From Nonomuraea sp. NBC_00507 (GTDB lineage: Bacteria; Actinomycetota; Actinomycetes; Streptosporangiales; Streptosporangiaceae), in contig NZ_CP107853.1 of NCBI RefSeq assembly GCF_036013525.1, forward strand, positions 4,774,001 through 4,838,000: DNA of 64,000 nt, given 5' to 3'. Shown here in pieces: positions 1 through 64,000 of the stretch; the stretch's first letter is position 1; every line of letters begins with the position of its first letter. The translations under genes were made by a program, and so were the position numbers. Below the pieces are notes generated by a model, which saw only the letters and a program-made list of their open reading frames with translations, did no database searches and was not told the DNA's origin.

Positions 1-522
1 GTCGAGCAGCGCGCCGTGGTAGTAGTCCGAGCCCAGCTCGGTACGCAGCTCGCCGGGGCCGATGAGCGTGGTCTCGTGGCCGAAGTTCTCGGCGAGATCG
101 CGTTGCTTGGCACGCATCTTCTCGAAGTGGGCTGGTTTGAAGGCGACACCCAAGCGGCCGGAGCGGCGGAAGTCGCAGTCGATGCCCTCCTTGAGCGTCA
201 GCTCCTCCACGAGGTCCACGGCGTGGCGGAAGGAGTCGTACAGCTCGCGGGCGCGCTCCTGGCCGTAGCGTTCGCGTGCCTGGCCGGTGGTGATGGTGAT
301 GCCCTGGGTGCACATGCTGCCATTGCGCCCGGAGGCGCCCGAGCCGACCTTGTCCTTCTCGACGAGGACGACCCGGGCGCCCCTGCCGGCGGTGTGCAGG
401 GCGGTGGACAGGCCGGTCAGCCCGCCGCCGATAACCACCACGTCGGCCTCGTCCGGCAGCGGCCTGCCGGACCGGTCGGGTAGCGGGGGAGCGGTGTCGA
501 GCCAGTACGGGATCTGCTTCAT
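1..522 (-). CDS. FAD-dependent amine/amino-acid oxidase (DadA-like), 3' end outside window
   Basis: The first 174 codons of a D-amino-acid-oxidase-fold flavoprotein are visible, starting MKQIPYWLD and carrying the dinucleotide motif VVVIGGGLTGLSTAL near residue 30. This is followed by an ERYG...ELYDSFRHAVDLVEEL segment of the kind seen in DadA/GlpO-family oxidases. Such enzymes oxidise a secondary or primary amine to an imine or aldehyde with FAD. It is the last visible gene of a long minus-strand operon and lies 14 bp after the HAD gene. The catalytic C-terminal part is beyond base 1, so the substrate cannot be judged. Confidence 0.85.
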   Translation of the reverse strand, partial: MKQIPYWLDTAPPLPDRSGRPLPDEADVVVIGGGLTGLSTALHTAGRGARVVLVEKDKVGSGASGRNGSMCTQGITITTGQARERYGQERARELYDSFRHAVDLVEELTLKEGIDCDFRRSGRLGVAFKPAHFEKMRAKQRDLAENFGHETTLIGPGELRTELGSDYYHGALLD

Positions 523-536
523 CGTGCGTTCCGTTC

Positions 537-1202
537 TCAGCAGCCGAGCAGTGCGGGCAGGCCGGACAGGTCGGGCAGGTCGTCGTAGGGCTGGTAGTCG
601 GAGCTGCCGGGGTGGCGGTAGCGGTTGATCCACACGCGCCGCTCGAGGCCGAGGTCGCGGGTGGGGATATGGTCGTACTCCCAGCCCTGGGCGGTGTGGA
701 TCACCTGGGACGGCTCGACGTCCATGACCTTGAAGGCGTGCTCGAAGGCCTGCCGGTCGGGCTTGTACGCCCTGGCCTGCTCGGCGGTGATCACGTGGTC
801 GAACTCGACGCCGATGTTGGCGACGTTGTGCTTGATGAGGTCGTCGTCGGAGTTGGAGATGATTGCGATCTCGTACTTGCTCTTGAGCGCGCGCAGCGCG
901 TCCGGCACCTCCGGGAACGGCCCGAACGTGGGCACCGCCTCGACCAGGGCGTCGCCGTCGGAGGTGCGGTAGTCGAGGCCGTGCAGACGCATGGCGTTGC
1001 GCAGGCTGGAGTGCAGCACTTCGTGGTAGGGGCGGTACGCCTCCAGCACGGCCTGGAAGCGCATGACGCGGAAGTCGTCGAGGAACTCCTCCACGTTGAG
1101 CCCATCGAGGTCCAGCCGGTCGGCGAGGACCTTCAGCGTGGTGGGCCCGAGCTGGAAGTCGATCAGGGTTCCGTAGGCGTCGAAGGTGACTACCTGTCGC
1201 AT
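537..1202 (-). CDS. HAD-family hydrolase, haloacid dehalogenase type II
   Basis: About 221 residues. The HAD motifs are in order: nucleophile motif TFDAYGTL near the N-terminus, Ser/Asn motif IISNSDD, Lys motif RAYKPDRQAF, and an acidic motif around EYDHIPTRDLGL. The DAYGT form and the absence of a large cap insert are typical of L-2-haloacid dehalogenase-like proteins, which usually act on small carboxylates or phosphates. I chose the ATG at 1202 because GAGG lies 9 nt upstream; an ATG five codons earlier (1217) is possible but has a weaker site. The gene follows the aldo/keto reductase in the same operon. The physiological substrate is unknown, and dehalogenation is only the family name. 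Confidence 0.82.
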   Translation of the reverse strand: MRQVVTFDAYGTLIDFQLGPTTLKVLADRLDLDGLNVEEFLDDFRVMRFQAVLEAYRPYHEVLHSSLRNAMRLHGLDYRTSDGDALVEAVPTFGPFPEVPDALRALKSKYEIAIISNSDDDLIKHNVANIGVEFDHVITAEQARAYKPDRQAFEHAFKVMDVEPSQVIHTAQGWEYDHIPTRDLGLERRVWINRYRHPGSSDYQPYDDLPDLSGLPALLGC

Positions 1203-1222
1203 GTCGTTCAACCTCATGGTGT

Positions 1223-2197
1223 TCAGACCACCCGTTCGCCGGGCGGCACGATGTGATCGAGCGCGGCCAGGTCGGCCGCGTCCGGGGTCCAGCCGACCGC
1301 CGCCGCGTTGGCGGTGACCTGCTGCGGGGTCATCGCCCCGCAGATGACGGAGCCCACCTGGGGCAGTGCGGCCAGGCCGCCGACGGCGACCTGCAGCAAG
1401 GTCAGGCCGCGGTCGGTGGCGTAGGTGGTGAGGGCCTCGACCCGGTCGAGCGCCTGCTCGGTGAGCCAGCCGTGCCGCCACGAGAGCCTGCTGCCGGGAG
1501 GCGGCGGCTCGCCGCGCCGGTACTTGCCGCTGAGCAGGCCGTTGGCGAGCGGGTAATACGGCAGAAGTCCGACGCCGAACGCGGCGCAGGCAGGGACGAG
1601 CTCCTGCTCGGCGCTCCGGTCGAGCAAGTGGTAGCGGGCCTGGGCGCTGACGAACGGCGCGCGCCGGTCCCACCTGGCCTGCCAGGCGGCGTCGGCAAGC
1701 ATCCAGGCGGGCATGTTGGAGCAGCCGACGTATTGCACCTTGCCCTCGGCGACCAACTCGCTCAGCGCTTCGAGCGTGTCGGCGAGCGGAGTCACGCCGT
1801 CGGGCTCGTGGTACTGGTACAGGTCGATGTGGTCGGTGCCGAGCCGGCGCAGCGACTCCTCCACGGCGTGCCGGATGTAGCGGCGGGCGCCGCGCGGCCC
1901 GAGCCGGTCGGCACCCGCGCCCATGCTCATGCCGAATTTGGTGGCCAGCACCACCTCGTCGCGATGGCCCTTGAGCGCGGCGCCGAGCAGGCGCTCGCTG
2001 TCTCCCGCGTCGCCGCCGCCGCACGCGCCGTAGGTGTCGGCGGTGTCGAACAGGGTGATGCCCGCGTCCAGGGCGGCGTGGACGACAGCCTTGGTGCCGT
2101 CCTCGTCCAGGCGGGAGCCGAAGTTGTTGCCGCCGACCCCCACCACGGACACCAGCGGGCCGTCGCGGCCGAGCCTGCGGTAACGCATGCCGCTCAT
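1223..2197 (-). CDS. aldo/keto reductase
   Basis: 324 residues, the usual length for the family. The catalytic tetrad can be read: Asp and Tyr in FDTADTYG, Lys in VVLATKFG and His in DLYQYHEPD. The C-terminal NADPH-binding half has the LPQVGSVICGAMTPQQV segment. The enzyme should reduce an aldehyde or ketone with NADPH. The start ATG overlaps the aldehyde dehydrogenase stop by 4 bp (ATGA), so translation is probably coupled. It may recycle an aldehyde made by the operon's oxidases or aminotransferase to an alcohol; that role is inference. Confidence 0.88.
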   Translation of the reverse strand: MSGMRYRRLGRDGPLVSVVGVGGNNFGSRLDEDGTKAVVHAALDAGITLFDTADTYGACGGGDAGDSERLLGAALKGHRDEVVLATKFGMSMGAGADRLGPRGARRYIRHAVEESLRRLGTDHIDLYQYHEPDGVTPLADTLEALSELVAEGKVQYVGCSNMPAWMLADAAWQARWDRRAPFVSAQARYHLLDRSAEQELVPACAAFGVGLLPYYPLANGLLSGKYRRGEPPPPGSRLSWRHGWLTEQALDRVEALTTYATDRGLTLLQVAVGGLAALPQVGSVICGAMTPQQVTANAAAVGWTPDAADLAALDHIVPPGERVV

Positions 2198-3651
2198 CGG
2201 GGCGTCCCGAAGCCGAGGCAGACGTTCTTGAGCTGGGTGTAGCCGTTCAGCGCCTCCAAGCCCTTCTCGCGGCCCCAGCCGCTGTGCTTGTAGCCGCCGA
2301 ACGGCAGCTCGACGCCGGTGCCGACACCGGTGGCGTTGACGTACACCTGGCCGGCCCTGATGCCTTCGGCCAGCCGCATCGCGGTGGTCATGTCACGGGT
2401 CCACACATACGACGACAATCCGTACGGGCTGTCGTTGGCGATGGCGAGGGCCTCATCGGCGTCGCCGAACTCGATGACCGTGAGGACGGGCCCGAAGATC
2501 TCCTCCCGCGCACACCGCGCGGCGTTGGTCAGCCCCGTCAGGACGGTCGGCTCGATGAAGTACCCGTCGGCGAGCGCCGGGTCCGCGGGCCGTCCGCCGC
2601 CCGTGCGGATGGTGGCGCCCTCCTGACGGGCCAGTTCCAGGTACGTCTCCACGCGGTCGCGTTGCCGCGCCGACACCAGCGGCCCCATGTCGGGGTCGTC
2701 CAGGCCCGGCCCGAGCCGCAGGGACGCGGCGTGCTCGACGAGCCGGTCCAGGAACTCCTCGGCGCCGCGCTGCAGCAGCAGTCGGGTGCCGGCGGAGCAC
2801 GTCTGCCCGGCGTTGCCGAACGCCGAGGCCGCCACGCCGGCGAGCGCCTGGTCGAAGTCCGCGTCGGCGAAGACGATGGCGGGGGACTTGCCGCCCAGCT
2901 CCACCACCGACGGCACCACGTTCGCGGCGGCGGCCTGCGCGACCTTGATCCCGGTCGGCACCGAGCCGGTGAACGTCACCTGGTCGATTCCGGCATGGCC
3001 GGCCAGGGCCGCGCCGGTCGCGCCGTCGCCGGGCACCACGTTGAGCGCCCCGGGCGGCAGCCCGCACTCCAGCGCGATCCGGCCGATCTCCAGCGGCGTC
3101 AGCGGCGCCTCCGGCGACGGCTTGAGTACGACTGTGCAGCCGGCGGCGAGGGCGGGGGCCGCGCCGCGGGCGGTGTTCTGCAGTGGGTAGTTGAACGGGA
3201 TGATCTGCCCCGACACGCCGATCGGCTCACGGACGGTGTAATCGAGCAGGCCGCGGCCGAGCGGAATGGTGGCGCCGCCGAGCTTGTCGGCGATGCCGGC
3301 GTAGAACTCGAAGTAGCGGGCTGCCGCCTCGACGTCGGCGCGGGCCTGGCGCAGCGGCTTGCCCACGTCCAGGCTCTCCAGCTCGGCCAGGTCGCCGCCC
3401 TGGCGGCGGATCTCCTGGGCGATGCGGGTGAGCAGCCGGCCGCGCTCGGCCGGCCGCAGGTACGCCCAGCCGGGCGAGACGAGCGCGGCGCCGGCGGCGG
3501 CCACCGCGCTGTCGATGTCGGCGGGGCCGCCGCGGGACACCTCGGCGATGGGGGTGCCGCTGGCCGGGTCGACGACGGTGAAGGTGGCCCCGTCACGGGC
3601 CGGGACCGTCTTGCCGTCGATGAGCAACTCGCGTACGGAACGGCTGGTCAC
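2194..3651 (-). CDS. aldehyde dehydrogenase family protein
   Basis: 485 residues. It has the NAD-binding and catalytic landmarks: the general-base Glu in VVELGGKSPAIVF, the catalytic Cys in FGNAGQTCSAGTR, and the late EEIFGPVLTVIEF and PFGGYKHSGWGREKG motifs. It oxidises an aldehyde to the acid with NAD(P)+. It overlaps both neighbours by 4 bp (deacylase upstream, aldo/keto reductase downstream). Together with the aminotransferase and deacylase it could complete a deacylate, transaminate, oxidise sequence like the DoeB/DoeD/DoeC steps of ectoine degradation. That assignment rests on family and context only. Confidence 0.9.
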   Translation of the reverse strand: MTSRSVRELLIDGKTVPARDGATFTVVDPASGTPIAEVSRGGPADIDSAVAAAGAALVSPGWAYLRPAERGRLLTRIAQEIRRQGGDLAELESLDVGKPLRQARADVEAAARYFEFYAGIADKLGGATIPLGRGLLDYTVREPIGVSGQIIPFNYPLQNTARGAAPALAAGCTVVLKPSPEAPLTPLEIGRIALECGLPPGALNVVPGDGATGAALAGHAGIDQVTFTGSVPTGIKVAQAAAANVVPSVVELGGKSPAIVFADADFDQALAGVAASAFGNAGQTCSAGTRLLLQRGAEEFLDRLVEHAASLRLGPGLDDPDMGPLVSARQRDRVETYLELARQEGATIRTGGGRPADPALADGYFIEPTVLTGLTNAARCAREEIFGPVLTVIEFGDADEALAIANDSPYGLSSYVWTRDMTTAMRLAEGIRAGQVYVNATGVGTGVELPFGGYKHSGWGREKGLEALNGYTQLKNVCLGFGTPR

Positions 3652-4604
3652 GGCCGGAGCTCCCCTTCGACCGCGCCGAAGATGACGACCTCGTCACCGG
3701 TGCGGACGGTGCGGATGCGGCGCACCCACAGCACGATGCCGTCCTGCGGGGCGCGGATCTCCTCCAGGGTGGCGCCGTAGTGGTCGACGACGCGGCCGAT
3801 GAGATCGCCCTGCTTGCACTCCTCGCCGGGGTCGGCGTGGCCGAGGAAGAAACCGCCGGCGGCCGTGCGCGCGAAGGTGCCGCTGACCTCCGTGTACGTG
3901 TCGAGCAGTTCCGCTTGGCCGTCGATCATGCCGAGGTGCCGCATGATGTTGCGGACGGAGCGCACGTGCAGGGCGACCGTCTCCTCGCGGTAGGTGCCGC
4001 CGCCGACCTCGACAGTGATGGCGGGCTTGCCGGCCTGCAGCGCCGACAGGCGGGCGGTGCCGCCCCACTTGCCGCCCTTCCAGATCAGCGGGTGGCCGGC
4101 GGCCAGGCCGATGCCGGTGGCCAGCTCCTCGTAGCCGCCCTGGACGATGGTGAGCGGCGCGATCTCGCCGTACGCGCCGCCGGTGTGCAGGTCGACCAGG
4201 GCGTCCACGGCCGGGATGACCTGCTCGACGAACGTGGCGGCCAGCCGCAGCGAGTAGGAGCCGTCGGGGTCGCCGGGGAAGATGCGGTTGAGGTTGGCGT
4301 GATCCAGGCCGCTGGTGCGGGCGGCGGCCTCGAAGGCGGGGGTGTTCACACAGGGGATGCCGACGAGGGTCCCGCGCAGCGTGGCCGGGTCGGTCTCGGC
4401 GAGGACGCGGCGGACGGCCTCCATACCGTCGTATTCGTCGCCGTGCACGCCGCCGTCCACGCACAGGACCGGACCGGGCTCGGCGCCGTTGACCACGATC
4501 AGCGGGATGCCCAGCTCGACGCCGTACGTGCTGACGCCGACGGGGATGAGACCCTGGACGCGCTCTCCGGGTGCGCAGCTCACCGGGCCGATGGTGTATG
4601 TCAC
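3648..4604 (-). CDS. succinylglutamate desuccinylase/aspartoacylase-family deacylase (DoeB-like)
   Basis: 318 residues. Zinc ligands of the M14-like AstE/AspA family are visible: GGVHGDEYDG (His and Glu) and VDLHTGG (second His), followed by the catalytic Glu region ITVEVGGG. A C-terminal beta-rich part includes HADPGEECKQGDLIG. The family removes an acyl group from an N-acyl amino acid or diamine; DoeB, which acts on N-acetyl-diaminobutyrate, is a member. It lies between the class III aminotransferase and the aldehyde dehydrogenase and overlaps the latter by 4 bp. A second, more diverged family member lies at 10019-10981 in the same operon. Confidence 0.87.
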   Translation of the reverse strand: MTYTIGPVSCAPGERVQGLIPVGVSTYGVELGIPLIVVNGAEPGPVLCVDGGVHGDEYDGMEAVRRVLAETDPATLRGTLVGIPCVNTPAFEAAARTSGLDHANLNRIFPGDPDGSYSLRLAATFVEQVIPAVDALVDLHTGGAYGEIAPLTIVQGGYEELATGIGLAAGHPLIWKGGKWGGTARLSALQAGKPAITVEVGGGTYREETVALHVRSVRNIMRHLGMIDGQAELLDTYTEVSGTFARTAAGGFFLGHADPGEECKQGDLIGRVVDHYGATLEEIRAPQDGIVLWVRRIRTVRTGDEVVIFGAVEGELRP

Positions 4605-4610
4605 TGGTTT

Positions 4611-5987
4611 CTACCTTTCGAAGGAAATGAGCCGGTCCGACGCCTCGTCGAGTGTGGCGGCGATGATGTCGGCGATCAGATCGAGCAGGTCGGCTTCGGC
4701 GATCAGCGGTGGGGCGATCTGAACCAGCGGGGCGGCCCGGTCGTAGACGCGGGCCAGCAAGCCTGCCTCGCGCAGCCGGCGTGGGATGAGGTCGTGGATG
4801 AGCGCCGCCCGCGCCGGCTCGCTGAATGCGCCGTCCTCGCGGTCGCCGGCCAGCTCGACGGCGTAGAAGTAGCCTGCGCCGCGCACGTCGGCGACGATCG
4901 GCAGGGCGCCGAGCGCGATCATGCGCTTGGCCAGGTGCTCCTGGTGGGCGCGGACGTTGTCCAGCACCCGGTCGCGTTCCATGATGTCGAGGGCGCGCAG
5001 CGCGATGGCGGCGCACAGCGGGTGCCCGGAGAAGGTGTAGCCGTGATTGAGCACCTCGCCCGGCCGGTTCAGCACCTCGGCGACGCGGGTGCTGACCATG
5101 GTGGCGCCCATCGGTGCGTAGCCGGCCGTGATGCCCTTGGCCAGGGTGATCAGGTCGGGCCGGGCGCCGTAGCGGTCGCCGCCGAACCACTCGCCGAGCC
5201 GGCCGAACCCGGTGATGACCTCGTCGGCGACGAGCAGGAACCCGTACTGGTCGGCCAGGCGGCGCAGCCCTTCCCAGTAGCCCGCGGGCGGGGGGATGCA
5301 GCCGCCGCGGTTCTGCACCGGCTCGGCGATGAACATCGCGACGTTCTCCGGGCCCGCCCCTAGGATCGCGGACTCGGCGTCCGCGAGCAGGTGGGCTGTG
5401 AACGCGGCGTCGTCCAGCGGCTCCGGCAACAGGGCACGGTTGGTGTTGGCGACGAACGTGGTCGGCACGGCGGGGGGACCGTACGGCTCCTTGAGCTCGG
5501 GGTGGTCGGTGAACGACAGGGCGCCCAGGGTGAGCCCGTGGTAGGCGCCGCGCCTGGCCAGCGCCTTGGTCCGGCCGGGCTCGCCGCGCAGCACGTGGTA
5601 GCGGCGCACGATCTTCCAGGCGGTCTCGACGGCTTCGGCGCCGCCGCTGCTGAAGAACGTGTGCTCCATCCCGTCAGGGGCGAGGCCGGCGAGCCGCCTG
5701 GCCAGTTCCAGGGCCGCCGGGTGCGCGGAGGCGGTCCACAGGGGGCTGTAGCACAGCTCGCGCAGTTGCCGCTCGGCCGCCTCGGCGATCTCGCCGGCGT
5801 AGCCGTAGCCGAGTTGGGCGCAGTAGAGCCCGGACATGCCGTCGATGTAGCGGGTGCCGGCCGAGTCGTACACGTAGGGGCCGTCGCCACGGGTCACGAC
5901 GAACAGCTCCTTGCCGCCCTCGCCGAACGAGCCGTTCGCGGTCATGTTGAGCAGCAGGTGACGCTCCGCTGCCTGGGTGGCGTTCAC
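4611..5987 (-). CDS. class III aminotransferase (PLP-dependent)
   Basis: 458 residues. PLP landmarks are the phosphate-binding FFSSGGAEAVETAWK, the Asp in LLVADEVITGFGR, and the Schiff-base Lys in LITLAKGITAGYAPMG. This clade includes omega-amino acid:pyruvate, taurine:pyruvate and putrescine or diaminobutyrate aminotransferases, which move a terminal amine and leave an aldehyde. The start is a GTG at 5987 with a GAGGAGG ribosome site 4 nt upstream and a 4-bp GTGA overlap with the permease stop. The deacylase and aldehyde dehydrogenase directly downstream suggest that the product aldehyde is oxidised. Substrate not determined. Confidence 0.9.
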   Translation of the reverse strand: MNATQAAERHLLLNMTANGSFGEGGKELFVVTRGDGPYVYDSAGTRYIDGMSGLYCAQLGYGYAGEIAEAAERQLRELCYSPLWTASAHPAALELARRLAGLAPDGMEHTFFSSGGAEAVETAWKIVRRYHVLRGEPGRTKALARRGAYHGLTLGALSFTDHPELKEPYGPPAVPTTFVANTNRALLPEPLDDAAFTAHLLADAESAILGAGPENVAMFIAEPVQNRGGCIPPPAGYWEGLRRLADQYGFLLVADEVITGFGRLGEWFGGDRYGARPDLITLAKGITAGYAPMGATMVSTRVAEVLNRPGEVLNHGYTFSGHPLCAAIALRALDIMERDRVLDNVRAHQEHLAKRMIALGALPIVADVRGAGYFYAVELAGDREDGAFSEPARAALIHDLIPRRLREAGLLARVYDRAAPLVQIAPPLIAEADLLDLIADIIAATLDEASDRLISFER

Positions 5988-6850
5988 AGCGCCTCCTCGC
6001 CCGGAGCACCGAGGGTCGTGGCGGTTTCGACCGACAGCAGGGCGTTCTGCCGGCCGGAGCCGAGCCAGCGCACCAGCCCGACCAGCACGAGGGCGAGGAC
6101 GGCGAAGGCGATCAGCAGCGCGCTGACCGCGGTCACGCTGGGGTCGATGTCGAACATCAGGGAGTTGTAGATCTGCACCGGCAGGGTGAGGGTGCCGACG
6201 GAGGACAGGAACTGGGAGACGTAGAAATCGTCGAAACTGGTGATGAAGGAGAAGATCGCCGCCGCGACCATCCCCGGTGCGGCCAGGGGGAAGGTGATCC
6301 GCCGGGCGATCGTCAGGCGGCCCGCTCCCATGCTCGCCGCGGCGTCCTCCAGGCGTTCGTCGATCCCGCGCAGTGTCGCGATGAGGATCAGTACCGCGAT
6401 CGGCGAGGCCATCACGGTGTGCCCCAGGGCGATCGCGAGCGGGCTGCCCAGCATCGCGGCGGGTTCGAAGAGCAGGAACAGGCCCAGGGCGGTGACGATG
6501 TGCGGGATGACCAGCGGCCCCAGGACCAGGGCGTAGACCGCGGAGCGCAGCGGCAGTTCGCTGCGGGTCAGCGCGGTCGCCGCGGTCACGCCGATGATCA
6601 GTGAGAACACGGTGCTGATCGAGGCGATGAGGGCGCTCAGTGACAGCGCGCCCGGCCATTTGCTGCCGTCGGCGAACAGCGCCTGGTACCAGCCGAGCGA
6701 CCAGGAGTCCGGCGGGAACGCTGCGAAGGCGCTTTTGCTGAACGAGGTGACGATGATCACGACGATCGGCAGCGCCAGGAACAGCAGGATCACGGTGGCG
6801 AACGTGGTCAGCGCGATCCGCCCGGCGAGGGTGCTGCGCAGTCCGATCAT
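5984..6850 (-). CDS. ABC transporter permease, PotC-like (spermidine/putrescine type)
   Basis: 288 residues, about six membrane segments, beginning with a hydrophobic stretch around residues 13-35 (ALTTFATVILLFLALPIVVI). The EAA loop contacting the ATPase is DAAASMGAGRLTIARRITFP. This is the second of two permeases in a polyamine/opine/Fe-type importer with the binding protein at 8873-9973 and ATPase at 7741-8880. The ATG overlaps the previous permease's stop by 4 bp, and the stop overlaps the aminotransferase start. Confidence 0.9.
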   Translation of the reverse strand: MIGLRSTLAGRIALTTFATVILLFLALPIVVIIVTSFSKSAFAAFPPDSWSLGWYQALFADGSKWPGALSLSALIASISTVFSLIIGVTAATALTRSELPLRSAVYALVLGPLVIPHIVTALGLFLLFEPAAMLGSPLAIALGHTVMASPIAVLILIATLRGIDERLEDAAASMGAGRLTIARRITFPLAAPGMVAAAIFSFITSFDDFYVSQFLSSVGTLTLPVQIYNSLMFDIDPSVTAVSALLIAFAVLALVLVGLVRWLGSGRQNALLSVETATTLGAPGEEAL

Positions 6851-7737
6851 GATGCGCTCCTCTTCTTCGCCTCGCCGAGAGAGCTGACGAGCTTGACCAG
6901 GAGCAGACCGGCGAAGGTCAGCAGCAGCAGGATGACGCCCTCGGCGGCCGCCCCGTTCCACTGGTTCTGCTTCATCACCTGCTGGTTGATGAGGGAGGCG
7001 ATCATCGTCTGGTTGGGGCCGCCCATCAGGGCCGGGGTGATGTAGTAGCCGAGCGAGAGGATGAAGCTGAGCAGTCCGGCCGTGGCCAGTCCGGGAGCGA
7101 CCAGGGGAAGGTAGACCCGGCGGAAGATGACCAGGCGGCCGGCCCCCATGCTGGCCGCGGCGGCGAGCAGTCGGCGGTCCACGCCCCGCATCACGCCGTA
7201 CAGCAGCAGCACGGTGTAGGGCAGCATCACCGCGGTGGTGCCGATGACCACGCCGATCTCGTTGTAGAGCAGCCGGTACGGCGCCCCGGCCGCCCCCAGG
7301 CTGACAAGCACCTGGTTCACCAGGCCCTTGTCGCCGAGCATGATGATCCATCCGTAGGTGCGCACCAGGGCGCTGATGAAGTGCGGGACGACGACGATCA
7401 GCATGGCCAGGGCGGCCACCAGGGGCCGCAGCCGGGAGATCGCGTTCGCCAGGACGAACCCGATGACCAGGCTGAACAGCGCCGTCTCGGCGGAGATCCG
7501 CAGCGTGGTGAACAGCACGGACAGGTTCACGCCCGTCAGCGCGTCGGCGTACCAGTGCAGCGTCAGGGCCCCGTCGAGGTCCTTCACGCTGAGCAGCAGC
7601 GTGCTGAAGATCGGGTAGACGAACAGCGCCAGCAGGTAGAGCACGGCCGGCAGGGCGTAGAGGATGCCGATCCGGGTCCTGCGGGAGGCCAGCAGCCGGC
7701 GGGGACGGGCGGGGGCGCCGGCGAGGGTGGCGGCCAT
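6847..7737 (-). CDS. ABC transporter permease, PotB-like
   Basis: 296 residues. It has a basic N-terminus (LLASRRTRIG), a first membrane helix at about residues 24-45 and a periplasmic loop before the core helices. The EAA loop is AAASMGAGRLVIFRRVYLPL, closely matching that of the partner permease. It forms the membrane channel with the 5984-6850 product. It starts 3 bp after the ATPase stop, so the importer genes are co-transcribed. Confidence 0.9.
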   Translation of the reverse strand: MAATLAGAPARPRRLLASRRTRIGILYALPAVLYLLALFVYPIFSTLLLSVKDLDGALTLHWYADALTGVNLSVLFTTLRISAETALFSLVIGFVLANAISRLRPLVAALAMLIVVVPHFISALVRTYGWIIMLGDKGLVNQVLVSLGAAGAPYRLLYNEIGVVIGTTAVMLPYTVLLLYGVMRGVDRRLLAAAASMGAGRLVIFRRVYLPLVAPGLATAGLLSFILSLGYYITPALMGGPNQTMIASLINQQVMKQNQWNGAAAEGVILLLLTFAGLLLVKLVSSLGEAKKRSAS

Positions 7738-7740
7738 CGC

Positions 7741-8880
7741 TCACCCGTCCTGTTCGCTGGGGAAGAGGTTGACGTCGTCGGGATCGGCGCAGATGCCGAC
7801 CCGCTCGCCGGCGACGGGTCCGTTCTTGGCCGGTGCTTCCAGGCGCAGCAGCGGGGCCTCGGCGCCGTTGATCCGAACGCCGGCACGCACCACACTGCCC
7901 ACGTACGTCGCGCTCTCCACCGTGCCGGTACAAAAGCCGTCATCCGGTGCGCACACCCGCAGCCGGCCCGGCTGGACGGCGACCTTGACCGGGACACCGG
8001 CGGCCAGCTCGTGGCGCCGTGCCTTCAGCAGGCCCCCGCTGCGGTCCAGGCGGACCAGGGTGTGCGCGTCGCTCTGCTGTTCCACGCGGCCGGGCAGGAA
8101 GTTGGCCGCGCCCAGGAAGTCGGCGACGAAGGGCGTCTTCGGCCGCTCGAACAGCTCCCGCGGGGTGTCGAACTGCTCGATCCTGCCGTTGCGCATCACC
8201 GCGATGCGGTCGGACAGGACCAGCGCTTCTTCCTGGTCGTGCGTCACGTAGATGACGGTCAGGCCGAGTTCCTGCTGGATGGTCTTGATCTCCACCTGGA
8301 GCTGGTCGCGCAGCTTCTTGTCCAGCGCGCCCAGCGGCTCGTCCATGAGGATGACCGGCGGCCGGTAGACCAGCGCACGACACAGGGCCACCCGCTGTTG
8401 CTGCCCGCCGGACAGCTCGCGCGGCTTGCGGCCGCCGAACCCGGACAGGCCCGCGATCTCCAGCGTCTGCCCGACCCGCCTGCGGATCTCGTCCTTGGGC
8501 ACGCCACGCAGCTGCAGCGGGAACGCGACGTTCTCGCCGACGGTCATGTGCGGGAAGAGCAGGTACTGCTGGAACACGAAACCGAGGTTTCGCTTCTGCG
8601 GGGCCAGCCGGGTCACGTCGCGGTCCCCGACGGTGATGGTGCCGGAATCCGGCTCGCAGAAACCGGCGATCATCATCAGGGTCGTGGTCTTACCCGACCC
8701 GGAGGCGCCGAGGAAGGTGACGAACTCCCCGGCGGCGATCTCCATGGACGCTTCGTCGACGGCGACGACGTCCCCGTACGTCTTGCGCAGGGCCACTACC
8801 GACAGCGGTTTGCCGGTCGAGGTGGCCGGCTTGGCGCCGGCCACCTCGACGGAGGGTCCGGCCACACCGAACTCAGCCAC
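7741..8880 (-). CDS. ABC transporter ATP-binding protein, PotA-like
   Basis: 379 residues. Walker A is GASGSGKTT, the signature motif is LSGGQQQRVALCRAL, Walker B is VILMDEPLGALDKKLR, and the switch His is in YVTHDQEEAL. A TOBE-type C-terminal domain (about residues 290-370) matches the PotA/CysA/MalK-type importer ATPases. The length is normal. It overlaps the binding-protein gene by 8 bp. It should power uptake of the cationic or acylated amine handled by the operon. Confidence 0.93.
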   Translation of the reverse strand: MAEFGVAGPSVEVAGAKPATSTGKPLSVVALRKTYGDVVAVDEASMEIAAGEFVTFLGASGSGKTTTLMMIAGFCEPDSGTITVGDRDVTRLAPQKRNLGFVFQQYLLFPHMTVGENVAFPLQLRGVPKDEIRRRVGQTLEIAGLSGFGGRKPRELSGGQQQRVALCRALVYRPPVILMDEPLGALDKKLRDQLQVEIKTIQQELGLTVIYVTHDQEEALVLSDRIAVMRNGRIEQFDTPRELFERPKTPFVADFLGAANFLPGRVEQQSDAHTLVRLDRSGGLLKARRHELAAGVPVKVAVQPGRLRVCAPDDGFCTGTVESATYVGSVVRAGVRINGAEAPLLRLEAPAKNGPVAGERVGICADPDDVNLFPSEQDG

Positions 8881-9973
8881 GAGCCCACCCCAGCCACCGC
8901 TTGCTGACGGCCTCTTCGTTCTTCAGCCACCAGTCGGTGTCGGCGTCGAAGCCCTTGTCGTAGTACTGCGGCGCACCGGCCAGGCCGTTGCGGACCTCTT
9001 CGCTGATCTTGTCGTAGGCGAGGGGGGAGGAGGGGTTCGTCGGGTAGGTCGTGGCCAGGCGGGCCTGGACGTCGGGACTCATCGAGTAGTCGAAGAGCTG
9101 GTAGGCGGCGTCCAGGTTGGGTGCGCCCTTGGAGATGGAGTAGCCCTGGAACTGGCGGCGGGCGCCGTTCAGCTGGGCCGCGACCGGGACCCCCTGCTTG
9201 AGCAGGTCGGCCAGGCGGCCATGCCAGACGGTGGTCATCGTCACCTCCTGGCGGGTGAGCAGCATGCCGGGCAGCGGGCCGCTGTCCCAGTACTTCTTGA
9301 CGTCGGACCTGATCCGATCCATCGCCTTGAAGGCGCGGTCCACATCCAGCGGGTACAGCTGGTCCATCGCGACGCCGTCGGCCAGCAGCGCGAACTCCAG
9401 CTCGGGCAGGTCGGCGTCCGGGTTGCACATCGAGCGGCCGCCCTGGAAAGCCTTGGCGTCCCAGAAGTCGGCCCAGGACTCCGGCGTGCGCCCGCCGAAG
9501 GCGTCGGTGCGGTAGGCCATGCACTGGGCGTAGAAGCTGTGGGCGACGGCGTACTCGGTGATCAGATTCTCGGGCAGCTGGGCGGTCTTGAGGTTCTTGA
9601 TCCGGTCGAGGTCCAGCTTCTCCAGGGCGTTCTCGCGGACGAACTTGGCGTGGTCCATCATCGAGTTGTCGATGAGGTCGACCTGGGGGCGACCCTGGTT
9701 GATCTGGGCCAGCACCTGTGCGCCGTCGAGGTTGGCGACCTGGACGGTGATGCCGGTCTCCTTGGTGAACGGGTCGTAGATCGCCTTCTTGAGGGCCTCG
9801 CCGTAGGCCCCGCCACTGTTGCGGACGGCCACCGTCTTGGCGCCCGAGCCGGTGGAGACGCTGGCACCAGTGGAGCGGCTGGTGCCGGTGCCGCAGGCGG
9901 CGAGCGCCGGCAGGGCGGCGAGCGCGGCAGCGCCGCGCAACAGCGCCCGCCTTCCGATCGGTGAATTTGTCAT
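8873..9973 (-). CDS. ABC transporter substrate-binding lipoprotein, PotD/F-like
   Basis: 366 residues. The N-terminus has a twin-arginine-like start (GRRALLRG), a hydrophobic core and a lipobox ALAAC, so it is probably an exported lipoprotein. The mature part begins after a Ser/Thr-rich linker with KTVAVRNSGGAYGEALKKAI, typical of class II periplasmic binding proteins for spermidine/putrescine and related organic cations. It is the first gene of the importer block and follows a deacylase gene by 45 bp. The substrate is not determined by sequence; an N-acyl amine or diamine is inferred from the operon. Confidence 0.9.
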   Translation of the reverse strand: MTNSPIGRRALLRGAAALAALPALAACGTGTSRSTGASVSTGSGAKTVAVRNSGGAYGEALKKAIYDPFTKETGITVQVANLDGAQVLAQINQGRPQVDLIDNSMMDHAKFVRENALEKLDLDRIKNLKTAQLPENLITEYAVAHSFYAQCMAYRTDAFGGRTPESWADFWDAKAFQGGRSMCNPDADLPELEFALLADGVAMDQLYPLDVDRAFKAMDRIRSDVKKYWDSGPLPGMLLTRQEVTMTTVWHGRLADLLKQGVPVAAQLNGARRQFQGYSISKGAPNLDAAYQLFDYSMSPDVQARLATTYPTNPSSPLAYDKISEEVRNGLAGAPQYYDKGFDADTDWWLKNEEAVSKRWLGWARG

Positions 9974-10018
9974 GGCGGTACCTCCGGGGGATGGGGATGG
10001 TCGCGGTTCGGGGAGTGG

Positions 10019-10981
10019 TCAGGCGAGGACGGCGATGGCCGCAAGCTCGGTGCCGGGGACGACGGTGAGGCCGTTCATGCCGTAGATGATCGTTCCGGTG
10101 GCCGTGGCGGTGACCTTGTGCTCGGCGCCGTCGACGGGGTCGACGATCCGGCCGATGGCCTGTCCTTCGGTGACCTCGTCGCCGGTGACGGCGTCGGGGT
10201 ACCACAGGCCGGCCGCGGGTGATTCGACGTCACCCGTCCACACCCATTCGCGTGGCGTGGCCGTCGGCGCGGGAGCCGGTCCGTCGATGGCCCCGAGGTG
10301 GTTCAGCAGCCGGTGCAGGGCGTCCAGCAGGGTCCGCACGGTGGCCGGGTCGCGGTCGCCGCGCTGGCCGGTCTCGATGAGGACGGCGGGGATGCCGAGG
10401 CGGTTGGCGGCGGCGTGGCTGTTGCCGCCCTCGGCGGAGCGGCCGAACACGACATGCTCGTAGCCCACGGCGTGGGCCATCGCGCGGTTGCTGGCGTCGA
10501 GGGCGTCGTCGCCGGTGAGGCGGTAGCCGACGAAGTCGAGCAGGGTCTGGTCGATGCCACCGCTGTGCAGGTCGGCGTAGGCGTCGGCGCCGGTGATGAG
10601 GTGCTCGAACAGCCAGGCGGCCATCCGCTCGGTCGGCCCGCCGGCGGGGTCGCCGGGGAAGACCCGATTGATGTTGACGCCGTCGAGCGGCGAGACGTTG
10701 AGGCGGCCCCCGTATGCGGCGGGCGGGTTGGCGACGGGGCAGATCGCGATCCGGCCGAGCACGTCGTCAGGCTGGAGCCCGGCCGCGAGCTGAGCGGCGG
10801 CGGCGATCCCGGCGAACTCGCCGCCGTGCACCCCGCCGGTGATGACCACGGTGGGGCCGGGACGGGATCCGTGGACGAGGATCAGCGGGACGTCGGCGGT
10901 GGTCGTGCCAAGGTCCACGGTGACGGTGCCGCTGGTCTTGGCGCCGGGTTCTGCGGTCAGGATGGCGATGGTCCAGGTCAT
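10019..10981 (-). CDS. succinylglutamate desuccinylase/aspartoacylase-family deacylase (second copy)
   Basis: 320 residues with the same zinc-hydrolase layout as the 3648-4604 product: GGVHGGEFAG (His, Glu), YADLHSGG (His) and the catalytic Glu region VLIETGQRGD, then a beta-rich C-terminal half. It is clearly a divergent paralogue. One enzyme may act on a different acyl group or on a second intermediate. It sits between the importer and the SolA-like oxidases, with a 12-bp gap from the upstream gene and a 45-bp gap to the binding-protein gene. Confidence 0.86.
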   Translation of the reverse strand: MTWTIAILTAEPGAKTSGTVTVDLGTTTADVPLILVHGSRPGPTVVITGGVHGGEFAGIAAAAQLAAGLQPDDVLGRIAICPVANPPAAYGGRLNVSPLDGVNINRVFPGDPAGGPTERMAAWLFEHLITGADAYADLHSGGIDQTLLDFVGYRLTGDDALDASNRAMAHAVGYEHVVFGRSAEGGNSHAAANRLGIPAVLIETGQRGDRDPATVRTLLDALHRLLNHLGAIDGPAPAPTATPREWVWTGDVESPAAGLWYPDAVTGDEVTEGQAIGRIVDPVDGAEHKVTATATGTIIYGMNGLTVVPGTELAAIAVLA

Positions 10982-10993
10982 CTCATACCTCGT

Positions 10994-12130
10994 TCAGGCG
11001 GCCGTGCGGCCGAGGGTCGTCATGAACTCGATGGGCAGGTCGGTGTGGCCGTCCAGGGCCAGGTCGGCGGCGAGGTCGCCCATGGCGGGCGACATCTTGA
11101 ATCCCTGGCCGGAGAAGCCGGCCAGCAGCACGATGTCGTCGCACCCTGGCAGCGGGCCGACCAGCGGGCGCGTGCTGCCGGTGTAGCCCTCCATGAAGGC
11201 GGCGAGCCGCACCGGGTTGGGGTTCAGGCCTGGCAGGTGGCGCCGCACGATCTCCGTGAAGATCTCCAGCTCCTCCGGCGCGACGGCCCTCTCCAGCCGG
11301 TTCGGGTCGTCCACGGGCCGGTGGTGGGCCTGGGGCAGGCCGAGCTTGACGGAGAGGCCGTCGGGGGAGGGGATCCCGTAGAAGGGGATGCCGCCCCTGC
11401 GGATGAAGGCAGGGCGCTCGTCGCCGGCATGGTGTTCCTCATTGGGCAGGAACCAGGCGCTGATCGCGCGGTAGACGCTCACCTCCCACGGCAGGTCGGG
11501 CAGCAGGTCGCCCACCCAAGGGCCCGGAGTGACCACCGCGGCGTCGAAACGTTCGGTGTCGCCGTCCGTGCGGATCTCCACGCCTCCCCCGCCGACCGGG
11601 TTGATCTCCCTCACCGGGGTGTAGCGGCGGATCCGGGCACCCAGTTCCTCGGCGCGGCGGGCCGCGGTCTGGACCGACAGCTCCGGGCGGATGTAACCCG
11701 CGTGGGGGTCGAGAACCGCCAGGTCGCCGTCGTCGACGCGGAACTGCGGAAAACGCTTGGCCAGCGCCTCGGCGTCGATCAGCTCGTGGTCGAGGCCGTG
11801 CTCGGCGATGACGTCCATGATGGTGCGCATCTCGGGGTCGTCGGCCGGTCCCATGAACAGGCATCCCGTGAGCCGGCGCAGCTCCCGGCCGGTCTCCGCC
11901 TGCAACTGCTTCCAGAGAGCGTCGGCGTGCCGGACGAGCGGCACGTACCGGCCGTCATCGGTCTGCACGCTACGGAAGACCCGGGTCTCACCGCCGGCGG
12001 CGCTGCGGTCGTGGCCGGGGGCGAAGCGGTCGTAGGCGACGACCTCGGCGCCCCGGGCCGCCAGCCGCCAGGCGGCCTGGCTGCCCACCGTGCCAGTCCC
12101 GACGACGGCGACACGTTTCCTCGTGGCCAT
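10994..12130 (-). CDS. SolA/monomeric sarcosine oxidase-family flavoprotein (copy 2)
   Basis: 378 residues. The N-terminal FAD motif is VAVVGTGTVGSQAAWRLA and the C-terminal flavin segment is LLAGFSGQGFKMSPAMGD, as in N-methyltryptophan oxidase and monomeric sarcosine oxidase. These oxidise an N-alkyl amino acid with O2 to an imine and H2O2. The Cys that binds FAD covalently in sarcosine oxidase (family motif C-M-Y-T) appears to be replaced here: the aligned segment reads AAFMEGYT. It is a close tandem duplicate of 12166-13305, with a 35-bp gap. The ATG at 12130 opens the region similar to its paralogue. Confidence 0.88.
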   Translation of the reverse strand: MATRKRVAVVGTGTVGSQAAWRLAARGAEVVAYDRFAPGHDRSAAGGETRVFRSVQTDDGRYVPLVRHADALWKQLQAETGRELRRLTGCLFMGPADDPEMRTIMDVIAEHGLDHELIDAEALAKRFPQFRVDDGDLAVLDPHAGYIRPELSVQTAARRAEELGARIRRYTPVREINPVGGGGVEIRTDGDTERFDAAVVTPGPWVGDLLPDLPWEVSVYRAISAWFLPNEEHHAGDERPAFIRRGGIPFYGIPSPDGLSVKLGLPQAHHRPVDDPNRLERAVAPEELEIFTEIVRRHLPGLNPNPVRLAAFMEGYTGSTRPLVGPLPGCDDIVLLAGFSGQGFKMSPAMGDLAADLALDGHTDLPIEFMTTLGRTAA

Positions 12131-12165
12131 GTGGCTCTCCTTGCCGGATCGTGGTGGTGGGCGGT

Positions 12166-13305
12166 TCAAGCCGCGGTGCGGCCCACGGTCGACACGAAGT
12201 CGATGGGCTGGGAGGAGGTGCCGTCCAGCGCCAGGTCGGCGGCGATGTCGCCGAAGGCGGGCGAGAGCTTGAAGCCGTGGCCGGAGAACCCGGCGAGCAG
12301 GATCACGTTCTCGTTGCCGGCGCCGGGCAGCGGGCCGACCAGCGGTCGGCTGCTCTCGGTGTAGCCCTCCATGTAGACGGACAGGCGGGTCGGGTCCGGG
12401 TGCAGGTCCGGCAGGTGGCGGCGGAGGAGTTCGGTGAAGATCTCCAGTTCCTCCGGCTGGACGGTGCGGTCCAGCGCGTTGGGGTCGCCGGCCGGGCGGT
12501 GCAGGTCGCGCGAGAGCCCGACCTTGACGGAGACGCCGTCCGGGGAGGGCAGGCCGTAGCAGTGCGTGGGCGCCGTACGGATGAAGGCGGGGCGCTCCTC
12601 GCCGAACCAGGCGTCGGTGGTGGGCACGTACCAGGCGCTGATGAGGCGGCGGATGTCCACTTCCCACGGCAGGTCGGGGAGGAGGTCGTTCACCCAGGGG
12701 CCGACGGTGACGACGACCGCGTCGAAGCGCTCGCTGCCGGAGTCGGTGCTGACCTCGACCCCTCCGGCAACCGGGGTGATCTCCCGCACTGGCGTGTAGC
12801 GGTGGATGCGGGCACCCAGCTGCTCGGCGCGGCGGGCCGCGGTCTGGACCGTCAGCTCGGGCCGGATGAGGCCCGCGCGGCGGTCGAGCACGGCGGCGTC
12901 ACCGTCCTCCAGACGGTATTGAGGGAAGCGCTTGGCCAGCGCCTCGGCGTCGATCACCTCGTGGTCGAGGTCGTGCTCGGCGATGGACTCGAGGACGGTG
13001 GCCATCTGGTGGTGCTCGGTCGGCCCCATCAGCAGGCATCCGGTCAGGCGGCGCAGCTCGCGGCAGGTCTCCTGCTGAAGCCGCTCCCACAGGGCGTCGG
13101 CGTGCTTGAGCAGCGGCACGTACCGGGAGTCCTCGAAGTGGGCGCTGCGGAAGATCCGCGTCTCGCCGCCCGCGGCGCTGCGGTCGTGGCCAGGGGCGAA
13201 ACGGTCGTATCCGACGACCTCGGCCCCGCGGGCGGCCAGCCGCCAGGCGGCCTGGCTGCCCATCGTCCCGACGCCGACGACCGCGACGCGCTTCCTGGCT
13301 GCCAC
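12166..13305 (-). CDS. SolA/monomeric sarcosine oxidase-family flavoprotein (copy 1)
   Basis: 379 residues and the first gene of the 13-gene minus-strand operon. FAD motif VAVVGVGTMGSQAAWRLA; C-terminal LLAGFSGHGFKLSPAFGD. The position of the covalent-flavin Cys is a Tyr (SVYMEGYT), so FAD is probably held non-covalently. The GTG at 13305 is the start: GAAAGGA stands about 8 nt upstream and the reading frame before it has no similarity to the family. The product is very similar along its full length to the 10994-12130 protein. Transcription probably begins in the 13306-13521 gap shared with the IclR gene. Confidence 0.88.
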   Translation of the reverse strand: MAARKRVAVVGVGTMGSQAAWRLAARGAEVVGYDRFAPGHDRSAAGGETRIFRSAHFEDSRYVPLLKHADALWERLQQETCRELRRLTGCLLMGPTEHHQMATVLESIAEHDLDHEVIDAEALAKRFPQYRLEDGDAAVLDRRAGLIRPELTVQTAARRAEQLGARIHRYTPVREITPVAGGVEVSTDSGSERFDAVVVTVGPWVNDLLPDLPWEVDIRRLISAWYVPTTDAWFGEERPAFIRTAPTHCYGLPSPDGVSVKVGLSRDLHRPAGDPNALDRTVQPEELEIFTELLRRHLPDLHPDPTRLSVYMEGYTESSRPLVGPLPGAGNENVILLAGFSGHGFKLSPAFGDIAADLALDGTSSQPIDFVSTVGRTAA

Positions 13306-13410
13306 AGGTAGATCCTTTCGAGGAGAGGGACGCAGGCCATTGACCAGCGCTCCGGGTGATGGATTGGATTCGGGGAACGGCCCGCTCCGCGTGTCGGGCC
13401 TCGTGGTGCC

Positions 13411-13427
13411 GTGCCACAATGTGGAAC
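13411..13427. promoter_or_regulatory. 17-bp palindrome, probable IclR operator
   Basis: GTGCCACAATGTGGAAC is palindromic around a central A with one mismatched pair (core CCACA-A-TGTGG). It lies between the divergent SolA operon and the IclR gene. A TACTAT hexamer just downstream (13435-13440) could be a -10 element. The position suits autoregulation and control of the operon by the adjacent IclR protein. The assignment to IclR is inference from position. Confidence 0.55.
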
Positions 13428-13521
13428 GGCGTGCTACTATTTGGCATTATTAAGACGCGGCGGCTTCCCCGTCAAGAGGGTGTGTACCGGTGGTTACCTG
13501 CTATTTACCTGGGGAGATCTT

Positions 13522-14274
13522 GTGGAGATGAAGAGCGTGACGCGCAGCCTCCGGATCCTGGAAGCCGTCGCACAGCAGCAGCCGGTGACCGTGGGGGAGC
13601 TGGCCAAGCACTTCGGTCTCCCCAAATCGACGGTGCAGCGCACGCTGGTGACGCTGCACGAGGCCGGATGGCTGCGGGCCAGCCGGGGCGACACGACGCG
13701 GTGGGAGATCGGCGCGCGGGTGCTGGCCGTCCGCCCTGCCGCGCTGCAGGGCGCGAGCCTGTTCGCCGCCGCGCGCGAGCCCATGGAGCGCGTGCGTGAC
13801 GAGGTCAACGAGACCGTCCACTTGTCGGTGCTCGACGGGCTGCAGGGCATGGTCGTGGTCGACCGTGTCGATTGCGATCGAGCGGTGCGCACGTTCATCG
13901 AGATCGGCGGCACCTCGCCGCTGCACGCGACCGCGGTCGGCCAGGCGGTGCTCGCCCACCTGCGCGCGAACGACGTGAACGAGGTCGTCGCGCGCGGGCT
14001 GGAGAGCTACGGTGAGGCGACCGTCACCGACCCCGACGAGCTGCGCGCCAAGCTGGCACAGGTGCGGAGCGACGGGTACGCGGTCAACCGCAACCAGTAC
14101 CGTGCGGACGTCTGCGCCATCGCCGCGCCCATCCTGGAGGCGGACGGCACGCCGCTCGCCGCGGTGGCGGTGTCCATGCCGGACTCGCGCTTCGACGAGG
14201 ACCGGCTGCCCGAGCTGGGCCGCCTGGTCGCCGAGACGGCGGCGGAGATCACCGCCCGCCGGCTCAGCCGGTGA
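13522..14274 (+). CDS. IclR-family transcriptional regulator
   Basis: 250 residues. An N-terminal winged helix-turn-helix (about residues 5-65, including GELAKHFGLPKSTVQRTL) is followed by an IclR effector domain with GTSPLHATAVGQAVLAHL and a C-terminal AAPILEADGTPLAAVAVSMP segment. Start: the GTG at 13522 has GGGGAG 6-7 nt upstream; the ATG two codons later has no correctly spaced site. It is divergent from the 13-gene operon and is probably its local regulator. Its last 11 bp overlap the convergent D-2-hydroxyacid dehydrogenase gene. Confidence 0.9.
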   Translation: MEMKSVTRSLRILEAVAQQQPVTVGELAKHFGLPKSTVQRTLVTLHEAGWLRASRGDTTRWEIGARVLAVRPAALQGASLFAAAREPMERVRDEVNETVHLSVLDGLQGMVVVDRVDCDRAVRTFIEIGGTSPLHATAVGQAVLAHLRANDVNEVVARGLESYGEATVTDPDELRAKLAQVRSDGYAVNRNQYRADVCAIAAPILEADGTPLAAVAVSMPDSRFDEDRLPELGRLVAETAAEITARRLSR

Positions 14275-15238
14275 CGTACCCCCTTCCCTTGTCCACGACG
14301 TTGCGCAGCGGCCGACCGGCGAGGTAACGGCGCAGGTTGTCGAGGAACAGCTCGGCTTGTGCCTCCCGCCAGCCGTGCACGTCACCTGCCATGTGCGGCG
14401 AGACGATCATCCCGGGCAGGTCCCACAGCGGCGAGTCGCTCGGTAGCGGCTCGTCGTCGAAGACGTCCAGCGCGGCTCCCGCGAGCCGCCTGCCGCGCAG
14501 TGCCTCCACGAGGGCGTCCTGCACGACCAGCCCGCCGCGGCCCACGTTGACGAGCCGGGCGGTGGGTTTCATCGCCCGCAGCGCCCGCTCGTCGATCATC
14601 CCGCGCGTCTGCGGGGTGAGGGGTGCGGCCAGGACGACGTAGTCGGCCTCGCTGAGCACGGTGAGCAGCTCGCCGCTGCCGTGCACGGTCCCGAAGTCGG
14701 GATCGCCGGATCGTCCGGTACGGCCCGCGCCGCTGACCCGCATCTTGGTGGCACGCAGCTGGCGGGCGATGGCTCGGCCGATCGGGCCCGTGCCGACCAC
14801 CAGCGCGGTCCGGCCGCCGATCCGCTCGCTCTCCCGCCATCGCCACTCGCGCCGCCGCTGGTGAGCGAGAGTGCTCGACAGGTCTTTCGCCATGGCGAGG
14901 ATCAGTCCGAGGACGTACTCGGCGATCGCCTCGTCATAGATGCCGCGCGAGTTGGTCAAAGTGAGTCCAGGGTCGCGTACCAGCGCGTCGAACAGCACGT
15001 GTTCCACGCCGGTGGCGGCCACGTGGACCCAGCGCGGCGCGAGCGCGGGATCCGCCGGCCAGGCGCGCGTGATGCCGGTGAACCCGGCACCGCCCACGAG
15101 CAGCACGTCCGCGCCGGGCAGGGCGTCCGCCAGGCAGTCCTCGCCGACGTGGCGGACGTCGGCGAGCGCCTCGACGCGTTCGGGGTGCGGCAGCGGCGTG
15201 CCGTCGTGCAGGGCGACCAGGAGGGGACGGCCGTTCAC
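14264..15238 (-). CDS. D-2-hydroxyacid dehydrogenase (NAD(P)-dependent)
   Basis: 324 residues. The Rossmann motif is ALVVGTGPIGRAIARQL. The catalytic Arg is in NVGRGGLVVQDAL, the Glu in DVFDDEPLP and the His in VSPHMAGD, in the expected order. The enzyme interconverts a 2-oxo acid and a D-2-hydroxy acid; GhrA-like glyoxylate/hydroxypyruvate reductases are close in form. The GTG start overlaps the aldehyde dehydrogenase stop by 4 bp (GTGA). It ends an operon of aminotransferase, FAD/Fe-S oxidase and aldehyde dehydrogenase and converges on the IclR gene. Confidence 0.88.
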   Translation of the reverse strand: MNGRPLLVALHDGTPLPHPERVEALADVRHVGEDCLADALPGADVLLVGGAGFTGITRAWPADPALAPRWVHVAATGVEHVLFDALVRDPGLTLTNSRGIYDEAIAEYVLGLILAMAKDLSSTLAHQRRREWRWRESERIGGRTALVVGTGPIGRAIARQLRATKMRVSGAGRTGRSGDPDFGTVHGSGELLTVLSEADYVVLAAPLTPQTRGMIDERALRAMKPTARLVNVGRGGLVVQDALVEALRGRRLAGAALDVFDDEPLPSDSPLWDLPGMIVSPHMAGDVHGWREAQAELFLDNLRRYLAGRPLRNVVDKGRGYVTG

Positions 15239-16683
15239 GCCGGTATGGCCAGGTACTTGTACTCGAGGAACTCCTCGATGCCGACCCGGCCGCCCTCCCT
15301 GCCCAGCCCCGACTGCTTGACGCCGCCGAAGGGCGCCGCCGGGTTGGACACCAGCCCGGTGTTGAGGCCGACCATGCCCACCTCCAGCCGCTCGCCCACC
15401 CGCAAGGCGCGGCCCAGATCCCGGGTGAACACGTACGCGACCAGCCCCCACTCGGTGTCGTTGGCGGCCCTGACGACCTCGTCCTCGTCGTCGAACGTCA
15501 GCACGGCCGCCACCGGCCCGAAGATCTCCGTGCCCAGCAGCCGGGAACCCGGGTCGACGCCCATGAGGACCGTGGGCGGGTAGAAGCAGCCGGGACCGTC
15601 CGGGATCTCGCCGCCGACCAGCACCTTCGCGCCGCGCTCGACGGCGTCGGCGACCAGGTCGGCGACCTTGGCCCGGCCCGCCCGGTCGATGAGCGGGCCG
15701 ACGTCCACGCCGGGCTCGGTGCCCGGCCCCACGACCAGCGACCCCATGCGCTCGGCGAGCCGTGCCGCGAACTCGTCGGCGACGGAGGAATGCACGAAGA
15801 ACCGGTTGGCGGCGGTGCACGCCTCGCCCATGTTGCGCATCTTCGCCACCATCGCGCCGTCCACGGCCACGTTCAGGTCGGCGTCGCCGAAGACGATGAA
15901 CGGCGCATTGCCGCCCAGCTCCATGGAGGTGCGGACGACGGTGCCGGCGCACTGGGCCAGCAACGTGCGGCCCACCTGCGTGGATCCGGTGAAGGACAGC
16001 TTGCGGATGCGTCCGCCGCGCAGCATCGGCTCGACCAGCGCGCCGGGATCGGAGGTGGGGATGACGTTCAGCACCCCGTCGGGCAGTCCCGCCTCCCGCA
16101 GAATGGCGGCCAGCGCGAGACTCGACAGCGGCGTCTGCGGCGCCGGCTTGAGCACCATCGTGCAGCCGGCGGCGATCGCCGGGCCGATCTTGCGGGTGCC
16201 CATGGCGAGGGGGAAGTTCCAGGGGGTGATCAGCAGGCAGGGCCCGACCGGGCGGCGCATGAGCAGCATGCGGTTGCGGCCGTCGGGCAATGTGCCGTAC
16301 GCCCCTTCGATCCGCACCGCCTCCTCGGAGAACCAGCGGAAGAACTCCGCCGCGTAGGCTACCTCCCCGCGTGCCTCCGCGAGGGACTTGCCCATTTCGG
16401 ACGTCATGAGCAGGGCCAGCTCATCCGTGCGGGACATGATGATGTCGTACGCGCGACGCAGGATCTCGCTGCGGGCACGGGGCGCGGTGCGCGCCCACTC
16501 CTCCTGCGCGGCGACCGCCGCCTCCTCGGCGCGCCGCCCGTCCTCGGGGCCGGCGTCGGCCACGTGGCAGAGGACCTGTCCGGTGGCGGGGTCTTCGACG
16601 GGCATGGTGGCGCCGGAGGCGGCGTCGGCCCACTGGCCGGCGATGAACAGCCGCTTCGGCACTTGGTCGATGGGTGAGGTCAT
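15235..16683 (-). CDS. aldehyde dehydrogenase, succinate-semialdehyde dehydrogenase type (GabD-like)
   Basis: 482 residues. Landmarks are PWNFPLAMGTRKIGPAIAAG, the general-base Glu in SMELGGNAPFIVF, the catalytic Cys in MGEACTAANRFF and AAPFGGVKQSGLGREGG. The E-x-C-T-A-A-N-R form around the Cys is characteristic of the GabD group. With the GabT-like aminotransferase in the same operon, it would oxidise succinate semialdehyde or a close analogue to the acid. It starts with an ATGA overlap with the upstream oxidase gene. Confidence 0.88.
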   Translation of the reverse strand: MTSPIDQVPKRLFIAGQWADAASGATMPVEDPATGQVLCHVADAGPEDGRRAEEAAVAAQEEWARTAPRARSEILRRAYDIIMSRTDELALLMTSEMGKSLAEARGEVAYAAEFFRWFSEEAVRIEGAYGTLPDGRNRMLLMRRPVGPCLLITPWNFPLAMGTRKIGPAIAAGCTMVLKPAPQTPLSSLALAAILREAGLPDGVLNVIPTSDPGALVEPMLRGGRIRKLSFTGSTQVGRTLLAQCAGTVVRTSMELGGNAPFIVFGDADLNVAVDGAMVAKMRNMGEACTAANRFFVHSSVADEFAARLAERMGSLVVGPGTEPGVDVGPLIDRAGRAKVADLVADAVERGAKVLVGGEIPDGPGCFYPPTVLMGVDPGSRLLGTEIFGPVAAVLTFDDEDEVVRAANDTEWGLVAYVFTRDLGRALRVGERLEVGMVGLNTGLVSNPAAPFGGVKQSGLGREGGRVGIEEFLEYKYLAIPA

Positions 16684-19619
16684 GGTGAACCTGCCTTTCG
16701 GTCGGTTTGAATGTCTGTCTGCGTCGTCGGGCCGGGGTCGAGCAGCTCGGCCAGGTGCACCGCGGCGATGCCCTGGTCTGCGCCGAGGTGCTCCACCTGG
16801 GTGGCGCAGCCGAACCCGTCGGCCACCACCATCCCGTCGCGCAACTCGTCCAGCTTGGGGCGCAGGGCCAGGTCGGCGACGGCCATGGAGGTGTCGTAGT
16901 GCTGGGCCTCGAAGCCGAAGTTGCCCGCCAGGCCGCAGCAGCCCTCCGCCTCGGCGACCTCCCGCACGCCGAGGCGGTGCAGCAGGTCGCGTGGCCGGTG
17001 CCCGGGGAACTGGGCGTACTCGTGGCAGTGGGTCTGCAACACGACGCGGCCGGGCAGCGGGGGCGGCTCCCATCCCGGCGCGGCGAGTTCGTCCAGGGCA
17101 GCGGTGAGTGTGTGGATCCGGCGCGCCACCCGCTCGGCGGCCTCGGTGCCGAGCAACCTGGGCAGGTCGTGGGCGAGTGCGGCCGCGCAGCTCGGCTCGG
17201 GCACCACGATCGGAAGCCCCGCGTGCGGACCGCCGTCGAGCCGCGCGACCGTACGCGCCATGATGCGGCGCGCCACGGTCAGCTGGCCGGTGCTGATCCA
17301 GGTCAGCCCGCAGCACAGTCCTGCCTGCGGCGCGGCCGGCACGCCGGCGGCGGCGAGGACCCGGGAGGTGGCCGCCGCCACGTCCGGCCGGAACGCCGCG
17401 GTGAAGCTGTCGACGAACAGCAACGCTCGTGGCTTCCGCGCGCCCGGGGGAGTAGCGGGGAGGGCTGCGCGCAGGGCCTGTCGAGGGGCGAACGCGGGCA
17501 GCCGCCGCTGCGGCGCGATGCCGCCCAGCCGGGCCAGCAAGCGCCCGGCCGGGCCGCGTAGCAGTGCGTTGACCGGCCCGGCCGCCAGGGTGGCCACGCG
17601 CGCGACCGCGGGAAGCCAGCCCAGGGAGTAATGAGTACGGGGCCGCGGCCGACCGCGGTAGTGCCGGTGCAGGAACTCCGCCTTGTACGTGGCCATGTCA
17701 ACGCCCGTGGGGCAGTCAGCCGAGCACGCCTTGCACGACAGGCACAGGTCAAGCGCGTCGCGCGCCTCCTCGGAGCGCCAGCCGTCAGTGATCGCCTCGC
17801 CGCGCAGCATCTCCTGCAGGACACGCGCCCTGCCGCGCGTGGAGTCACGCTCGTCTCGGGTGGCACGGTAGCTGGGGCACATGACTCCACCCGAATCGGC
17901 ACGGCAGCGGCCGACGCCGACGCAGCGGCGCACCGCCCCGGCGAAACCGTCGGTGTCCTGCGGGAAAAGCGTCAAGGTGGGCCAGGTGCGCGCGGCGGGG
18001 GGCACGTCGAGGGCAAGGTCGGCGTCGAGCGGCGCCGGGTCGACGATGACGCCGGGGTTGAGCAGTCTTTCCGGGTCGAACAGCCGCTTGACGGCGGCGA
18101 ACAGCTCCAGCATGCGCGGCCCGTACATGATCTCCAGCAGCTCGCCGCGGGCGCGCCCGTCGCCGTGTTCTCCGGACAGGGTGCCGCCGTGCCGGGTGAC
18201 CAGCGTCGCGGCCTCGCGCAGAAACCGTCGCGCCGCCGCCCTGCCGTCGTCCGTGGACCAGTCGAAGTCGATGCGCACGTGGACGCAGCCGGCTCCGAAG
18301 TGCCCGTACAGCACGCCGCCCAGCCCGTGCGCTGTCAGCAGGGCGCGGAAGTCTCGCAGGTAGGCCGCCAGGTTCGACGGATCGACGGCCGCGTCCTCCC
18401 AGCCCGGCCACGACTCGCCACCGTCCACCAGCCGGGCGGCAAGACCGGCGCCATCCTCGCGAACCCGCCACAGTGACCTGCGTTCGGCATCGCTCTCCAC
18501 CACCCGCCCGGCCACCAGCCGCCCGCGCGAACGCAGGACGCCGAGCAGGTCCTGGGCCGTGGCCGCGGGATCATCCGTGTCTTCGCCGTCCAGTTCGACG
18601 TACAGCCAGGCACGCCCGTCCGGGAGGCCGGTGACCGAGCCGGGGCCGCGGCGGGCGCGCATGGTGGCGACGATGGCCTCGTCCATGCCCTCGACAGCGG
18701 TGGGCGACCAGCGCAGGATCTCCGGCACGTCTTCGGCGGCGGCGACCACGTCGTCGTAGCCGAGGACGAGCAGCGCGGTGGCCGAAGGCTGCGGCACCAG
18801 GCGCACGGTGGCCCCCGTGACCAGCACACAGGTGCCCTCGGTGCCGACGAGAGCGCGGGGGACGTCGAAACCGCGTTCGGGCAGCAGGTGCTGGAGCTGG
18901 TAGCCGGAGACCTGCCGCGGGATACGGCCGAGCTCGGTGCGGATCGGCGCGAGATTCTCCTCCACGAGCCGCCGCAGGTCCTTCTCCAGCCGCGCGATCC
19001 GCTCGCCGTCGGCAGGGTCGGCGGCACGCAGCCCGCCGCGCTCGGCGTACGCCAGGACGCCGTCGGCAGTGACGATCTCCAGGGACTCCACGTGCGCGCT
19101 CGTGCGTCCGTGCCGGACGGAGCGGTTGCCGCAGGCGTCGTTGCCGATCATGCCGCCGAGGGTGCAGCGGCTGTGCGAGGACGGGTCGGGGCCGAACGTC
19201 AGCCCTTCGCGTGCGGCCAGCGCGCGCAGGTCGTCCAGGACGACCCCGGCCTCCACGCGGGCGGTGCGCGTGTGGGGGTCGAGGTCCAGGACGCGGCGCA
19301 TGTGACGGGAGAAGTCCAGCACGACGCCCGGTCCGACGGCGTTGCCGGCCATGCTGGTCCCGCCGCCGCGTGCGGTGACGGGGATTCCGAGTTCGTGGCA
19401 GGCCCGGACGACGGCGCGCACGTCGCCGGCCGACCGGGGGAAGGAGACGGCCAGCGGCGGCACCCGATAGTTGGAGGCGTCGTAGGCGTACTGCGCGCGC
19501 CGGCCCACGTCCGTCTCCACATCCAGCCCGGGAGCGGTCTGCCCGAGAACATCCAGCAGCTCTCGGGCGGATGCGGGCCGGTGGGACACGCGCGAGGCGT
19601 CGCCGGGCCTGCCGGTCAT
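16680..19619 (-). CDS. FAD-linked oxidase fused to Fe-S/CCG domains (D-2-hydroxyacid dehydrogenase, YdiJ-like)
   Basis: 979 residues, three modules. First, an N-terminal FAD-binding-4 domain with VTARGGGTSMAGNAVGPG, then a GlcD-type cap domain. Second, a ferredoxin-like segment with two Cys clusters (CVGVGRCRA...MCPSYRATRDE and CLSCKACSADCP). Third, a C-terminal pair of CCG motifs (GLCCGLTW and EGCCGLAGNFGFE). Proteins of this build oxidise D-lactate or D-2-hydroxyglutarate and pass electrons to the respiratory chain. The ATG at 19619 overlaps the aminotransferase stop. Its presence next to a D-2-hydroxyacid dehydrogenase implies a D-2-hydroxy acid intermediate. Confidence 0.88.
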   Translation of the reverse strand: MTGRPGDASRVSHRPASARELLDVLGQTAPGLDVETDVGRRAQYAYDASNYRVPPLAVSFPRSAGDVRAVVRACHELGIPVTARGGGTSMAGNAVGPGVVLDFSRHMRRVLDLDPHTRTARVEAGVVLDDLRALAAREGLTFGPDPSSHSRCTLGGMIGNDACGNRSVRHGRTSAHVESLEIVTADGVLAYAERGGLRAADPADGERIARLEKDLRRLVEENLAPIRTELGRIPRQVSGYQLQHLLPERGFDVPRALVGTEGTCVLVTGATVRLVPQPSATALLVLGYDDVVAAAEDVPEILRWSPTAVEGMDEAIVATMRARRGPGSVTGLPDGRAWLYVELDGEDTDDPAATAQDLLGVLRSRGRLVAGRVVESDAERRSLWRVREDGAGLAARLVDGGESWPGWEDAAVDPSNLAAYLRDFRALLTAHGLGGVLYGHFGAGCVHVRIDFDWSTDDGRAAARRFLREAATLVTRHGGTLSGEHGDGRARGELLEIMYGPRMLELFAAVKRLFDPERLLNPGVIVDPAPLDADLALDVPPAARTWPTLTLFPQDTDGFAGAVRRCVGVGRCRADSGGVMCPSYRATRDERDSTRGRARVLQEMLRGEAITDGWRSEEARDALDLCLSCKACSADCPTGVDMATYKAEFLHRHYRGRPRPRTHYSLGWLPAVARVATLAAGPVNALLRGPAGRLLARLGGIAPQRRLPAFAPRQALRAALPATPPGARKPRALLFVDSFTAAFRPDVAAATSRVLAAAGVPAAPQAGLCCGLTWISTGQLTVARRIMARTVARLDGGPHAGLPIVVPEPSCAAALAHDLPRLLGTEAAERVARRIHTLTAALDELAAPGWEPPPLPGRVVLQTHCHEYAQFPGHRPRDLLHRLGVREVAEAEGCCGLAGNFGFEAQHYDTSMAVADLALRPKLDELRDGMVVADGFGCATQVEHLGADQGIAAVHLAELLDPGPTTQTDIQTDRKAGSP

Positions 19620-20875
19620 CTGCCGGACACTCCGGCCCGCACCGCCGCGCTCCAGGCGCGGAGGCCCTCGTCCACTCCCGCCTCGTCGATGACCAGCGCC
19701 GGGATCATGCGCACGACGTTGTTCCAGGCGCCGCACAGGAGCAGCAAGAGTCCTTCCTCGATGGCGGCCTGCTGGACGCGGGCGGCGATCTCGGGAGCGG
19801 GCCGGCCATCCTCGGTGACGAATTCGCTGGCCAGCATCAGGCCCAGTCCGCGCACGTCGCCGATGCAGGAGTGCTGGGCGGCCACCTCCTCCAGCCCGGC
19901 GCGCAGTCGCTTGCCCATGGCCTCAGCGTTCTCCACGAGGCGTTCCTCGCGGACCGTGCGCAGGGTGGCGACGGCGGCCGCGCAGGCGACGGCGTTGGCG
20001 CCGTACGTGCCGCCCTGCGACCCTGGCCAGGCCCGGCTCATCAGCTCCTCGGAGGCCGCGATGCCGGACAGGGGGAAGCCGCTGGCCAGGCCCTTGGCCG
20101 TGACCAGGATGTCCGGGGTGACACCGAAGTGGTCGTGCCCCCAGAACCGGCCGGTGCGGCCCACACCCGTCTGCACCTCGTCCATGACGAGCAGGAACCC
20201 GTGCCGGTCCGCCCGTTCCCGCAGCCCTTCCATGAAGGCGCGCGTCGCCGGCACGTATCCACCCTCGCCGAGCACCGGCTCCACGACGACCGCCGCCGTG
20301 TCGGCAGGCGAGGAGATCGTCTGCAACACGTAGTCGAGCTCCTGGAGGGCGAAGCGGGTCGCCGTGTCCTCGTCCCAGCCATACCGGTAGGCGGCCGGGA
20401 ACGGCGTGACCACCACGCCCGGCATCAGCGGCGCGAACCCGGAACGGAAACGGGTGCCCGACGTCGTCATGGACGCCGCTGCCACGGTCCGGCCGTGGAA
20501 GCCGCCATGACAGACCACGATGTTGGGCCGGCCGGTCGCCTGGCGGGCCAGCCGCAGCGCGGCCTCCACCGCCTCGCTGCCTGAGTTGGTGAAGAAGAGA
20601 CTGTCCAGCCCCTCAGGAAGCACCTCGCCCAGCTCGGCGACCAGCTCCTGGAGCGGCCGGTGCATGACGGTCGTGTACTGGCCGTGGATGAGTGTCGCCA
20701 CCTGCTCCTGGGCAGCGGCGACCACCCTGGGATGGCAGTGGCCGGTGCTGGTGACCCCGATGCCCGCGGTGAAGTCCAGGTAGCGACGGCCGTCCTCACC
20801 GTACAGGTGAACTCCCTCACCACGGACCGCCACCACGGGGGTCGCCTGGCGGAGGTGCGGCGACAGATTGGTCAT
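19616..20875 (-). CDS. gabT: class III aminotransferase, 4-aminobutyrate aminotransferase-like
   Basis: 419 residues. Phosphate-binding FFTNSGSEAVEAALRLAR, cofactor Asp in LVMDEVQTGVGRTG, Schiff-base Lys in LVTAKGLASGFPLSG, and the conserved GTYGANAVACAAA. The GXGRTG and GSEA forms are those of GabT-type omega-aminotransferases, which convert GABA plus 2-oxoglutarate to succinate semialdehyde and glutamate. The ATG at 20875 has GGGAG about 8 nt upstream; more upstream in-frame codons look non-coding. It is the first gene of a four-gene operon divergent from a PucR regulator, a common arrangement for GABA catabolism. Another omega-amino acid is possible. Confidence 0.85.
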   Translation of the reverse strand: MTNLSPHLRQATPVVAVRGEGVHLYGEDGRRYLDFTAGIGVTSTGHCHPRVVAAAQEQVATLIHGQYTTVMHRPLQELVAELGEVLPEGLDSLFFTNSGSEAVEAALRLARQATGRPNIVVCHGGFHGRTVAAASMTTSGTRFRSGFAPLMPGVVVTPFPAAYRYGWDEDTATRFALQELDYVLQTISSPADTAAVVVEPVLGEGGYVPATRAFMEGLRERADRHGFLLVMDEVQTGVGRTGRFWGHDHFGVTPDILVTAKGLASGFPLSGIAASEELMSRAWPGSQGGTYGANAVACAAAVATLRTVREERLVENAEAMGKRLRAGLEEVAAQHSCIGDVRGLGLMLASEFVTEDGRPAPEIAARVQQAAIEEGLLLLLCGAWNNVVRMIPALVIDEAGVDEGLRAWSAAVRAGVSGR

Positions 20876-21037
20876 ACTCGTCTCCCAGACTGCTGGTCGT
20901 CGGTCGCGTGGCATCCGAGCATGGCTGAGCCACAATGGCCGGACAACGGATGATGTGTCCGCCCCGCAACCCCTCTCTGGACGAAGTGTCAACCTGCCGT
21001 TTCAGCACGTCACCCGGGTCACGTACGGTGAGGAGCC
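20876..21037. promoter_or_regulatory. divergent promoter region between gabT-like operon and PucR gene
   Basis: 162 bp without a gene. It holds a perfect 11-bp palindrome TGGCTGAGCCA (20922-20932) and an inverted pair GGACA-N10-TGTCC (20941-20960). These are candidate PucR-binding sites that would serve both directions. GGTGAGGAG precedes the PucR start codon. Confidence 0.4.
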
Positions 21038-22693
21038 ATGACAGGAGCACCGGATCAGGTCCCATCGCCGGCCGCGGCGCCGGTGCGCGGCCGCGTGCTC
21101 ACCGTCGCCGATGTGCTTGCCCTTCCCGTCTTGGCTGCCGGCCGGCCCCAGGTGGTCGCGGGCGAGTCACAGCTCGGGCGCTCGGTCCGCTGGGTGCACA
21201 TCACAGAGCTGACCGACCCGGCCTCCTTCCTCAAGGGGGGCGAGCTGGTCCTGACCACGGGCATGCCGCTGCCCCGCGAACCGGCACTGGTGCGGCGCTA
21301 CGTCGACGAGCTGGCCACGGTCGGCGCCGCCGGTCTCGTTCTGGAACTCGTCCGGCGCTACCACCGCCCGCCTGAGGAACTGGTGCGCGCATGCAGAGCA
21401 CATGATCTGCCGCTGGTGCTGCTGTCCAGGGACGTCAACTTCCTGGAGGTCACCCAGGTCGTCCACGAGCTCCTGCTCGGCAACCAGGTGGAGACGCTGC
21501 GCCGGACACAGGAGATTCACGAGACGTTCACCGGCCTGACCTTGAGGGGCGCCGGGGCCGCAGAGGTGATGCGCGCCGCGGCCGAGATGAGCGGCCGGGC
21601 GGTCGTGCTGGAGAACCAGGCACATCAGGCGCTGATCTGCGAGCCGTCGGCCCGCACCGTGGAGGAAGTCCTCACGGATTGGGAGCGGCGCTCCCGCGCG
21701 ACGCCGCCGACCGACTCCGCGGCGGTGAGCGGCCCTGAAGGATGGCTGGCGTGCCCGGTGGAATACCGAGGGGAGCGCTGCGGGCGCGTGGTCATGCTGC
21801 CCGACCGCACCGCCGTGGAACCCGCCTTCGCCGAGGTGGACACGTCGGTGCTGGAACGGGCGGCGATGTCCCTGGCGATCTCCCGCCTCATCCACCCGGC
21901 GGCCTGGGAGCGCGGAGCGCACCGCGGGGCCCTGCTGGATCTGGCCGAGCAGCGTTACCGGACCGCCGGCGAGGCAGCGGTCCGCACGGCGGCGCTCGGC
22001 CTGCCCGCCCGCGACTGCCGGTACGTCGTGGTCCTCGTGGACCTGCCCGGCGACGAGTCCCGCGTGAGCGTCGCGGAACTCGAGGAAAGCCTGGTGAAGG
22101 AGGTCACGGCGGCCGGCGTCCCCGCGCTCGTGGGTGAGCTGGGCGCCGGACGGATCGGTGTGCTGGTCGGGCTGCGGCACACCAAGCAGTGGAGGCCCGC
22201 GGTCGAGCTGATCGGCCGCGCCGCCATGGAACTGGCCCCGCAAGCGATTGTGAGCGTCGGCTCGGAAGTGGCCGACCTCGCCCAGGCCGCGCGGTCCTTC
22301 CGGGACGCCTCTCACGTCGCGGAGTCGGCCCTGCCCGGCACGTCCTCCCGCAAGCCTTACCACGAGCTGTCGGACATCGGGCTGCGGCAGCTGCTGTACG
22401 CGCTGCGCTCGGACGTACGCCTCCAGGGCTATGTGGAGCGCCAGGTGGGCCGGCTCATCGACTACGATCACCGGCACAACACCGATCTGGTGTCCACGCT
22501 GCGCCACTACCTGGATGCCGCAGGCAACAAGACGGTCGCCGCCCAGGCGGCGGATCTGTCGCGGCAGACGCTCTACCAGCGGCTGCACATCATCGAACGG
22601 CTGCTCGGCTCCGACTTGGAGTCCGGGCAGCGGCGCACCGAGCTGCACGTGGCCCTGACGGCCCTCGACGTCCTTCGCCTCGGCTCCCGCTGA
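21038..22693 (+). CDS. PucR-family transcriptional regulator
   Basis: 551 residues. The N-terminal PucR ligand domain begins TVADVLALPVLAAGRPQV and includes LKGGELVLTTGMPL (about residues 20-150). A middle region resembles the GGDEF-like part of CdaR/PucR proteins. The C-terminal helix-turn-helix (DLVSTLRHYLDAAGNKTV...QTLYQRLHIIERLL) ends the protein, as usual for this family. Related regulators control purine, GABA and polyamine catabolism. It is divergent from the gabT-like operon, which it probably controls. The ATG has GAGGAG 2-8 nt upstream. Confidence 0.9.
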   Translation: MTGAPDQVPSPAAAPVRGRVLTVADVLALPVLAAGRPQVVAGESQLGRSVRWVHITELTDPASFLKGGELVLTTGMPLPREPALVRRYVDELATVGAAGLVLELVRRYHRPPEELVRACRAHDLPLVLLSRDVNFLEVTQVVHELLLGNQVETLRRTQEIHETFTGLTLRGAGAAEVMRAAAEMSGRAVVLENQAHQALICEPSARTVEEVLTDWERRSRATPPTDSAAVSGPEGWLACPVEYRGERCGRVVMLPDRTAVEPAFAEVDTSVLERAAMSLAISRLIHPAAWERGAHRGALLDLAEQRYRTAGEAAVRTAALGLPARDCRYVVVLVDLPGDESRVSVAELEESLVKEVTAAGVPALVGELGAGRIGVLVGLRHTKQWRPAVELIGRAAMELAPQAIVSVGSEVADLAQAARSFRDASHVAESALPGTSSRKPYHELSDIGLRQLLYALRSDVRLQGYVERQVGRLIDYDHRHNTDLVSTLRHYLDAAGNKTVAAQAADLSRQTLYQRLHIIERLLGSDLESGQRRTELHVALTALDVLRLGSR

Positions 22694-22722
22694 ATGGCAG
22701 GGGTTGATTGAAAGCGAAACAG

Positions 22723-22741
22723 TTAAGTTAGGCTAACTTTA
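22723..22741. promoter_or_regulatory. iron box (DtxR/IdeR/DmdR-type operator)
   Basis: TTAAGTTAGGCTAACTTTA matches the actinobacterial iron-box consensus (TTAGGTTAGGCTAACCTAA) at 16 of 19 positions. It contains a perfect 15-bp palindrome AAGTTAG-G-CTAACTT. It lies 39 bp before the start codon of a solute-binding protein. It should be bound by an Fe(II)-loaded DtxR-type repressor, turning the transport genes on in iron starvation. Confidence 0.8.
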
Positions 22742-22780
22742 TCGCGATCAATTCGGACCAGGCACCACAGGACTGCTCTT

Positions 22781-24292
22781 ATGCGCACAATCCCCCTCCG
22801 CGTCGCCGCGGCGCTGCTCCTTACTTCACTACTCGCCGGCTGCTTCTCGGATGGCTCCGCCGGCAGGGGCGGCGCCCGGTCCGAGCAGCGCATCACAGTC
22901 GCCCTGGCCGTGCCACCGGCCCAGGCCCTCTCTCCCTACAGCAACGACGCCACGGTGCTGAGCAAGCTCTCCGTCGTCGAAGGCCTGACCAGGCTCGACG
23001 CCGACGGCACCGCGAAGCCCGCACTCGCCGTTTCCTGGAAACAGGCCGACGACACCACGTGGACTTTCGAACTACGCGACGCCTACTTTCAGGACGGGAC
23101 GAAGGTCACCGCCGAAGCCGTCGCGAACGCCCTTGCACACGCCTCCGACGCCGAGCCGGCACCGCGCGTGCTGAGCGACATCGAGCTGACCGCCAAGGCG
23201 CAGGACGCCCACACCGTCGTCCTCACCACCGGCACCGTCGACCCTGTCCTGCCGCTGCGCCTGGCCTCTCCCGCCCTGGGCATCCTCTCCCCGAAGGCAT
23301 ATGGATCCAACGGTGCCGTCAGCCCGATCGGTGCCGGCACCGGCCCCTTCAAGATCTCCAAGCTCAGCGGAAAGACCCAAGCCGTCCTTGACCGCTTCGA
23401 CGGCTACTGGGGCGGCAAGGCCAAGGCCGCCGGCATCGACGTGTCGTGGATCGCCGACGGCACCGCTCGCGCCAACGCCCTGCGCGGCGGATCGGTCGAC
23501 ATCGCCGAGTGGATCCCCACCTCCCAGGCTGAGCTCCTCGCACCCGGAACCCTCCACGAGGTCCCGTCCACCCGAACCGACAGCCTGCTGCTCAACACCG
23601 GCAGCGGCGTCTTCCGGGACGCCGCGATGCGCGCCGCCGCCCGCGAGGCCGTCGAGCCCGACGCGCTCGTGGACAGTGTCTTCGGCGGCTACGCCGACGC
23701 CGCCCAGGGACTGTTCGGCCCCGCCATCCCCTGGACCCGGGACAAGCACGTCACCGTCCAGCACGTCGTGAAGGCCGCCACCGCCGAGCAGGTCAACCAG
23801 CAGACCGGCGGCACAGCCATCACCCTGGCCACCTACACCAATCGCACCGAACTGCCCGAGGTGGCCAGCGTGCTCCAGCAGCAACTGGAGAAGGCCGGAT
23901 TCACCGTGAAGCAGGACGTCCGTGAATATACGCAGATGGAGGCCGATCTGCTCGCAGGGAAGTACGACGCGCTGGTCTTCTCCCGGGTGACGCTCCTCGA
24001 CACCGGCGACCCGGTCGCCTACCTGGCCAGCGACTACACCAGCAAGGGCTCCTACAACATCACCCGGCTCGCCGAACCGGCCGTCGACCGGGCCATTTCG
24101 GCCGCCGCCGAGTCCGGCGCCGGCACGCGCCAGGACAAGGTGATGGCCGCCGAAGCCGCCGTCCTGTCCACCGACGCCGTCGTGCCGCTCATCCACGAAA
24201 AGGTCCTGCAGGGTATCTCCACCGACGTCGAAGGCGCCATCCTTGATCCGCGCGAGCGCTCCTTGGTAGGCCTCGACACCCGGCTGAAGTAG
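22781..24292 (+). CDS. ABC transporter substrate-binding lipoprotein, Dpp/Nik/Opp class (SBP family 5)
   Basis: 503 residues. Signal peptide with lipobox LLAGC (Cys21), then a family-5 solute-binding body: LSVVEGLTRLDADGTAKPAL, WTFELRDAYFQDGTKVTAEAV, and GTGPFKISKL. The family binds peptides, nickel chelates, opines and some siderophore-like metallophores. The iron box directly upstream suggests uptake of an iron or metal chelate rather than a peptide. It is followed 24 bp later by a fused permease gene. No Trp/Arg ligand assignment is possible from sequence alone. Confidence 0.88.
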   Translation: MRTIPLRVAAALLLTSLLAGCFSDGSAGRGGARSEQRITVALAVPPAQALSPYSNDATVLSKLSVVEGLTRLDADGTAKPALAVSWKQADDTTWTFELRDAYFQDGTKVTAEAVANALAHASDAEPAPRVLSDIELTAKAQDAHTVVLTTGTVDPVLPLRLASPALGILSPKAYGSNGAVSPIGAGTGPFKISKLSGKTQAVLDRFDGYWGGKAKAAGIDVSWIADGTARANALRGGSVDIAEWIPTSQAELLAPGTLHEVPSTRTDSLLLNTGSGVFRDAAMRAAAREAVEPDALVDSVFGGYADAAQGLFGPAIPWTRDKHVTVQHVVKAATAEQVNQQTGGTAITLATYTNRTELPEVASVLQQQLEKAGFTVKQDVREYTQMEADLLAGKYDALVFSRVTLLDTGDPVAYLASDYTSKGSYNITRLAEPAVDRAISAAAESGAGTRQDKVMAAEAAVLSTDAVVPLIHEKVLQGISTDVEGAILDPRERSLVGLDTRLK

Positions 24293-24316
24293 CCGAAGCG
24301 GTCACGAGGGCCCCAC

Positions 24317-26098
24317 ATGAGCGTCACCACAGCGGAGTCGCGGCTCCGCCCGCCGGCCCGCGGCTCCGGCGGCCGTTGGGCCGGCCTCTTCGGCGCTCTG
24401 TTCGCCGGGGCCGGGCTGCTGACCGTCATCGCCCTGCTGCCCTGGATCTCCGGTACGGACGCGGCGCTCACCGTCCTGCGTGCCCGTTCCGGCGAGCAGG
24501 ACCCGTCCCCGGAGGCACTGGCCGCCGTACGTGAACAACTCGGTCTGGACGCCGGTCCGGTGGCCGCCCTCCGCCACTGGCTGGGAGCTCTGGTACGTGG
24601 CGACGCGGGGACCTCCTGGGTCTCCGGCGAGCCGGTGGCGCCCGCCCTCGGCACCGCGCTCGGCGTCTCACTCACCCTCACCTCGGCCGCACTCGTGGTC
24701 ACCCTCACCGTCGCCGCGATGGTCTGCGCCCGGACGCTGTGGTTGGGCGCCCATCGCCGGCTCACTCGCAACAGGGCCGGAATCGGTGCGGCGGTGGTGG
24801 CGGCGCTGCCCAAGTTCCTGCTCGCAGCCGTGCTCTCCACCGTCCTCGGCGTGCACCTGGGCTGGTTTCCGCCGTATGGCTGGGAGGGGCCGTCGTCGAT
24901 GGTGCTGCCCGCGCTCGCCCTCGGTGTACCCTCCGGCGCGATGATCGGCGGACTGCTCGACCAGGCGCTGCCCGCCGCGTTCCGTGAGCCCTGGACCCGT
25001 GCGGCGACCGCCAGTGGAATGCCGCCTGGATGGATCATGCGTGCCGCGCTGCGCCGCACGGTGCCCGGCGTACTCCCGCAACTGCTGCCCACCGTGGTCA
25101 GCCTGGCCGGGGGCGCGGTCGCCGTCGAGAAGATCTACGCCATTCCCGGCCTCGGCATGCTCACCCTCGATGCCGCCATCGCGCAGGACCTGCCCGTCCT
25201 GCAGAGCGGAAGCCTCGCCCTGATCCTGCTCGGCACCGGCGCGGGACTGATCGTACGCTTGGCACGACGCGCCATGCTCGGGCCTGCTCTACGCGATGGG
25301 GCGCTGCCGTCGCTACCCCTGCCCGGTCTGCATACTGGACGTGCGCTGCCGGCCGTGGCCGTCGGGTGCGCCCTGCTGCTCGCCACCGTCGTCGGGCTCG
25401 GGCTGTTGCGTGACCCCATCCAGGTGGACACCGCCGGGCGGCTGTTGGCGCCCTCGTACGAGCATCCGCTCGGCACCGACGCGCTCGGGCGCGATCTGCT
25501 CGCCCGGCTGGGACACGGCGCACTCCGCACCGCGGCGCTGGCCTTCGCCGTCACCGCCGTCAGCCTTGTCCTCGGTGTGCTCGCCGGACTGGCGCGCCAG
25601 GTCACGGCCGGTCTGACCGACATCGTGTCCACCTTGCCGGTGATCCTGGCGGGCCTGCTGGTCACCGCCGTCACCGGACCGTCGGCGCTCGGCGCTGCGC
25701 TGGCCGTCTGCCTCGTCGGGTGGAGCCCGTACGCCGCCCAGACCGCCGCGCTGTTGGAGCAGGAACGCGCCGCAACGCACATAGCCGTCTCCGTGGCCCT
25801 GGGGGCGAGCCGCCGCCACCTGATCCGGCGTCATCTGATGCCCGCCCTGGTCCCGCCACTGCTGCGCAACGCCCTGCTGCGGCTGCCGACCGTCGTCCTC
25901 GTCCTTGCCTCCCTCGGTTTCCTCGGGCTCGGCGAGCAGCCGCCCGTACCCGAATGGGGGCGGTTGCTGTCGGAGAACCAGTCATACGCGGAGCTCGCGC
26001 CGTGGACGGTTCTCGGCCCGGCCGCCGCACTCTCCCTTCTGGCAGTGCTCGCCGTCGCGGCGACAGCTCTGCTGAGTCGCGCCGGCCGACGAGCCTGA
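24317..26098 (+). CDS. fused DppB-DppC ABC transporter permease
   Basis: 593 residues, about twice the normal length, because two permeases are joined. The N-terminal half (about 1-325) is DppB-like, with the EAA-type loop EPWTRAATASGMPPGWIMRA and AVEKIYAIPGLGMLTLDAAI. The C-terminal half is DppC-like, with HPLGTDALGRDLLARLGHG and the loop AVSVALGASRRHLIRRHLMP. About 11-12 membrane helices are expected. It should form a complete channel with the upstream binding protein. No ATPase gene follows: the next gene is an amidase on the other strand. An ATPase encoded elsewhere must serve it, or the system is incomplete. Confidence 0.88.
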   Translation: MSVTTAESRLRPPARGSGGRWAGLFGALFAGAGLLTVIALLPWISGTDAALTVLRARSGEQDPSPEALAAVREQLGLDAGPVAALRHWLGALVRGDAGTSWVSGEPVAPALGTALGVSLTLTSAALVVTLTVAAMVCARTLWLGAHRRLTRNRAGIGAAVVAALPKFLLAAVLSTVLGVHLGWFPPYGWEGPSSMVLPALALGVPSGAMIGGLLDQALPAAFREPWTRAATASGMPPGWIMRAALRRTVPGVLPQLLPTVVSLAGGAVAVEKIYAIPGLGMLTLDAAIAQDLPVLQSGSLALILLGTGAGLIVRLARRAMLGPALRDGALPSLPLPGLHTGRALPAVAVGCALLLATVVGLGLLRDPIQVDTAGRLLAPSYEHPLGTDALGRDLLARLGHGALRTAALAFAVTAVSLVLGVLAGLARQVTAGLTDIVSTLPVILAGLLVTAVTGPSALGAALAVCLVGWSPYAAQTAALLEQERAATHIAVSVALGASRRHLIRRHLMPALVPPLLRNALLRLPTVVLVLASLGFLGLGEQPPVPEWGRLLSENQSYAELAPWTVLGPAAALSLLAVLAVAATALLSRAGRRA

Positions 26099-26118
26099 AC
26101 CCTCTCTCCGGAATTGTC

Positions 26119-26146
26119 GTCTGGTCCGGGCCTCCAACGACCAGAC
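26119..26146. terminator. stem-loop terminator after the fused permease gene
   Basis: GTCTGGTC and GACCAGAC form a perfect 8-bp stem around a 12-nt loop, 20 bp after the permease stop. There is no U-tract, which is common in actinobacterial terminators. It may also serve the convergent amidase operon. Confidence 0.6.
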
Positions 26147-26244
26147 CCTGACCCGGGAGGGCCGGGCGGGGCAGGTGACCAGCAGCGCCCATCGGCAACG
26201 TACCGCTCGCGGGTCGTCAGCCGGCTGCTTGAGGCAGTCCGTTG

Positions 26245-27657
26245 TCAGGCGGTGAAGCGTGCGGGGCGGCGCTGCGGCCATGGGTCCAGCGTTTCCAGGG
26301 CGGAGGCGAGGCGGATGAGCACGGCCTCGTCCCAGGGGCCGGCCACGAGCTGGGCGCCGATGGGAAGGCCGGCGGGGGAGCTGTGCAGGGGGAGGGTGAT
26401 CGCGGGCAGGCCGGTGATGTTGCAGACCGCGGTGAAGGAGATCATCTGGGTTTCGGTGACCCGCAGTCCGTCGGGGTTGTCGTTGGCCTCCTGGAGGACG
26501 GCGTCGACGGGTGGCGGGGGGCAGGCCATGGTGGGCGTGAGCAGAACGTCGAAGTCGCGGCCCCACTGCGCGACGACGGCACGGGATTCCAGCTGCAGGC
26601 GGAACGCGGCCGCCACGTACTCGCCGGAGTGCCTGGCCGCCGCGCGCTCCATCCGGCGGCGCAGATGCGCCTCGGCCAGCTCGGGCCGGTCGTAGGGCAT
26701 GGCCCACAGGTTGGCGTCCAGCACGGTCTGCGCGTACCCCGCGATGGCCTCCTCGCTGAAGAAGCGGGGAGCGACGGGGAAGACGTCGTGCCCGAGGGAT
26801 TCCAGATGCCGCGCCGCCCGCTCGGCCGCCTCGACGCACACGGGGTCCACCGGCATGCCGGTGGGCGCCTGAGTGAGCAGGCCGACGCGCAGCCGCCCGC
26901 TGTCGCGCCCCACCTCCTCGGCGAAGGGGCGTTCCGGCGCCGGCGCCTGGTACCAGGCCAGCCGGTCCGGCACGGACATGACGTCGAGCAGCACGGCGGC
27001 GTCGCGCGTGTAGCGGGTGACGGCTCCCTCGACGGTGGCGTGCTCCCACGCCGCCACCTGCTGCGGTACCCGACCTCTGCTGGGCTTCAGCCCCACCAGG
27101 CCGCAACTGGACGACGGCATGCGGATGGAGCCGCCGCCGTCGTTGGCGTGCGCCACCGGGCTCAGCCCGGCCGCCACCGCGGCCGCCGCGCCGCCACTCG
27201 ACCCGCCGGGGCTGCGGGACGGATCCCAGGGGTTGCGGGTGCTGCCGAAGCGGCGGTTCTCCGTGGTGGACAGCAGGCCCATTTCCGGACTGTTCGTACG
27301 CCCCATGAGCAGGAATCCGGCGTCAAGGAACCGCTCGACCACGGGCTCGCTCGAAGTCCGCGGATGGTCATTCACCCCCAGTGATCCGTAGGTGGCCGGT
27401 TGCCCCGCCACCTCGGTCAGCTCCTTGATCGGAATCGGCACTCCGTGAAAGGGCGGCAGGTCAGCGCCGTCGGCGACGGCCTGCTCGGCCCGCCGGGCGG
27501 CGGCGCGTACCTCGTCGTCGTTCCGCCAGACGAAGCAGGTGAGGCCGGGATCGTAGCGGTCGATCCTGCGCAAGTAGGTGTCGACGATCTCGACAGGGCT
27601 CAGCTCTCGTTTGCGTACGGCCGTGGCGAGGTCGACGGCGGCGGCGAAGGGATCCAT
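26245..27657 (-). CDS. amidase (amidase-signature family)
   Basis: 470 residues. The Ser-cisSer-Lys triad is visible: Lys in GVPIPIKELTEV, the first Ser in SPGGSSGGAAAAVAAG and the nucleophile region DGGGSIRMPSSSCGLVGLKP. Such enzymes hydrolyse a carboxamide to acid plus ammonia. It is the last gene of a Liv-type importer operon (20 bp after the LivF-like gene), so the imported compound is probably an amide. GGAG stands 5 nt before the ATG. Aryl-acyl amidase, 6-aminohexanoate-cyclic-dimer hydrolase and nicotinamidase-like activities are all possible. Confidence 0.9.
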   Translation of the reverse strand: MDPFAAAVDLATAVRKRELSPVEIVDTYLRRIDRYDPGLTCFVWRNDDEVRAAARRAEQAVADGADLPPFHGVPIPIKELTEVAGQPATYGSLGVNDHPRTSSEPVVERFLDAGFLLMGRTNSPEMGLLSTTENRRFGSTRNPWDPSRSPGGSSGGAAAAVAAGLSPVAHANDGGGSIRMPSSSCGLVGLKPSRGRVPQQVAAWEHATVEGAVTRYTRDAAVLLDVMSVPDRLAWYQAPAPERPFAEEVGRDSGRLRVGLLTQAPTGMPVDPVCVEAAERAARHLESLGHDVFPVAPRFFSEEAIAGYAQTVLDANLWAMPYDRPELAEAHLRRRMERAAARHSGEYVAAAFRLQLESRAVVAQWGRDFDVLLTPTMACPPPPVDAVLQEANDNPDGLRVTETQMISFTAVCNITGLPAITLPLHSSPAGLPIGAQLVAGPWDEAVLIRLASALETLDPWPQRRPARFTA

Positions 27658-27677
27658 ATCAGCTCCAAACAGGCAAA

Positions 27678-28361
27678 TCAGCGGACCATGAGCAGCTCGT
27701 CGAGCCGCTGACGGGTTTCCTGACCGACCGGCGCGTCGAGCACGACCCGGCCCGCCTCCATGACGACGGCGCGGTGGCAGTGATCGAGCAACAGCCCGGC
27801 ATGCTGGTCGACGACGATCACGGCGACGCCGTGCGCGGCGACGGTGGCGAGCGCGGCCAGCACCTCGCTCACGAGTGAGGGCTGCAGTCCCTGGGTCAGC
27901 TCGTCGATCACTATCATGCGCTGCCCGGCCAGGATCGACCGCGCCACCCCGAGCTGCTGTTTCTGCCCGCCGGACAGGGTGCCGGCCGGCTGGCCGGCCC
28001 GCTCGGTCAGCAGCGGGAAGAGCTCCCGCGGGTCGATGGCCGGGACGAACCCCTTCCGCGTGGCCAGCCGGAGGTTCTCGGCTACGGTCAGCGACGGGAA
28101 GACGCCGCGGTCCTCGGGCATGAGGGCGGCGCCCCGCCTGGCGAGCAGATCGGGACGGCCCGGCGGCACGGGACGACCGTCGAAGACGACCTCGCCGCCC
28201 TGCCGGTCGGCCAGGCCGAAGACTGTGCGCAGCAGGGTCGTCTTGCCCGTGCCGTTGCGTCCCAGCAGCGCGACCACCTCGCCCGCCGCGACCTCCGTGG
28301 TCACTTCGCGGACGACGTTCGCCTGGCCGTATCCGCCGGACATTCCGCTCAGCGTCAGCAT
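27678..28361 (-). CDS. branched-chain amino acid-type ABC transporter ATP-binding protein (LivF-like)
   Basis: 227 residues, typical LivF size. Walker A LLGRNGTGKTTLL, signature LSGGQKQQLGVARSIL, Walker B MIVIDELTQGLQPSL, with His in VVDQHAGLLL. The Walker B Glu is present (DEL). It overlaps the upstream fused permease-ATPase gene by 7 bp. It supplies the canonical half of the ATPase pair; the partner ATPase in the fused protein has a degenerate signature. Confidence 0.9.
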   Translation of the reverse strand: MLTLSGMSGGYGQANVVREVTTEVAAGEVVALLGRNGTGKTTLLRTVFGLADRQGGEVVFDGRPVPPGRPDLLARRGAALMPEDRGVFPSLTVAENLRLATRKGFVPAIDPRELFPLLTERAGQPAGTLSGGQKQQLGVARSILAGQRMIVIDELTQGLQPSLVSEVLAALATVAAHGVAVIVVDQHAGLLLDHCHRAVVMEAGRVVLDAPVGQETRQRLDELLMVR

Positions 28362-30076
28362 CGGCCCGCTCCCAGGTACGCCTCGCGCACAGCCGTGTCG
28401 GCCACGATGTCGTCCATGGGGCCGTGGGCGATGATCCCGCCGCCGTGCAGTACGACGACGTCGTCAGCGAGCTCCCTGACGATCTCCATGTCGTGCTCGA
28501 CGACGAGCATGGCGCAGCCGGTCCGTACGGTGACCTGTTTCAGCTCCTGCGTCAGCCGTCGGGCGTCCTGCCGTCCCATGCCCGCCGTCGGCTCGTCCAG
28601 CAGGACCAGCCTCGGGGCGCCTGCCAGCACCATGGCCAGTTCCAGGCGGCGGCGGTCGGCCAGGGGGAGGGTGCCCGCCTCGATCGCGTCGTTCGTCACC
28701 AGATCCTCGTACTCCTCGGGCAACTCGGCCAGGACCGGCGCCTCCATGCGCGCCAACCGGATGTTGTCGGCGGGGGACAGCGCCGTGATGACGCTGGGGA
28801 TCTGGAACATGCGGCCCAAGCCCATGCGTACCCGGCGGTGCACCGGTACGGCCGCCGCGTCCCGGCCGAAGATGCGCAGTGTGCCTGCGTCGGCCGCGAG
28901 CTGGCCGGCGACTATGGCCAGCAGCGTGCTCTTGCCCGCGCCGTTGGGCCCGATCAGGCAGACGCACCGGCCCGGCGGTACGACGAGGTCCACGCCGTCG
29001 AGAACTCGGACGGGGCCGAAGGACTTGGCGATCCCCTCCAGGCACAGCGCGGCGTCGCGACCGGCCGCGGGCGGCGTATCGGCCCGCTGGTCCAGGGAGA
29101 CCGCCGCGGGCGATGTCCTCCTGTCCCGGGAGGCGGCCGGGGGCAGTGCCACGCCGGGCCTGCCGCCCGACAGCCAGGAGCGGGCGAGCCCGGCCAGCCC
29201 GGCCGGCGCGACCTGGACGACCAGGACGAACAGGGCGGCGAGCCCCAAGACGTACCAGCCCAGCCAGGCGGTGCCCAGGATCTGCTGGCCGGTCGTGAGC
29301 GCCACCGCGCCGAGCAGCGGCCCCAGCGTCGACTCCCGGCCGCCCAGGGCGAGCCAGACCAGGACGCTGGTCGACAACCCCAGGCCGAACACGGGCGGCG
29401 ACACCAGTCCGGCAACGGGGGCGTACAAGGCACCGGCGATCGTCGACACGACCGCGCTCGCGGCGAAGGCGGCCGAACGGACGCGGACGGTGTCGATGCC
29501 CGACTGCGCGGCACGTTCCGGATTCCGGGCCGCCGCGGTCAGGCGCGCCCCGAACCGGCTGCGGACGATCAGCAACGTGCACAGCCCCACCACCACAACG
29601 ACCGCGACCAGTGTCCGGTAGTAGGTGGACACGATGTCCGAGGTGGACACCGGCAGGCCGTTGGTCCCGTTGGTGAGCGACGTGAGCGTGGTGGCCGCCT
29701 TCTGAAGGAGCAGGCTGACCCCGAGCGTCAGCAAGATCAGCGGCGCGTCGGGGACTCCGGAGGCCAGGCCGATGCGGACCACGACCAGCGCGATCATCGT
29801 TGCCGCCGCCAGCGCCACGGCCAGCGCGAGCATCAGGGGGATGCCGTGCCGCTCGCTCAGTGCCACCGCGTAGGCGCCGCAGCCGAAGAAGGCCGCGTGG
29901 CCGACGCTGAGGAGCCCGGCCCGTCCCCAGGCCAGATCCAGCCCGTAGGTGAACAGCCCGAAACACAGGCCGAGGGTCAAGGTGGCAACGGTGAAGGCGC
30001 TGAGGCCGAAAGGCGCCGCCGCCAGGGCCACGATCAGCAGCGCGGTGACGGCGCCTGCCATGCGAGGAGCGCTCAC
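28355..30076 (-). CDS. fused LivM permease-LivG ATPase
   Basis: 573 residues. The N-terminal part (about 1-310) is a LivM-like permease with DLAWGRAGLLSVGHAAFFG and many membrane helices. After a Pro/Ala/Arg-rich linker the C-terminal part is a LivG-like ATPase with Walker A LIGPNGAGKST and Walker B RLVLLDEPTAGMG, and His in LVVEHDMEIV. The signature motif, normally LSxGQ, reads LPLADRRRLE. I start at the GTG at 30076 (GTGA overlap with the binding protein's stop); a TTG two codons earlier is possible. LivM-LivG fusions occur in actinobacteria. Confidence 0.88.
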   Translation of the reverse strand: MSAPRMAGAVTALLIVALAAAPFGLSAFTVATLTLGLCFGLFTYGLDLAWGRAGLLSVGHAAFFGCGAYAVALSERHGIPLMLALAVALAAATMIALVVVRIGLASGVPDAPLILLTLGVSLLLQKAATTLTSLTNGTNGLPVSTSDIVSTYYRTLVAVVVVVGLCTLLIVRSRFGARLTAAARNPERAAQSGIDTVRVRSAAFAASAVVSTIAGALYAPVAGLVSPPVFGLGLSTSVLVWLALGGRESTLGPLLGAVALTTGQQILGTAWLGWYVLGLAALFVLVVQVAPAGLAGLARSWLSGGRPGVALPPAASRDRRTSPAAVSLDQRADTPPAAGRDAALCLEGIAKSFGPVRVLDGVDLVVPPGRCVCLIGPNGAGKSTLLAIVAGQLAADAGTLRIFGRDAAAVPVHRRVRMGLGRMFQIPSVITALSPADNIRLARMEAPVLAELPEEYEDLVTNDAIEAGTLPLADRRRLELAMVLAGAPRLVLLDEPTAGMGRQDARRLTQELKQVTVRTGCAMLVVEHDMEIVRELADDVVVLHGGGIIAHGPMDDIVADTAVREAYLGAGRC

Positions 30077-31281
30077 GGGCAACCCTGCTTGGCAACGGTG
30101 TCGGTGATCTGGCCGAGGTTACGCGTCACCGCGTAGGCGCCGCCCGGCCCGATGGTGGTCTCCAGCATGTCCGCCTGAAGGAGGTGGTTGGCCGGCTCGA
30201 AGTATGTGCCTTTGCCCAGCGGCGAGTCGAACCGCATCCGCCCGATCTCACTGTTGATCGCCTTGGGGTCGTTGCGGCCGGCCTTGCCCGCGGCGGCGAG
30301 GAAGAACTGGACGCCGAAGTAGGCGTTGCCCGCCACCTCGGGAATGGGCTGCGTCCACTTGTACGCGGCCCGGTAGTCGGTCACGAATTTCTTGCTCTCG
30401 GCGTGGTCGAGCCGATCGGTCCAGCGCACGATGTGGGTGCGCCCGTTCACCAGATCGCTGAGCGCCGGATAGTAGTCGGCGTCCAACGGCGCGCCGTCGT
30501 AGCCCAGCTCGCTGCGGAACAGCCCGAACTGCTGGCCTTGCTTGCTGAAGGCCACCGCGTCCGCGCCGACCACCATCGACAGCAGCACGTCCGGCTTGGC
30601 GTCCTTCAGCCTGGTGATGACCGACTGCCAGTCCGTCTGCCCGAGCGGGCTGTACTCCTCCGCGACGATCGTCCCGCCGGCCGATTTGGCGACCTCTTTG
30701 ACGATGCCGGCGTAGAAATGCGGATAGTTGTAGTCCGACCCGGCGATGGCGACCCGCTTGCCGTGCTTGCGAATCAGCTCGGGAACGCTCGGGAGGAGGA
30801 TCTGGCGGGTGGACTCGCCGAAGCCCCACGCGTAGCGGAAACAACGCTCGTTGTCGCCCAGGATGGCGGTGCCGAACGGCACCTCGGAGTCGTTCGCGAC
30901 CTTGCTCACCGCTTCCGCGGTGTCGCCGGTGATGGTGCCGAACAACATCGACACGCGGTCCTGCTGGATGAGCTTGCGGGCCAGCTGCGTGGAGGTCGCC
31001 GGGTCGCCCGCATCGTCGGTGACCACGTACTCGACCTTCTTGCCGTTGACCCCTCCGCTGTCGTTGACCTTCCGCACGCCCAGCTCGAAGCCGCGCTGGA
31101 GCGCCTTGCCCGTCTCGCTCACGGGGCCGGTGAGCGGGAGGACCACCCCGATCTTCAATGGCGCGCCGGCGTCGCCGGCGGCGCTGGACACGGCCGAGCC
31201 GCTGCACGCCGCCAGCGACAGCAGGGCCGCCGCGGCCGTCGTGGCTACGGCCGCGCGGGAGTAAGAATGCGACGGGACCAT
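30073..31281 (-). CDS. ABC transporter substrate-binding lipoprotein, type I (LivK/amide-binding class)
   Basis: 402 residues. Signal peptide with lipobox LAAC, then a type I periplasmic-binding fold in the usual order: LKIGVVLPLTGPVSETGKAL at the start, FGTITGDTAEAV, then GKRVAIAGSDYNYPHFYAG, and a C-lobe with GNAYFGVQFFLAAAGKAG. The QTDWQSVITRLKDAKPDVLL segment is typical of the AmiC/urea-binding branch, which fits the amidase in the operon. Its first 37 bp overlap the end of the LivH-like gene. It serves as an in-window reference for the permuted protein at 60560-61894. Confidence 0.9.
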   Translation of the reverse strand: MVPSHSYSRAAVATTAAAALLSLAACSGSAVSSAAGDAGAPLKIGVVLPLTGPVSETGKALQRGFELGVRKVNDSGGVNGKKVEYVVTDDAGDPATSTQLARKLIQQDRVSMLFGTITGDTAEAVSKVANDSEVPFGTAILGDNERCFRYAWGFGESTRQILLPSVPELIRKHGKRVAIAGSDYNYPHFYAGIVKEVAKSAGGTIVAEEYSPLGQTDWQSVITRLKDAKPDVLLSMVVGADAVAFSKQGQQFGLFRSELGYDGAPLDADYYPALSDLVNGRTHIVRWTDRLDHAESKKFVTDYRAAYKWTQPIPEVAGNAYFGVQFFLAAAGKAGRNDPKAINSEIGRMRFDSPLGKGTYFEPANHLLQADMLETTIGPGGAYAVTRNLGQITDTVAKQGCP

Positions 31282-32117
31282 GAGAGCAACCTCCGTACGT
31301 GGGAACGCGACCGGAGCGCCGCGGTCCCGATGACGACGATGTAGAAGAGCACGTCGGCGAGAGTGTCGGTGAGCCAGGTACGCAGCAGCACGGCCAGTGC
31401 GGCCACCAGGAACGCCGCGGCCACCGCAGTCCCGAGTGCACCGGGGCGGCTGAACAGCAGCGCGAAGAACATGGGCACGAGCAGCCCGAAGCCCATCGTC
31501 GGATTCACCGCGAGCAACGGGCTGTACAGTGCCCCGGCCAGCACCGCCAGCAGCCCGCCGGCGACGAAGGCCGCGATCCGCATCCGGCGGGGATCGGTGC
31601 CCAGCAGCGCCGCCATCGTGGGATTGTCCGCGACCGCGCGCAGCGTGAGCCCCCAGCCCGTTCGGTAGGTCACCAGCAGGACGGCTCCGATGACCACCAC
31701 CGCGACCAGGCCGGCCACCAGGCGGTAGGCCGGATAGGGCGTGCCCAGCAGCTCGACCGTGCCGCCCACGGGATCGGCCACCGACCGGGACGTGGAGGTG
31801 AACAGCAGCTCGGCGCCCTGCCGCAACGCCATGCCCACACCCCAGGTGACCAGCATCGTGGCCAGGCCGTCGGCCAGCGGACGCCGCAGCAGCGCTCGCT
31901 CGATCACCATGAGCGGCAGGACGCACAGCACGAGAGCCAGCAGCACCCGCCAGCCGAACGCGGCGCCGGTGACGGTCGCGACGACGTACGCGCCGGTCAT
32001 CGCCAGGTCGCCCTGGGCGAGGTTCACCACCCGCAGCGCCGCGAAGATGATCGCGACGCCGAGGGTGAGCAGGCCGTACAGCCCGAACTGGCCCACGATG
32101 GCGAGCAGAACGTCCAC
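31245..32117 (-). CDS. branched-chain amino acid-type ABC transporter permease (LivH-like)
   Basis: 290 residues, usual LivH length, about eight membrane helices. It begins QFGLYGLLTLGVAIIFAALR and has the family motif VVNLAQGDLAMTGAYV. A cytoplasmic loop GWGLTLRAVADNPTMAALLG contacts the ATPase. It starts with GTG at 32117 and is the first gene of the amide-importer operon, divergent from an AraC regulator 141 bp away. Confidence 0.9.
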   Translation of the reverse strand: MDVLLAIVGQFGLYGLLTLGVAIIFAALRVVNLAQGDLAMTGAYVVATVTGAAFGWRVLLALVLCVLPLMVIERALLRRPLADGLATMLVTWGVGMALRQGAELLFTSTSRSVADPVGGTVELLGTPYPAYRLVAGLVAVVVIGAVLLVTYRTGWGLTLRAVADNPTMAALLGTDPRRMRIAAFVAGGLLAVLAGALYSPLLAVNPTMGFGLLVPMFFALLFSRPGALGTAVAAAFLVAALAVLLRTWLTDTLADVLFYIVVIGTAALRSRSHVRRLLSWSRRILTPARP

Positions 32118-32258
32118 GCCGGGGTCCGCCTTTCACCTGAGGAATGTTCAGATGATCGCCATCAGGCAGCGGACGAATTGGTGTGGCAGCGCACACTTGT
32201 GGTCTTCCAGCGCCCGGCCCGACACTGGAGCATGCGCAACGGCTGGTGAAGGAGGGCC
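32118..32258. promoter_or_regulatory. divergent promoter region livH-like / araC-like
   Basis: 141 bp with no gene. The only clear symmetry is GTGTG-N6-CACAC (32181-32196), a candidate AraC-family or other regulator site. AAGGAGGG precedes the AraC start codon. Confidence 0.35.
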
Positions 32259-33194
32259 ATGCCCATCGAGCACAGGCCGGACGGCACCCTCGTCTACGGC
32301 TATCTCGACACGGCCGCACGTCAGGGGGCGGGTGCCTCTGACGCGGTTCTCGTCCGGGACGAGGATCGTCCCTACCAGGCGGAGACGAGGCCGTACCGCC
32401 TCGGCGCGCTGGGCGCGTGCGAGATCACCGGCGAGGACCGGGTCCGGGTGAGCTCCCTGCGGTCAACGGCCGCTCCGGCGGGCGAGCACCTGCTCGGACT
32501 CCTCCGGGACGGCAACGGCCGGCTGGAACAGGACGGCCGCCTCGCCTCGCTGTCCACCGGCGAGTTCCTGCTCTACTCCGGCTCGCGGCCGTTCCGGCTG
32601 GAATTCGACGGCCCCTACCGCTACTTCCTGATCAGGCTCTCCACGGCCGCGTTCAGCATCTCCCGCGGCTTCACCGCGAACCGCGACATCCTCGGGCCGC
32701 CCAGCGCGCGCATCCTGAGGGCCATGCTGATGGAGCTGGCCGACCAGGCGGCGCGGCTGGGCCCGCTGGCCGGCCACGAGCTGGGACACCACGTCACGGC
32801 CGTGCTCAGAACGGTGCTGCACGAGTCGTCCCGGCCGGCCCCGCCCGGCGACGGCGTCGCCCTGCTGGAGCGGGTCCTGGACCACATCGACCGCCATCTG
32901 AGGGACGACCTGCCGCCCGCCGCGATCGCCGCCGCCCACCACGTCTCGGTGCGCTACCTGCACAAACTGTTCCAGCAACAGGGCCACACCGTCAGCGACC
33001 ACGTACGCCGCCGCCGGCTGGACCGCATCCGCCAGGACCTCGCCGACGCCGCACTGGCCCACCTGCCCGCCCAGACCATCGCGGGTCGCTGGGGCATCAA
33101 GGACCCCAGCCACTTCAGCAAGCTGTTCCGATCGGAATACGGGCTCTCACCCCGCGAATTCCGGCGCGAGGCGATCGCCGGCCGCCCGGACTGA
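32259..33194 (+). CDS. AraC-family transcriptional regulator
   Basis: 311 residues. The N-terminal region resembles the AraC-binding-like (cupin) domain of the FeaR/NphR type. The C-terminal DNA-binding region has two helix-turn-helix units (AAIAAAHHVSVRYLHKLFQQ and TIAGRWGIKDPSHFSKLFR), ending YGLSPREFRRE. This layout is shared with regulators of amide and aromatic amine catabolism. It is divergent from the amide importer/amidase operon and is probably its activator. It ends 15 bp before the convergent IclR gene. Confidence 0.9.
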   Translation: MPIEHRPDGTLVYGYLDTAARQGAGASDAVLVRDEDRPYQAETRPYRLGALGACEITGEDRVRVSSLRSTAAPAGEHLLGLLRDGNGRLEQDGRLASLSTGEFLLYSGSRPFRLEFDGPYRYFLIRLSTAAFSISRGFTANRDILGPPSARILRAMLMELADQAARLGPLAGHELGHHVTAVLRTVLHESSRPAPPGDGVALLERVLDHIDRHLRDDLPPAAIAAAHHVSVRYLHKLFQQQGHTVSDHVRRRRLDRIRQDLADAALAHLPAQTIAGRWGIKDPSHFSKLFRSEYGLSPREFRREAIAGRPD

Positions 33195-33209
33195 CGTGTG
33201 CCGCAACCC

Positions 33210-33917
33210 CTAGTAGCGCTCGGCCGCTTCGGCTCGGGGCGCCCCCGACAGTCGCGCGCTGGCCTCGGCCGCGGCGTCCATCACGGCGGGAACGAGCGCA
33301 TCGTCTGCCTTGACACCGAGCTGGACCACTCCGAGGCTCGCCGTCGCCCAGTCCGACACCTGGATGGGCGCGGCAATGCCGACCGCGCCGGGTTGGATCA
33401 TGCCCACCGTGACGGCGTAGCCGCGCTCACGCGCCAGCCGGACGTCTTCGGTGTCGCCGGCGCTCGGTGGCCGGCCGGCGAGGATCGCCACCCCGTCGGC
33501 GCCGACGTTGAGGGGGTGGCGCGCCCCTTCCCGCATCGCCAGGTGGAAGGTGCTGTTCAGAGGTTCCGCCGTCACGAGGATGAGCGCATGATCTCCGTCG
33601 GCAACGCTCAGTAGCGCGGTGCTGCCGGTCTGCTCGCTAAGCTTGCGCAGAATGGGCCATATCGTGGTCTGGAGCCGTGGTTGGAGGCGTCCGGCCAGCT
33701 CGGCGATGCCGAACCCGAGGACGTACCTCGCGCCCTCTCGGCTCACGAGATCGTGGGCCTCCAGAGTGCGCAGCAAGCGGTAAACGATGGCCCGGGCAGT
33801 GTGGAGCCGTTCGGCGATGTCGGCGGCCGTCAGGCCATCCTCGCTCCTGGCCAGCAATTTGAGCACGGTCAAACCGCGGTCGAGTGTCTGAGATGTCTCC
33901 CCGCCCGGTGCAGCCAC
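33210..33917 (-). CDS. IclR-family transcriptional regulator
   Basis: 235 residues. N-terminal winged helix-turn-helix LTAADIAERLHTARAIVYRL, then an IclR effector domain (GARHPLNVGADGVAILAG, GAVGIAAPIQVSD). Start GTG at 33917 has GGAG 5 nt upstream. It is divergent from the first aldehyde dehydrogenase of the amine cluster. Two promoters of that cluster share a motif (34013-34029 and 37254-37270), so this protein is the likely cluster regulator. Confidence 0.9.
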   Translation of the reverse strand: MAAPGGETSQTLDRGLTVLKLLARSEDGLTAADIAERLHTARAIVYRLLRTLEAHDLVSREGARYVLGFGIAELAGRLQPRLQTTIWPILRKLSEQTGSTALLSVADGDHALILVTAEPLNSTFHLAMREGARHPLNVGADGVAILAGRPPSAGDTEDVRLARERGYAVTVGMIQPGAVGIAAPIQVSDWATASLGVVQLGVKADDALVPAVMDAAAEASARLSGAPRAEAAERY

Positions 33918-33978
33918 GACAGCTCCTCACCCTCCTTTCAGGCGCACATGGTGTCACATGTCGGCGTGCGGTGCCGTC

Positions 33979-34008
33979 TTGACGGTCATCCGGCGCCGTG
34001 ACTATCGT
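33979..34008 (+). promoter_or_regulatory. putative promoter of the aldehyde dehydrogenase gene
   Basis: TTGACG (33979-33984) and TATCGT (34003-34008), 18 bp apart, resemble -35 and -10 elements. The octamer GACTATCG occurs twice 17 bp apart (34000-34007 and 34017-34024), straddling the likely start of transcription. Confidence 0.45.
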
Positions 34009-34012
34009 GCGC

Positions 34013-34029
34013 GTACGACTATCGGCCAA
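34013..34029 (+). promoter_or_regulatory. shared 17-bp motif, copy 1 (candidate regulator site)
   Basis: GTACGACTATCGGCCAA matches GAACGATTATCGGACAA at 37254-37270 in 14 of 17 positions. TAATCGAAC follows at 34039-34047 and also recurs beside the second copy. The motif lies just downstream of the putative promoter, a position expected for a repressor. Confidence 0.5.
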
Positions 34030-34047
34030 AAAGAACGGTAATCGAAC

Positions 34048-35529
34048 ATGATAGTACGTGCTGAAGCCGAACGCCTGGCCATGAAGGTCCCCGCCGAGCC
34101 GTACTACGCGGGACGGTGGGGTGTCACGCGAGGTGTGGGCACGTTCGACGTGGTCGATCCCGTGACAGAGCGACGGCTCATGACGGTTCAGGCGGCCGGC
34201 CCCGCCGAGGTCGACTCGGCCGTCTCCTTCGCGCGATCAGCCTTGGACGACGGCGCGTGGGGACGGATGGATGGTGCCACCAGGGGCCGGTTGCTCAACC
34301 GGGTGGCAGACCTGCTCGAGGAGCGCAGCGAAGAATTCGCGGCACTGGAGTCGCTCGACGTCGGCAAGCCGGGCTTCGAGCCCCGCGCGATCGATCTTCC
34401 CCAGTCGGTTCGGACCTTCCGCCACTTCGCCGGCTGGGCGGACAAGCTGGAGGGACGCTCCATCCCGACGTCCGGCTACATGGGACGGCCCACGGTCAGC
34501 TACACGGTCCGTGAACCGGTCGGAGTCGTCGCCGCGATCACGCCGTGGAACTCGCCGACGATGATCGCGGCGTGGAAGATCGCACCCGCCCTCGCCGCCG
34601 GGTGCGCGGTCATCCTGAAGCCTCCGGAGGAGGCACCGCTGACATCGCTGCTGCTGGCGTCACTGATTGAGGAGGCCGGATTCCCTCCCGGGGCGTTCAG
34701 TGTGCTTCCCGGCCGTGGAAGCGTGACCGGCCAGCTCCTCATCGATCACCCGGGCGTCGACAAGATCTCCTTCACCGGAAGTCCTGAGACGGGGTATAAG
34801 GTGGCCGTCGCCGCGGCGAAGGGCTTCCGTCGCATCACCCTCGAACTGGGTGGGAAAAGCCCGCAGATCGTCTTCGCGGACGCCGACCTCGACGCGGCGG
34901 CCGACGGCGTGGCGGTCGGCATCTTCGCCAACCAGGGGGAGGTGTGCGCCGCAGGCAGCCGCATTCTCGTGGCCCGCGCCGTCTACGACGAAGTCGTGGA
35001 ACGTCTGGTGACCAGGGCGCGCGGCGTGAAGCTCGGTGATCCGTTCGATGAGGGCACGACGATGGGAGCCCTCATCAACGCGCGGCAACTCGAGCGAGTG
35101 TCCCGATACATCGAGGCGGGCGTCGCGGGCGGCGCGCGGTGCGTCGTCGGGGGCGGCCGGCCGGAACGTCCGGGCTACTTCGTCGAACCGACCCTGTTCG
35201 TCGACGCGACGAACTCGATGACCATCGCCCGAGAAGAGATCTTCGGTCCGGTCGGCACGATCATCCCGTTCGACTCCGAGGAGGAGGCGGTCGCGATCGC
35301 CAACGACTGCGACTACGCGCTGTCCGCCACCTTGTGGACCTCGGACGTCGGCCGCGCGCACAGGGTGTCGCGCGGCGTCAAGGCGGGTGCGGTCGCGGTG
35401 AACGGCTGGTCTCCGCTCGACCCGAGCCTTCCCTGGGGAGGTTTCAAGCTCAGCGGTCAAGGCCGGGAGCTGGGGTGGGCGGGCATCGAGGCGAACACCG
35501 AAGAGAAGACCGTGACGATCGTTCTCTGA
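34048..35529 (+). CDS. aldehyde dehydrogenase family protein
   Basis: 493 residues. Landmarks: PWNSPTMIAAWKIAPALAAG, the general-base Glu in TLELGGKSPQIVF, the catalytic Cys in FANQGEVCAAGSR, and LPWGGFKLSGQGRELG. PWNSP replaces the more common PWNFP, as in several aromatic and semialdehyde dehydrogenases. It would oxidise the aldehyde made by the copper amine oxidase of the same cluster. Start ATG at 34048; an internal ATG at 34081 is possible but has no better ribosome site. Confidence 0.9.
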   Translation: MIVRAEAERLAMKVPAEPYYAGRWGVTRGVGTFDVVDPVTERRLMTVQAAGPAEVDSAVSFARSALDDGAWGRMDGATRGRLLNRVADLLEERSEEFAALESLDVGKPGFEPRAIDLPQSVRTFRHFAGWADKLEGRSIPTSGYMGRPTVSYTVREPVGVVAAITPWNSPTMIAAWKIAPALAAGCAVILKPPEEAPLTSLLLASLIEEAGFPPGAFSVLPGRGSVTGQLLIDHPGVDKISFTGSPETGYKVAVAAAKGFRRITLELGGKSPQIVFADADLDAAADGVAVGIFANQGEVCAAGSRILVARAVYDEVVERLVTRARGVKLGDPFDEGTTMGALINARQLERVSRYIEAGVAGGARCVVGGGRPERPGYFVEPTLFVDATNSMTIAREEIFGPVGTIIPFDSEEEAVAIANDCDYALSATLWTSDVGRAHRVSRGVKAGAVAVNGWSPLDPSLPWGGFKLSGQGRELGWAGIEANTEEKTVTIVL

Positions 35530-35641
35530 CCTCCGCGGGTCGTCCTGCCGGCAACGCGGGCGGCCGCTCGTTCCCGCAACTCACCGCTGATCCCACACAT
35601 TCCGCCGCAACTCCTCCCCGCGTCCCATGGAAAGGTTCGTC

Positions 35642-36304
35642 ATGTCACCACGTGTTCTCGTCGTCTACTACAGCGCCACCGGTTCGGTGCACCGGCTCGC
35701 GGAAGCCGTCGCCGAAGGGGCCGAATCAGCCGGCGCCGAGGTCCGGCTGCGCCGGGTCACCGAACTCGCCCCGCCCGAGGCGATCGCCTCGAACGCGGAC
35801 TGGGCCCAGCACCGTCAGGACGTCGACTCGGTCGTCGACGTGGCGACACTCGACGACCTCGAATGGGCGGACGGATACGCCTTCGGGACGCCGACCCGCT
35901 ACGGCACCCCGGCGGCGCAGTTGAAGCAGTTCATCGACTCGGCCAGCAGCCTGTGGCATGCGGGCAAGCTGGCCGACAAGCCCGTCACCACGTTCGTGTC
36001 CTCGGCGGAGCAGCACGGGGGACAGGAGTCGACGATCATTTCCCTCAACAACGTCTTCTACCACTGGGGATCGGTCATCGTTCCACTCGGATACACCGAC
36101 GACGTCGTGTATGCCGCCGGTGGCAACCCTTATGGGACGTCGTGGCCGGCCGGGTTCCCCTCGAGTCCCCCCGACGATGTGACGTTGAGCTGCGCCCGCT
36201 ATCAGGGCGCACGGCTGGTGAGGTTCGCGCGGCTACTCGCTCCTGCGGGGATGGAGTTGTCCGGCGTACCAGGGGGGAATGACATGGGGGATCGGGTTCG
36301 GTGA
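35642..36304 (+). CDS. wrbA: NAD(P)H:quinone oxidoreductase, WrbA type
   Basis: 220 residues, flavodoxin-like fold. FMN-phosphate loop VVYYSATGSVHRLAEAVAEG at the N-terminus, then GYAFGTPTRYGTPAAQLKQF and the flavin-contacting FVSSAEQHGGQE. WrbA enzymes reduce quinones by two electrons with NAD(P)H, protecting cells from redox-cycling quinones such as those from aromatic amine or catechol oxidation. The ATG at 35642 is preferred over the in-frame ATG at 35627, whose own codons supply the GGAAAGG ribosome site. It overlaps the next gene by 4 bp. Confidence 0.88.
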   Translation: MSPRVLVVYYSATGSVHRLAEAVAEGAESAGAEVRLRRVTELAPPEAIASNADWAQHRQDVDSVVDVATLDDLEWADGYAFGTPTRYGTPAAQLKQFIDSASSLWHAGKLADKPVTTFVSSAEQHGGQESTIISLNNVFYHWGSVIVPLGYTDDVVYAAGGNPYGTSWPAGFPSSPPDDVTLSCARYQGARLVRFARLLAPAGMELSGVPGGNDMGDRVR

Positions 36305-36993
36305 CGTGGCGGGTCGACATCTGGTCGGACATCCACTGTCCCTGGGCTCTGATCGCGGTGCATCGGCTGCGGCGGGCCCGGGCCCGCCTGGGCGCCGAGG
36401 TCGTCTTCGTCCCGCGGGCATGGCCGTTGGAATGGGTCAATCACCGCGGGACCCCAAGGGACATCCTCTCGGTCGAGGTCGCCGCGCTGGCCTCCCACGA
36501 GCCGGAGCTGTTCAACCTCTATTCGGGGGAGTCGTGGCCCTCCACTTTCCTGCCGGCGTTCGAACTGGTGGCGGCGGCGGCCCGTACGGGTGGGGCCGAG
36601 CTGGCGGAGCATGTCGACTACGCCCTCAGAATCGCGTTCTTTCGGGATTCGGTGGACGTCAGCATCGAGGCCGGACTGCGCCGATCCCTGGACATCGCTC
36701 TCGAGTACCGGCCCGACTGCGATGTGGAAGGCGTCATGTCCGCCTGGCGGACGCAAAACGTCCGAGCGGACGTCGTACGTGACTTCACCGAAAGCCGGGG
36801 CGTGCGGATCCAGGGCAGCCCGCAGGTCGTCTGGCCCGACGGAACCTCCGTTCACAACCCGGGCATGACCGACCACCACTGGCGCGGCGGGCTGCTGCGG
36901 ATCACTTCGACGGATCCGATGGAGCCCGACCGCCTGCTGGCGGAGTTTCTGGGTCGCGACGCGGCCGATCGTCCCGGGCCGCCGCGCCCGTAG
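36301..36993 (+). CDS. DsbA-family thioredoxin-fold protein with a single active-site Cys
   Basis: 230 residues. The N-terminus RVDIWSDIHCPWALIA places a thioredoxin-fold active site at HCPWA, where FrnE-like dithiol oxidoreductases have CPWC. Only Cys13 remains, as in glutathione-S-transferase-kappa/HCCA-isomerase relatives, which use a bound thiol instead of a disulfide. The C-terminal cis-Pro loop (IQGSPQVVWPDGTSVHNPG) is kept. The GTG start overlaps the WrbA stop by 4 bp. A thiol-dependent isomerase or conjugate-handling role in the aromatic pathway is possible but unproven. Confidence 0.75.
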   Translation: MTWRVDIWSDIHCPWALIAVHRLRRARARLGAEVVFVPRAWPLEWVNHRGTPRDILSVEVAALASHEPELFNLYSGESWPSTFLPAFELVAAAARTGGAELAEHVDYALRIAFFRDSVDVSIEAGLRRSLDIALEYRPDCDVEGVMSAWRTQNVRADVVRDFTESRGVRIQGSPQVVWPDGTSVHNPGMTDHHWRGGLLRITSTDPMEPDRLLAEFLGRDAADRPGPPRP

Positions 36994-37003
36994 CGGCCCG
37001 GGA
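36972..37003. terminator. strong stem-loop at the end of the DsbA-like gene
   Basis: TCCCGGGCCGC and GCGGCCCGGGA form a perfect 11-bp GC-rich stem with a 10-nt loop containing the stop-codon region. It ends the 34048-36993 transcription unit before the separate promoter at about 37200. Confidence 0.65.
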
Positions 37004-37199
37004 GGCACACTTCTTCTCGGGCCCTGTCGGCGTTGAAGACGGCGGGTGGTCTCCGTGCGCTGTCTCCTGCCGCGGATCAGCGGCCTTCCGGCATGGCCCG
37101 CCTGGACGACCCCATACGCATCAATCCCGTGCTCCGGGGCGCGATGTGCGTGGCTCGCCCGGCGGTCCGGGGCGATGTCAGGTCGCGATTTTCCGGGGG

Positions 37200-37229
37200 T
37201 TGACACCAGCCGACCAGCGGACGCACGAT
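37200..37229 (+). promoter_or_regulatory. putative promoter of the permease-amine oxidase operon
   Basis: A perfect TTGACA (37200-37205) is followed 18 bp later by CACGAT (37224-37229). The predicted start of transcription (about 37236) abuts the inverted repeat at 37240-37262. Confidence 0.55.
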
Positions 37230-37239
37230 GTGTTTCCAT

Positions 37240-37262
37240 TAATCGAACTTTCTGAACGATTA
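37240..37262. promoter_or_regulatory. inverted repeat TAATCG-N11-CGATTA, operator candidate
   Basis: The 6-bp arms are perfect. The right arm is part of GAACGATTATCGGACAA (37254-37270), the second copy of the 17-bp motif at 34013-34029. Its position just after the putative +1 suggests a repressor site, possibly for the IclR protein at 33210-33917. Confidence 0.55.
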
Positions 37263-37323
37263 TCGGACAAGACGGGGACTCATCCTTCGCGTGAAGACGC
37301 ACGACCCCAAGGAGCTGCTTCGG

Positions 37324-38799
37324 ATGACGCCAACCCCTGACAACACCGAGCTCGCGCGGGGCCGCCTTTCCCTGCTCGGCGTGCTCACCCAGTCCATCGG
37401 ATTCATGGGCCCCGTCTTTTCCATCGCGGCCCTCATGCCCCTGGTCGTCGGGTTGTCGGCGACCGGCCGCGGCGCCGGCGTCGCGACTCCCGCCGCCATC
37501 CTGATCGCCGCCGTCGGCATGGCGGGGGTGGGCTGGATCATCGCCCAGTACGCCAAGCGGATCCATAGGTGCGGCTCGCTCTACGACTATGTCAGTCTCA
37601 GCGCCGGTCCCCGGGTCGGTCTCGTCGGCGGCTGGCTCTACTACGGCGCGATGCTGGTCCTCGCGGCCGCGACCTTCCTCCTGCTCGGCGGCCTGACGCA
37701 GGATCTCCTGCGCAGCCTGCTGTCGGTCGACGTACCGTGGTGGCCGCTGTCGCTCGGATACGTGGCGATCGTCGTGGCCGTGCTCGTCATCGGCGTCCAG
37801 ATCTCGATTCGCACGCAGCTCGCTCTCGCGCTGCTCTCGATGGCGGTCGTGCTCGCCTTCTCGGTGCGCATCATCCTCGCCGGCGGGCAGGGCGGGCAAA
37901 GCCTGTCCGCGGCCCCCTTCAACCCGCTCGCGGTGGGCGGTCTGGACCTTCTGTACGGCGTCCTCTACGGCATCAACATGTTCATCGGGTTCGAGTCCGC
38001 TGCCAACCTTGCCGAGGAGACCGCGGATCCGAAGCGGCACATCCCGCGGGCGGTCCTGCTGTCACTCACCATCGTCGGGGCGTTCTACCTGGTGACCGCG
38101 TACGCCCAGGACATCGGGTTCGGCCTGGACGCGGAGGCGTGGAAGAACAGCGTCTTCCCGCTGCAGGCACTGGCGTCGGGCGCCGACTTCGGCTCCCCCG
38201 TGTTCGGCCACCTCGTGTCGGTCCTGGTCATCCTCGACGTCCTCGCGGTCGCGATCGGAGTAGGCGTCGCGGTGACCCGCGGGATGCTCTCGATGGCCCG
38301 CGAGCAGCGGCTCCCGAAGGTCCTCGCCGCCGTCCACCCCCGGTACCGGACGCCGGCCCGTTCCGCCGCTCTCCTCGGTGTCGTCTCGGTCGTCTCGGTC
38401 ATGGTGGTCGTGATCAGTGACGGACTCTTCTCCCGGGCGACCGGCCAGCCGGGCGTTCTCCAGCCGCAGTGGGCTCCGATGTTCGGCTGGATGGCGGGCT
38501 TCGGCGGGACGGGCCTGGCGCTGATGTACCTCGTGGTGAGCGCGGCAGGTGTCAAGGGCCTGTGGGGTCAGGTCAGCAGCGGCAAGCTGGTGGTCGCCGC
38601 CGTCGCCGGGGTGACGGTCGCGACGGGCGCGGTGTTCGGCGCCTTCTACCAGGCGGCGAGCCCTCTGGACACCATCCCATGGGCTCTGCTCGCGTGGATC
38701 GCGCTCGGCGTGCTCTGGTCGTACGTCGCGCTGCGCCGGCCGGCCGGGCTGGTCGAGGTCGAGGGAGGGGTCGCCCAGACCGCTCCGGCAGGGGATTGA
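37324..38799 (+). CDS. APC-family amino acid/amine permease
   Basis: 491 residues with about 12 membrane segments. It opens with RGRLSLLGVLTQSIGFMGPV and contains the consensus GFESAANLAEETADPKRHIP between helices 6 and 7, which identifies the amino acid-polyamine-organocation family. It probably imports the amine used by the copper amine oxidase encoded next. The ATG at 37324 has AAGGAG 9 nt upstream; a GTG 33 bp earlier lacks a ribosome site. The gap to the amine oxidase gene is about 60 bp. Confidence 0.9.
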   Translation: MTPTPDNTELARGRLSLLGVLTQSIGFMGPVFSIAALMPLVVGLSATGRGAGVATPAAILIAAVGMAGVGWIIAQYAKRIHRCGSLYDYVSLSAGPRVGLVGGWLYYGAMLVLAAATFLLLGGLTQDLLRSLLSVDVPWWPLSLGYVAIVVAVLVIGVQISIRTQLALALLSMAVVLAFSVRIILAGGQGGQSLSAAPFNPLAVGGLDLLYGVLYGINMFIGFESAANLAEETADPKRHIPRAVLLSLTIVGAFYLVTAYAQDIGFGLDAEAWKNSVFPLQALASGADFGSPVFGHLVSVLVILDVLAVAIGVGVAVTRGMLSMAREQRLPKVLAAVHPRYRTPARSAALLGVVSVVSVMVVVISDGLFSRATGQPGVLQPQWAPMFGWMAGFGGTGLALMYLVVSAAGVKGLWGQVSSGKLVVAAVAGVTVATGAVFGAFYQAASPLDTIPWALLAWIALGVLWSYVALRRPAGLVEVEGGVAQTAPAGD

Positions 38800-38859
38800 C
38801 GGTATCGACGCCACGCGAGGCATCGCACCGTCGCCACGACAACGAAGAGGAACCGGGTG

Positions 38860-40803
38860 ATGACGACATCGCGCGCCACGGCGCACCCCTACGATCCGCT
38901 GACCGCCGAGGAGATCGAACGGGCCGTGCAGGCCGTACGTTCGGACCGGCCCGAGCTCGGCTCGCCGACGTTTCCGCTGGTGCGGCTGGACCCTCCGGAC
39001 AAGGAAGCCGTGCGGAGCCATGACCCCTCGCGGCCCGTCGCGCGATCGGCGTTCCTGGCCGTCTACGACCGCGACGCCGGGGCCACCTACGAAGCCCGTG
39101 TGGATCTGGCGCGGAACGTCGTGACCTCCTGGAGGCACGTGCCGGGAGTGCAGCCGCCGATCATGATCGAGGAGATCCTCGCGCTTGAGGACATCGTGAA
39201 GAACGACGGCGCCTCGATCGCCGCGCTCGCCCGTCACGGGGTCGACGACCTGTCCCTGCTGCAGCTCGACCCCTGGTCGACGGGCACCCTGCCGGTCGAG
39301 GGCGTGGACGCCCGGCGCCGCGTCATCCGGGCCAGCGCCTACGTCCGGCGCTTCAAGGAGGACAACGGCTACGCGCGTCCTGTGGGGAACCTCGTGTTCG
39401 TGATCGACTGTGACGCCCGCTCCGTCGCCGCGATCCTCGAAGGAGAGCCCATTCCGTTGCCGCCCGAGAGCGGCAACTACGACGCCGGGAGCGTCGGCCC
39501 GTTGCGCGACGACCTTCGTCCCATCGAGATCGTCCAGCCCGAGGGCCCGTCGTTCACGGTGTCGGGCAACGTGATCGAGTGGCAGCGCTGGCGGCTGCAC
39601 GCGCACATCGACACCGTGGAAGGCCTGGTCATCAGCGACGTCTCCTACCAGGACGGTGATCGGCGCCGGTCGATCCTGCACCGGGCGAGCATCGGCGAGA
39701 TGGTCGTGCCCTACGGCGACACCAGCGACGACTTCTACTTCCGGAACGTCTTCGACGCCGGCGAGTACAACCTGGGCAAGACCGTCGGGTCGCTCAGCCT
39801 CGGCTGTGACTGCCTGGGCGAGATCCGTTACCTCGACGCGGTGCTCGCCGACGAGTCCGGCAGCCCGCACACCGTCCCCAACGCCATCTGCCTGCACGAG
39901 GAGGACTACGGCATCCTCTGGAAGCACTGGGACTTCCGTTATGTCGAACGGGCCGAGGTCAGGCGCTCCCGCCGCATGGTCGTGTCGGCCATTCACACGA
40001 TCGGCAACTACGAGTACGGCTTCTTCTGGTACTTCTACCTCGACGGGACGATCCAGTTCGAAGCGAAGCTGACCGGCATCGTTCAGACACGCGCGATCGC
40101 CCCGGGGGAGGTTCCCGGATACGGAACCCTTGTCGCGCCGCAGCTGGACGCGCCCAACCACCAGCACCTGTTCAACATGCGTCTGGACATGGAGGTCGAC
40201 GGCCCGCGCAACTCCGTCGTCGAGGTCGACGCCGTCGGCCTCCCGGTCGGGCCGGACAATCCGCACGGCAACGCGATCGTGGCCCGGCAGACCTTGATCG
40301 AGAACGAGCGGGCCGGGCGGCGCATGTGCGAGCCTCTCGCGGCCCGCACCTGGAAGATCGTCAACCCAGAGGTGCGGAACCGTCTCGGGCAGCCGGTGGC
40401 GTACAAGCTGGTGCCCTTCGCCGGCCCGGCGCTGCTCGCGGCCCCGGAGAGCGACCTGGCCCGCCGCGCGGAGTTCGCCCGGGCGCACCTGTGGGTGACC
40501 CGCTACAGCCCCGACGAGCTGCACCCTGCCGGCGACTACCCGAACCAGCATCCCGGGGACGGGATCGGGGAGTGGGTCAAGCAGGAGCGAGACCTCGTGA
40601 ACACCGACGTCGTGCTGTGGCACACGTTCGGCACCTCCCACCTGCCCCGTCCGGAAGATTGGCCGATCATGCCGTGCGAGTACGTCGGCTTCACCCTCAA
40701 GCCCGCCGGGTTCTTCGACCGCAACCCCTCGCTGGACGTTCCGCCGCCGGCAGGCCATGACACGGCGCACTGTCACCACGTGCCGGAACAGGACGATCAG
40801 TGA
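38860..40803 (+). CDS. primary-amine oxidase, copper/topaquinone-containing
   Basis: 647 residues, matching the bacterial phenylethylamine (AGAO-type) oxidases. The topaquinone precursor is Tyr384 in TIGNYEYGFFW. The catalytic base is Asp299 in FRNVFDAGEYNLG. Copper ligands are His434 and His436 in NHQHLFN and His594 in TFGTSHLPRPEDWPIMP. It oxidises a primary amine with O2 to an aldehyde, H2O2 and ammonia. There is no signal peptide, so it works in the cytoplasm, after uptake by the permease encoded upstream. ATG at 38860 chosen; the adjacent GTG (38857) is also plausible. GTGA overlap with the next gene. Confidence 0.95.
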   Translation: MTTSRATAHPYDPLTAEEIERAVQAVRSDRPELGSPTFPLVRLDPPDKEAVRSHDPSRPVARSAFLAVYDRDAGATYEARVDLARNVVTSWRHVPGVQPPIMIEEILALEDIVKNDGASIAALARHGVDDLSLLQLDPWSTGTLPVEGVDARRRVIRASAYVRRFKEDNGYARPVGNLVFVIDCDARSVAAILEGEPIPLPPESGNYDAGSVGPLRDDLRPIEIVQPEGPSFTVSGNVIEWQRWRLHAHIDTVEGLVISDVSYQDGDRRRSILHRASIGEMVVPYGDTSDDFYFRNVFDAGEYNLGKTVGSLSLGCDCLGEIRYLDAVLADESGSPHTVPNAICLHEEDYGILWKHWDFRYVERAEVRRSRRMVVSAIHTIGNYEYGFFWYFYLDGTIQFEAKLTGIVQTRAIAPGEVPGYGTLVAPQLDAPNHQHLFNMRLDMEVDGPRNSVVEVDAVGLPVGPDNPHGNAIVARQTLIENERAGRRMCEPLAARTWKIVNPEVRNRLGQPVAYKLVPFAGPALLAAPESDLARRAEFARAHLWVTRYSPDELHPAGDYPNQHPGDGIGEWVKQERDLVNTDVVLWHTFGTSHLPRPEDWPIMPCEYVGFTLKPAGFFDRNPSLDVPPPAGHDTAHCHHVPEQDDQ

Positions 40804-42374
40804 AGACCGACCGCCACACCGCGCACGAGGAACTCACCGGAGCGCAAGTCCTCCTGGAGACGGCCACCGGTCGTGGCGTGTCGGTGTGCTTCGCCAACCC
40901 CGGAACCACCGAGATGCCGCTCGTCACCGCGCTCGACCGCGCACCGGGGATGAGAGCGGTGCTCGGGCTGCACGAGAACGTGTGCACGGGCGCCGCCGAC
41001 GGATACGCCCGGATCGCCCGGCGAGCCGCGCTGACCCTGCTGCACCTCGGGCCAGGGCTCGCGAACGGCCTGGCGAACCTGCACAACGCGCGCCGCGCGC
41101 ACAGCCCGGTCGTCAACGTCGTTGGTGATCACGCGAGCTGGCACCTGCCCTTCGACGCGCCCCTGACCTCCGACATCGCGGCCCTCGCGCGCACCGTCGG
41201 AGCGCACCACGAGATCGGTGATCGCGCCGCGGTCGCCTCGGTGACGCGGCGGGCGATCGACGACGCGCATGAACGTCCGGGCGTGTCGACGCTGGTCGTG
41301 CCCGCCGATCTCCAGCAGCTGTCCCAGGAGCCGCCACAGGAGGAGAGCCCTCGTGCCGCCCCCCGGCCCGGCGTCGACGAGGAGGCCGTGGAGCAGGCCG
41401 CCCACCGGTTGCGGGCCGCCGGTTCCCGGGGCGTTCTCCTCCTGGGCGGCGCGGGCCTGAGCCGCCGGGGCCAGTCCGCCGCCGGCCGGATCGCGGCCGC
41501 CACCGGAGCCCGTCTCTACAGCGAGACGTTTCCCGCCCGAGCCGAGCGGGGCGGCGGGCTGCCCCCGATCGACCGCCTGCCGTACTTCCCGGAGACAGCG
41601 GTAGCGGCGCTCCAGGACGCCGCGGTGGTGGTGCTGGCCGGGGTCTCCGAACCGGTCGCCTACTTCGGATACGAAGGAATCCCCAGCCGCCTGGCACCCC
41701 AGGGGACGGTGCACCGGCTCGCGGACGTCGCCCAGGACGTCGAACAGGCACTGGTAGCGCTGGCCGAACTCGTCGGCGCGGAGCATCGACCCGTGGCCGG
41801 CGCCCAGCGGCCGGTCGAACCCGCGCCGGGTGCCGCGCTGACCGGGCAGACCGTCGGCGCCGCCCTGGCGAACTGGCTGCCGGAGAACGCCATCGTCTCG
41901 GTTGAAGGCGGGACCTGCGGCTACCCCTTCTACTCGGCATCGGCCGCAGCGGTGCCCCACACCGTCCTGACCAACACCGGCGGCGCGATCGGCCAGGGAC
42001 TGCCGGCCGCGCTCGGCGCCGCCATCGCCGCACCCGAGCGTCCCGTCATCGCCCTGCAGTCCGACGGCAGCGGCCTGTACACCGCGCAGGCGCTGTGGAC
42101 CATGGCGCGCGAGTCGGCCGACGTCGTCGTGCTGATCGCCGCCAACCACGCCTACAACGTCCTGCGCACCGAGCTCGCCCGCCACGGAAGCCCCGAACCG
42201 GGTCCCCAAGCCGCACGGCTGACGAGCCTCGGCGAGCCCGCGATCGACTGGGTGTCGCTCGCGCGCGGTTTCGGAGTCCCGGCGAGCGACGCCACCACCG
42301 TCGGTGAGCTGCGCGTCGCGTTCACCGACGCGCTCCGGGCGCGAGGCCCGCACCTTATCCAGATGACGATGTGA
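40800..42374 (+). CDS. thiamine-diphosphate-dependent enzyme (acetolactate synthase/benzoylformate decarboxylase family)
   Basis: 524 residues. The cofactor Glu is in GLHENVCTGAADGYAR (about residue 59). The magnesium-diphosphate motif runs from SDGSGLYTAQALWTMA to NHAYN in the C-terminal third. The length and the lack of a regulatory partner favour a 2-oxo-acid decarboxylase over acetolactate synthase. A benzoylformate-decarboxylase-like enzyme would turn an aryl-2-oxo acid into an aldehyde, which the next gene's dehydrogenase could oxidise. This is inference from family and neighbours. Confidence 0.85.
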   Translation: MKTDRHTAHEELTGAQVLLETATGRGVSVCFANPGTTEMPLVTALDRAPGMRAVLGLHENVCTGAADGYARIARRAALTLLHLGPGLANGLANLHNARRAHSPVVNVVGDHASWHLPFDAPLTSDIAALARTVGAHHEIGDRAAVASVTRRAIDDAHERPGVSTLVVPADLQQLSQEPPQEESPRAAPRPGVDEEAVEQAAHRLRAAGSRGVLLLGGAGLSRRGQSAAGRIAAATGARLYSETFPARAERGGGLPPIDRLPYFPETAVAALQDAAVVVLAGVSEPVAYFGYEGIPSRLAPQGTVHRLADVAQDVEQALVALAELVGAEHRPVAGAQRPVEPAPGAALTGQTVGAALANWLPENAIVSVEGGTCGYPFYSASAAAVPHTVLTNTGGAIGQGLPAALGAAIAAPERPVIALQSDGSGLYTAQALWTMARESADVVVLIAANHAYNVLRTELARHGSPEPGPQAARLTSLGEPAIDWVSLARGFGVPASDATTVGELRVAFTDALRARGPHLIQMTM

Positions 42375-42382
42375 GGACCGCG

Positions 42383-43894
42383 ATGTCGTCCGAAATTTCG
42401 CTCTCCCAGACGGTGCGACGGTTCGTGAACCGGCCGCAGCGCATGCTCATCGGCGGCGAATGGGTGGAATCCCGAACCGGCGAGACCCTGGAATCCGTCG
42501 ACCCGGCGACGGGCCGGAAGCTGACCACCATCGCACGGGCTGACAGCGCGGACGTCGACCGGGCCGTCCGCGCGGCGCGCGCCGCCTTCGAGTCGCCGGC
42601 CTGGAGGGACATTTCCCCGCTGGACCGCGGGCGGCTGCTCAACACCCTGGCGGAGCTGATCGAGGCGCACGCCGACGAGCTGGCGCTGATCGAGGCGCAC
42701 GACAACGGCAAGCCGGTCAACGTGGCCAGGGCCGTGGACGTCGGCTCCAGTGCGAAGCTGTTCCGGTACTTCGCCGGGTGGCCGAGTAAGTTCGAAGGCA
42801 GCACCGTCCCGGTGTCGCCCCGGGGCGGGCTGAAGATCCTCAACTACACGCTGCACGAGCCCGTCGGCGTGGTCGGCGCGATCGTCCCGTGGAACTTCCC
42901 CATGTCGATGGCCTGCTGGAAGCTGGCCCCCGCGCTGGCCACCGGAAACACCGTGGTGTTAAAGCCGGCCGAGGAGACGTCGCTGTCCACACTGCGGCTG
43001 GCGGAGCTCATTCAGGAGGCGGGCTTCCCGGACGGGGTCGTCAACGTGGTCACCGGCGCCGGTGCCGAGGCCGGCGCGGCGATCGCGGACCACCCTGGTG
43101 TCGACAAGATCGCCTTCACCGGGTCCACCGAGGTCGGGCGACTGGTCGCGCGGGCCGCGACGGGCAACCTGAAGAAGGTGTCGCTGGAGCTGGGCGGGAA
43201 ATCGCCGCACATCGTCCTGCCGGACGCCGACCCCGCGCAGGTCGCGGAGGCGGCGGCGGACGCGATCTTCTTCAACCAGGGGCAGACCTGCACCGCGGGG
43301 TCGCGCCTGTACGTGCACAAGCGCATCTACGACGAGGTGATGGCCGCGCTGGTCGAGCGCGCCCGCCGCATCGTGGTGGGTCCCGGCACCGATCCGGGCA
43401 CCGAGATGGGGCCGCTGGTGTCGGCGAAGCAGCTCGCTCGGGTGGGGGAGTACATCGCCTCCGGCCGGCAGGAGGGCGGCAAACTGGCCACCGGCGGCGG
43501 ACGCCCGGACGGGCTCGGCGAGGACTACCGTGACGGCTTCTTCCTGCAACCGACGATCTTCGTCGAGACCGACCATTCGATGCGCGTGGTGCGCGAGGAG
43601 GTCTTCGGCCCGGTCCTGGTCGCGATGGAGTGGGACGACATCGACGACCTCGTCGCCAAGGCCAACGACACTCCCTACGGCCTTTCCGCCGGGGTGTGGA
43701 CGCAGGACCTGAAGATGGCCCATCGCATCGCGGCGGCGATCAGGGCCGGGACGGTGTGGGTCAACTGTTACAACCTCACCGACCCGGGCTCCCCTTTCGG
43801 CGGCTACAAGCAGTCCGGCTGGGGACGCGAGATGGGCCGCGAGGTGCTCGAGCACTACACCGAGACCAAAAGCGTGTGGGTGAACCTCACGTGA
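42383..43894 (+). CDS. aldehyde dehydrogenase family protein
   Basis: 503 residues. PWNFPMSMACWKLAPALATG, general-base Glu in SLELGGKSPHIVL, catalytic Cys in FFNQGQTCTAGSR, SPFGGYKQSGWGREMG at the end. It resembles betaine-aldehyde and phenylacetaldehyde dehydrogenases. The ATG at 42383 has GTGAGG 6 nt upstream; the GTG at 42371 is part of that site. It follows the ThDP enzyme by 8 bp, so it may oxidise that enzyme's aldehyde, leaving the 34048-35529 enzyme for the amine-oxidase aldehyde. Confidence 0.92.
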   Translation: MSSEISLSQTVRRFVNRPQRMLIGGEWVESRTGETLESVDPATGRKLTTIARADSADVDRAVRAARAAFESPAWRDISPLDRGRLLNTLAELIEAHADELALIEAHDNGKPVNVARAVDVGSSAKLFRYFAGWPSKFEGSTVPVSPRGGLKILNYTLHEPVGVVGAIVPWNFPMSMACWKLAPALATGNTVVLKPAEETSLSTLRLAELIQEAGFPDGVVNVVTGAGAEAGAAIADHPGVDKIAFTGSTEVGRLVARAATGNLKKVSLELGGKSPHIVLPDADPAQVAEAAADAIFFNQGQTCTAGSRLYVHKRIYDEVMAALVERARRIVVGPGTDPGTEMGPLVSAKQLARVGEYIASGRQEGGKLATGGGRPDGLGEDYRDGFFLQPTIFVETDHSMRVVREEVFGPVLVAMEWDDIDDLVAKANDTPYGLSAGVWTQDLKMAHRIAAAIRAGTVWVNCYNLTDPGSPFGGYKQSGWGREMGREVLEHYTETKSVWVNLT

Positions 43895-43920
43895 GAACAC
43901 CGACCCAGGAGAGGAACGTC

Positions 43921-44715
43921 GTGGATCTCGAGCTTCGCGGGCGGGTCGCCGTCGTCACCGGCGGCGCGCTCGGCATCGGCAGGGCCGTGGCCCGTGAGCT
44001 GGTGAAGGAAGGCGTCTCGGTGGTGATCGCCGCCCGGCGCAGGCATCTCCTGGAGGAGACCGCCAAGGAGATCGAGGCCGAGCTGGGTGGACGCGTCGTG
44101 CCGCTCGTGGCCGACACCACCAGCACCGAATCGGTGCGCGCGATGATGGACGCGGCGGCCGGCGAACTGGGCCGCGTCGACATCCTCGTCAACGGCGCCG
44201 CCGCACCGTCGGGACTGGTGCGCAACTCGGTCGACGAGGCCGACCCCGACCTCCTGCTGACCGACCTGAACACCAAGGTCGTCGGCTACTTCCGGTGCGC
44301 GCAGGCGGCCGCGCCGCACATGCGGGAACTCGGCTACGGGCGCATCCTCAACATCGGCGGGCTGACCGGCCGGTCCAGCCACGCCCTGTCCGGCATGCGC
44401 AACCTCGCCGTCGTGCACATGACCAAGGCCCTGTCGGACCAGCTCGGCCCGTCCGGGATCACGGTGAACACGGTGCACCCCGGCGTGGTGGAGACCGAGC
44501 ACATTCACGAACTGTACGAGAAGGAAGCCGCCAAACAGGGCATCACACCGCAGCAGGTCGAGCAGAACTTCATCGATCGGACGCCGATCCGCCGGGTCCT
44601 GACCGCGCAGGAAGTCGCCCGCACACTGTGCTTCCTGGCCTCCCCGCACGCCGGCGGCATCACGGGCGAATCGCTCGGCATCGACGGCGGGCTCACCCGC
44701 GGCATCTTCCTCTGA
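43921..44715 (+). CDS. SDR-family protein lacking the catalytic Tyr
   Basis: 264 residues. The NAD(P) motif VTGGALGIGRAVAREL and the NGAAAP segment are normal. At the active site, where YxxxK is expected, it reads VVHMTK: Lys169 is kept but position 165 is Val. The usual Ser motif is NIGG. An SDR subgroup with RN...TK...LG instead of YxxxK exists, and this protein fits it (MRNLAVVHMTKAL). The reaction is therefore uncertain; a lyase, isomerase or non-standard dehydrogenase is possible. GTG at 43921 has GGAGAGG 6 nt upstream. Confidence 0.82.
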   Translation: MDLELRGRVAVVTGGALGIGRAVARELVKEGVSVVIAARRRHLLEETAKEIEAELGGRVVPLVADTTSTESVRAMMDAAAGELGRVDILVNGAAAPSGLVRNSVDEADPDLLLTDLNTKVVGYFRCAQAAAPHMRELGYGRILNIGGLTGRSSHALSGMRNLAVVHMTKALSDQLGPSGITVNTVHPGVVETEHIHELYEKEAAKQGITPQQVEQNFIDRTPIRRVLTAQEVARTLCFLASPHAGGITGESLGIDGGLTRGIFL

Positions 44716-44738
44716 ACCCTCAACCAAGGAGCATCGCC

Positions 44739-45761
44739 ATGGAAGGAACGATTCTCGTGGCAACCGCGGGACAGGGCGTGCTGTCCAGCGCGGACGACGG
44801 CAGAACCTGGTACCGGATCCCGCCGGGGCAGGAGGTGGAGTTCGACGCCGTGGTCCGGTGCCTGGCCGTCCACCCCGCCGATCCACAGGTGATCTACGCG
44901 GGGGCTGACGTCGGCCTGGTCCGCAGCGACGACACCGGCGTGACCTGGCACCGTGTCGACTCTCCGATGAACGGCATGCACATCTGGGCGCTGGCCATCG
45001 ACCCTGATGATCCCGACCGCATACTCGCCGGGACCGGCGCGCCCTCCCGCGCGGCGGTGTTCCGCACCACTGATGCCGGGAAGAGCTGGGACCGGCTTCC
45101 CCCGGAGATCCCCGAGTTCTGCGCCGGCGTCAACCGCCCGCGTATCCTCACGGTGACGTGGGATCACGTCGACAGCGGGGGCGCGTGGTTCGGCGTCGAA
45201 GAGGGCGGCCTGTGGCGCACGCGCGACCGGGGCTACACCTGGCAGCGCGTTGACGGCACCCCCGCGTCGCTGCCGGACGGGGTCACCAACTCCGACATCC
45301 ACAGCATCGTGGTCCTCGCCGGTCCGCCCAAGACGATCGTGGTCGCGGTCGTCAACGCGCTGTTCGTCAGCCAGGACGACGGCCGGACCTGGACCCGGCA
45401 GGACACCCGCCGGAAGTACGGGATCTACTACACGCGCCTGGTGATGCCCATTCCCGGTACCGACGACCTGCTGCTCGGCATCGGCGACGCCACACCCGGC
45501 ACGATGACGAAGATCCTCTACTCGACCGACCTCGCGCAGACCTGGACCGAGGCCGATCTCGACACTCCGGCCAACTCCACGGTGTGGGCGTTCGGCACCC
45601 ACCCGGCCGACCCGTCGACGGTCTTCGCCGGCACCAAGTACGGCCACCTCCTACGGTCGACCGACGCCGGACGGACCTGGACCAAGGAATGGCGCGAGTT
45701 CCCCGAAATCACCGACGTGGCATGGACCCCGGCCGTCGCCGCGGGTCCCGGCGCCCACTAA
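44739..45761 (+). CDS. cytosolic seven-bladed beta-propeller (BNR/ASP-box repeats)
   Basis: 340 residues built of seven ASP-box repeats (S/T-x-D-x-G-x-T-W): SSADDGRTW, RSDDTGVTW, RTTDAGKSW, RTRDRGYTW, VSQDDGRTW, YSTDLAQTW and RSTDAGRTW. This is the pattern of sialidase/sortilin-type seven-bladed propellers. There is no signal peptide, so it is cytosolic, and no sialidase Arg triad was recognised. AAGGAG lies 7 nt before the ATG. Its place among catabolic enzymes suggests an enzymatic or scaffolding role in the amine pathway; no function is known to me. Confidence 0.85.
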   Translation: MEGTILVATAGQGVLSSADDGRTWYRIPPGQEVEFDAVVRCLAVHPADPQVIYAGADVGLVRSDDTGVTWHRVDSPMNGMHIWALAIDPDDPDRILAGTGAPSRAAVFRTTDAGKSWDRLPPEIPEFCAGVNRPRILTVTWDHVDSGGAWFGVEEGGLWRTRDRGYTWQRVDGTPASLPDGVTNSDIHSIVVLAGPPKTIVVAVVNALFVSQDDGRTWTRQDTRRKYGIYYTRLVMPIPGTDDLLLGIGDATPGTMTKILYSTDLAQTWTEADLDTPANSTVWAFGTHPADPSTVFAGTKYGHLLRSTDAGRTWTKEWREFPEITDVAWTPAVAAGPGAH

Positions 45762-45772
45762 GGAGGCACATG

Positions 45773-46279
45773 ATGATGGCCAAGGACGACGCACCGCGGT
45801 CCACGACCGACGCCGTATCCAGTGTGAAACCACGGGTGCGGCGCACCCACCTGTCGCTGTTCGTCGGCGACCCCGAGGCCTCGGCGAAATGGTACGAGGA
45901 CGTGCTAGGCATGGAGGTCACCGCCCGCGGGCCTGAATGGGTCTTCCTCTCCTACGGGCTCAAGCACCACGACATCGCGCTGATCCGCGCCGAGGACGGC
46001 GCCAGGCCCGGTGGCATCGGGCTGCAGCACTACGGCCTGGAGATCGACGGCGACCTGGACGAGCTGCGCCGCCTGTACGGCATGCTGCTCAGCAAGGGCG
46101 TACCCGTGGTGAAGACGACCGACCACAAGGTGGGCTTCGGCGTGTACTTCACCGATCCCGACGGCAACCGCTTCGAGTTCTTCTGCGAGACCGTGCGGGA
46201 CGACGAGGAGGGCAAGCGGATCCTCGGCGAGCACAACGCGCCGAGCGAGACCGTCGATCTCGATCCGCTCTACACCTGA
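45773..46279 (+). CDS. VOC-family metalloprotein (glyoxalase/extradiol dioxygenase fold)
   Basis: 168 residues, one pair of beta-alpha-beta-beta-beta modules. Probable metal ligands are His26 (THLSLFV), His86 (GLQHYGLEI) and Glu135 (NRFEFFCE), the 2-His-1-Glu set used by single-domain type I extradiol dioxygenases and some lyases. In this cluster, after a flavin hydroxylase, ring cleavage is a natural guess. Three ATGs stand in a row; the middle one (45773) is 6 nt from AGGAGG. Confidence 0.85.
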   Translation: MMAKDDAPRSTTDAVSSVKPRVRRTHLSLFVGDPEASAKWYEDVLGMEVTARGPEWVFLSYGLKHHDIALIRAEDGARPGGIGLQHYGLEIDGDLDELRRLYGMLLSKGVPVVKTTDHKVGFGVYFTDPDGNRFEFFCETVRDDEEGKRILGEHNAPSETVDLDPLYT

Positions 46280-46295
46280 TCACTGGAGAGACCTC

Positions 46296-46898
46296 ATGCG
46301 CGACCCGAATTTCGAGGGCTACCACATCCGCAAGTGGTTCACCTGTATCGAGGACACCCTGGCCACCGAGACCGGCGCCCTGGCCGACGGCGAGCCGGTG
46401 CGGAAGATCGTCATCGCCGCGGCGATCCACAACCCCTACGCGGGCCGCTACAGCGAATCCCTCGACGAGATCGTAGGCCGCTCGGCCGCGCTCGGCCTGG
46501 AGTTCGGCCGCCGCGTCAAGTCGGCGGCCGAAGGCCGGCCGATCGAGAGCTACGGCAAGGCCTGCCTGGTGGGAACCGGCGGCGAGTACGAGCACGGCAA
46601 CGCCTTCCTCACCCAGGTGTTCGCCGACCCGGTCCGGGAGGCGGTCGGCGGCGGGAAGTCCTGGGTGCCCTCCACCGGCAAGCGTGCCGCCCCCGGCACG
46701 AGCATCGACGTGCCGCTCGCGCACAAGGACGCCCTCTACGTGCGCTCGCACTACGACACCGTCACCGTGACCTTCACCGACGCGCCCGCTCCGGACGAGG
46801 TGGTGGCGATCTTCGCCTTCGCCACTCGTGGGCGGTTGCACGCGCGCCTCGGCGGGCTGACGGCCGGTGCGATCGAGGGCCGAGACGGGCTGCGGTGA
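46296..46898 (+). CDS. amino acid synthesis (AA_synth, former DUF1185) family protein
   Basis: 200 residues. It follows the family pattern: YHIRKWFTCIEDTLATETG at the start, KIVIAAAIHNPYAGRYSESL, GKACLVGTGGEYEHGNAFLT and KRAAPGTSIDVPLAHKDALY. Despite its name, no reaction is established for the family as far as I know; members often sit in catabolic clusters. The conserved Cys, Glu and His residues hint at an enzyme. It overlaps the alpha/beta hydrolase gene by 4 bp. Confidence 0.8.
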   Translation: MRDPNFEGYHIRKWFTCIEDTLATETGALADGEPVRKIVIAAAIHNPYAGRYSESLDEIVGRSAALGLEFGRRVKSAAEGRPIESYGKACLVGTGGEYEHGNAFLTQVFADPVREAVGGGKSWVPSTGKRAAPGTSIDVPLAHKDALYVRSHYDTVTVTFTDAPAPDEVVAIFAFATRGRLHARLGGLTAGAIEGRDGLR

Positions 46899-47776
46899 GC
46901 ATGGCCGTGCCGACGAAGCCGACTGCGGGCGCCGACCGGTTCACCACGCTGAACGGTCTGCGCGCGCACTACGTGGAGTGGGGCGACCCGGACGCGCCCC
47001 CGATCGTGCTGCTGCACGGCCTGCGAAGCTACGCGCGGACGTGGGAGCCGGTGGCGGCGGCGCTGGCCGATCGCCATCGGCTCATCGCCCTGGACCACCG
47101 GGGCCGCGGTGACAGCGCCTGGGATCCGGCGGGCGAATACGTCACCGATGCCTATGTCAGCGATATCGAGCAGCTCGCCGACGCGTTGGACCTGCGTCGC
47201 TTCACGCTCGTCGGTCATTCCATGGGCGGCACCAACGCGATCGTCTACGCGGCACGGCACCCGGAGCGGGTCCGGCTCGCGGTGATCGAGGACATCGGGC
47301 CCGGTTCGTCGGCGTCCGGCGCGGGCGCGGAGCGGATCAGACGCGAACTCGAGCGGACGCCGCGTGTGTTCGCCGGGCGGGACGAGGCGCGTGCGTACTG
47401 GCGGAGCGTGCGCCCGGACATCTCGCAGGCCGCGCTCGACTCCCGGATCGACAACACCGTCCGTGCGGCCGCCGACGGCCAGTGGGTGTGGAAGTTCGAC
47501 CTCGAGGGCATCGCGCGGGTGCGCCTGGATCCCGACCCAGCACGCACCGTGGATCTGTGGCCGCACGTCGAAGCGCTGCGGTGCCCGACGCTGGTGCTCC
47601 GCGGTGCCCGGTCGGACTTCCTGCCCACCGCCACGTGCGCCGAGATGGCCGCCCGCCAGCCGCTGCTCACCTGGCAGGAGATCCGCGAGGCCGGGCACTA
47701 CGTGCACGACGACAACCTGGCCGACTACTTGACCACCCTGCGGGAGTTCCTGGACCGGTATCGGGACCGGCCATGA
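46895..47776 (+). CDS. alpha/beta hydrolase (possible C-C bond hydrolase, MhpC-like)
   Basis: 293 residues. Oxyanion loop VLLHGLRSYARTW, nucleophile Ser in LVGHSMGGTNAI, Asp in RGARSDFLPT and His in REAGHYVHDDN. The order is that of meta-cleavage-product hydrolases and epoxide/lactone hydrolases. Between a VOC protein and a flavin hydroxylase, cleavage of a ring-fission product is a reasonable reading. The GTG at 46895 (GTGA overlap) is chosen; the ATG two codons on is the alternative. Confidence 0.85.
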   Translation: MSMAVPTKPTAGADRFTTLNGLRAHYVEWGDPDAPPIVLLHGLRSYARTWEPVAAALADRHRLIALDHRGRGDSAWDPAGEYVTDAYVSDIEQLADALDLRRFTLVGHSMGGTNAIVYAARHPERVRLAVIEDIGPGSSASGAGAERIRRELERTPRVFAGRDEARAYWRSVRPDISQAALDSRIDNTVRAAADGQWVWKFDLEGIARVRLDPDPARTVDLWPHVEALRCPTLVLRGARSDFLPTATCAEMAARQPLLTWQEIREAGHYVHDDNLADYLTTLREFLDRYRDRP

Positions 47777-49398
47777 CCCGCACGCTGCGCACCCAGGTCG
47801 CCGTGGTCGGCGCCGGCCCGGCGGGCGCCACCCTCGCGAACTTTCTCGGCATGTACGGCGTGGACGCCCTGCTCGTCGAGCGCTCCCTCGAGATCATCGA
47901 CTACCCGCGCGCGGTCGGCATGGACGACGAATGCCTGCGCAGCTTCCAAGCAGTGGACCTGGCCGACGAGCTGATCAAGGACATGATCCAGAACGTGCCG
48001 CTGCGGTTCTTCGACGGCCGCAACCGGTGCTTCGCCGACGTCCGGCCGGCCACGCGCGAGTACGGCTGGTCCCGGCGCAACATCTTCATGCAGCCCAGCT
48101 GCGAGGTCGTGCTGCGCCGCGGCCTGCACCGGTTCCCCTCGGTGCGTGTGCTGCTCGGGCACGAGGTCGTCCGGTTGGAGCAGGACGGCGACGGGGTCGA
48201 GCTCGACGTCCAGGCTCCCGGAGGCGAGACCCTGCGGGTCCGCGCCGAGTACGTGATCGGTGCCGACGGAGGCCGCAGCACCGTCCGCGAGCTGCTGGGC
48301 GTGGAGCTGGAGGGCGACACGCATCCGCGCAAGTGGGTGGTCGTCGAGTGTGACAACGACCCTCTCGACGCCCAGTACACCGCGTTGCACTGCGATCCGG
48401 CGCGGCCGTACGTCTGCGTCCATCTGCCGCACGACCTCCGGCGCTGGGAGTTCATGCTGTTCCCCGGCGAGGACGACGACGAGATGCTCAAGACCGACAA
48501 GGTGCACGAGCTGCTCGGCCACCATGTCGAGGACCCGGCGCGGCTGAACATCATCAGGGCACGCGTCTACACCCACCACTCGCGGATCGCCCGGCGGTTC
48601 ACCGTCGGCCGCGTGTGTCTCGTCGGCGACGCCGCCCACCTCATGCCGCCCTGGGCGGGTCAGGGGATGAACACCGGCATCCGCGATGTCACCAATGTCG
48701 CCTGGAAGATCGCCGCCGCCGTCAGGGAGCACGCCGATCCGGGCATCCTGGCCACGTACGACACCGAGCGGCGCCCCCACGCGCAGGCGATGATCGACCT
48801 GTCGACCACGCTCGGCCGCATCCTGTCACCCACCAACCGCCTGGTGGCGACCGCACGCGACGTGTTCTTCCACGCCGTCGTGCGAGCGCCGGCGGTGCGC
48901 GACTGGGTCCTGCAGATGCGGTTCAAGCCGATGCCGCAGTACACCGACGGCGTCGTGGTCCCCGACGGGGGCGGCCGGCGGTCGCCGGTCGGGCGCATGT
49001 TCATCCAGCCTCTGGTCGAGAACGCCGAGGGCGACGTCCTGCGCTTGGACGACGTGCTCGGCCCTTGGTTCGCGGTGGTGGGCTTCGGCGCCGACCCGGC
49101 CGAGCACCTCTCCGGCGCCCAGCGCGACTACCTCACCGCACTCGGCGCCACCTTCGTCAAGGTCGTCGACTCGCGCGCCGGCCGGGCGCGGCGCGCGACC
49201 GTCCACCCGGAGACGCAGGTCGTCGAGGACCTCGAGGGGCACCTGCGTGAGTGGTTCACCCGTCACTCCGCATGCTTCGTCCTCACCCGCCCCGACCGGT
49301 ACGTCGCGGCGTGCACCGACGAGGCCGCGCTCGGCCCGGCCGTCGACCGGCTCCACCGGCTGCTCGGCCCGGCCAACACTGATACGGAGCAGGAGTAA
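47773..49398 (+). CDS. FAD-dependent aromatic hydroxylase (MhpA/PheA-like monooxygenase)
   Basis: 541 residues. GxGxxG motif VAVVGAGPAGATLANFL, DG motif VIGADGGRSTVREL and GD motif VCLVGDAAHLMPPWAGQGMN mark a class A flavoprotein hydroxylase. The C-terminal thioredoxin-like region with VHPETQ and LTRPDRYVAA matches 3-(3-hydroxyphenyl)propionate hydroxylase and related enzymes. It should add a hydroxyl to a phenolic ring using NAD(P)H and O2. The ATG overlaps the hydrolase stop by 4 bp. Confidence 0.9.
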   Translation: MTRTLRTQVAVVGAGPAGATLANFLGMYGVDALLVERSLEIIDYPRAVGMDDECLRSFQAVDLADELIKDMIQNVPLRFFDGRNRCFADVRPATREYGWSRRNIFMQPSCEVVLRRGLHRFPSVRVLLGHEVVRLEQDGDGVELDVQAPGGETLRVRAEYVIGADGGRSTVRELLGVELEGDTHPRKWVVVECDNDPLDAQYTALHCDPARPYVCVHLPHDLRRWEFMLFPGEDDDEMLKTDKVHELLGHHVEDPARLNIIRARVYTHHSRIARRFTVGRVCLVGDAAHLMPPWAGQGMNTGIRDVTNVAWKIAAAVREHADPGILATYDTERRPHAQAMIDLSTTLGRILSPTNRLVATARDVFFHAVVRAPAVRDWVLQMRFKPMPQYTDGVVVPDGGGRRSPVGRMFIQPLVENAEGDVLRLDDVLGPWFAVVGFGADPAEHLSGAQRDYLTALGATFVKVVDSRAGRARRATVHPETQVVEDLEGHLREWFTRHSACFVLTRPDRYVAACTDEAALGPAVDRLHRLLGPANTDTEQE

Positions 49399-49400
49399 CC

Positions 49401-49715
49401 ATGATCGTCGAAGAGCGCAACTACGGCCTCCGGCCAGGCGGGGTCACCGAGTACCTGCGCCTCTGGCGCGATTTCGGGCGGCAACCGCAGATCCATCATC
49501 TCGGCGAACCGATCGGGGTCTACCAGACCGAGACCGGTGCCCTGAACACCCTGGTGTACCTGTGGGGATTCTCCTCCTGGGAGGATCGTGGCCGGCGGCG
49601 GGCCGCGTTGATGGCCGATCAGCAGTTCGCCGCGTTCCGCAGTCAGGTACGCGATCTCGTGCACAGTCAGCAGAATCGGATCCTCACACCGGCATCGGTG
49701 ATGGAGGGCAACTGA
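49401..49715 (+). CDS. NIPSNAP-family protein
   Basis: 104 residues with the dimeric ferredoxin-like NIPSNAP pattern: VEERNYGLRPGGVTEYLRLW, a central LVYLWGFSSWEDRGRRRAAL and a C-terminal FAAFRSQV. Such small proteins often follow monooxygenase genes and have been linked to oxygenase or quinone chemistry; no reaction is assigned. It begins 2 bp after the flavin hydroxylase stop and ends the 37.3-49.7 kb transcription unit. Confidence 0.85.
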   Translation: MIVEERNYGLRPGGVTEYLRLWRDFGRQPQIHHLGEPIGVYQTETGALNTLVYLWGFSSWEDRGRRRAALMADQQFAAFRSQVRDLVHSQQNRILTPASVMEGN

Positions 49716-49754
49716 TGCGGGGCCGATCCTGGACTCGGCGGTGGAGTGCGGGCT

Positions 49755-49782
49755 GGCCCTGGCTTCGTTCTTCCCAGGGGCC
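49755..49782. terminator. stem-loop between the convergent NIPSNAP and histidine kinase genes
   Basis: GGCCCTGG (49755-49762) pairs with CCAGGGGCC (49774-49782) with one bulged G around an 11-nt loop. A bidirectional terminator is likely, since genes end on both sides. Confidence 0.5.
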
Positions 49783-49824
49783 GGCCTGCCCGTTTACTTG
49801 GTTGCCGCGCGTAACGGGCGTTCC

Positions 49825-51258
49825 TCATGGTGGATGCCGCGGCAGCGTGAGGGTCAGGATGGTTCCGCCTCGGGGGGCGTTGGTCGCGGTGAGAGTGCCG
49901 CCGTGCAGGCGCGCGTTCTCGGTGGCGATGGCCAGGCCCAGACCGCTGCCGTCGGTACGGGTACGGGCGGCGTCACCTTTGGTGAAGCGATCGAAGACGT
50001 GGGGCAGCAGGTCGGCGGGGATGCCGGGCCCGTCGTCGGAGACGGTGACGGCGATCTGCTCGGTATCGGCCCGGACCTGGACGAGCACCGATACCGCCGT
50101 GCCGCCGTGCCGCAGCGCGTTGCCGACGAGGTTGGCCAGGATGACATCGACGCGGCGCGGGTCGAGCCGGGCGCGCAACCCGGGGGCAACATCAGTGCGG
50201 ACCCGGTCGCGCCAGTGCCGCAGCGCCAGCGTCTTGCCGATGAGCTCGCCCACGTCGACTTCGTCAACGTTCAGTACGGCGACGCCGGCGTCGAAGCGGG
50301 ACACCTCGATCAGGTCCTCTACCAGGCGGCTGAGCTTGCGTGTCTCGTCGGAGACGAGTTGCAGCGCCTCGGCGGTGAGTGGCGCGAGGCGGCCGGAGGT
50401 GGCGTCGGCGTCGATGACTTCGGTCACGGCGGACATGGCCGCCAGCGGGGTGCGCAACTCGTGGGAGACGTCGGCGGCGAACCGGCGTGCCCGCGCTTCC
50501 ATGTCGCGCAGCGCGGCCGCGTCGGACTGGAGCGTGGCCGCCATGGTGTTGAAGGTACGGCCGAGGTCGGCGAGTTCGTCGTTGCCGGTGACGCGTACGC
50601 GGGTGTCGAGACTGCCGCCCGCCATCCGCTCGGCGGCCGTCCGCAGCCGCCGTACCGGTCGCAGCAGTCTGCGCGCGGCCAGCAGTGCGGGGACGATGGC
50701 GACCAGGGCGACGGGCAGGGCTCCGGCGCGGGCGGCGGCCGCCAGGGTGTCCACATCCTGCTGCTGGGAGGCCAGGGAGAAGGAGGCGTAGACGACGAGG
50801 GGCGGGGGGCCCTGTGGGCGGGCGGCGGCGGTGACCGGAAGGGCCACGGCCAGCCAGGGCACCTGGCCGCGATGGAAACGCTGGGCCAGTGCGGTGGTCG
50901 AGGTGGCCGCTTGAGTGCGCAACTGCGCGGGCAGAGGCGGCTGAGCTCCGGTGGCGATGAGCGGGCCGCCGCGATAGGACAGGGCGGTGCGCCAGCCGCG
51001 GATGCCTGCCGCGCGGTCCAGTTGCAGCGCCAGCGTACGCAGGTCCGTCTCGGTGGGATCGGCGGGCAGGTCAGGTGTCCGGGAGGCGAGGTGGGCGCGC
51101 AGGTCCTGCAGGGCGTCGGCCTGGGCGCGCGCCACGATCGCGGTGCGGCCCTGACGGAAGGTGATGGTGGCGGCGATCACCGCGCTGAGCACGGAGACCA
51201 GCAGGAACACCAGGACCAGCTGAGCTCGCAGGCCGCGAACGAGGGACGGGTGAATCAC
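49825..51258 (-). CDS. two-component sensor histidine kinase
   Basis: 477 residues. Membrane helix at about residues 12-33, extracytoplasmic sensor region to about 165, second helix, HAMP domain (RRLRTAAERMAGGSLDTRV), phospho-acceptor box FAADVSHELRTPLAAM, then N box ANLVGNALRHGG, G1 DDGPGIP and G2 GSGLGLAIA. It is an EnvZ/PhoR-type kinase. The GTG at 51258 overlaps the response-regulator stop (GTGA). It is encoded with the regulator and a lipoprotein, a CseC-like arrangement. Confidence 0.92.
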   Translation of the reverse strand: MIHPSLVRGLRAQLVLVFLLVSVLSAVIAATITFRQGRTAIVARAQADALQDLRAHLASRTPDLPADPTETDLRTLALQLDRAAGIRGWRTALSYRGGPLIATGAQPPLPAQLRTQAATSTTALAQRFHRGQVPWLAVALPVTAAARPQGPPPLVVYASFSLASQQQDVDTLAAAARAGALPVALVAIVPALLAARRLLRPVRRLRTAAERMAGGSLDTRVRVTGNDELADLGRTFNTMAATLQSDAAALRDMEARARRFAADVSHELRTPLAAMSAVTEVIDADATSGRLAPLTAEALQLVSDETRKLSRLVEDLIEVSRFDAGVAVLNVDEVDVGELIGKTLALRHWRDRVRTDVAPGLRARLDPRRVDVILANLVGNALRHGGTAVSVLVQVRADTEQIAVTVSDDGPGIPADLLPHVFDRFTKGDAARTRTDGSGLGLAIATENARLHGGTLTATNAPRGGTILTLTLPRHPP

Positions 51259-51938
51259 AGCGGCCCGAAGCGGTAGCCGAAGCCGCGTACGGTTTGGATG
51301 TAGCGGGGGTTGCGGGGGTCGTCCTCGATTTTGGCCCGCAGCCGCATCACGCACGCGTCGACCAGCCGGTAGTCGCCGTAAAAGGTGTGCTCCCACACCT
51401 GTTCCAGGAGTTGCTGGCGGCTGAAGGTCTGTTCGGGCGCGGCCGACAGGAACAGCAGCAGCTTCAGCTCCGTCGGCGCCAGCGCAAGTTGCGTGCCGTG
51501 CTTGAGCGCGCGCAGGGCGACCCGGTCGATGAGCAGGTCGCCGTGGGTGGTGCGGGTCTGGTCGGAAGAGGCGGGCGGCGTGGTACGGCGCAGCACCGCG
51601 CGCATGCGTGCCTCGATGACCTCGGTGCTGGCAGGCTTGATCACGTAGTCGTCGGCGCCGGCCTCCAGACCGACCACGATGTCCACGTCATCGTCGCGCG
51701 CGGAAAGGATCACGATGGGCACCTGGCTGAAGGCGCGGATGCGGCGGCAGGTCTCCAGGCCGCTCATGCCGGGCAGCATCAGGTCGAGCAGCACGACCTC
51801 GGGGGCGCTCGCGACGAGTTCGGCCAGCCCGTCTTCACCGGTCGCGACCAGCACGGTTTCGTGGCCCCTGTGGCGCAGGCCGACGCTCACGCCCCGGCGC
51901 ACGGCCGGATCGTCTTCTATCACGAGCACGCGGGTCAT
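51255..51938 (-). CDS. OmpR/PhoB-family response regulator
   Basis: 227 residues. Receiver domain with acidic pair VIEDDPAV, phospho-acceptor Asp in VVLLDLMLPGMSG and Lys in YVIKPAST. C-terminal winged helix with LALAPTELKLLLFLS, VWEHTFYGDYRLVDACVMRL and YIQTVRGFGYRF. Start ATG at 51938 overlaps the lipoprotein stop by 4 bp. It is the partner of the adjacent kinase. Its targets are unknown. Confidence 0.93.
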   Translation of the reverse strand: MTRVLVIEDDPAVRRGVSVGLRHRGHETVLVATGEDGLAELVASAPEVVLLDLMLPGMSGLETCRRIRAFSQVPIVILSARDDDVDIVVGLEAGADDYVIKPASTEVIEARMRAVLRRTTPPASSDQTRTTHGDLLIDRVALRALKHGTQLALAPTELKLLLFLSAAPEQTFSRQQLLEQVWEHTFYGDYRLVDACVMRLRAKIEDDPRNPRYIQTVRGFGYRFGPL

Positions 51939-52459
51939 GAGGAGGCTCCTTGGTCGGCTGGGACGGCCGATCCGTTCTCGTCGCATCTGACCCGCCAGGG
52001 CCGGTCCATGGCGGGCTCGACCACCTCGATGACGGGGTCGTCGCCGGCGTCCGCGGCGGCGGCCGTGCACACGAGCTGGCTCACCGCCACCGGCCGCAGG
52101 TTGCGAACCTGCCAGGGCAGACGCAGTTCCACCCGGCCTCTGGTCGTCCTGGCCCGGACCGGCTGGGTTGACGAAGGAAGGTGTGTGATCAGCCCTCGGG
52201 CCCGCTCCTCCGCCGTGGGGCCGGCGAGCAACGCGTTCATGGCACGTTGCAGCCGGTTTCCGGCCGGGGCCGGCCGCGAGACCGGCCAGGTGCCCTCTTG
52301 CGTGACGAAGTACACCCGTAGTAGCTGGTTGCTGTTCTCGGTCAGGCCGCCCTGGACCGGCTGACCGGCGGGCAGCACATCGGTGTCGGTGATCCCGCAG
52401 CCCGCCAGCGCCGCCGCCGCGACCAGGACGGTCGCCACGCGGCACAGCACCCCCGGCAT
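51935..52459 (-). CDS. GerMN-like lipoprotein of the two-component operon
   Basis: 174 residues. Signal peptide with lipobox ALAGC. The mature part has the GerMN-type features VYFVTQEGTWPVSRPAPAG and LQRAMNALLAGPTAEERARG. Related lipoproteins accompany sensor kinases in actinobacteria (LpqB with MtrAB; CseA with CseBC) and tune the sensor from outside the membrane. It is first in its operon, with AGGAGG 6 nt before the ATG. Confidence 0.82.
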   Translation of the reverse strand: MPGVLCRVATVLVAAAALAGCGITDTDVLPAGQPVQGGLTENSNQLLRVYFVTQEGTWPVSRPAPAGNRLQRAMNALLAGPTAEERARGLITHLPSSTQPVRARTTRGRVELRLPWQVRNLRPVAVSQLVCTAAAADAGDDPVIEVVEPAMDRPWRVRCDENGSAVPADQGASS

Positions 52460-52503
52460 GTGTTGTTCCTCCTCTTCGACGCGATGTCACCGGCGTGACC
52501 TGG

Positions 52504-53706
52504 CTAGAGCTGGCCGAGCCTGCTCACGTCGACCGTCCCGGCACCGGGCTGCGGCCGCGGTATCGCCGCCCACAATCCCGCCGCCATCACTCCCGCGACG
52601 GCCAGCGCCACCCATCCACGGCGTCCGGTGGCCCACCCGGCACGCAGCCGTACCGGGTCCTCGACGGCGACCTTCGACACTACCGCAGCCAGCAGCGACA
52701 GGCCGATCGCGGTGACCGTCCAGCCCGAGCCGGCCGGCCCGCCGAGCGGCCAGGGCAGCGGCCGTGGCAGCAGCAGATAGACCGGCCAGTGCCACAGGTA
52801 CAGGCTGTAGGACAGCTCGCCCAGCCGGCGCGGTACGGCGCCGCCCACTGCCCGGCCCGCCAGACCGTCCGGCGCGTGGGCGAGGAGCGCGATCAGCGCG
52901 GCGCCGGCCAGGGCGTGCGCGAACATCCCGCCCTGGAACAGGCCGGGGGTCGTTTCCCTGCTGGTCAGCACCCATGACGCGAGCAGCCCGCCCAGCAGCG
53001 GGAGGCAGATCGCGTCCACCGCCGTGCGTGACAGGCCGGCCACGGCGTGGCGGACGGGCGCGGTGGCCGCGGCCGCGCCGAGGAGCAGGGAGAAGGCCCG
53101 GGTGTCGGTACCTTCGTAAGCGCGGGTGGTGTCCACGGCCGCCCCGAGCCTGATCATGAGCAGGAGCGACACGAACGCGCCGGCGACCGCGACGAGCGCG
53201 ACCCGCCGCTGCCCGCCGCGCCCCTTCCCGGCCAGCGCCACCACCAGGGGCCAGACCAGGTAGAACTGCCACTCGACGCTGATGCTCCACAGGTGGGCGA
53301 ACAGACGGGTGCCGGAGGCGTTCCAGTATCCGATCCGCTCGCCGATGAAATGCCAGTTCAGGCTCTGGGCGGCCGCCCATGGCGCGTCCCGCAGGGCGGA
53401 CCCCAGCACGCCCGGCCCGGCGAACGCCCAGGCCAGCAGCAACGTTGCCGCGACCATGACGGCCAGCGCGGGCAGGAGCCTACGGGCCCTGCGCCCCCAG
53501 AAGGCCACCAGGTCGATACGGCCGCGCCCGGCGAGCTCCTCCAGCAGCAGACCGGTGATCAGAAAGCCGGACAGGACGAAGAACAGGTCGACGCCCAGAA
53601 ACCCGCCGCGCATGTGCCCGGCGTGGAACAGCAGGACCGCGGCGACGGCGAGCCCGCGCAGCCCATCGAGCGCGCCGATATGCGCGCGGCGGGAGGCTGA
53701 AGCCAT
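52504..53706 (-). CDS. acyltransferase-3 family membrane protein (OafA/YrhL-like)
   Basis: 400 residues, about 10-11 membrane helices. The N-terminal catalytic region has ALDGLRGLAVAAVLLFHAG (His) and GGFLGVDLFFVLSGFLI; HLWSISVEWQFYLVWPL is also typical. These proteins O-acylate cell-surface glycans or exported small molecules. The family often carries a C-terminal SGNH domain; here that domain is a separate gene just upstream, joined by a TGATG stop-start overlap. Confidence 0.9.
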   Translation of the reverse strand: MASASRRAHIGALDGLRGLAVAAVLLFHAGHMRGGFLGVDLFFVLSGFLITGLLLEELAGRGRIDLVAFWGRRARRLLPALAVMVAATLLLAWAFAGPGVLGSALRDAPWAAAQSLNWHFIGERIGYWNASGTRLFAHLWSISVEWQFYLVWPLVVALAGKGRGGQRRVALVAVAGAFVSLLLMIRLGAAVDTTRAYEGTDTRAFSLLLGAAAATAPVRHAVAGLSRTAVDAICLPLLGGLLASWVLTSRETTPGLFQGGMFAHALAGAALIALLAHAPDGLAGRAVGGAVPRRLGELSYSLYLWHWPVYLLLPRPLPWPLGGPAGSGWTVTAIGLSLLAAVVSKVAVEDPVRLRAGWATGRRGWVALAVAGVMAAGLWAAIPRPQPGAGTVDVSRLGQL

Positions 53707-54542
53707 CAGCCGCAGCCGAGTTTGACGAAGCGCTCGTCGCCGGTCCAAGGCCCGGTGGCCCAGGCGCCGGGGGCGGCCGGAGTGAAGCCGGCCAGCTTGC
53801 CGAGCTGCCTGGCGAACCATGTGGCGAAGGCCGCCGACCCTTGTTGACAGGAGTGGATCCCGTCCTTGGCACGCTGGGCCTTGCCAGCGGCGTAGTCGTC
53901 CCCCCACAGCTCAGAGGCATCCAGGTAGCGAACGTCGGCGACCTCGGCTGCCATCGCGGGCGCGCTCTTGATCGCGTCCTCGTGAGGCTTGAAGAATTCG
54001 TCGATCTTGAACGGCGGGGCGGACACCAGGACGAGCCGGGCACCGGCGTCCTTCGCCGTCCGGGAGAGCTTCTGGTAGGCCGCCAGTTGCTGGCGGGGCG
54101 TGCCCCAGTCGTAGGTGGTGATCTGGTACGCGATCATCGTCGGCCGGAAGGAGGCGAGGTCCTCCTTCAGCCTCTTCCAGGTGTCCTTGGCCGCCACGGC
54201 CGTCACCGGATGATCACCGGCGACGATGTTGCCGCCGCCGTCAGAGGTGGCGTTCTTGAACCGCACACCGCTGGCCTTCAGCGCGGCCTCCACGGCCGGG
54301 GCCTCCGCGCCCGCGATGGAGTCGCCCATCCACAACACCCTGACGCTGGTCGCGGCCTGACTGGCGTGCTGGGCCGTCGCGTCCGTCGCGGCCGGTCCGT
54401 CGCCGGGGCCTTCGGTGAATGCGCCGCAGGCCGCCAGCGTGGCCCCGGCCGCGACGGCCACGGCCGCCATCACTCCGGCACGACGGCGGCCAGTGGATCC
54501 TTGGGGGAACGGGGAGTCAGGAGAGGGGTTCGTCGGTTGCAT
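53706..54542 (-). CDS. SGNH-hydrolase-like lipoprotein paired with the acyltransferase
   Basis: 278 residues. Signal peptide with lipobox LAAC. SGNH landmarks: VLWMGDSIAGAEAP (block I, Ser) and DGIHSCQQGSAAFATW (block V, Asp-x-x-His). It is the extracytoplasmic partner of the acyltransferase, which probably hands over an acyl group. First gene of a two-gene operon, 265 bp from the convergent end of the LysR gene; that gap shows no gene I can support. Confidence 0.82.
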   Translation of the reverse strand: MQPTNPSPDSPFPQGSTGRRRAGVMAAVAVAAGATLAACGAFTEGPGDGPAATDATAQHASQAATSVRVLWMGDSIAGAEAPAVEAALKASGVRFKNATSDGGGNIVAGDHPVTAVAAKDTWKRLKEDLASFRPTMIAYQITTYDWGTPRQQLAAYQKLSRTAKDAGARLVLVSAPPFKIDEFFKPHEDAIKSAPAMAAEVADVRYLDASELWGDDYAAGKAQRAKDGIHSCQQGSAAFATWFARQLGKLAGFTPAAPGAWATGPWTGDERFVKLGCG

Positions 54543-54807
54543 GATCCGTAGGCAACCAGACGAATCCGGTGGTCAACCGCATTGTCATCGTTTCATCACA
54601 CAATGAGGGATCAGCCATCACAGAGCTTCGCCGGCGCGGGACGGCCTGCCGTGGGCGCAGGTGCACGAGACGATGGGGTTCCGACCGGCGACGTTGGAGA
54701 CCCAGGAACAGCAGACCGGTGTCCGGCCACGGAAGCGCCCCGGTCGAGCGGGGATACCGTGTCGCTGCTGGGCCAGATCACCACACGGCTCAAGGCCCCC
54801 TCGGGGG

Positions 54808-55710
54808 TCAACTCCGGGTCAGATCCCGTGCGCTGCGGCTGATTCGGTCGAGCGCGACGCGGGCAGCAACGACGGCCGGGTGATGGTGGCTGCCAGTGCG
54901 GGTAGCGATGAGGACGCGCCGAGCGTTCGGCGGCGTCAGCTCGGTAAGTGTCACTGTAGGAGCGTGGACGCCCCAGGCGAGTTTGGGTAGGAATCCGACC
55001 GCCTGCCCGGCCTCGATCAAGCGCACATGGAAGGTGAGGTCGGTCGACTGGTAGCGAACGTGGGGTTCAAAGCCGGCCTGCCGACAGACAGCGCTGGCCC
55101 AGCGCCTGGCGGCATTGCCCTCGGGCTCCATGACCCAAGGCAGGTGTGCGAGAGCTGCGAGTTGCGGCGGCTCGCCGTCCGGTGGGGTGGCTAGAAGAAG
55201 AGGATCCTCGAGGAGAAGCTGTGTGTGCAGGCCGGACAGAGCCGACGGCGGCTCTCCCGGATACTCCTCGGCGATGACCAGGTCGAATTCGTGCGCGACA
55301 AGCGCCCGCAGCGGTGTGCGTTCGTTCTCCTGATGCACGAAGACGCGAAGCTGCGGATGCTCGCGCTGAAGCAGGTCTACGGCAGGTAGGACCAGAGTCT
55401 TAGCAGCAGTCTGAAAGGTTGCAATCCGCAGGTCACCCTCGAGCACGGTTTTAGCCCGCGCGATATCGGCCTCAGCCTGCTCGAGCCGGTCCAAGATCAC
55501 CTCGATATGCCCGACCAGCATCTCCGCCGCGGGCGTCAGACGGACCCGGCGTCCCATAGGTTCCAGGAGCGGGACGCCCACCTCGGCCTCCAGCTGCGAA
55601 AGCTGCGAAGAGATGGTCGAAGGACTGTACGAGAGGGCCGAAGCCACAGCTGCAAGGGTGCCGCGGTGCTTGAGTTCGCGCAGCAACCGAAGCCGGTGAA
55701 GGTCGTACAT
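54808..55710 (-). CDS. LysR-family transcriptional regulator
   Basis: 300 residues. N-terminal winged helix-turn-helix MYDLHRLRLLRELKHRGTL...LSYSPSTISSQLSQLEAEVG, then a two-lobed effector domain (VLEGDLRIATFQTAAKTLVL; FHVRLIEAGQAVGFLPKLAW). The start ATG at 55710 matches the family's start; upstream in-frame codons to 55791 look non-coding. It is divergent from the second Liv-type operon, 511 bp away, and is its probable regulator. Confidence 0.9.
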   Translation of the reverse strand: MYDLHRLRLLRELKHRGTLAAVASALSYSPSTISSQLSQLEAEVGVPLLEPMGRRVRLTPAAEMLVGHIEVILDRLEQAEADIARAKTVLEGDLRIATFQTAAKTLVLPAVDLLQREHPQLRVFVHQENERTPLRALVAHEFDLVIAEEYPGEPPSALSGLHTQLLLEDPLLLATPPDGEPPQLAALAHLPWVMEPEGNAARRWASAVCRQAGFEPHVRYQSTDLTFHVRLIEAGQAVGFLPKLAWGVHAPTVTLTELTPPNARRVLIATRTGSHHHPAVVAARVALDRISRSARDLTRS

Positions 55711-56221
55711 CACGCACCAATCGCCGCCCGTGACCACCGATTCGTCGCTTGAGGTGACCGATCGTACGCGAAAACATTTGCTGTCCCGCATCGGGGCACC
55801 GCGAGACTGCCTCGTCTTGCGGCATGTCCAACGAGACCGTGAGCCGTTGTCAACCTTCTTTTGAGCAGGTCAGGTGAAGGCCGCCGCGCCTCCACCGGTC
55901 GAATGGACGTCCACCGCACGTCCAACCGCCACGACCACCAACCCGGCGCCTACGCGGTCACAGCACTGGATCCGGTTTCTTCCCCGTTGATTGGTCGAAA
56001 ATTTCGATGAGTACGCATCGAAAACGACGACTGGACCGCGCAATGGGGGGCGCATAGCATTCCAGAACCGCGAGAATCGGTCACCCGAAATCTGCGGTAC
56101 GGCCGACGCAGCCCGCAGCAGAGTGGTATCGGTCGTCGGTCTCCCCACGCTGTCGTCGCTGCCTGCCGGCCCACCCGCCGCAGGCCGATCAGATATCCCG
56201 CCATGCAATTTCGGAGCGGCC
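55711..56221. other. long intergenic region, LysR gene to Liv operon
   Basis: 511 bp between divergent genes. Reading frames crossing it are not coding-like. It contains an AT-rich double palindrome at 55995-56023, described separately. GGAG stands about 6 nt before the livH-like ATG. I see no RNA gene. Confidence 0.5.
55995..56023. promoter_or_regulatory. overlapping palindromes, candidate LysR site
   Basis: TCGAAAATTTCGA (55995-56007) is a perfect odd palindrome. Overlapping it, TTTCGATG (56002-56009) and CATCGAAA (56016-56023) form a perfect 8-bp inverted repeat with a 6-nt spacer. It is AT-rich for this genome and lies between the LysR gene and the operon it probably controls. Confidence 0.5.
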
Positions 56222-57544
56222 ATGACACCACCCCGTGCACCTTGGCGCGTACGCCGCCATCCTGCTCGCCTGTCACTACTGCTGGGAGCGGTCATGCTCT
56301 CGATCGCCCTGCTCGGCGTCGTGGCAATGGGCGCTCCGACGTACGCGGCTGGTGATCGGACCGTGCAGGGAACGTTGCGCAACTCCGCCGACAACAACGC
56401 ACCGGTCGCTGGGGTGAAGATCAATGTCCAGTCCAGTACGGGTAAGACCTACACGGGCGTCAGCAACGACCAAGGCCGGTTCGCGATCACTGTGCCTGGC
56501 AGCGACTCGGGCACCCTGGCCGTCATCTTGGACACCAAGACGCTTCCCGATGCTGTGCGGATCCGCGACGGAGCGTCGAACACCTTGCGACCGACGGGCA
56601 CCTTGAGCACGATCACCGTCAACTTCCCCCTCGGTCCCGACACGCGTCAAGTGTCGACGGTGTGGGACCAGATCCCCCAACTGCTCTACAACGGCCTGCT
56701 GTTCGGCCTGGTGCTGTCATTGGGGGCTCTTGGCCTGTCCATGGTGTTCGGCACGACGGGACTGTCGAACTTCTCCCACGGCGAGCTGGTGACCTTCGGG
56801 GCATTCGCCACCTATCTCGGCAACCGGGTCGTAGGGCTGCCCATCGTCGTGGCGGTGGCGGTGGCGGTGGCGCTGTCGGCACTGTTCGGCTACCTGAACG
56901 AAAGGGGTTTGTGGAGACCACTCAGACGCCGCGGAACGGGACTTATCGCCATGATGATCATCTCGATCGGTCTGCAGTTCTTTCTCCGGAACTTCTACCA
57001 GTACTTCACAGGCGGCCGCGCCTTGACCTACCGCGAATACGTCACGCCCGCCGGCCGAGACGCCTTCGGATTGTTCACCTACACCATGCGAGACGTCGTC
57101 ATCATCTCCATCAGCGGGCTTGCGCTCGTCGCGGTCACTCTTGCTTTGCAGTACACCCGGATCGGTCGCGCCACGCGCGCGGTGTCGGACAATCCGGCCC
57201 TGGCCTCTGCGACGGGGATCAAGGTCGATCGTGTCATAGCCACGGTGTGGATCGTGGGCACCGCGCTGGCGGGACTGAGCGGGGCGTTCTTGGGATTCTC
57301 CCAATCGGTGTCCTACCAACTGGGAGCGCAGGTACTGCTGTTGATCTTCGCCGCTACCTGCGTCGGAGGTCTGGGATCAGTGTGGGGCGCGCTGATCGGC
57401 TCGATCATCATCGGGCTGTTCGTCGAGACCTCAACCTTGGTCATCCCATCGGAACTCAAGTTCGCAGGCGCGATGGTTCTGCTGGCACTGGTCCTGCTCG
57501 TCCGACCACAAGGCTTGCTCGGCCGCGCCGAGAGGATCGGGTGA
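56222..57544 (+). CDS. LivH-like permease with an N-terminal extracytoplasmic domain
   Basis: 440 residues, about 150 longer than normal LivH. The N-terminus is a basic start with a signal-anchor (LLLGAVMLSIALLGVVAMGA). A carboxypeptidase-regulatory-like beta domain follows (about residues 45-130; DRTVQGTLRNSADNNAPVAG, YTGVSNDQGRFAITVPG). The permease starts after about residue 140: FGLVLSLGALGLSMVFGTTG, GLSNFSHGELVTFGAF. The extra domain should face outside and could contact the binding protein or cell wall. First gene of the operon. Confidence 0.85.
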   Translation: MTPPRAPWRVRRHPARLSLLLGAVMLSIALLGVVAMGAPTYAAGDRTVQGTLRNSADNNAPVAGVKINVQSSTGKTYTGVSNDQGRFAITVPGSDSGTLAVILDTKTLPDAVRIRDGASNTLRPTGTLSTITVNFPLGPDTRQVSTVWDQIPQLLYNGLLFGLVLSLGALGLSMVFGTTGLSNFSHGELVTFGAFATYLGNRVVGLPIVVAVAVAVALSALFGYLNERGLWRPLRRRGTGLIAMMIISIGLQFFLRNFYQYFTGGRALTYREYVTPAGRDAFGLFTYTMRDVVIISISGLALVAVTLALQYTRIGRATRAVSDNPALASATGIKVDRVIATVWIVGTALAGLSGAFLGFSQSVSYQLGAQVLLLIFAATCVGGLGSVWGALIGSIIIGLFVETSTLVIPSELKFAGAMVLLALVLLVRPQGLLGRAERIG

Positions 57545-57548
57545 GGAC

Positions 57549-58530
57549 ATGGACATCATCGGCGCCGTCACGGGGGCACTGCACGACGGCTTCGGCTATG
57601 TGGCCGTCTCGTTCTGCTTGGCTGCGATCGGTTTGAACATTCAGTTCGGCTACGCCGGGCTGCTCAACTTCGGTCAGGCCGCCTTCTTGTCGGTAGGCGG
57701 TTACATCATGGGCGCGGCGATCGCCACAAAGCGGGATTCCCACCGTCCTCGCGATCCTGCTCGCGATCGCCTTCACCGTGGTGTTGGCGCTGATACTGGG
57801 CATTCCTACCCTGCGTCTTCGGGCGGATTACCTGGCGATCGTCACCATCGCGGCGGCAGAGATCCTACGACTTGTGTTCGGGACGTCGTTCCGGACGTAC
57901 TTTCACGGCAAGGACGGTGTGACCGGCTTTACCGCCGGGTTCCGAAGCCTCAACCCGCTGCCGAACTACGACGGCTTCTTCTTGACCTACAGCCGGGAGG
58001 AGCTGTGGACCGTCATAGTCGGCTGGGGCCTGGTCATCATGATCAGTCTGTTCACCTGGGCCCTGATGCGATCACCGTGGGGAAGGGTTCTCCGGGGCAT
58101 CCGTGAAGACGAGGATGCAATGCGGTCTCTGGGCAAGAACGTCTACGGCTACAAGATCCAGGCCCTCATCCTCGGTGGAGTGGTCGGATGCGCCGGAGGT
58201 TTCGTGGGCGCGTTCGGGGCCGCTTCGGTCCAGGCCGACACGTTCAACCTGGACTTCACCTTCATCGCCTTGACCATGCTCATCCTCGGTGGCGCCGCTC
58301 GGATCCTTGGCCCGATCGTCGGCGCGGTGATGTTCTGGGCGATCCTGTCGTTCCTCGGATCGGTCTTGACGCAGTTGGCGGGCTACCCGGTCGTGGCGCA
58401 CTTCATGAACGCCGACCAAGCATCAATCATCCGGCTGATGTTGGTCGGATTGGTGCTGATGCTGCTGATGATCTTCCGGCCGCAAGGCATCTTCGGTGAT
58501 CGAAGGGAGATCGCGCTCGATGCCCACTGA
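57549..58530 (+). pseudogene. livM-like permease with a frameshift
   Basis: The reading frame from the ATG at 57549 gives a normal LivM start (LNIQFGYAGLLNFGQAAFLS) up to about base 57731, after which it turns into a non-coding-like Arg/His-rich sequence. The correct continuation (GIPTVLAILLAIAFTVVLAL and on to the LivM C-terminus at 58530) is in the +1 frame. Reading ACAAGCGGG instead of ACAAAGCGGG at 57726-57735 would restore one frame, so one extra base, probably an A, explains it. It may be a sequencing error, a recent mutation or a programmed shift. The downstream genes are intact. Confidence 0.8.
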
Positions 58531-59557
58531 CAACCTCCCCACTGACCACCTCTCCTCGGGCACCGCACCCAAGGACGTCCCAGCTGCCGGTGATACGTCC
58601 CAGCCACGGGTTCCCGCCCCCGGCCCCGGCCCCGGGGAGAACAAGTCGATGCGCGAGTGCCGGACTGCTTTGCAGTCGGTGCCGCATGAGCCTGGTGCCG
58701 CCAAACCCGACCCCGTTGTGGTCGTGAACGGAATCCGCCGCACCTTCGGCGGCCTCACCGCGGTCGACGTGGAACATCTCGAAATCCAACGTGGGGTCAT
58801 CACCGCCTTGATCGGACCCAACGGTGCAGGCAAGACCACGTTCTTCAACCTGCTCACCGGCTTCGATCAACCCGATGCCGGTTCCTGGTCCTTCGACGGG
58901 ACACCGCTCGAAGGCAAGGCAGCCTACAAAGTGGCACGCCTCGGCATGGTCCGGACCTTCCAGCTGACCAGAGTGCTCTCGAAACTGACAGTACTGGAGA
59001 ACATACGGATGGGCGCCACAGGTCAGCGTGGCGAACGCTTGTGGGCCGCCGCGCTCCCCGCCCTGTGGCGGGCGCAGGAACGAGACATCACCGACCGGGC
59101 CCGAGACCTGCTCAAGCGGTTCAAACTCGACGCCAAGGAGGAAGATTTCGCCGGGTCCCTGTCAGGCGGCCAGAGAAAGCTGCTCGAGATGGCGCGAGCG
59201 CTCATGGTCGAACCGAAGCTGGTCATGCTCGACGAACCCATGGCCGGCGTCAACCCAGCGCTGAAGCAGTCCCTGCTCGGGCATGTGAAGTCGCTTCGGG
59301 ATCAGGGAATGAGCGTCCTGTTCGTCGAACACGACATGGACATGGTGCGAGAGATCTCCGACTGGGTGGTCGTCATGTCCCAGGGCAAGGTGATCGCCGA
59401 GGGACCCCCCACATCCATCATGTCGGACGAACGTGTCATCGATGCCTACCTCGGAGCTCGCCACGACACCGACATCAGCGAGCTCGAACACGTGATCCAG
59501 GTCGAGCACGCGCACGACCACGCCGAGCAGCTGGTCGACCGGGAGGTCCCGAGATGA
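58520..59557 (+). CDS. branched-chain amino acid-type ABC transporter ATP-binding protein (LivG-like)
   Basis: 345 residues. A non-conserved Pro/Gly-rich N-terminal extension of about 70 residues precedes the ATPase: Walker A LIGPNGAGKTT, signature SLSGGQRKLLEMARALM, Walker B LVMLDEPMAGVNP, switch His in VEHDMDMV. The C-terminus has an extra His/Glu-rich tail (EHAHDHAEQ). ATG at 58520 follows AAGGGAG; it overlaps the livM end by 11 bp. Confidence 0.9.
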   Translation: MPTDNLPTDHLSSGTAPKDVPAAGDTSQPRVPAPGPGPGENKSMRECRTALQSVPHEPGAAKPDPVVVVNGIRRTFGGLTAVDVEHLEIQRGVITALIGPNGAGKTTFFNLLTGFDQPDAGSWSFDGTPLEGKAAYKVARLGMVRTFQLTRVLSKLTVLENIRMGATGQRGERLWAAALPALWRAQERDITDRARDLLKRFKLDAKEEDFAGSLSGGQRKLLEMARALMVEPKLVMLDEPMAGVNPALKQSLLGHVKSLRDQGMSVLFVEHDMDMVREISDWVVVMSQGKVIAEGPPTSIMSDERVIDAYLGARHDTDISELEHVIQVEHAHDHAEQLVDREVPR

Positions 59558-60438
59558 CTTCTGCCCATCAGGGCCCATCGGACTCTCAGGTCACCGATCA
59601 GGGCGAGATCGTGGCTGAAACCGATCCCAACGCCCCAAGGAGCGACCAGGCAGCGCAGACAAGGCATCTGCAGGCGGCCGAGGGTGCAGCCCTTCGCGCC
59701 GACAATCTGATCGCCGGGTATCTCCCCGGAGTCAACATTTTGAATGGCGCCGATCTGTACTGCCAACCGGGCGAGTTGGTCGGCATCATCGGACCCAATG
59801 GCGCCGGCAAGTCGACACTGCTCAAAGCACTCTTCGGGCTGGTCAAGATCACCGCCGGGACGGTTCGCCTGCGGGGCGAAGAGATCACGAACCAGCGCGC
59901 CGACGCACTGGTATCCCAAGGGATCGGCTTCGTACCGCAAACCAACAACATTTTCCCCTCGCTCACCATCGAGGAAAACCTGCGGATGGGGTGCTATCAG
60001 TCCCCCAAGAAGTTCGCCCCCCGGTTTGCGTTCGTGACCGACCTGTTCCCTGCGCTGGGCCGGCGCCGCAAGCAGCGGGCCGGACAATTGTCAGGCGGTG
60101 AGCGGCAGATGGTGGCTATGAGCCGGGCTCTGATGATGGAACCCTCCGTGTTGTTGCTCGATGAACCCTCAGCGGGCCTGTCCCCGGCGATGCAGGACGA
60201 GGTGTTCGTGCAGACCCGAGCCATCAACCGCACCGGTGTATCGGTCGTCATGGTCGAGCAGAACGCGCGCCGCTGCCTCCAGATCTGCGACCGCGGGTAC
60301 GTCCTCGACCAAGGACGCAACGCCTACACCGGGTCCGGCCAGGCGCTGGCCCGTGACCCCAGGGTGATCGAGCTGTATCTCGGCACCTTGTCCAATGCCG
60401 CCCAGGCAGACAGCACACCTGCCGGCCAGCGGAACTAG
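59554..60438 (+). CDS. branched-chain amino acid-type ABC transporter ATP-binding protein (LivF-like)
   Basis: 294 residues. An N-terminal extension of about 48 residues is followed by the ATPase: Walker A IIGPNGAGKSTLL, signature LSGGERQMVAMSRALM, Walker B VLLLDEPSAGLSP. The His switch position reads MVEQNARRCL, as is usual in LivF. ATGA overlap with the LivG gene; GGGAGG precedes the start. It completes the ATPase pair of this importer. Confidence 0.9.
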   Translation: MTSAHQGPSDSQVTDQGEIVAETDPNAPRSDQAAQTRHLQAAEGAALRADNLIAGYLPGVNILNGADLYCQPGELVGIIGPNGAGKSTLLKALFGLVKITAGTVRLRGEEITNQRADALVSQGIGFVPQTNNIFPSLTIEENLRMGCYQSPKKFAPRFAFVTDLFPALGRRRKQRAGQLSGGERQMVAMSRALMMEPSVLLLDEPSAGLSPAMQDEVFVQTRAINRTGVSVVMVEQNARRCLQICDRGYVLDQGRNAYTGSGQALARDPRVIELYLGTLSNAAQADSTPAGQRN

Positions 60439-60559
60439 GACTACGACCGCACCTGTTCGCCGGTCGAATCCTCCCATCGCGTCCGCTCCTGACCTCCGCC
60501 ACGACACAGCCGTGCACCGCACCAATAGCGCAACAGTCCTCACCACACTTGGAGGCCCC

Positions 60560-61894
60560 ATGCCGCTCCCCAGACGCATCACCTGTATCGCCGTTTTGGC
60601 CTTCGCCGCGTTGGCAACCGCCGCTTGCGGTTCTAACAGCAGCCCCACCGCAGCCGGCAGCGAGCCGCCGGCCACGGCGGGCACCCAGCCGCCGGCCAAG
60701 GCGGGCACCCAGCTCTACTTCGTAGACGGCAACACCGCCGACTACTCCGGTGATTTCGAGCCGGGCACTCTCAACGGTGTGCGCGCCACCCTGCCCGGCG
60801 GCAAGATCGGCGACGAGTTCCGGCAGCGGATCCTCAAGATCAACAGCAAGGTGAAGGACTTCACCTACGCTCCGGAGGCCTACGACGCCACGATCCTCTC
60901 AGCCCTGGCTGCGATCGCCGCAAAGAACGACTCCGGCAAGGCGATCGCCGAGAAGGAGATCGGCATTACCAGGGATGGGACAAAGTGCACCGGCTTCAAG
61001 CAGTGCGCCGACCTACTCGCCGACGGAACGGACATCGACTACGACGGCGCCTCTGGCCCGATCGAGATGAACTCGACAGGAAGCCCGTCCGCGGCGACCG
61101 TCGGCATCTACCAATTCGGGCAGGACAACAACTACAAGAATGTCGGCTACGTCAACGGCACCACTCCGGACCAGGCCAACATCCGAGCCGACCAGAAGGT
61201 CAGCGGCCCAATCCCCAAGGGGGACGGCACCCTTACGTTCGGCACCCTGCTCCCTGCCACAGGGGACAGCTCCTTCCTCGGCGCCCCGCAGTTCGCCGGC
61301 GTGGACCTGGCCATTGACGAAATCAACAAGGCCGGGGGTGTGCTGGGCAAGGATGTGAAGCAGTTGAAGGGCGACTCCGGTGACGGGTCGCCGAACATTG
61401 CGCCATCCGAGACCGACAAACTGCTCCGCGGTGGTGCCGACGTCATCATCGGTGCCGCTTCCTCGTCGGTGTCGCTGTCGGTCATCGACAAGATCTCCGG
61501 GGCTGGCGTCGTCCAGATATCGGCCGGAAACACCTCGACCGCATTCGACACCTACCCCGACCATGGCATGTACTTCCGTACGGCCCCTTCCGACGTCCTG
61601 CAGGGGCAGGTGATGGCCCAGACCATCAGCGAGGACGGTCACCGCAACATCGCAATCCTCGCCCGGCAGGACGCCTACGGAGAGGCATTGGCGAAGAACG
61701 TCCGCTCCTTCTACGAGGAATCCGGCGGCAAAGTCGTCTCCTATGCCCTTTACGACGCGAACGCAGCCAACTACACGGCCGAGGTGGAGAAGGTGAAGGC
61801 CCAAGACCCGGACGCCATCGTGCTGATCTCGTTCGACGAGAGCAAGAAGATCGTCCCGGAACTCATCAAAGCCGGCATCGGCCAGAACGGCTGA
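60560..61894 (+). CDS. substrate-binding lipoprotein, type I, with circularly permuted domain order
   Basis: 444 residues. Signal peptide with lipobox TAAC, then a linker with a doubled 8-residue unit (about residues 36-51). The part normally found at the C-terminus comes first (about 51-200: QLYFVDGNTADYSGDFEPGT, YAPEAYDATILSALAAIAAK, IDYDGASGPIEM, VGIYQFGQDNNYKN). After a 20-residue linker the normal N-terminal part follows (about 223-444: GTLTFGTLLPATGDSSFLG, FRTAPSDVLQGQVM, PDAIVLISFDESKKIVPELI) and the protein ends at GIGQNG. The end joins naturally to the start (GQNG to TQLYFVDGN). It belongs to the Liv-type importer encoded upstream. Confidence 0.85.
   Translation: MPLPRRITCIAVLAFAALATAACGSNSSPTAAGSEPPATAGTQPPAKAGTQLYFVDGNTADYSGDFEPGTLNGVRATLPGGKIGDEFRQRILKINSKVKDFTYAPEAYDATILSALAAIAAKNDSGKAIAEKEIGITRDGTKCTGFKQCADLLADGTDIDYDGASGPIEMNSTGSPSAATVGIYQFGQDNNYKNVGYVNGTTPDQANIRADQKVSGPIPKGDGTLTFGTLLPATGDSSFLGAPQFAGVDLAIDEINKAGGVLGKDVKQLKGDSGDGSPNIAPSETDKLLRGGADVIIGAASSSVSLSVIDKISGAGVVQISAGNTSTAFDTYPDHGMYFRTAPSDVLQGQVMAQTISEDGHRNIAILARQDAYGEALAKNVRSFYEESGGKVVSYALYDANAANYTAEVEKVKAQDPDAIVLISFDESKKIVPELIKAGIGQNG
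60665..60712 (+). repeat. 24-bp tandem repeat (two units) in the signal-to-domain linker
   Basis: Two adjacent 24-bp units (60665-60688 and 60689-60712) differ at one base and encode PPATAGTQ and PPAKAGTQ. They lie exactly at the point where the permuted domain is joined to the signal peptide. Confidence 0.85.
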
Positions 61895-61908
61895 GCCCGT
61901 ACCTAGCC

Positions 61909-61949
61909 GGTGGTCGTGGCTCCGGATCCGCCCCGCAGCCACGACCACC
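61909..61949. terminator. stem-loop terminator of the second Liv operon
   Basis: GGTGGTCGTGGCT (61909-61921) and AGCCACGACCACC (61937-61949) form a perfect 13-bp stem with a 15-nt loop, 15 bp after the binding-protein stop. Confidence 0.8.
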
Positions 61950-61988
61950 CAGACTGCCGTGTCGCCCGTGGAGTGGAGCAGTTTTCGC

Positions 61989-63221
61989 ATGACCACCAGA
62001 CCGCCAAAAGCCAGTCCTACCGCCACCGCAGAGTACGGCGCCGACCCCGACTTTGACACGGTGTACGACCGCGCCACTTTCGGGTCAGCCAAATGGGCCA
62101 ACCAATGGGACGAATTTTCACCGCGTGTCCGGGGCGAGGATCTGCTGTCGCTATGGACGGCCGACATGGACTTCCGGGCGCCGACGACCGTCATCGACCG
62201 GCTGCGCGCCGCTGCGGACCACGGTATCTACGGCTACACCCTGCGAGACCCGGAACACTTCCAGATCGTGCAGAACTGGTTCACCGTCAGGCACGGCTGG
62301 ACACCACCGGTGGAAACGCTCCTCCCGGCCCCTGCGATCATGTCCTCGGTCGCAGCAATCTTGCGCACCTTCACCGCCCCTGGAGATGGGGTGATCGTCC
62401 AATCACCGGTCTACTCGCCGAACTTCGAGGCCATTACCGGTAACCACCGGCGGCTGCTCGTGAACCGGCTCCGGCTCATCGACAACCGCTACGAGTTCGA
62501 CCTCGACAACCTGGCCGAGCTGGCCGCATCCGGCGCGAAGGTGCTACTTCTCTGCAACCCCCACAATCCCTCGGGCCGGAGCTGGACGGCCGACGAGCTG
62601 CTCGCCGTGAACGACATCTGTGCGCGCTACGACCTTCTGGTGATTTCTGATGAGATCCACTGCGACATCCGGCTGAACGGCCGGCCCCACGTGGTCTATG
62701 CCTCGATCAGCAGCGACGCCGCCCGCCGAGCATTCATCTGCACTGCCCCCACCAAGACCTTCAACCTTGCGGGCCTGCCAACGGCCACACTCTCGGTTGC
62801 CGATCCATACCTGCGCTCGGAACTGCTGAACGCCATGCGGGCATCGTTCATGATCAACGCGCACTACTTCGGTCGTCTGGCCTTGGAGACTGCCTACACT
62901 ACGGGTGGTCCGTGGCTCGACCGGCTGACCGAATATCTCAAGGGCAACGTGGCCTTCGTGCACGAGTTCGTCCAAGAGCGGCTGCCCGAGATCACGCCGA
63001 TGCCGCCGGACGCGTCGTTTCTGGTCTGGCTGGAGGCTCGTGAGCTTGACGCTCGTGTGGGCGGGCTGCACCAGTTCCTTGTCGACCGTGCGGCTGTCAA
63101 TCTCTACGACGGCCGGGTCTACGGCCCCGGAGGAGAGGGGTGCGTCCGACTGAACGTCGGCTGCCCCCGGAAGGTGCTGACTGAGGCGCTCGAACGCATC
63201 GATCATGCGCTCTCACGGTAG
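61989..63221 (+). CDS. PLP-dependent C-S lyase / aminotransferase, PatB/MalY family
   Basis: 410 residues, fold type I. Family landmarks: ADMDFRAPTTVIDRL near the N-terminus, YGYTLRDPEHFQIVQNW, LLCNPHNPSGRSWTADEL, the cofactor Asp in VISDEIHCDI and the Schiff-base Lys in TAPTKTFNLAGLPTA. PatB/MalY enzymes cleave cystathionine and other cysteine S-conjugates to pyruvate, ammonia and a thiol. The ATG at 61989 is chosen over the GTG at 61959. It is convergent with a gamma-glutamyltransferase gene. Confidence 0.9.
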   Translation: MTTRPPKASPTATAEYGADPDFDTVYDRATFGSAKWANQWDEFSPRVRGEDLLSLWTADMDFRAPTTVIDRLRAAADHGIYGYTLRDPEHFQIVQNWFTVRHGWTPPVETLLPAPAIMSSVAAILRTFTAPGDGVIVQSPVYSPNFEAITGNHRRLLVNRLRLIDNRYEFDLDNLAELAASGAKVLLLCNPHNPSGRSWTADELLAVNDICARYDLLVISDEIHCDIRLNGRPHVVYASISSDAARRAFICTAPTKTFNLAGLPTATLSVADPYLRSELLNAMRASFMINAHYFGRLALETAYTTGGPWLDRLTEYLKGNVAFVHEFVQERLPEITPMPPDASFLVWLEARELDARVGGLHQFLVDRAAVNLYDGRVYGPGGEGCVRLNVGCPRKVLTEALERIDHALSR

Positions 63222-63260
63222 CGCTCCTCGGGGCACTCACTGACCCTGTCCCGCGTCACC

Positions 63261-64000
63261 TCAGGACATGTCGGCCTGGGGATCTTCCGGCATCAGCGAA
63301 ACCAGGGCGGAGGCGCCATCGCAGCGAGGATCGCTCCCCGCTGAGGTGGCACCCCCGACGACTTGTGCGTGGCCGACCCATTCTGATGCCGGCGGCAGCG
63401 GGACGATCGGCGCGCCGGTCGCGGTCAGAGCTGCGATGGTACTGGGGGAGAGATCCGTCTCCAGGCTGATCGTGTCCTCCGGCTGGCCCGCCTCCATACC
63501 GCCGACGACCCAGCGGGGTGCGGCGACCGCGTCGGCGGGTTGTTCCCCGTCGAGCAGCCGTAGCAGCACTTGGGTGAGGATCTGCGGTTGGGCCTTGCCT
63601 CCCATCGTGCCCATCGACCAGGCCAGCCGTTCTTCCTGGGTGACCATGACCGGCATCAACGTGTGTGCCGGACGCTTGCCCGGCGCGATGACGTTGGGCG
63701 AGGCGGCGTCGAGGGAGAAGAACGCCCCGCGATTGTGCATCACCATGCCGGTCGAGGGTTCGAGCAGCCCCGCGCCGAAGCTGTGGAAGAGGCTCTGGAT
63801 CAGCGAGACCGCGTACCCTTCGCTGTCCGCGGTCACGACCGCGACCGTGTCGCCACTCGCCCTGCCGGTGATGGCCGGCCCGGCCGCTTCGTGGGAGGGG
63901 CCCAGCAGCAGGGTGTCCACGTCGATCTGCGCGAACCGGGGATCGGCCAGATGGCGGGTCCTGTCGGCGATGCCTCCGTGGAAGATCGCGGCCAGTAGTC
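63261..64000 (-). CDS. ggt: gamma-glutamyltransferase, C-terminal part (5' end outside window)
   Basis: About 246 codons are visible, entering as LLAAIFHGGIADRTRHLADP and ending after SLMPEDPQADMS. The small-subunit start is in SGDTVAVVTADSEGYAVSL, whose Thr is the likely autoprocessing nucleophile (family form GxTT/GDT). NRGAFFSLDAASPNVIAPGK and LMPVMV...GTMGGKAQPQ are strong family motifs. The enzyme hydrolyses or transfers the gamma-glutamyl group of glutathione-like compounds. With the C-S lyase gene next to it, degradation of gamma-glutamyl-cysteine conjugates is likely. Confidence 0.9.
   Translation of the reverse strand, partial: LLAAIFHGGIADRTRHLADPRFAQIDVDTLLLGPSHEAAGPAITGRASGDTVAVVTADSEGYAVSLIQSLFHSFGAGLLEPSTGMVMHNRGAFFSLDAASPNVIAPGKRPAHTLMPVMVTQEERLAWSMGTMGGKAQPQILTQVLLRLLDGEQPADAVAAPRWVVGGMEAGQPEDTISLETDLSPSTIAALTATGAPIVPLPPASEWVGHAQVVGGATSAGSDPRCDGASALVSLMPEDPQADMS

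Follow-up and report, generated by a model that had tools for sequence, protein, structure and literature searches.

The window, that is, the whole stretch of 64,000 nucleotides that was analysed, holds a gene cluster in which a substrate-binding protein gene lies 3' of livH, livM, livG and livF, the cluster being flanked by a divergent LysR gene and by a gene for a PatB-family C-S lyase. The features are given below, with the basis of each in parentheses.

54808-55791, minus strand: LysR-type regulator, divergent from the operon (Pfam)
55991-57544, plus strand: LivH permease ORF (Pfam BPD_transp_2 at residues 233-500)
57549-58530, plus strand: LivM permease, here split over two frames (Pfam, frame comparison)
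58496-59557, plus strand: LivG ATPase (family profile matches)
59041-60438, plus strand: LivF ATPase ORF, with the ABC domain in its last half (family profile matches)
60551-60555, plus strand: GGAGG, the permuted gene's likely ribosome-binding site (sequence reading)
60560-61894, plus strand: permuted LivK/HAAT-type substrate-binding lipoprotein of 444 aa (ORF, segment searches, Pfam, alignment)
60560-60628, plus strand: signal peptide and lipobox, residues 1-23, the last being Cys23 (translation, alignment)
60629-60703, plus strand: low-complexity tether, residues 24-48 (translation; pLDDT below 50 through residue 47)
60704-61147, plus strand: normal LivK C-terminal segment, here first, residues 49-196 (equivalent to leucine-binding protein 219-346)
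61148-61225, plus strand: junction, residues 197-222, from the old C terminus to the old N terminus (sequence, model)
61226-61891, plus strand: normal LivK N-terminal segment, here last, residues 223-444 (equivalent to leucine-binding protein 1-220)
61959-63221, plus strand: PatB-family C-S lyase (TIGR04350, 384 bits against a cut-off of 340)
63261-63998, minus strand: gamma-glutamyltranspeptidase, C-terminal part, truncated by the window end (Pfam)

The order LysR-livHMGF-permuted gene-lyase is also found in the loci L033-L036. The window cluster (54808-63221) shows 89-98% protein identity to the three of these that come from Streptomyces (L033-L035), and a recent horizontal transfer is therefore suggested. 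LivM is encoded by a single open frame of 377 codons in L033-L036 and is split in the window, which may reflect a genuine disruption or an error in base calling. The LivH ORF (55991-57544) has a long extension at its N-terminal end, in which a carboxypeptidase-regulatory-like match stays below threshold (25.8 bits against a cut-off of 32.3). A different arrangement is seen in Nocardioides, where the permuted gene faces livF-livG-livM-livH (L037-L044, L101); in other Nocardioides (L046-L052) an unpermuted gene occupies that livF-facing slot, the transporter genes being homologous.

The permuted gene itself runs from an ATG at 60560 to the final stop base at 61894. The residues up to Cys23, a cysteine identical in all 62 aligned permuted proteins, form what we take, from the pattern, to be a lipobox. 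After the tether the protein continues as TQLYFVDGN..., and from residue 223 onward it reads GTLTFGTLLPATGD...GIGQNG*, while the junction holds, in this order, the old C-tail, an intermediate stretch and the motif KGDGTL, with which the mature N terminus formerly began.

The product of 60560-61894 is a circularly permuted LivK/HAAT-type lipoprotein. That its halves stand in swapped order had been claimed in a preliminary description of this DNA, and the claim is borne out by the homology of both segments, by the predicted structure and by a survey of relatives. When the C segment (residues 49-204) and the N segment (residues 219-444) were used as separate queries, the same unpermuted proteins were matched in the opposite order. 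Among these are Nocardioides L046 (51% identity to the C and 62% to the N segment) and L021, the second binding protein of the same genome as the window (49% and 55%), both of normal order. The family models tried align just one segment of the permuted protein: positions 2-198 of Pfam Peripla_BP_6 fall on residues 225-424, and both PF13458 (109 bits, cut-off 31.7) and PF01094 (91.6 bits, cut-off 25.4) cover the N segment only. The score of 74.6 against the NCBIfam LivK model is far under the cut-off of 477, as is that of the unpermuted L047 (81.6). The C-terminal GQNG had been proposed to run directly into TQLYFVDGN, and this seam holds, GIGQNG plus TQLYF being equal in length to the unbroken GIGPKDVQLYF of L047 (Nocardioides guangzhouensis) and to the matching stretch of L046; the cut thus cost the protein no residues. 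A correction is due for the ordinary binding protein at 30073-31281, used earlier to represent the standard order: it lies on the minus strand and is a distant paralogue (23% identity over the N segment). A better yardstick in the window genome is the protein encoded at G000:C1:9439757-9440908, which has the normal order and is 48-55% identical.

The structure prediction points the same way. The model of the permuted protein (pLDDT 84, pTM 0.83) is a single confident domain. In a structure comparison each segment matches its own part of leucine-binding protein, the two parts being complementary: residues 49-196 correspond to 219-346 and residues 223-442 to 1-220. The two matched ranges adjoin at leucine-binding protein residues 219-220, a seam that presumably falls within lobe II. 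The permuted protein is thus predicted to form one complete two-lobed type I domain, so that the second outcome named beforehand as fatal to the claim, a predicted structure whose two segments leave the domain incomplete, did not come about.

Circular permutation among type I binding proteins is not in itself new. In 2016 a naturally permuted Venus-flytrap lipoprotein of this type from Treponema pallidum, TpMglB-2 (Tp0684), was published, and a class 'Type Ic / Cluster Bc' was proposed (PMC4990184). TpMglB-2 is reported there to bind glucose, to behave as expected of a monomer, to change conformation and to be the partner of a probable ABC importer, and a fourth crossing between the lobes is described. 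Relocation to the end of the chain concerns only the first three strands of its N lobe (EcMglB residues 3-65); its C lobe is canonical in strand order, and the moved part has 13% identity to its MglB counterpart (PMC4990184). The window protein resembles TpMglB-2 in its type I fold in circularly permuted order, in being a lipoprotein and in its ABC importer context. Unlike TpMglB-2, which is a sugar-binding protein of the MglB family, it belongs to the LivK/HAAT family, its first 220 residues have been moved, with the seam at leucine-binding protein 219-220, and both of its segments retain 47-66% identity to unpermuted sisters. No entry named MglB occurs among 60 of the 69 PDB sequences listed for the protein P0002. 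Leucine- and LIV-binding protein (2lbp, 2liv) are alike in fold and family for both segments, with the normal order and, where they align, 15-24% identity. The glycine-betaine binding proteins belong to the type II class and thus to a different class, as well as to an unrelated family, compared to the permuted LivK. Their structures are mutually related through circular permutation (PMC2395249). Engineered permuted halves are the subject of PMC9815098. The site described here offers a natural permutation site for binding-protein engineering. The earlier remark that no native permuted LivK-type protein was known stands for LivK, as no native permuted LivK/HAAT protein was met in the literature searched; the one natural permutation of a type I binding protein recognised there is TpMglB-2. 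New relative to the latter are the family, the cut site and, probably, an origin on two occasions.

The question of one or two origins was addressed by trees. In a first, quick set (32 permuted and 48 normal rows; halves joined and separate), the permuted proteins group together in a single clade, whose sister group consists of 23 normal ones from Nocardioides or from a Nocardioides query, and a single change is needed. For a second, more careful tree (39 permuted and 40 normal rows), rows from families f26 and f36 and extra rows from f28 were added, f28 being read as Nocardioidaceae because identical proteins were found in Nocardioides/Marmoricola. Clade A in this tree (Nocardioides, Nonomuraea, Streptomyces and kin; 29 rows, 93/84) groups with 23 normal proteins from Nocardioides/f28 (95/100), while clade F (families f26 and f36; 10 rows, 98/81) falls outside clade A and its normal relatives. 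The permuted rows are interspersed among unpermuted rows in the trees. The sister group of clade A comprises unpermuted LivK-type proteins (L046-L052, L122, L142, L144) of normal order, with 58-66% identity over the N segment and 47-64% over the C segment.

It is fairly likely that clades A and F were permuted independently, at the same cut. Two changes are required on the trees, and a single clade of all permuted rows, which had been grouped by segment order before the tree was built, is rejected by the AU test with joined data (p=0.000186), with joined data once 12 rows, long or outlying, are dropped (p=0.00021; 96/88 for clade A and 99/97 for clade F) and with the N half (p=0.00148). The clade F junction hardly resembles that of clade A, linker similarity having a mean z of 7.9 within clade A (45 pairs, 10 chosen rows) compared to a mean of 1.5 and a maximum of 4.3 between clades A and F (60 pairs); 139 of 156 junctions were parsed and, for clade F, just 6 of 11, which tempers this comparison. 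Against two origins stand also the shorter C half, which alone is compatible with one clade (p=0.146), a cut in clade F that equals that of clade A to within one or two residues, similar junction lengths (30-33 in clade A and 31-38 in clade F) and the tail GIGPN, common to clade F and certain clade A rows, e.g. L131-L135. The shared cut and tail, the C half and the single change in the smaller first tree would rather fit one old permutation, followed in the Nocardioides lineage by a return to the normal order or by recombination with normal genes. This course of events we regard as possible but doubtful, as the AU test rejects it with the joined data and the N half, and as the exact original order would be regained only by a second permutation.

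Returning to independent origins, the fuller statement that at least two permutations took place in the same lobe II loop, in the livF-facing slot and with no residues lost at the cut has a slightly better than even chance of being correct. If so, this loop would be either prone to permutation or permissive of it, and lipid-anchored importers of Gram-positive bacteria would tolerate, or profit from, an anchor on lobe II in place of lobe I. Two events at the same cut would also constitute a natural replicate experiment on the topologies tolerated by the Venus-flytrap domain. Natural permutants are rarely caught with unpermuted sisters of about 50-60% identity in the same operon slot of related species. 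In the present case the event can be located in a phylogeny, the cut and the junction can be read residue by residue, and the natural pairs allow folding, closure and tethering to be compared. The most likely route would be a tandem duplication, or a fusion of adjacent tandem copies, after which the outer parts were lost and the signal peptide was retained. No intermediate of the permutation was found among the proteins P0002-P0148 checked for segment order. Three tandem unpermuted binding-protein genes are located beside one livHMGF set in L112 (G007:C16:98000-116000), and similar tandem arrays occur in other Nonomuraea genomes; from arrays of this kind a permuted gene could plausibly arise through duplication and loss.

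The permuted gene is under purifying selection. Its dN/dS values (Nei-Gojobori) are 0.016/0.071 against L031, 0.019/0.144 against L033, 0.035/0.153 against L035 and 0.215/0.682 against L037. Among 72 columns that are nearly fixed in 35 normal proteins, 57 are retained in 90% or more of the 29 rows of clade A and 61 in 90% or more of the 10 rows of clade F, the columns counted lying in both halves. It is very likely that the gene encodes a natural circular permutant of an amino-acid-type substrate-binding lipoprotein, which serves the neighbouring LivHMGF ABC importer. Most likely, the protein would work as an ordinary Venus-flytrap donor to LivHMGF, tethered via the other lobe. An amino-acid-like ligand would bind in the usual cleft and the lobes would close as normal, while the lipid-linked N terminus would be attached to lobe II, just ahead of the strand QLYFVDGN, and not to lobe I. 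The junction (residues 197-222) would constitute an additional, fourth crossing between the lobes.

The short junction (30-33 residues as parsed in clade A) has to cross the lobes, which would also suit a domain completed only between two chains, as in a domain-swapped dimer. Such a dimer is improbable considering the confident monomer model (pTM 0.83) and TpMglB-2, which has been described with an additional crossing and is reported as monomeric (PMC4990184). Still less probable is a decaying gene, or a protein without a role in uptake (e.g. a soluble sink or sensor): LivM is indeed frameshifted in this assembly, but dN/dS is well below 1, the conserved columns are retained and the binding-protein gene adjoins livHMGF across genera. 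As to what the importer and its ordinary Venus-flytrap donor may carry, the C-S lyase and gamma-glutamyltranspeptidase genes form an adjacent pair downstream (61959-63998), both are found by the importer in L031 and L036 too, and the pair could degrade cysteine or glutathione S-conjugates. Because these genes adjoin the importer, a cysteine S-conjugate or similar amino acid is weakly suggested, as a guess, to be the cargo at the Nonomuraea and Streptomyces loci.

The permuted order was found in all 146 relatives checked among those listed (147 of 147 for P0002-P0148, with the window's own protein), and the normal order in all 120 of P0149-P0268, which were retrieved by an unpermuted query. Permuted-order loci come from Nonomuraea (L031, L032, L036), Streptomyces (L033-L035) and Nocardioides/Marmoricola (L037-L045, L101). 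Full-length permuted matches are present in 4 of 59 genomes near that of the window, itself counted, the others being G007 (96%), G026 (55%) and G014 (54%); all four are among the 36 Nonomuraea genomes searched. Permuted matches were further obtained in 8 of 296 genomes of a class-wide sample, 13 of 197 of family f28, 4 of 4 of family f26 and 8 of 78 of family f36 (a single genus, one match being cut by a contig end), in samples that overlap so that the counts are not additive. As the same order recurs in Nonomuraea, Streptomyces, Nocardioides/Marmoricola, f26 and f36, the permutation is no misassembly: an assembly or annotation artefact, for which no supporting point was found, is refuted with near certainty by many independently assembled genomes of several genera that share the order down to 45-49% identity, and the conventional order or misassembly that had been named beforehand as fatal to the claim did not come true. 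The genomes G026 (L110) and G014 (L111) carry a second, divergent permuted lineage, 52-60% identical to the segments of the window protein and encoded upstream of its own livHMGF, and Nonomuraea has in this way two permuted lineages, both inside clade A.
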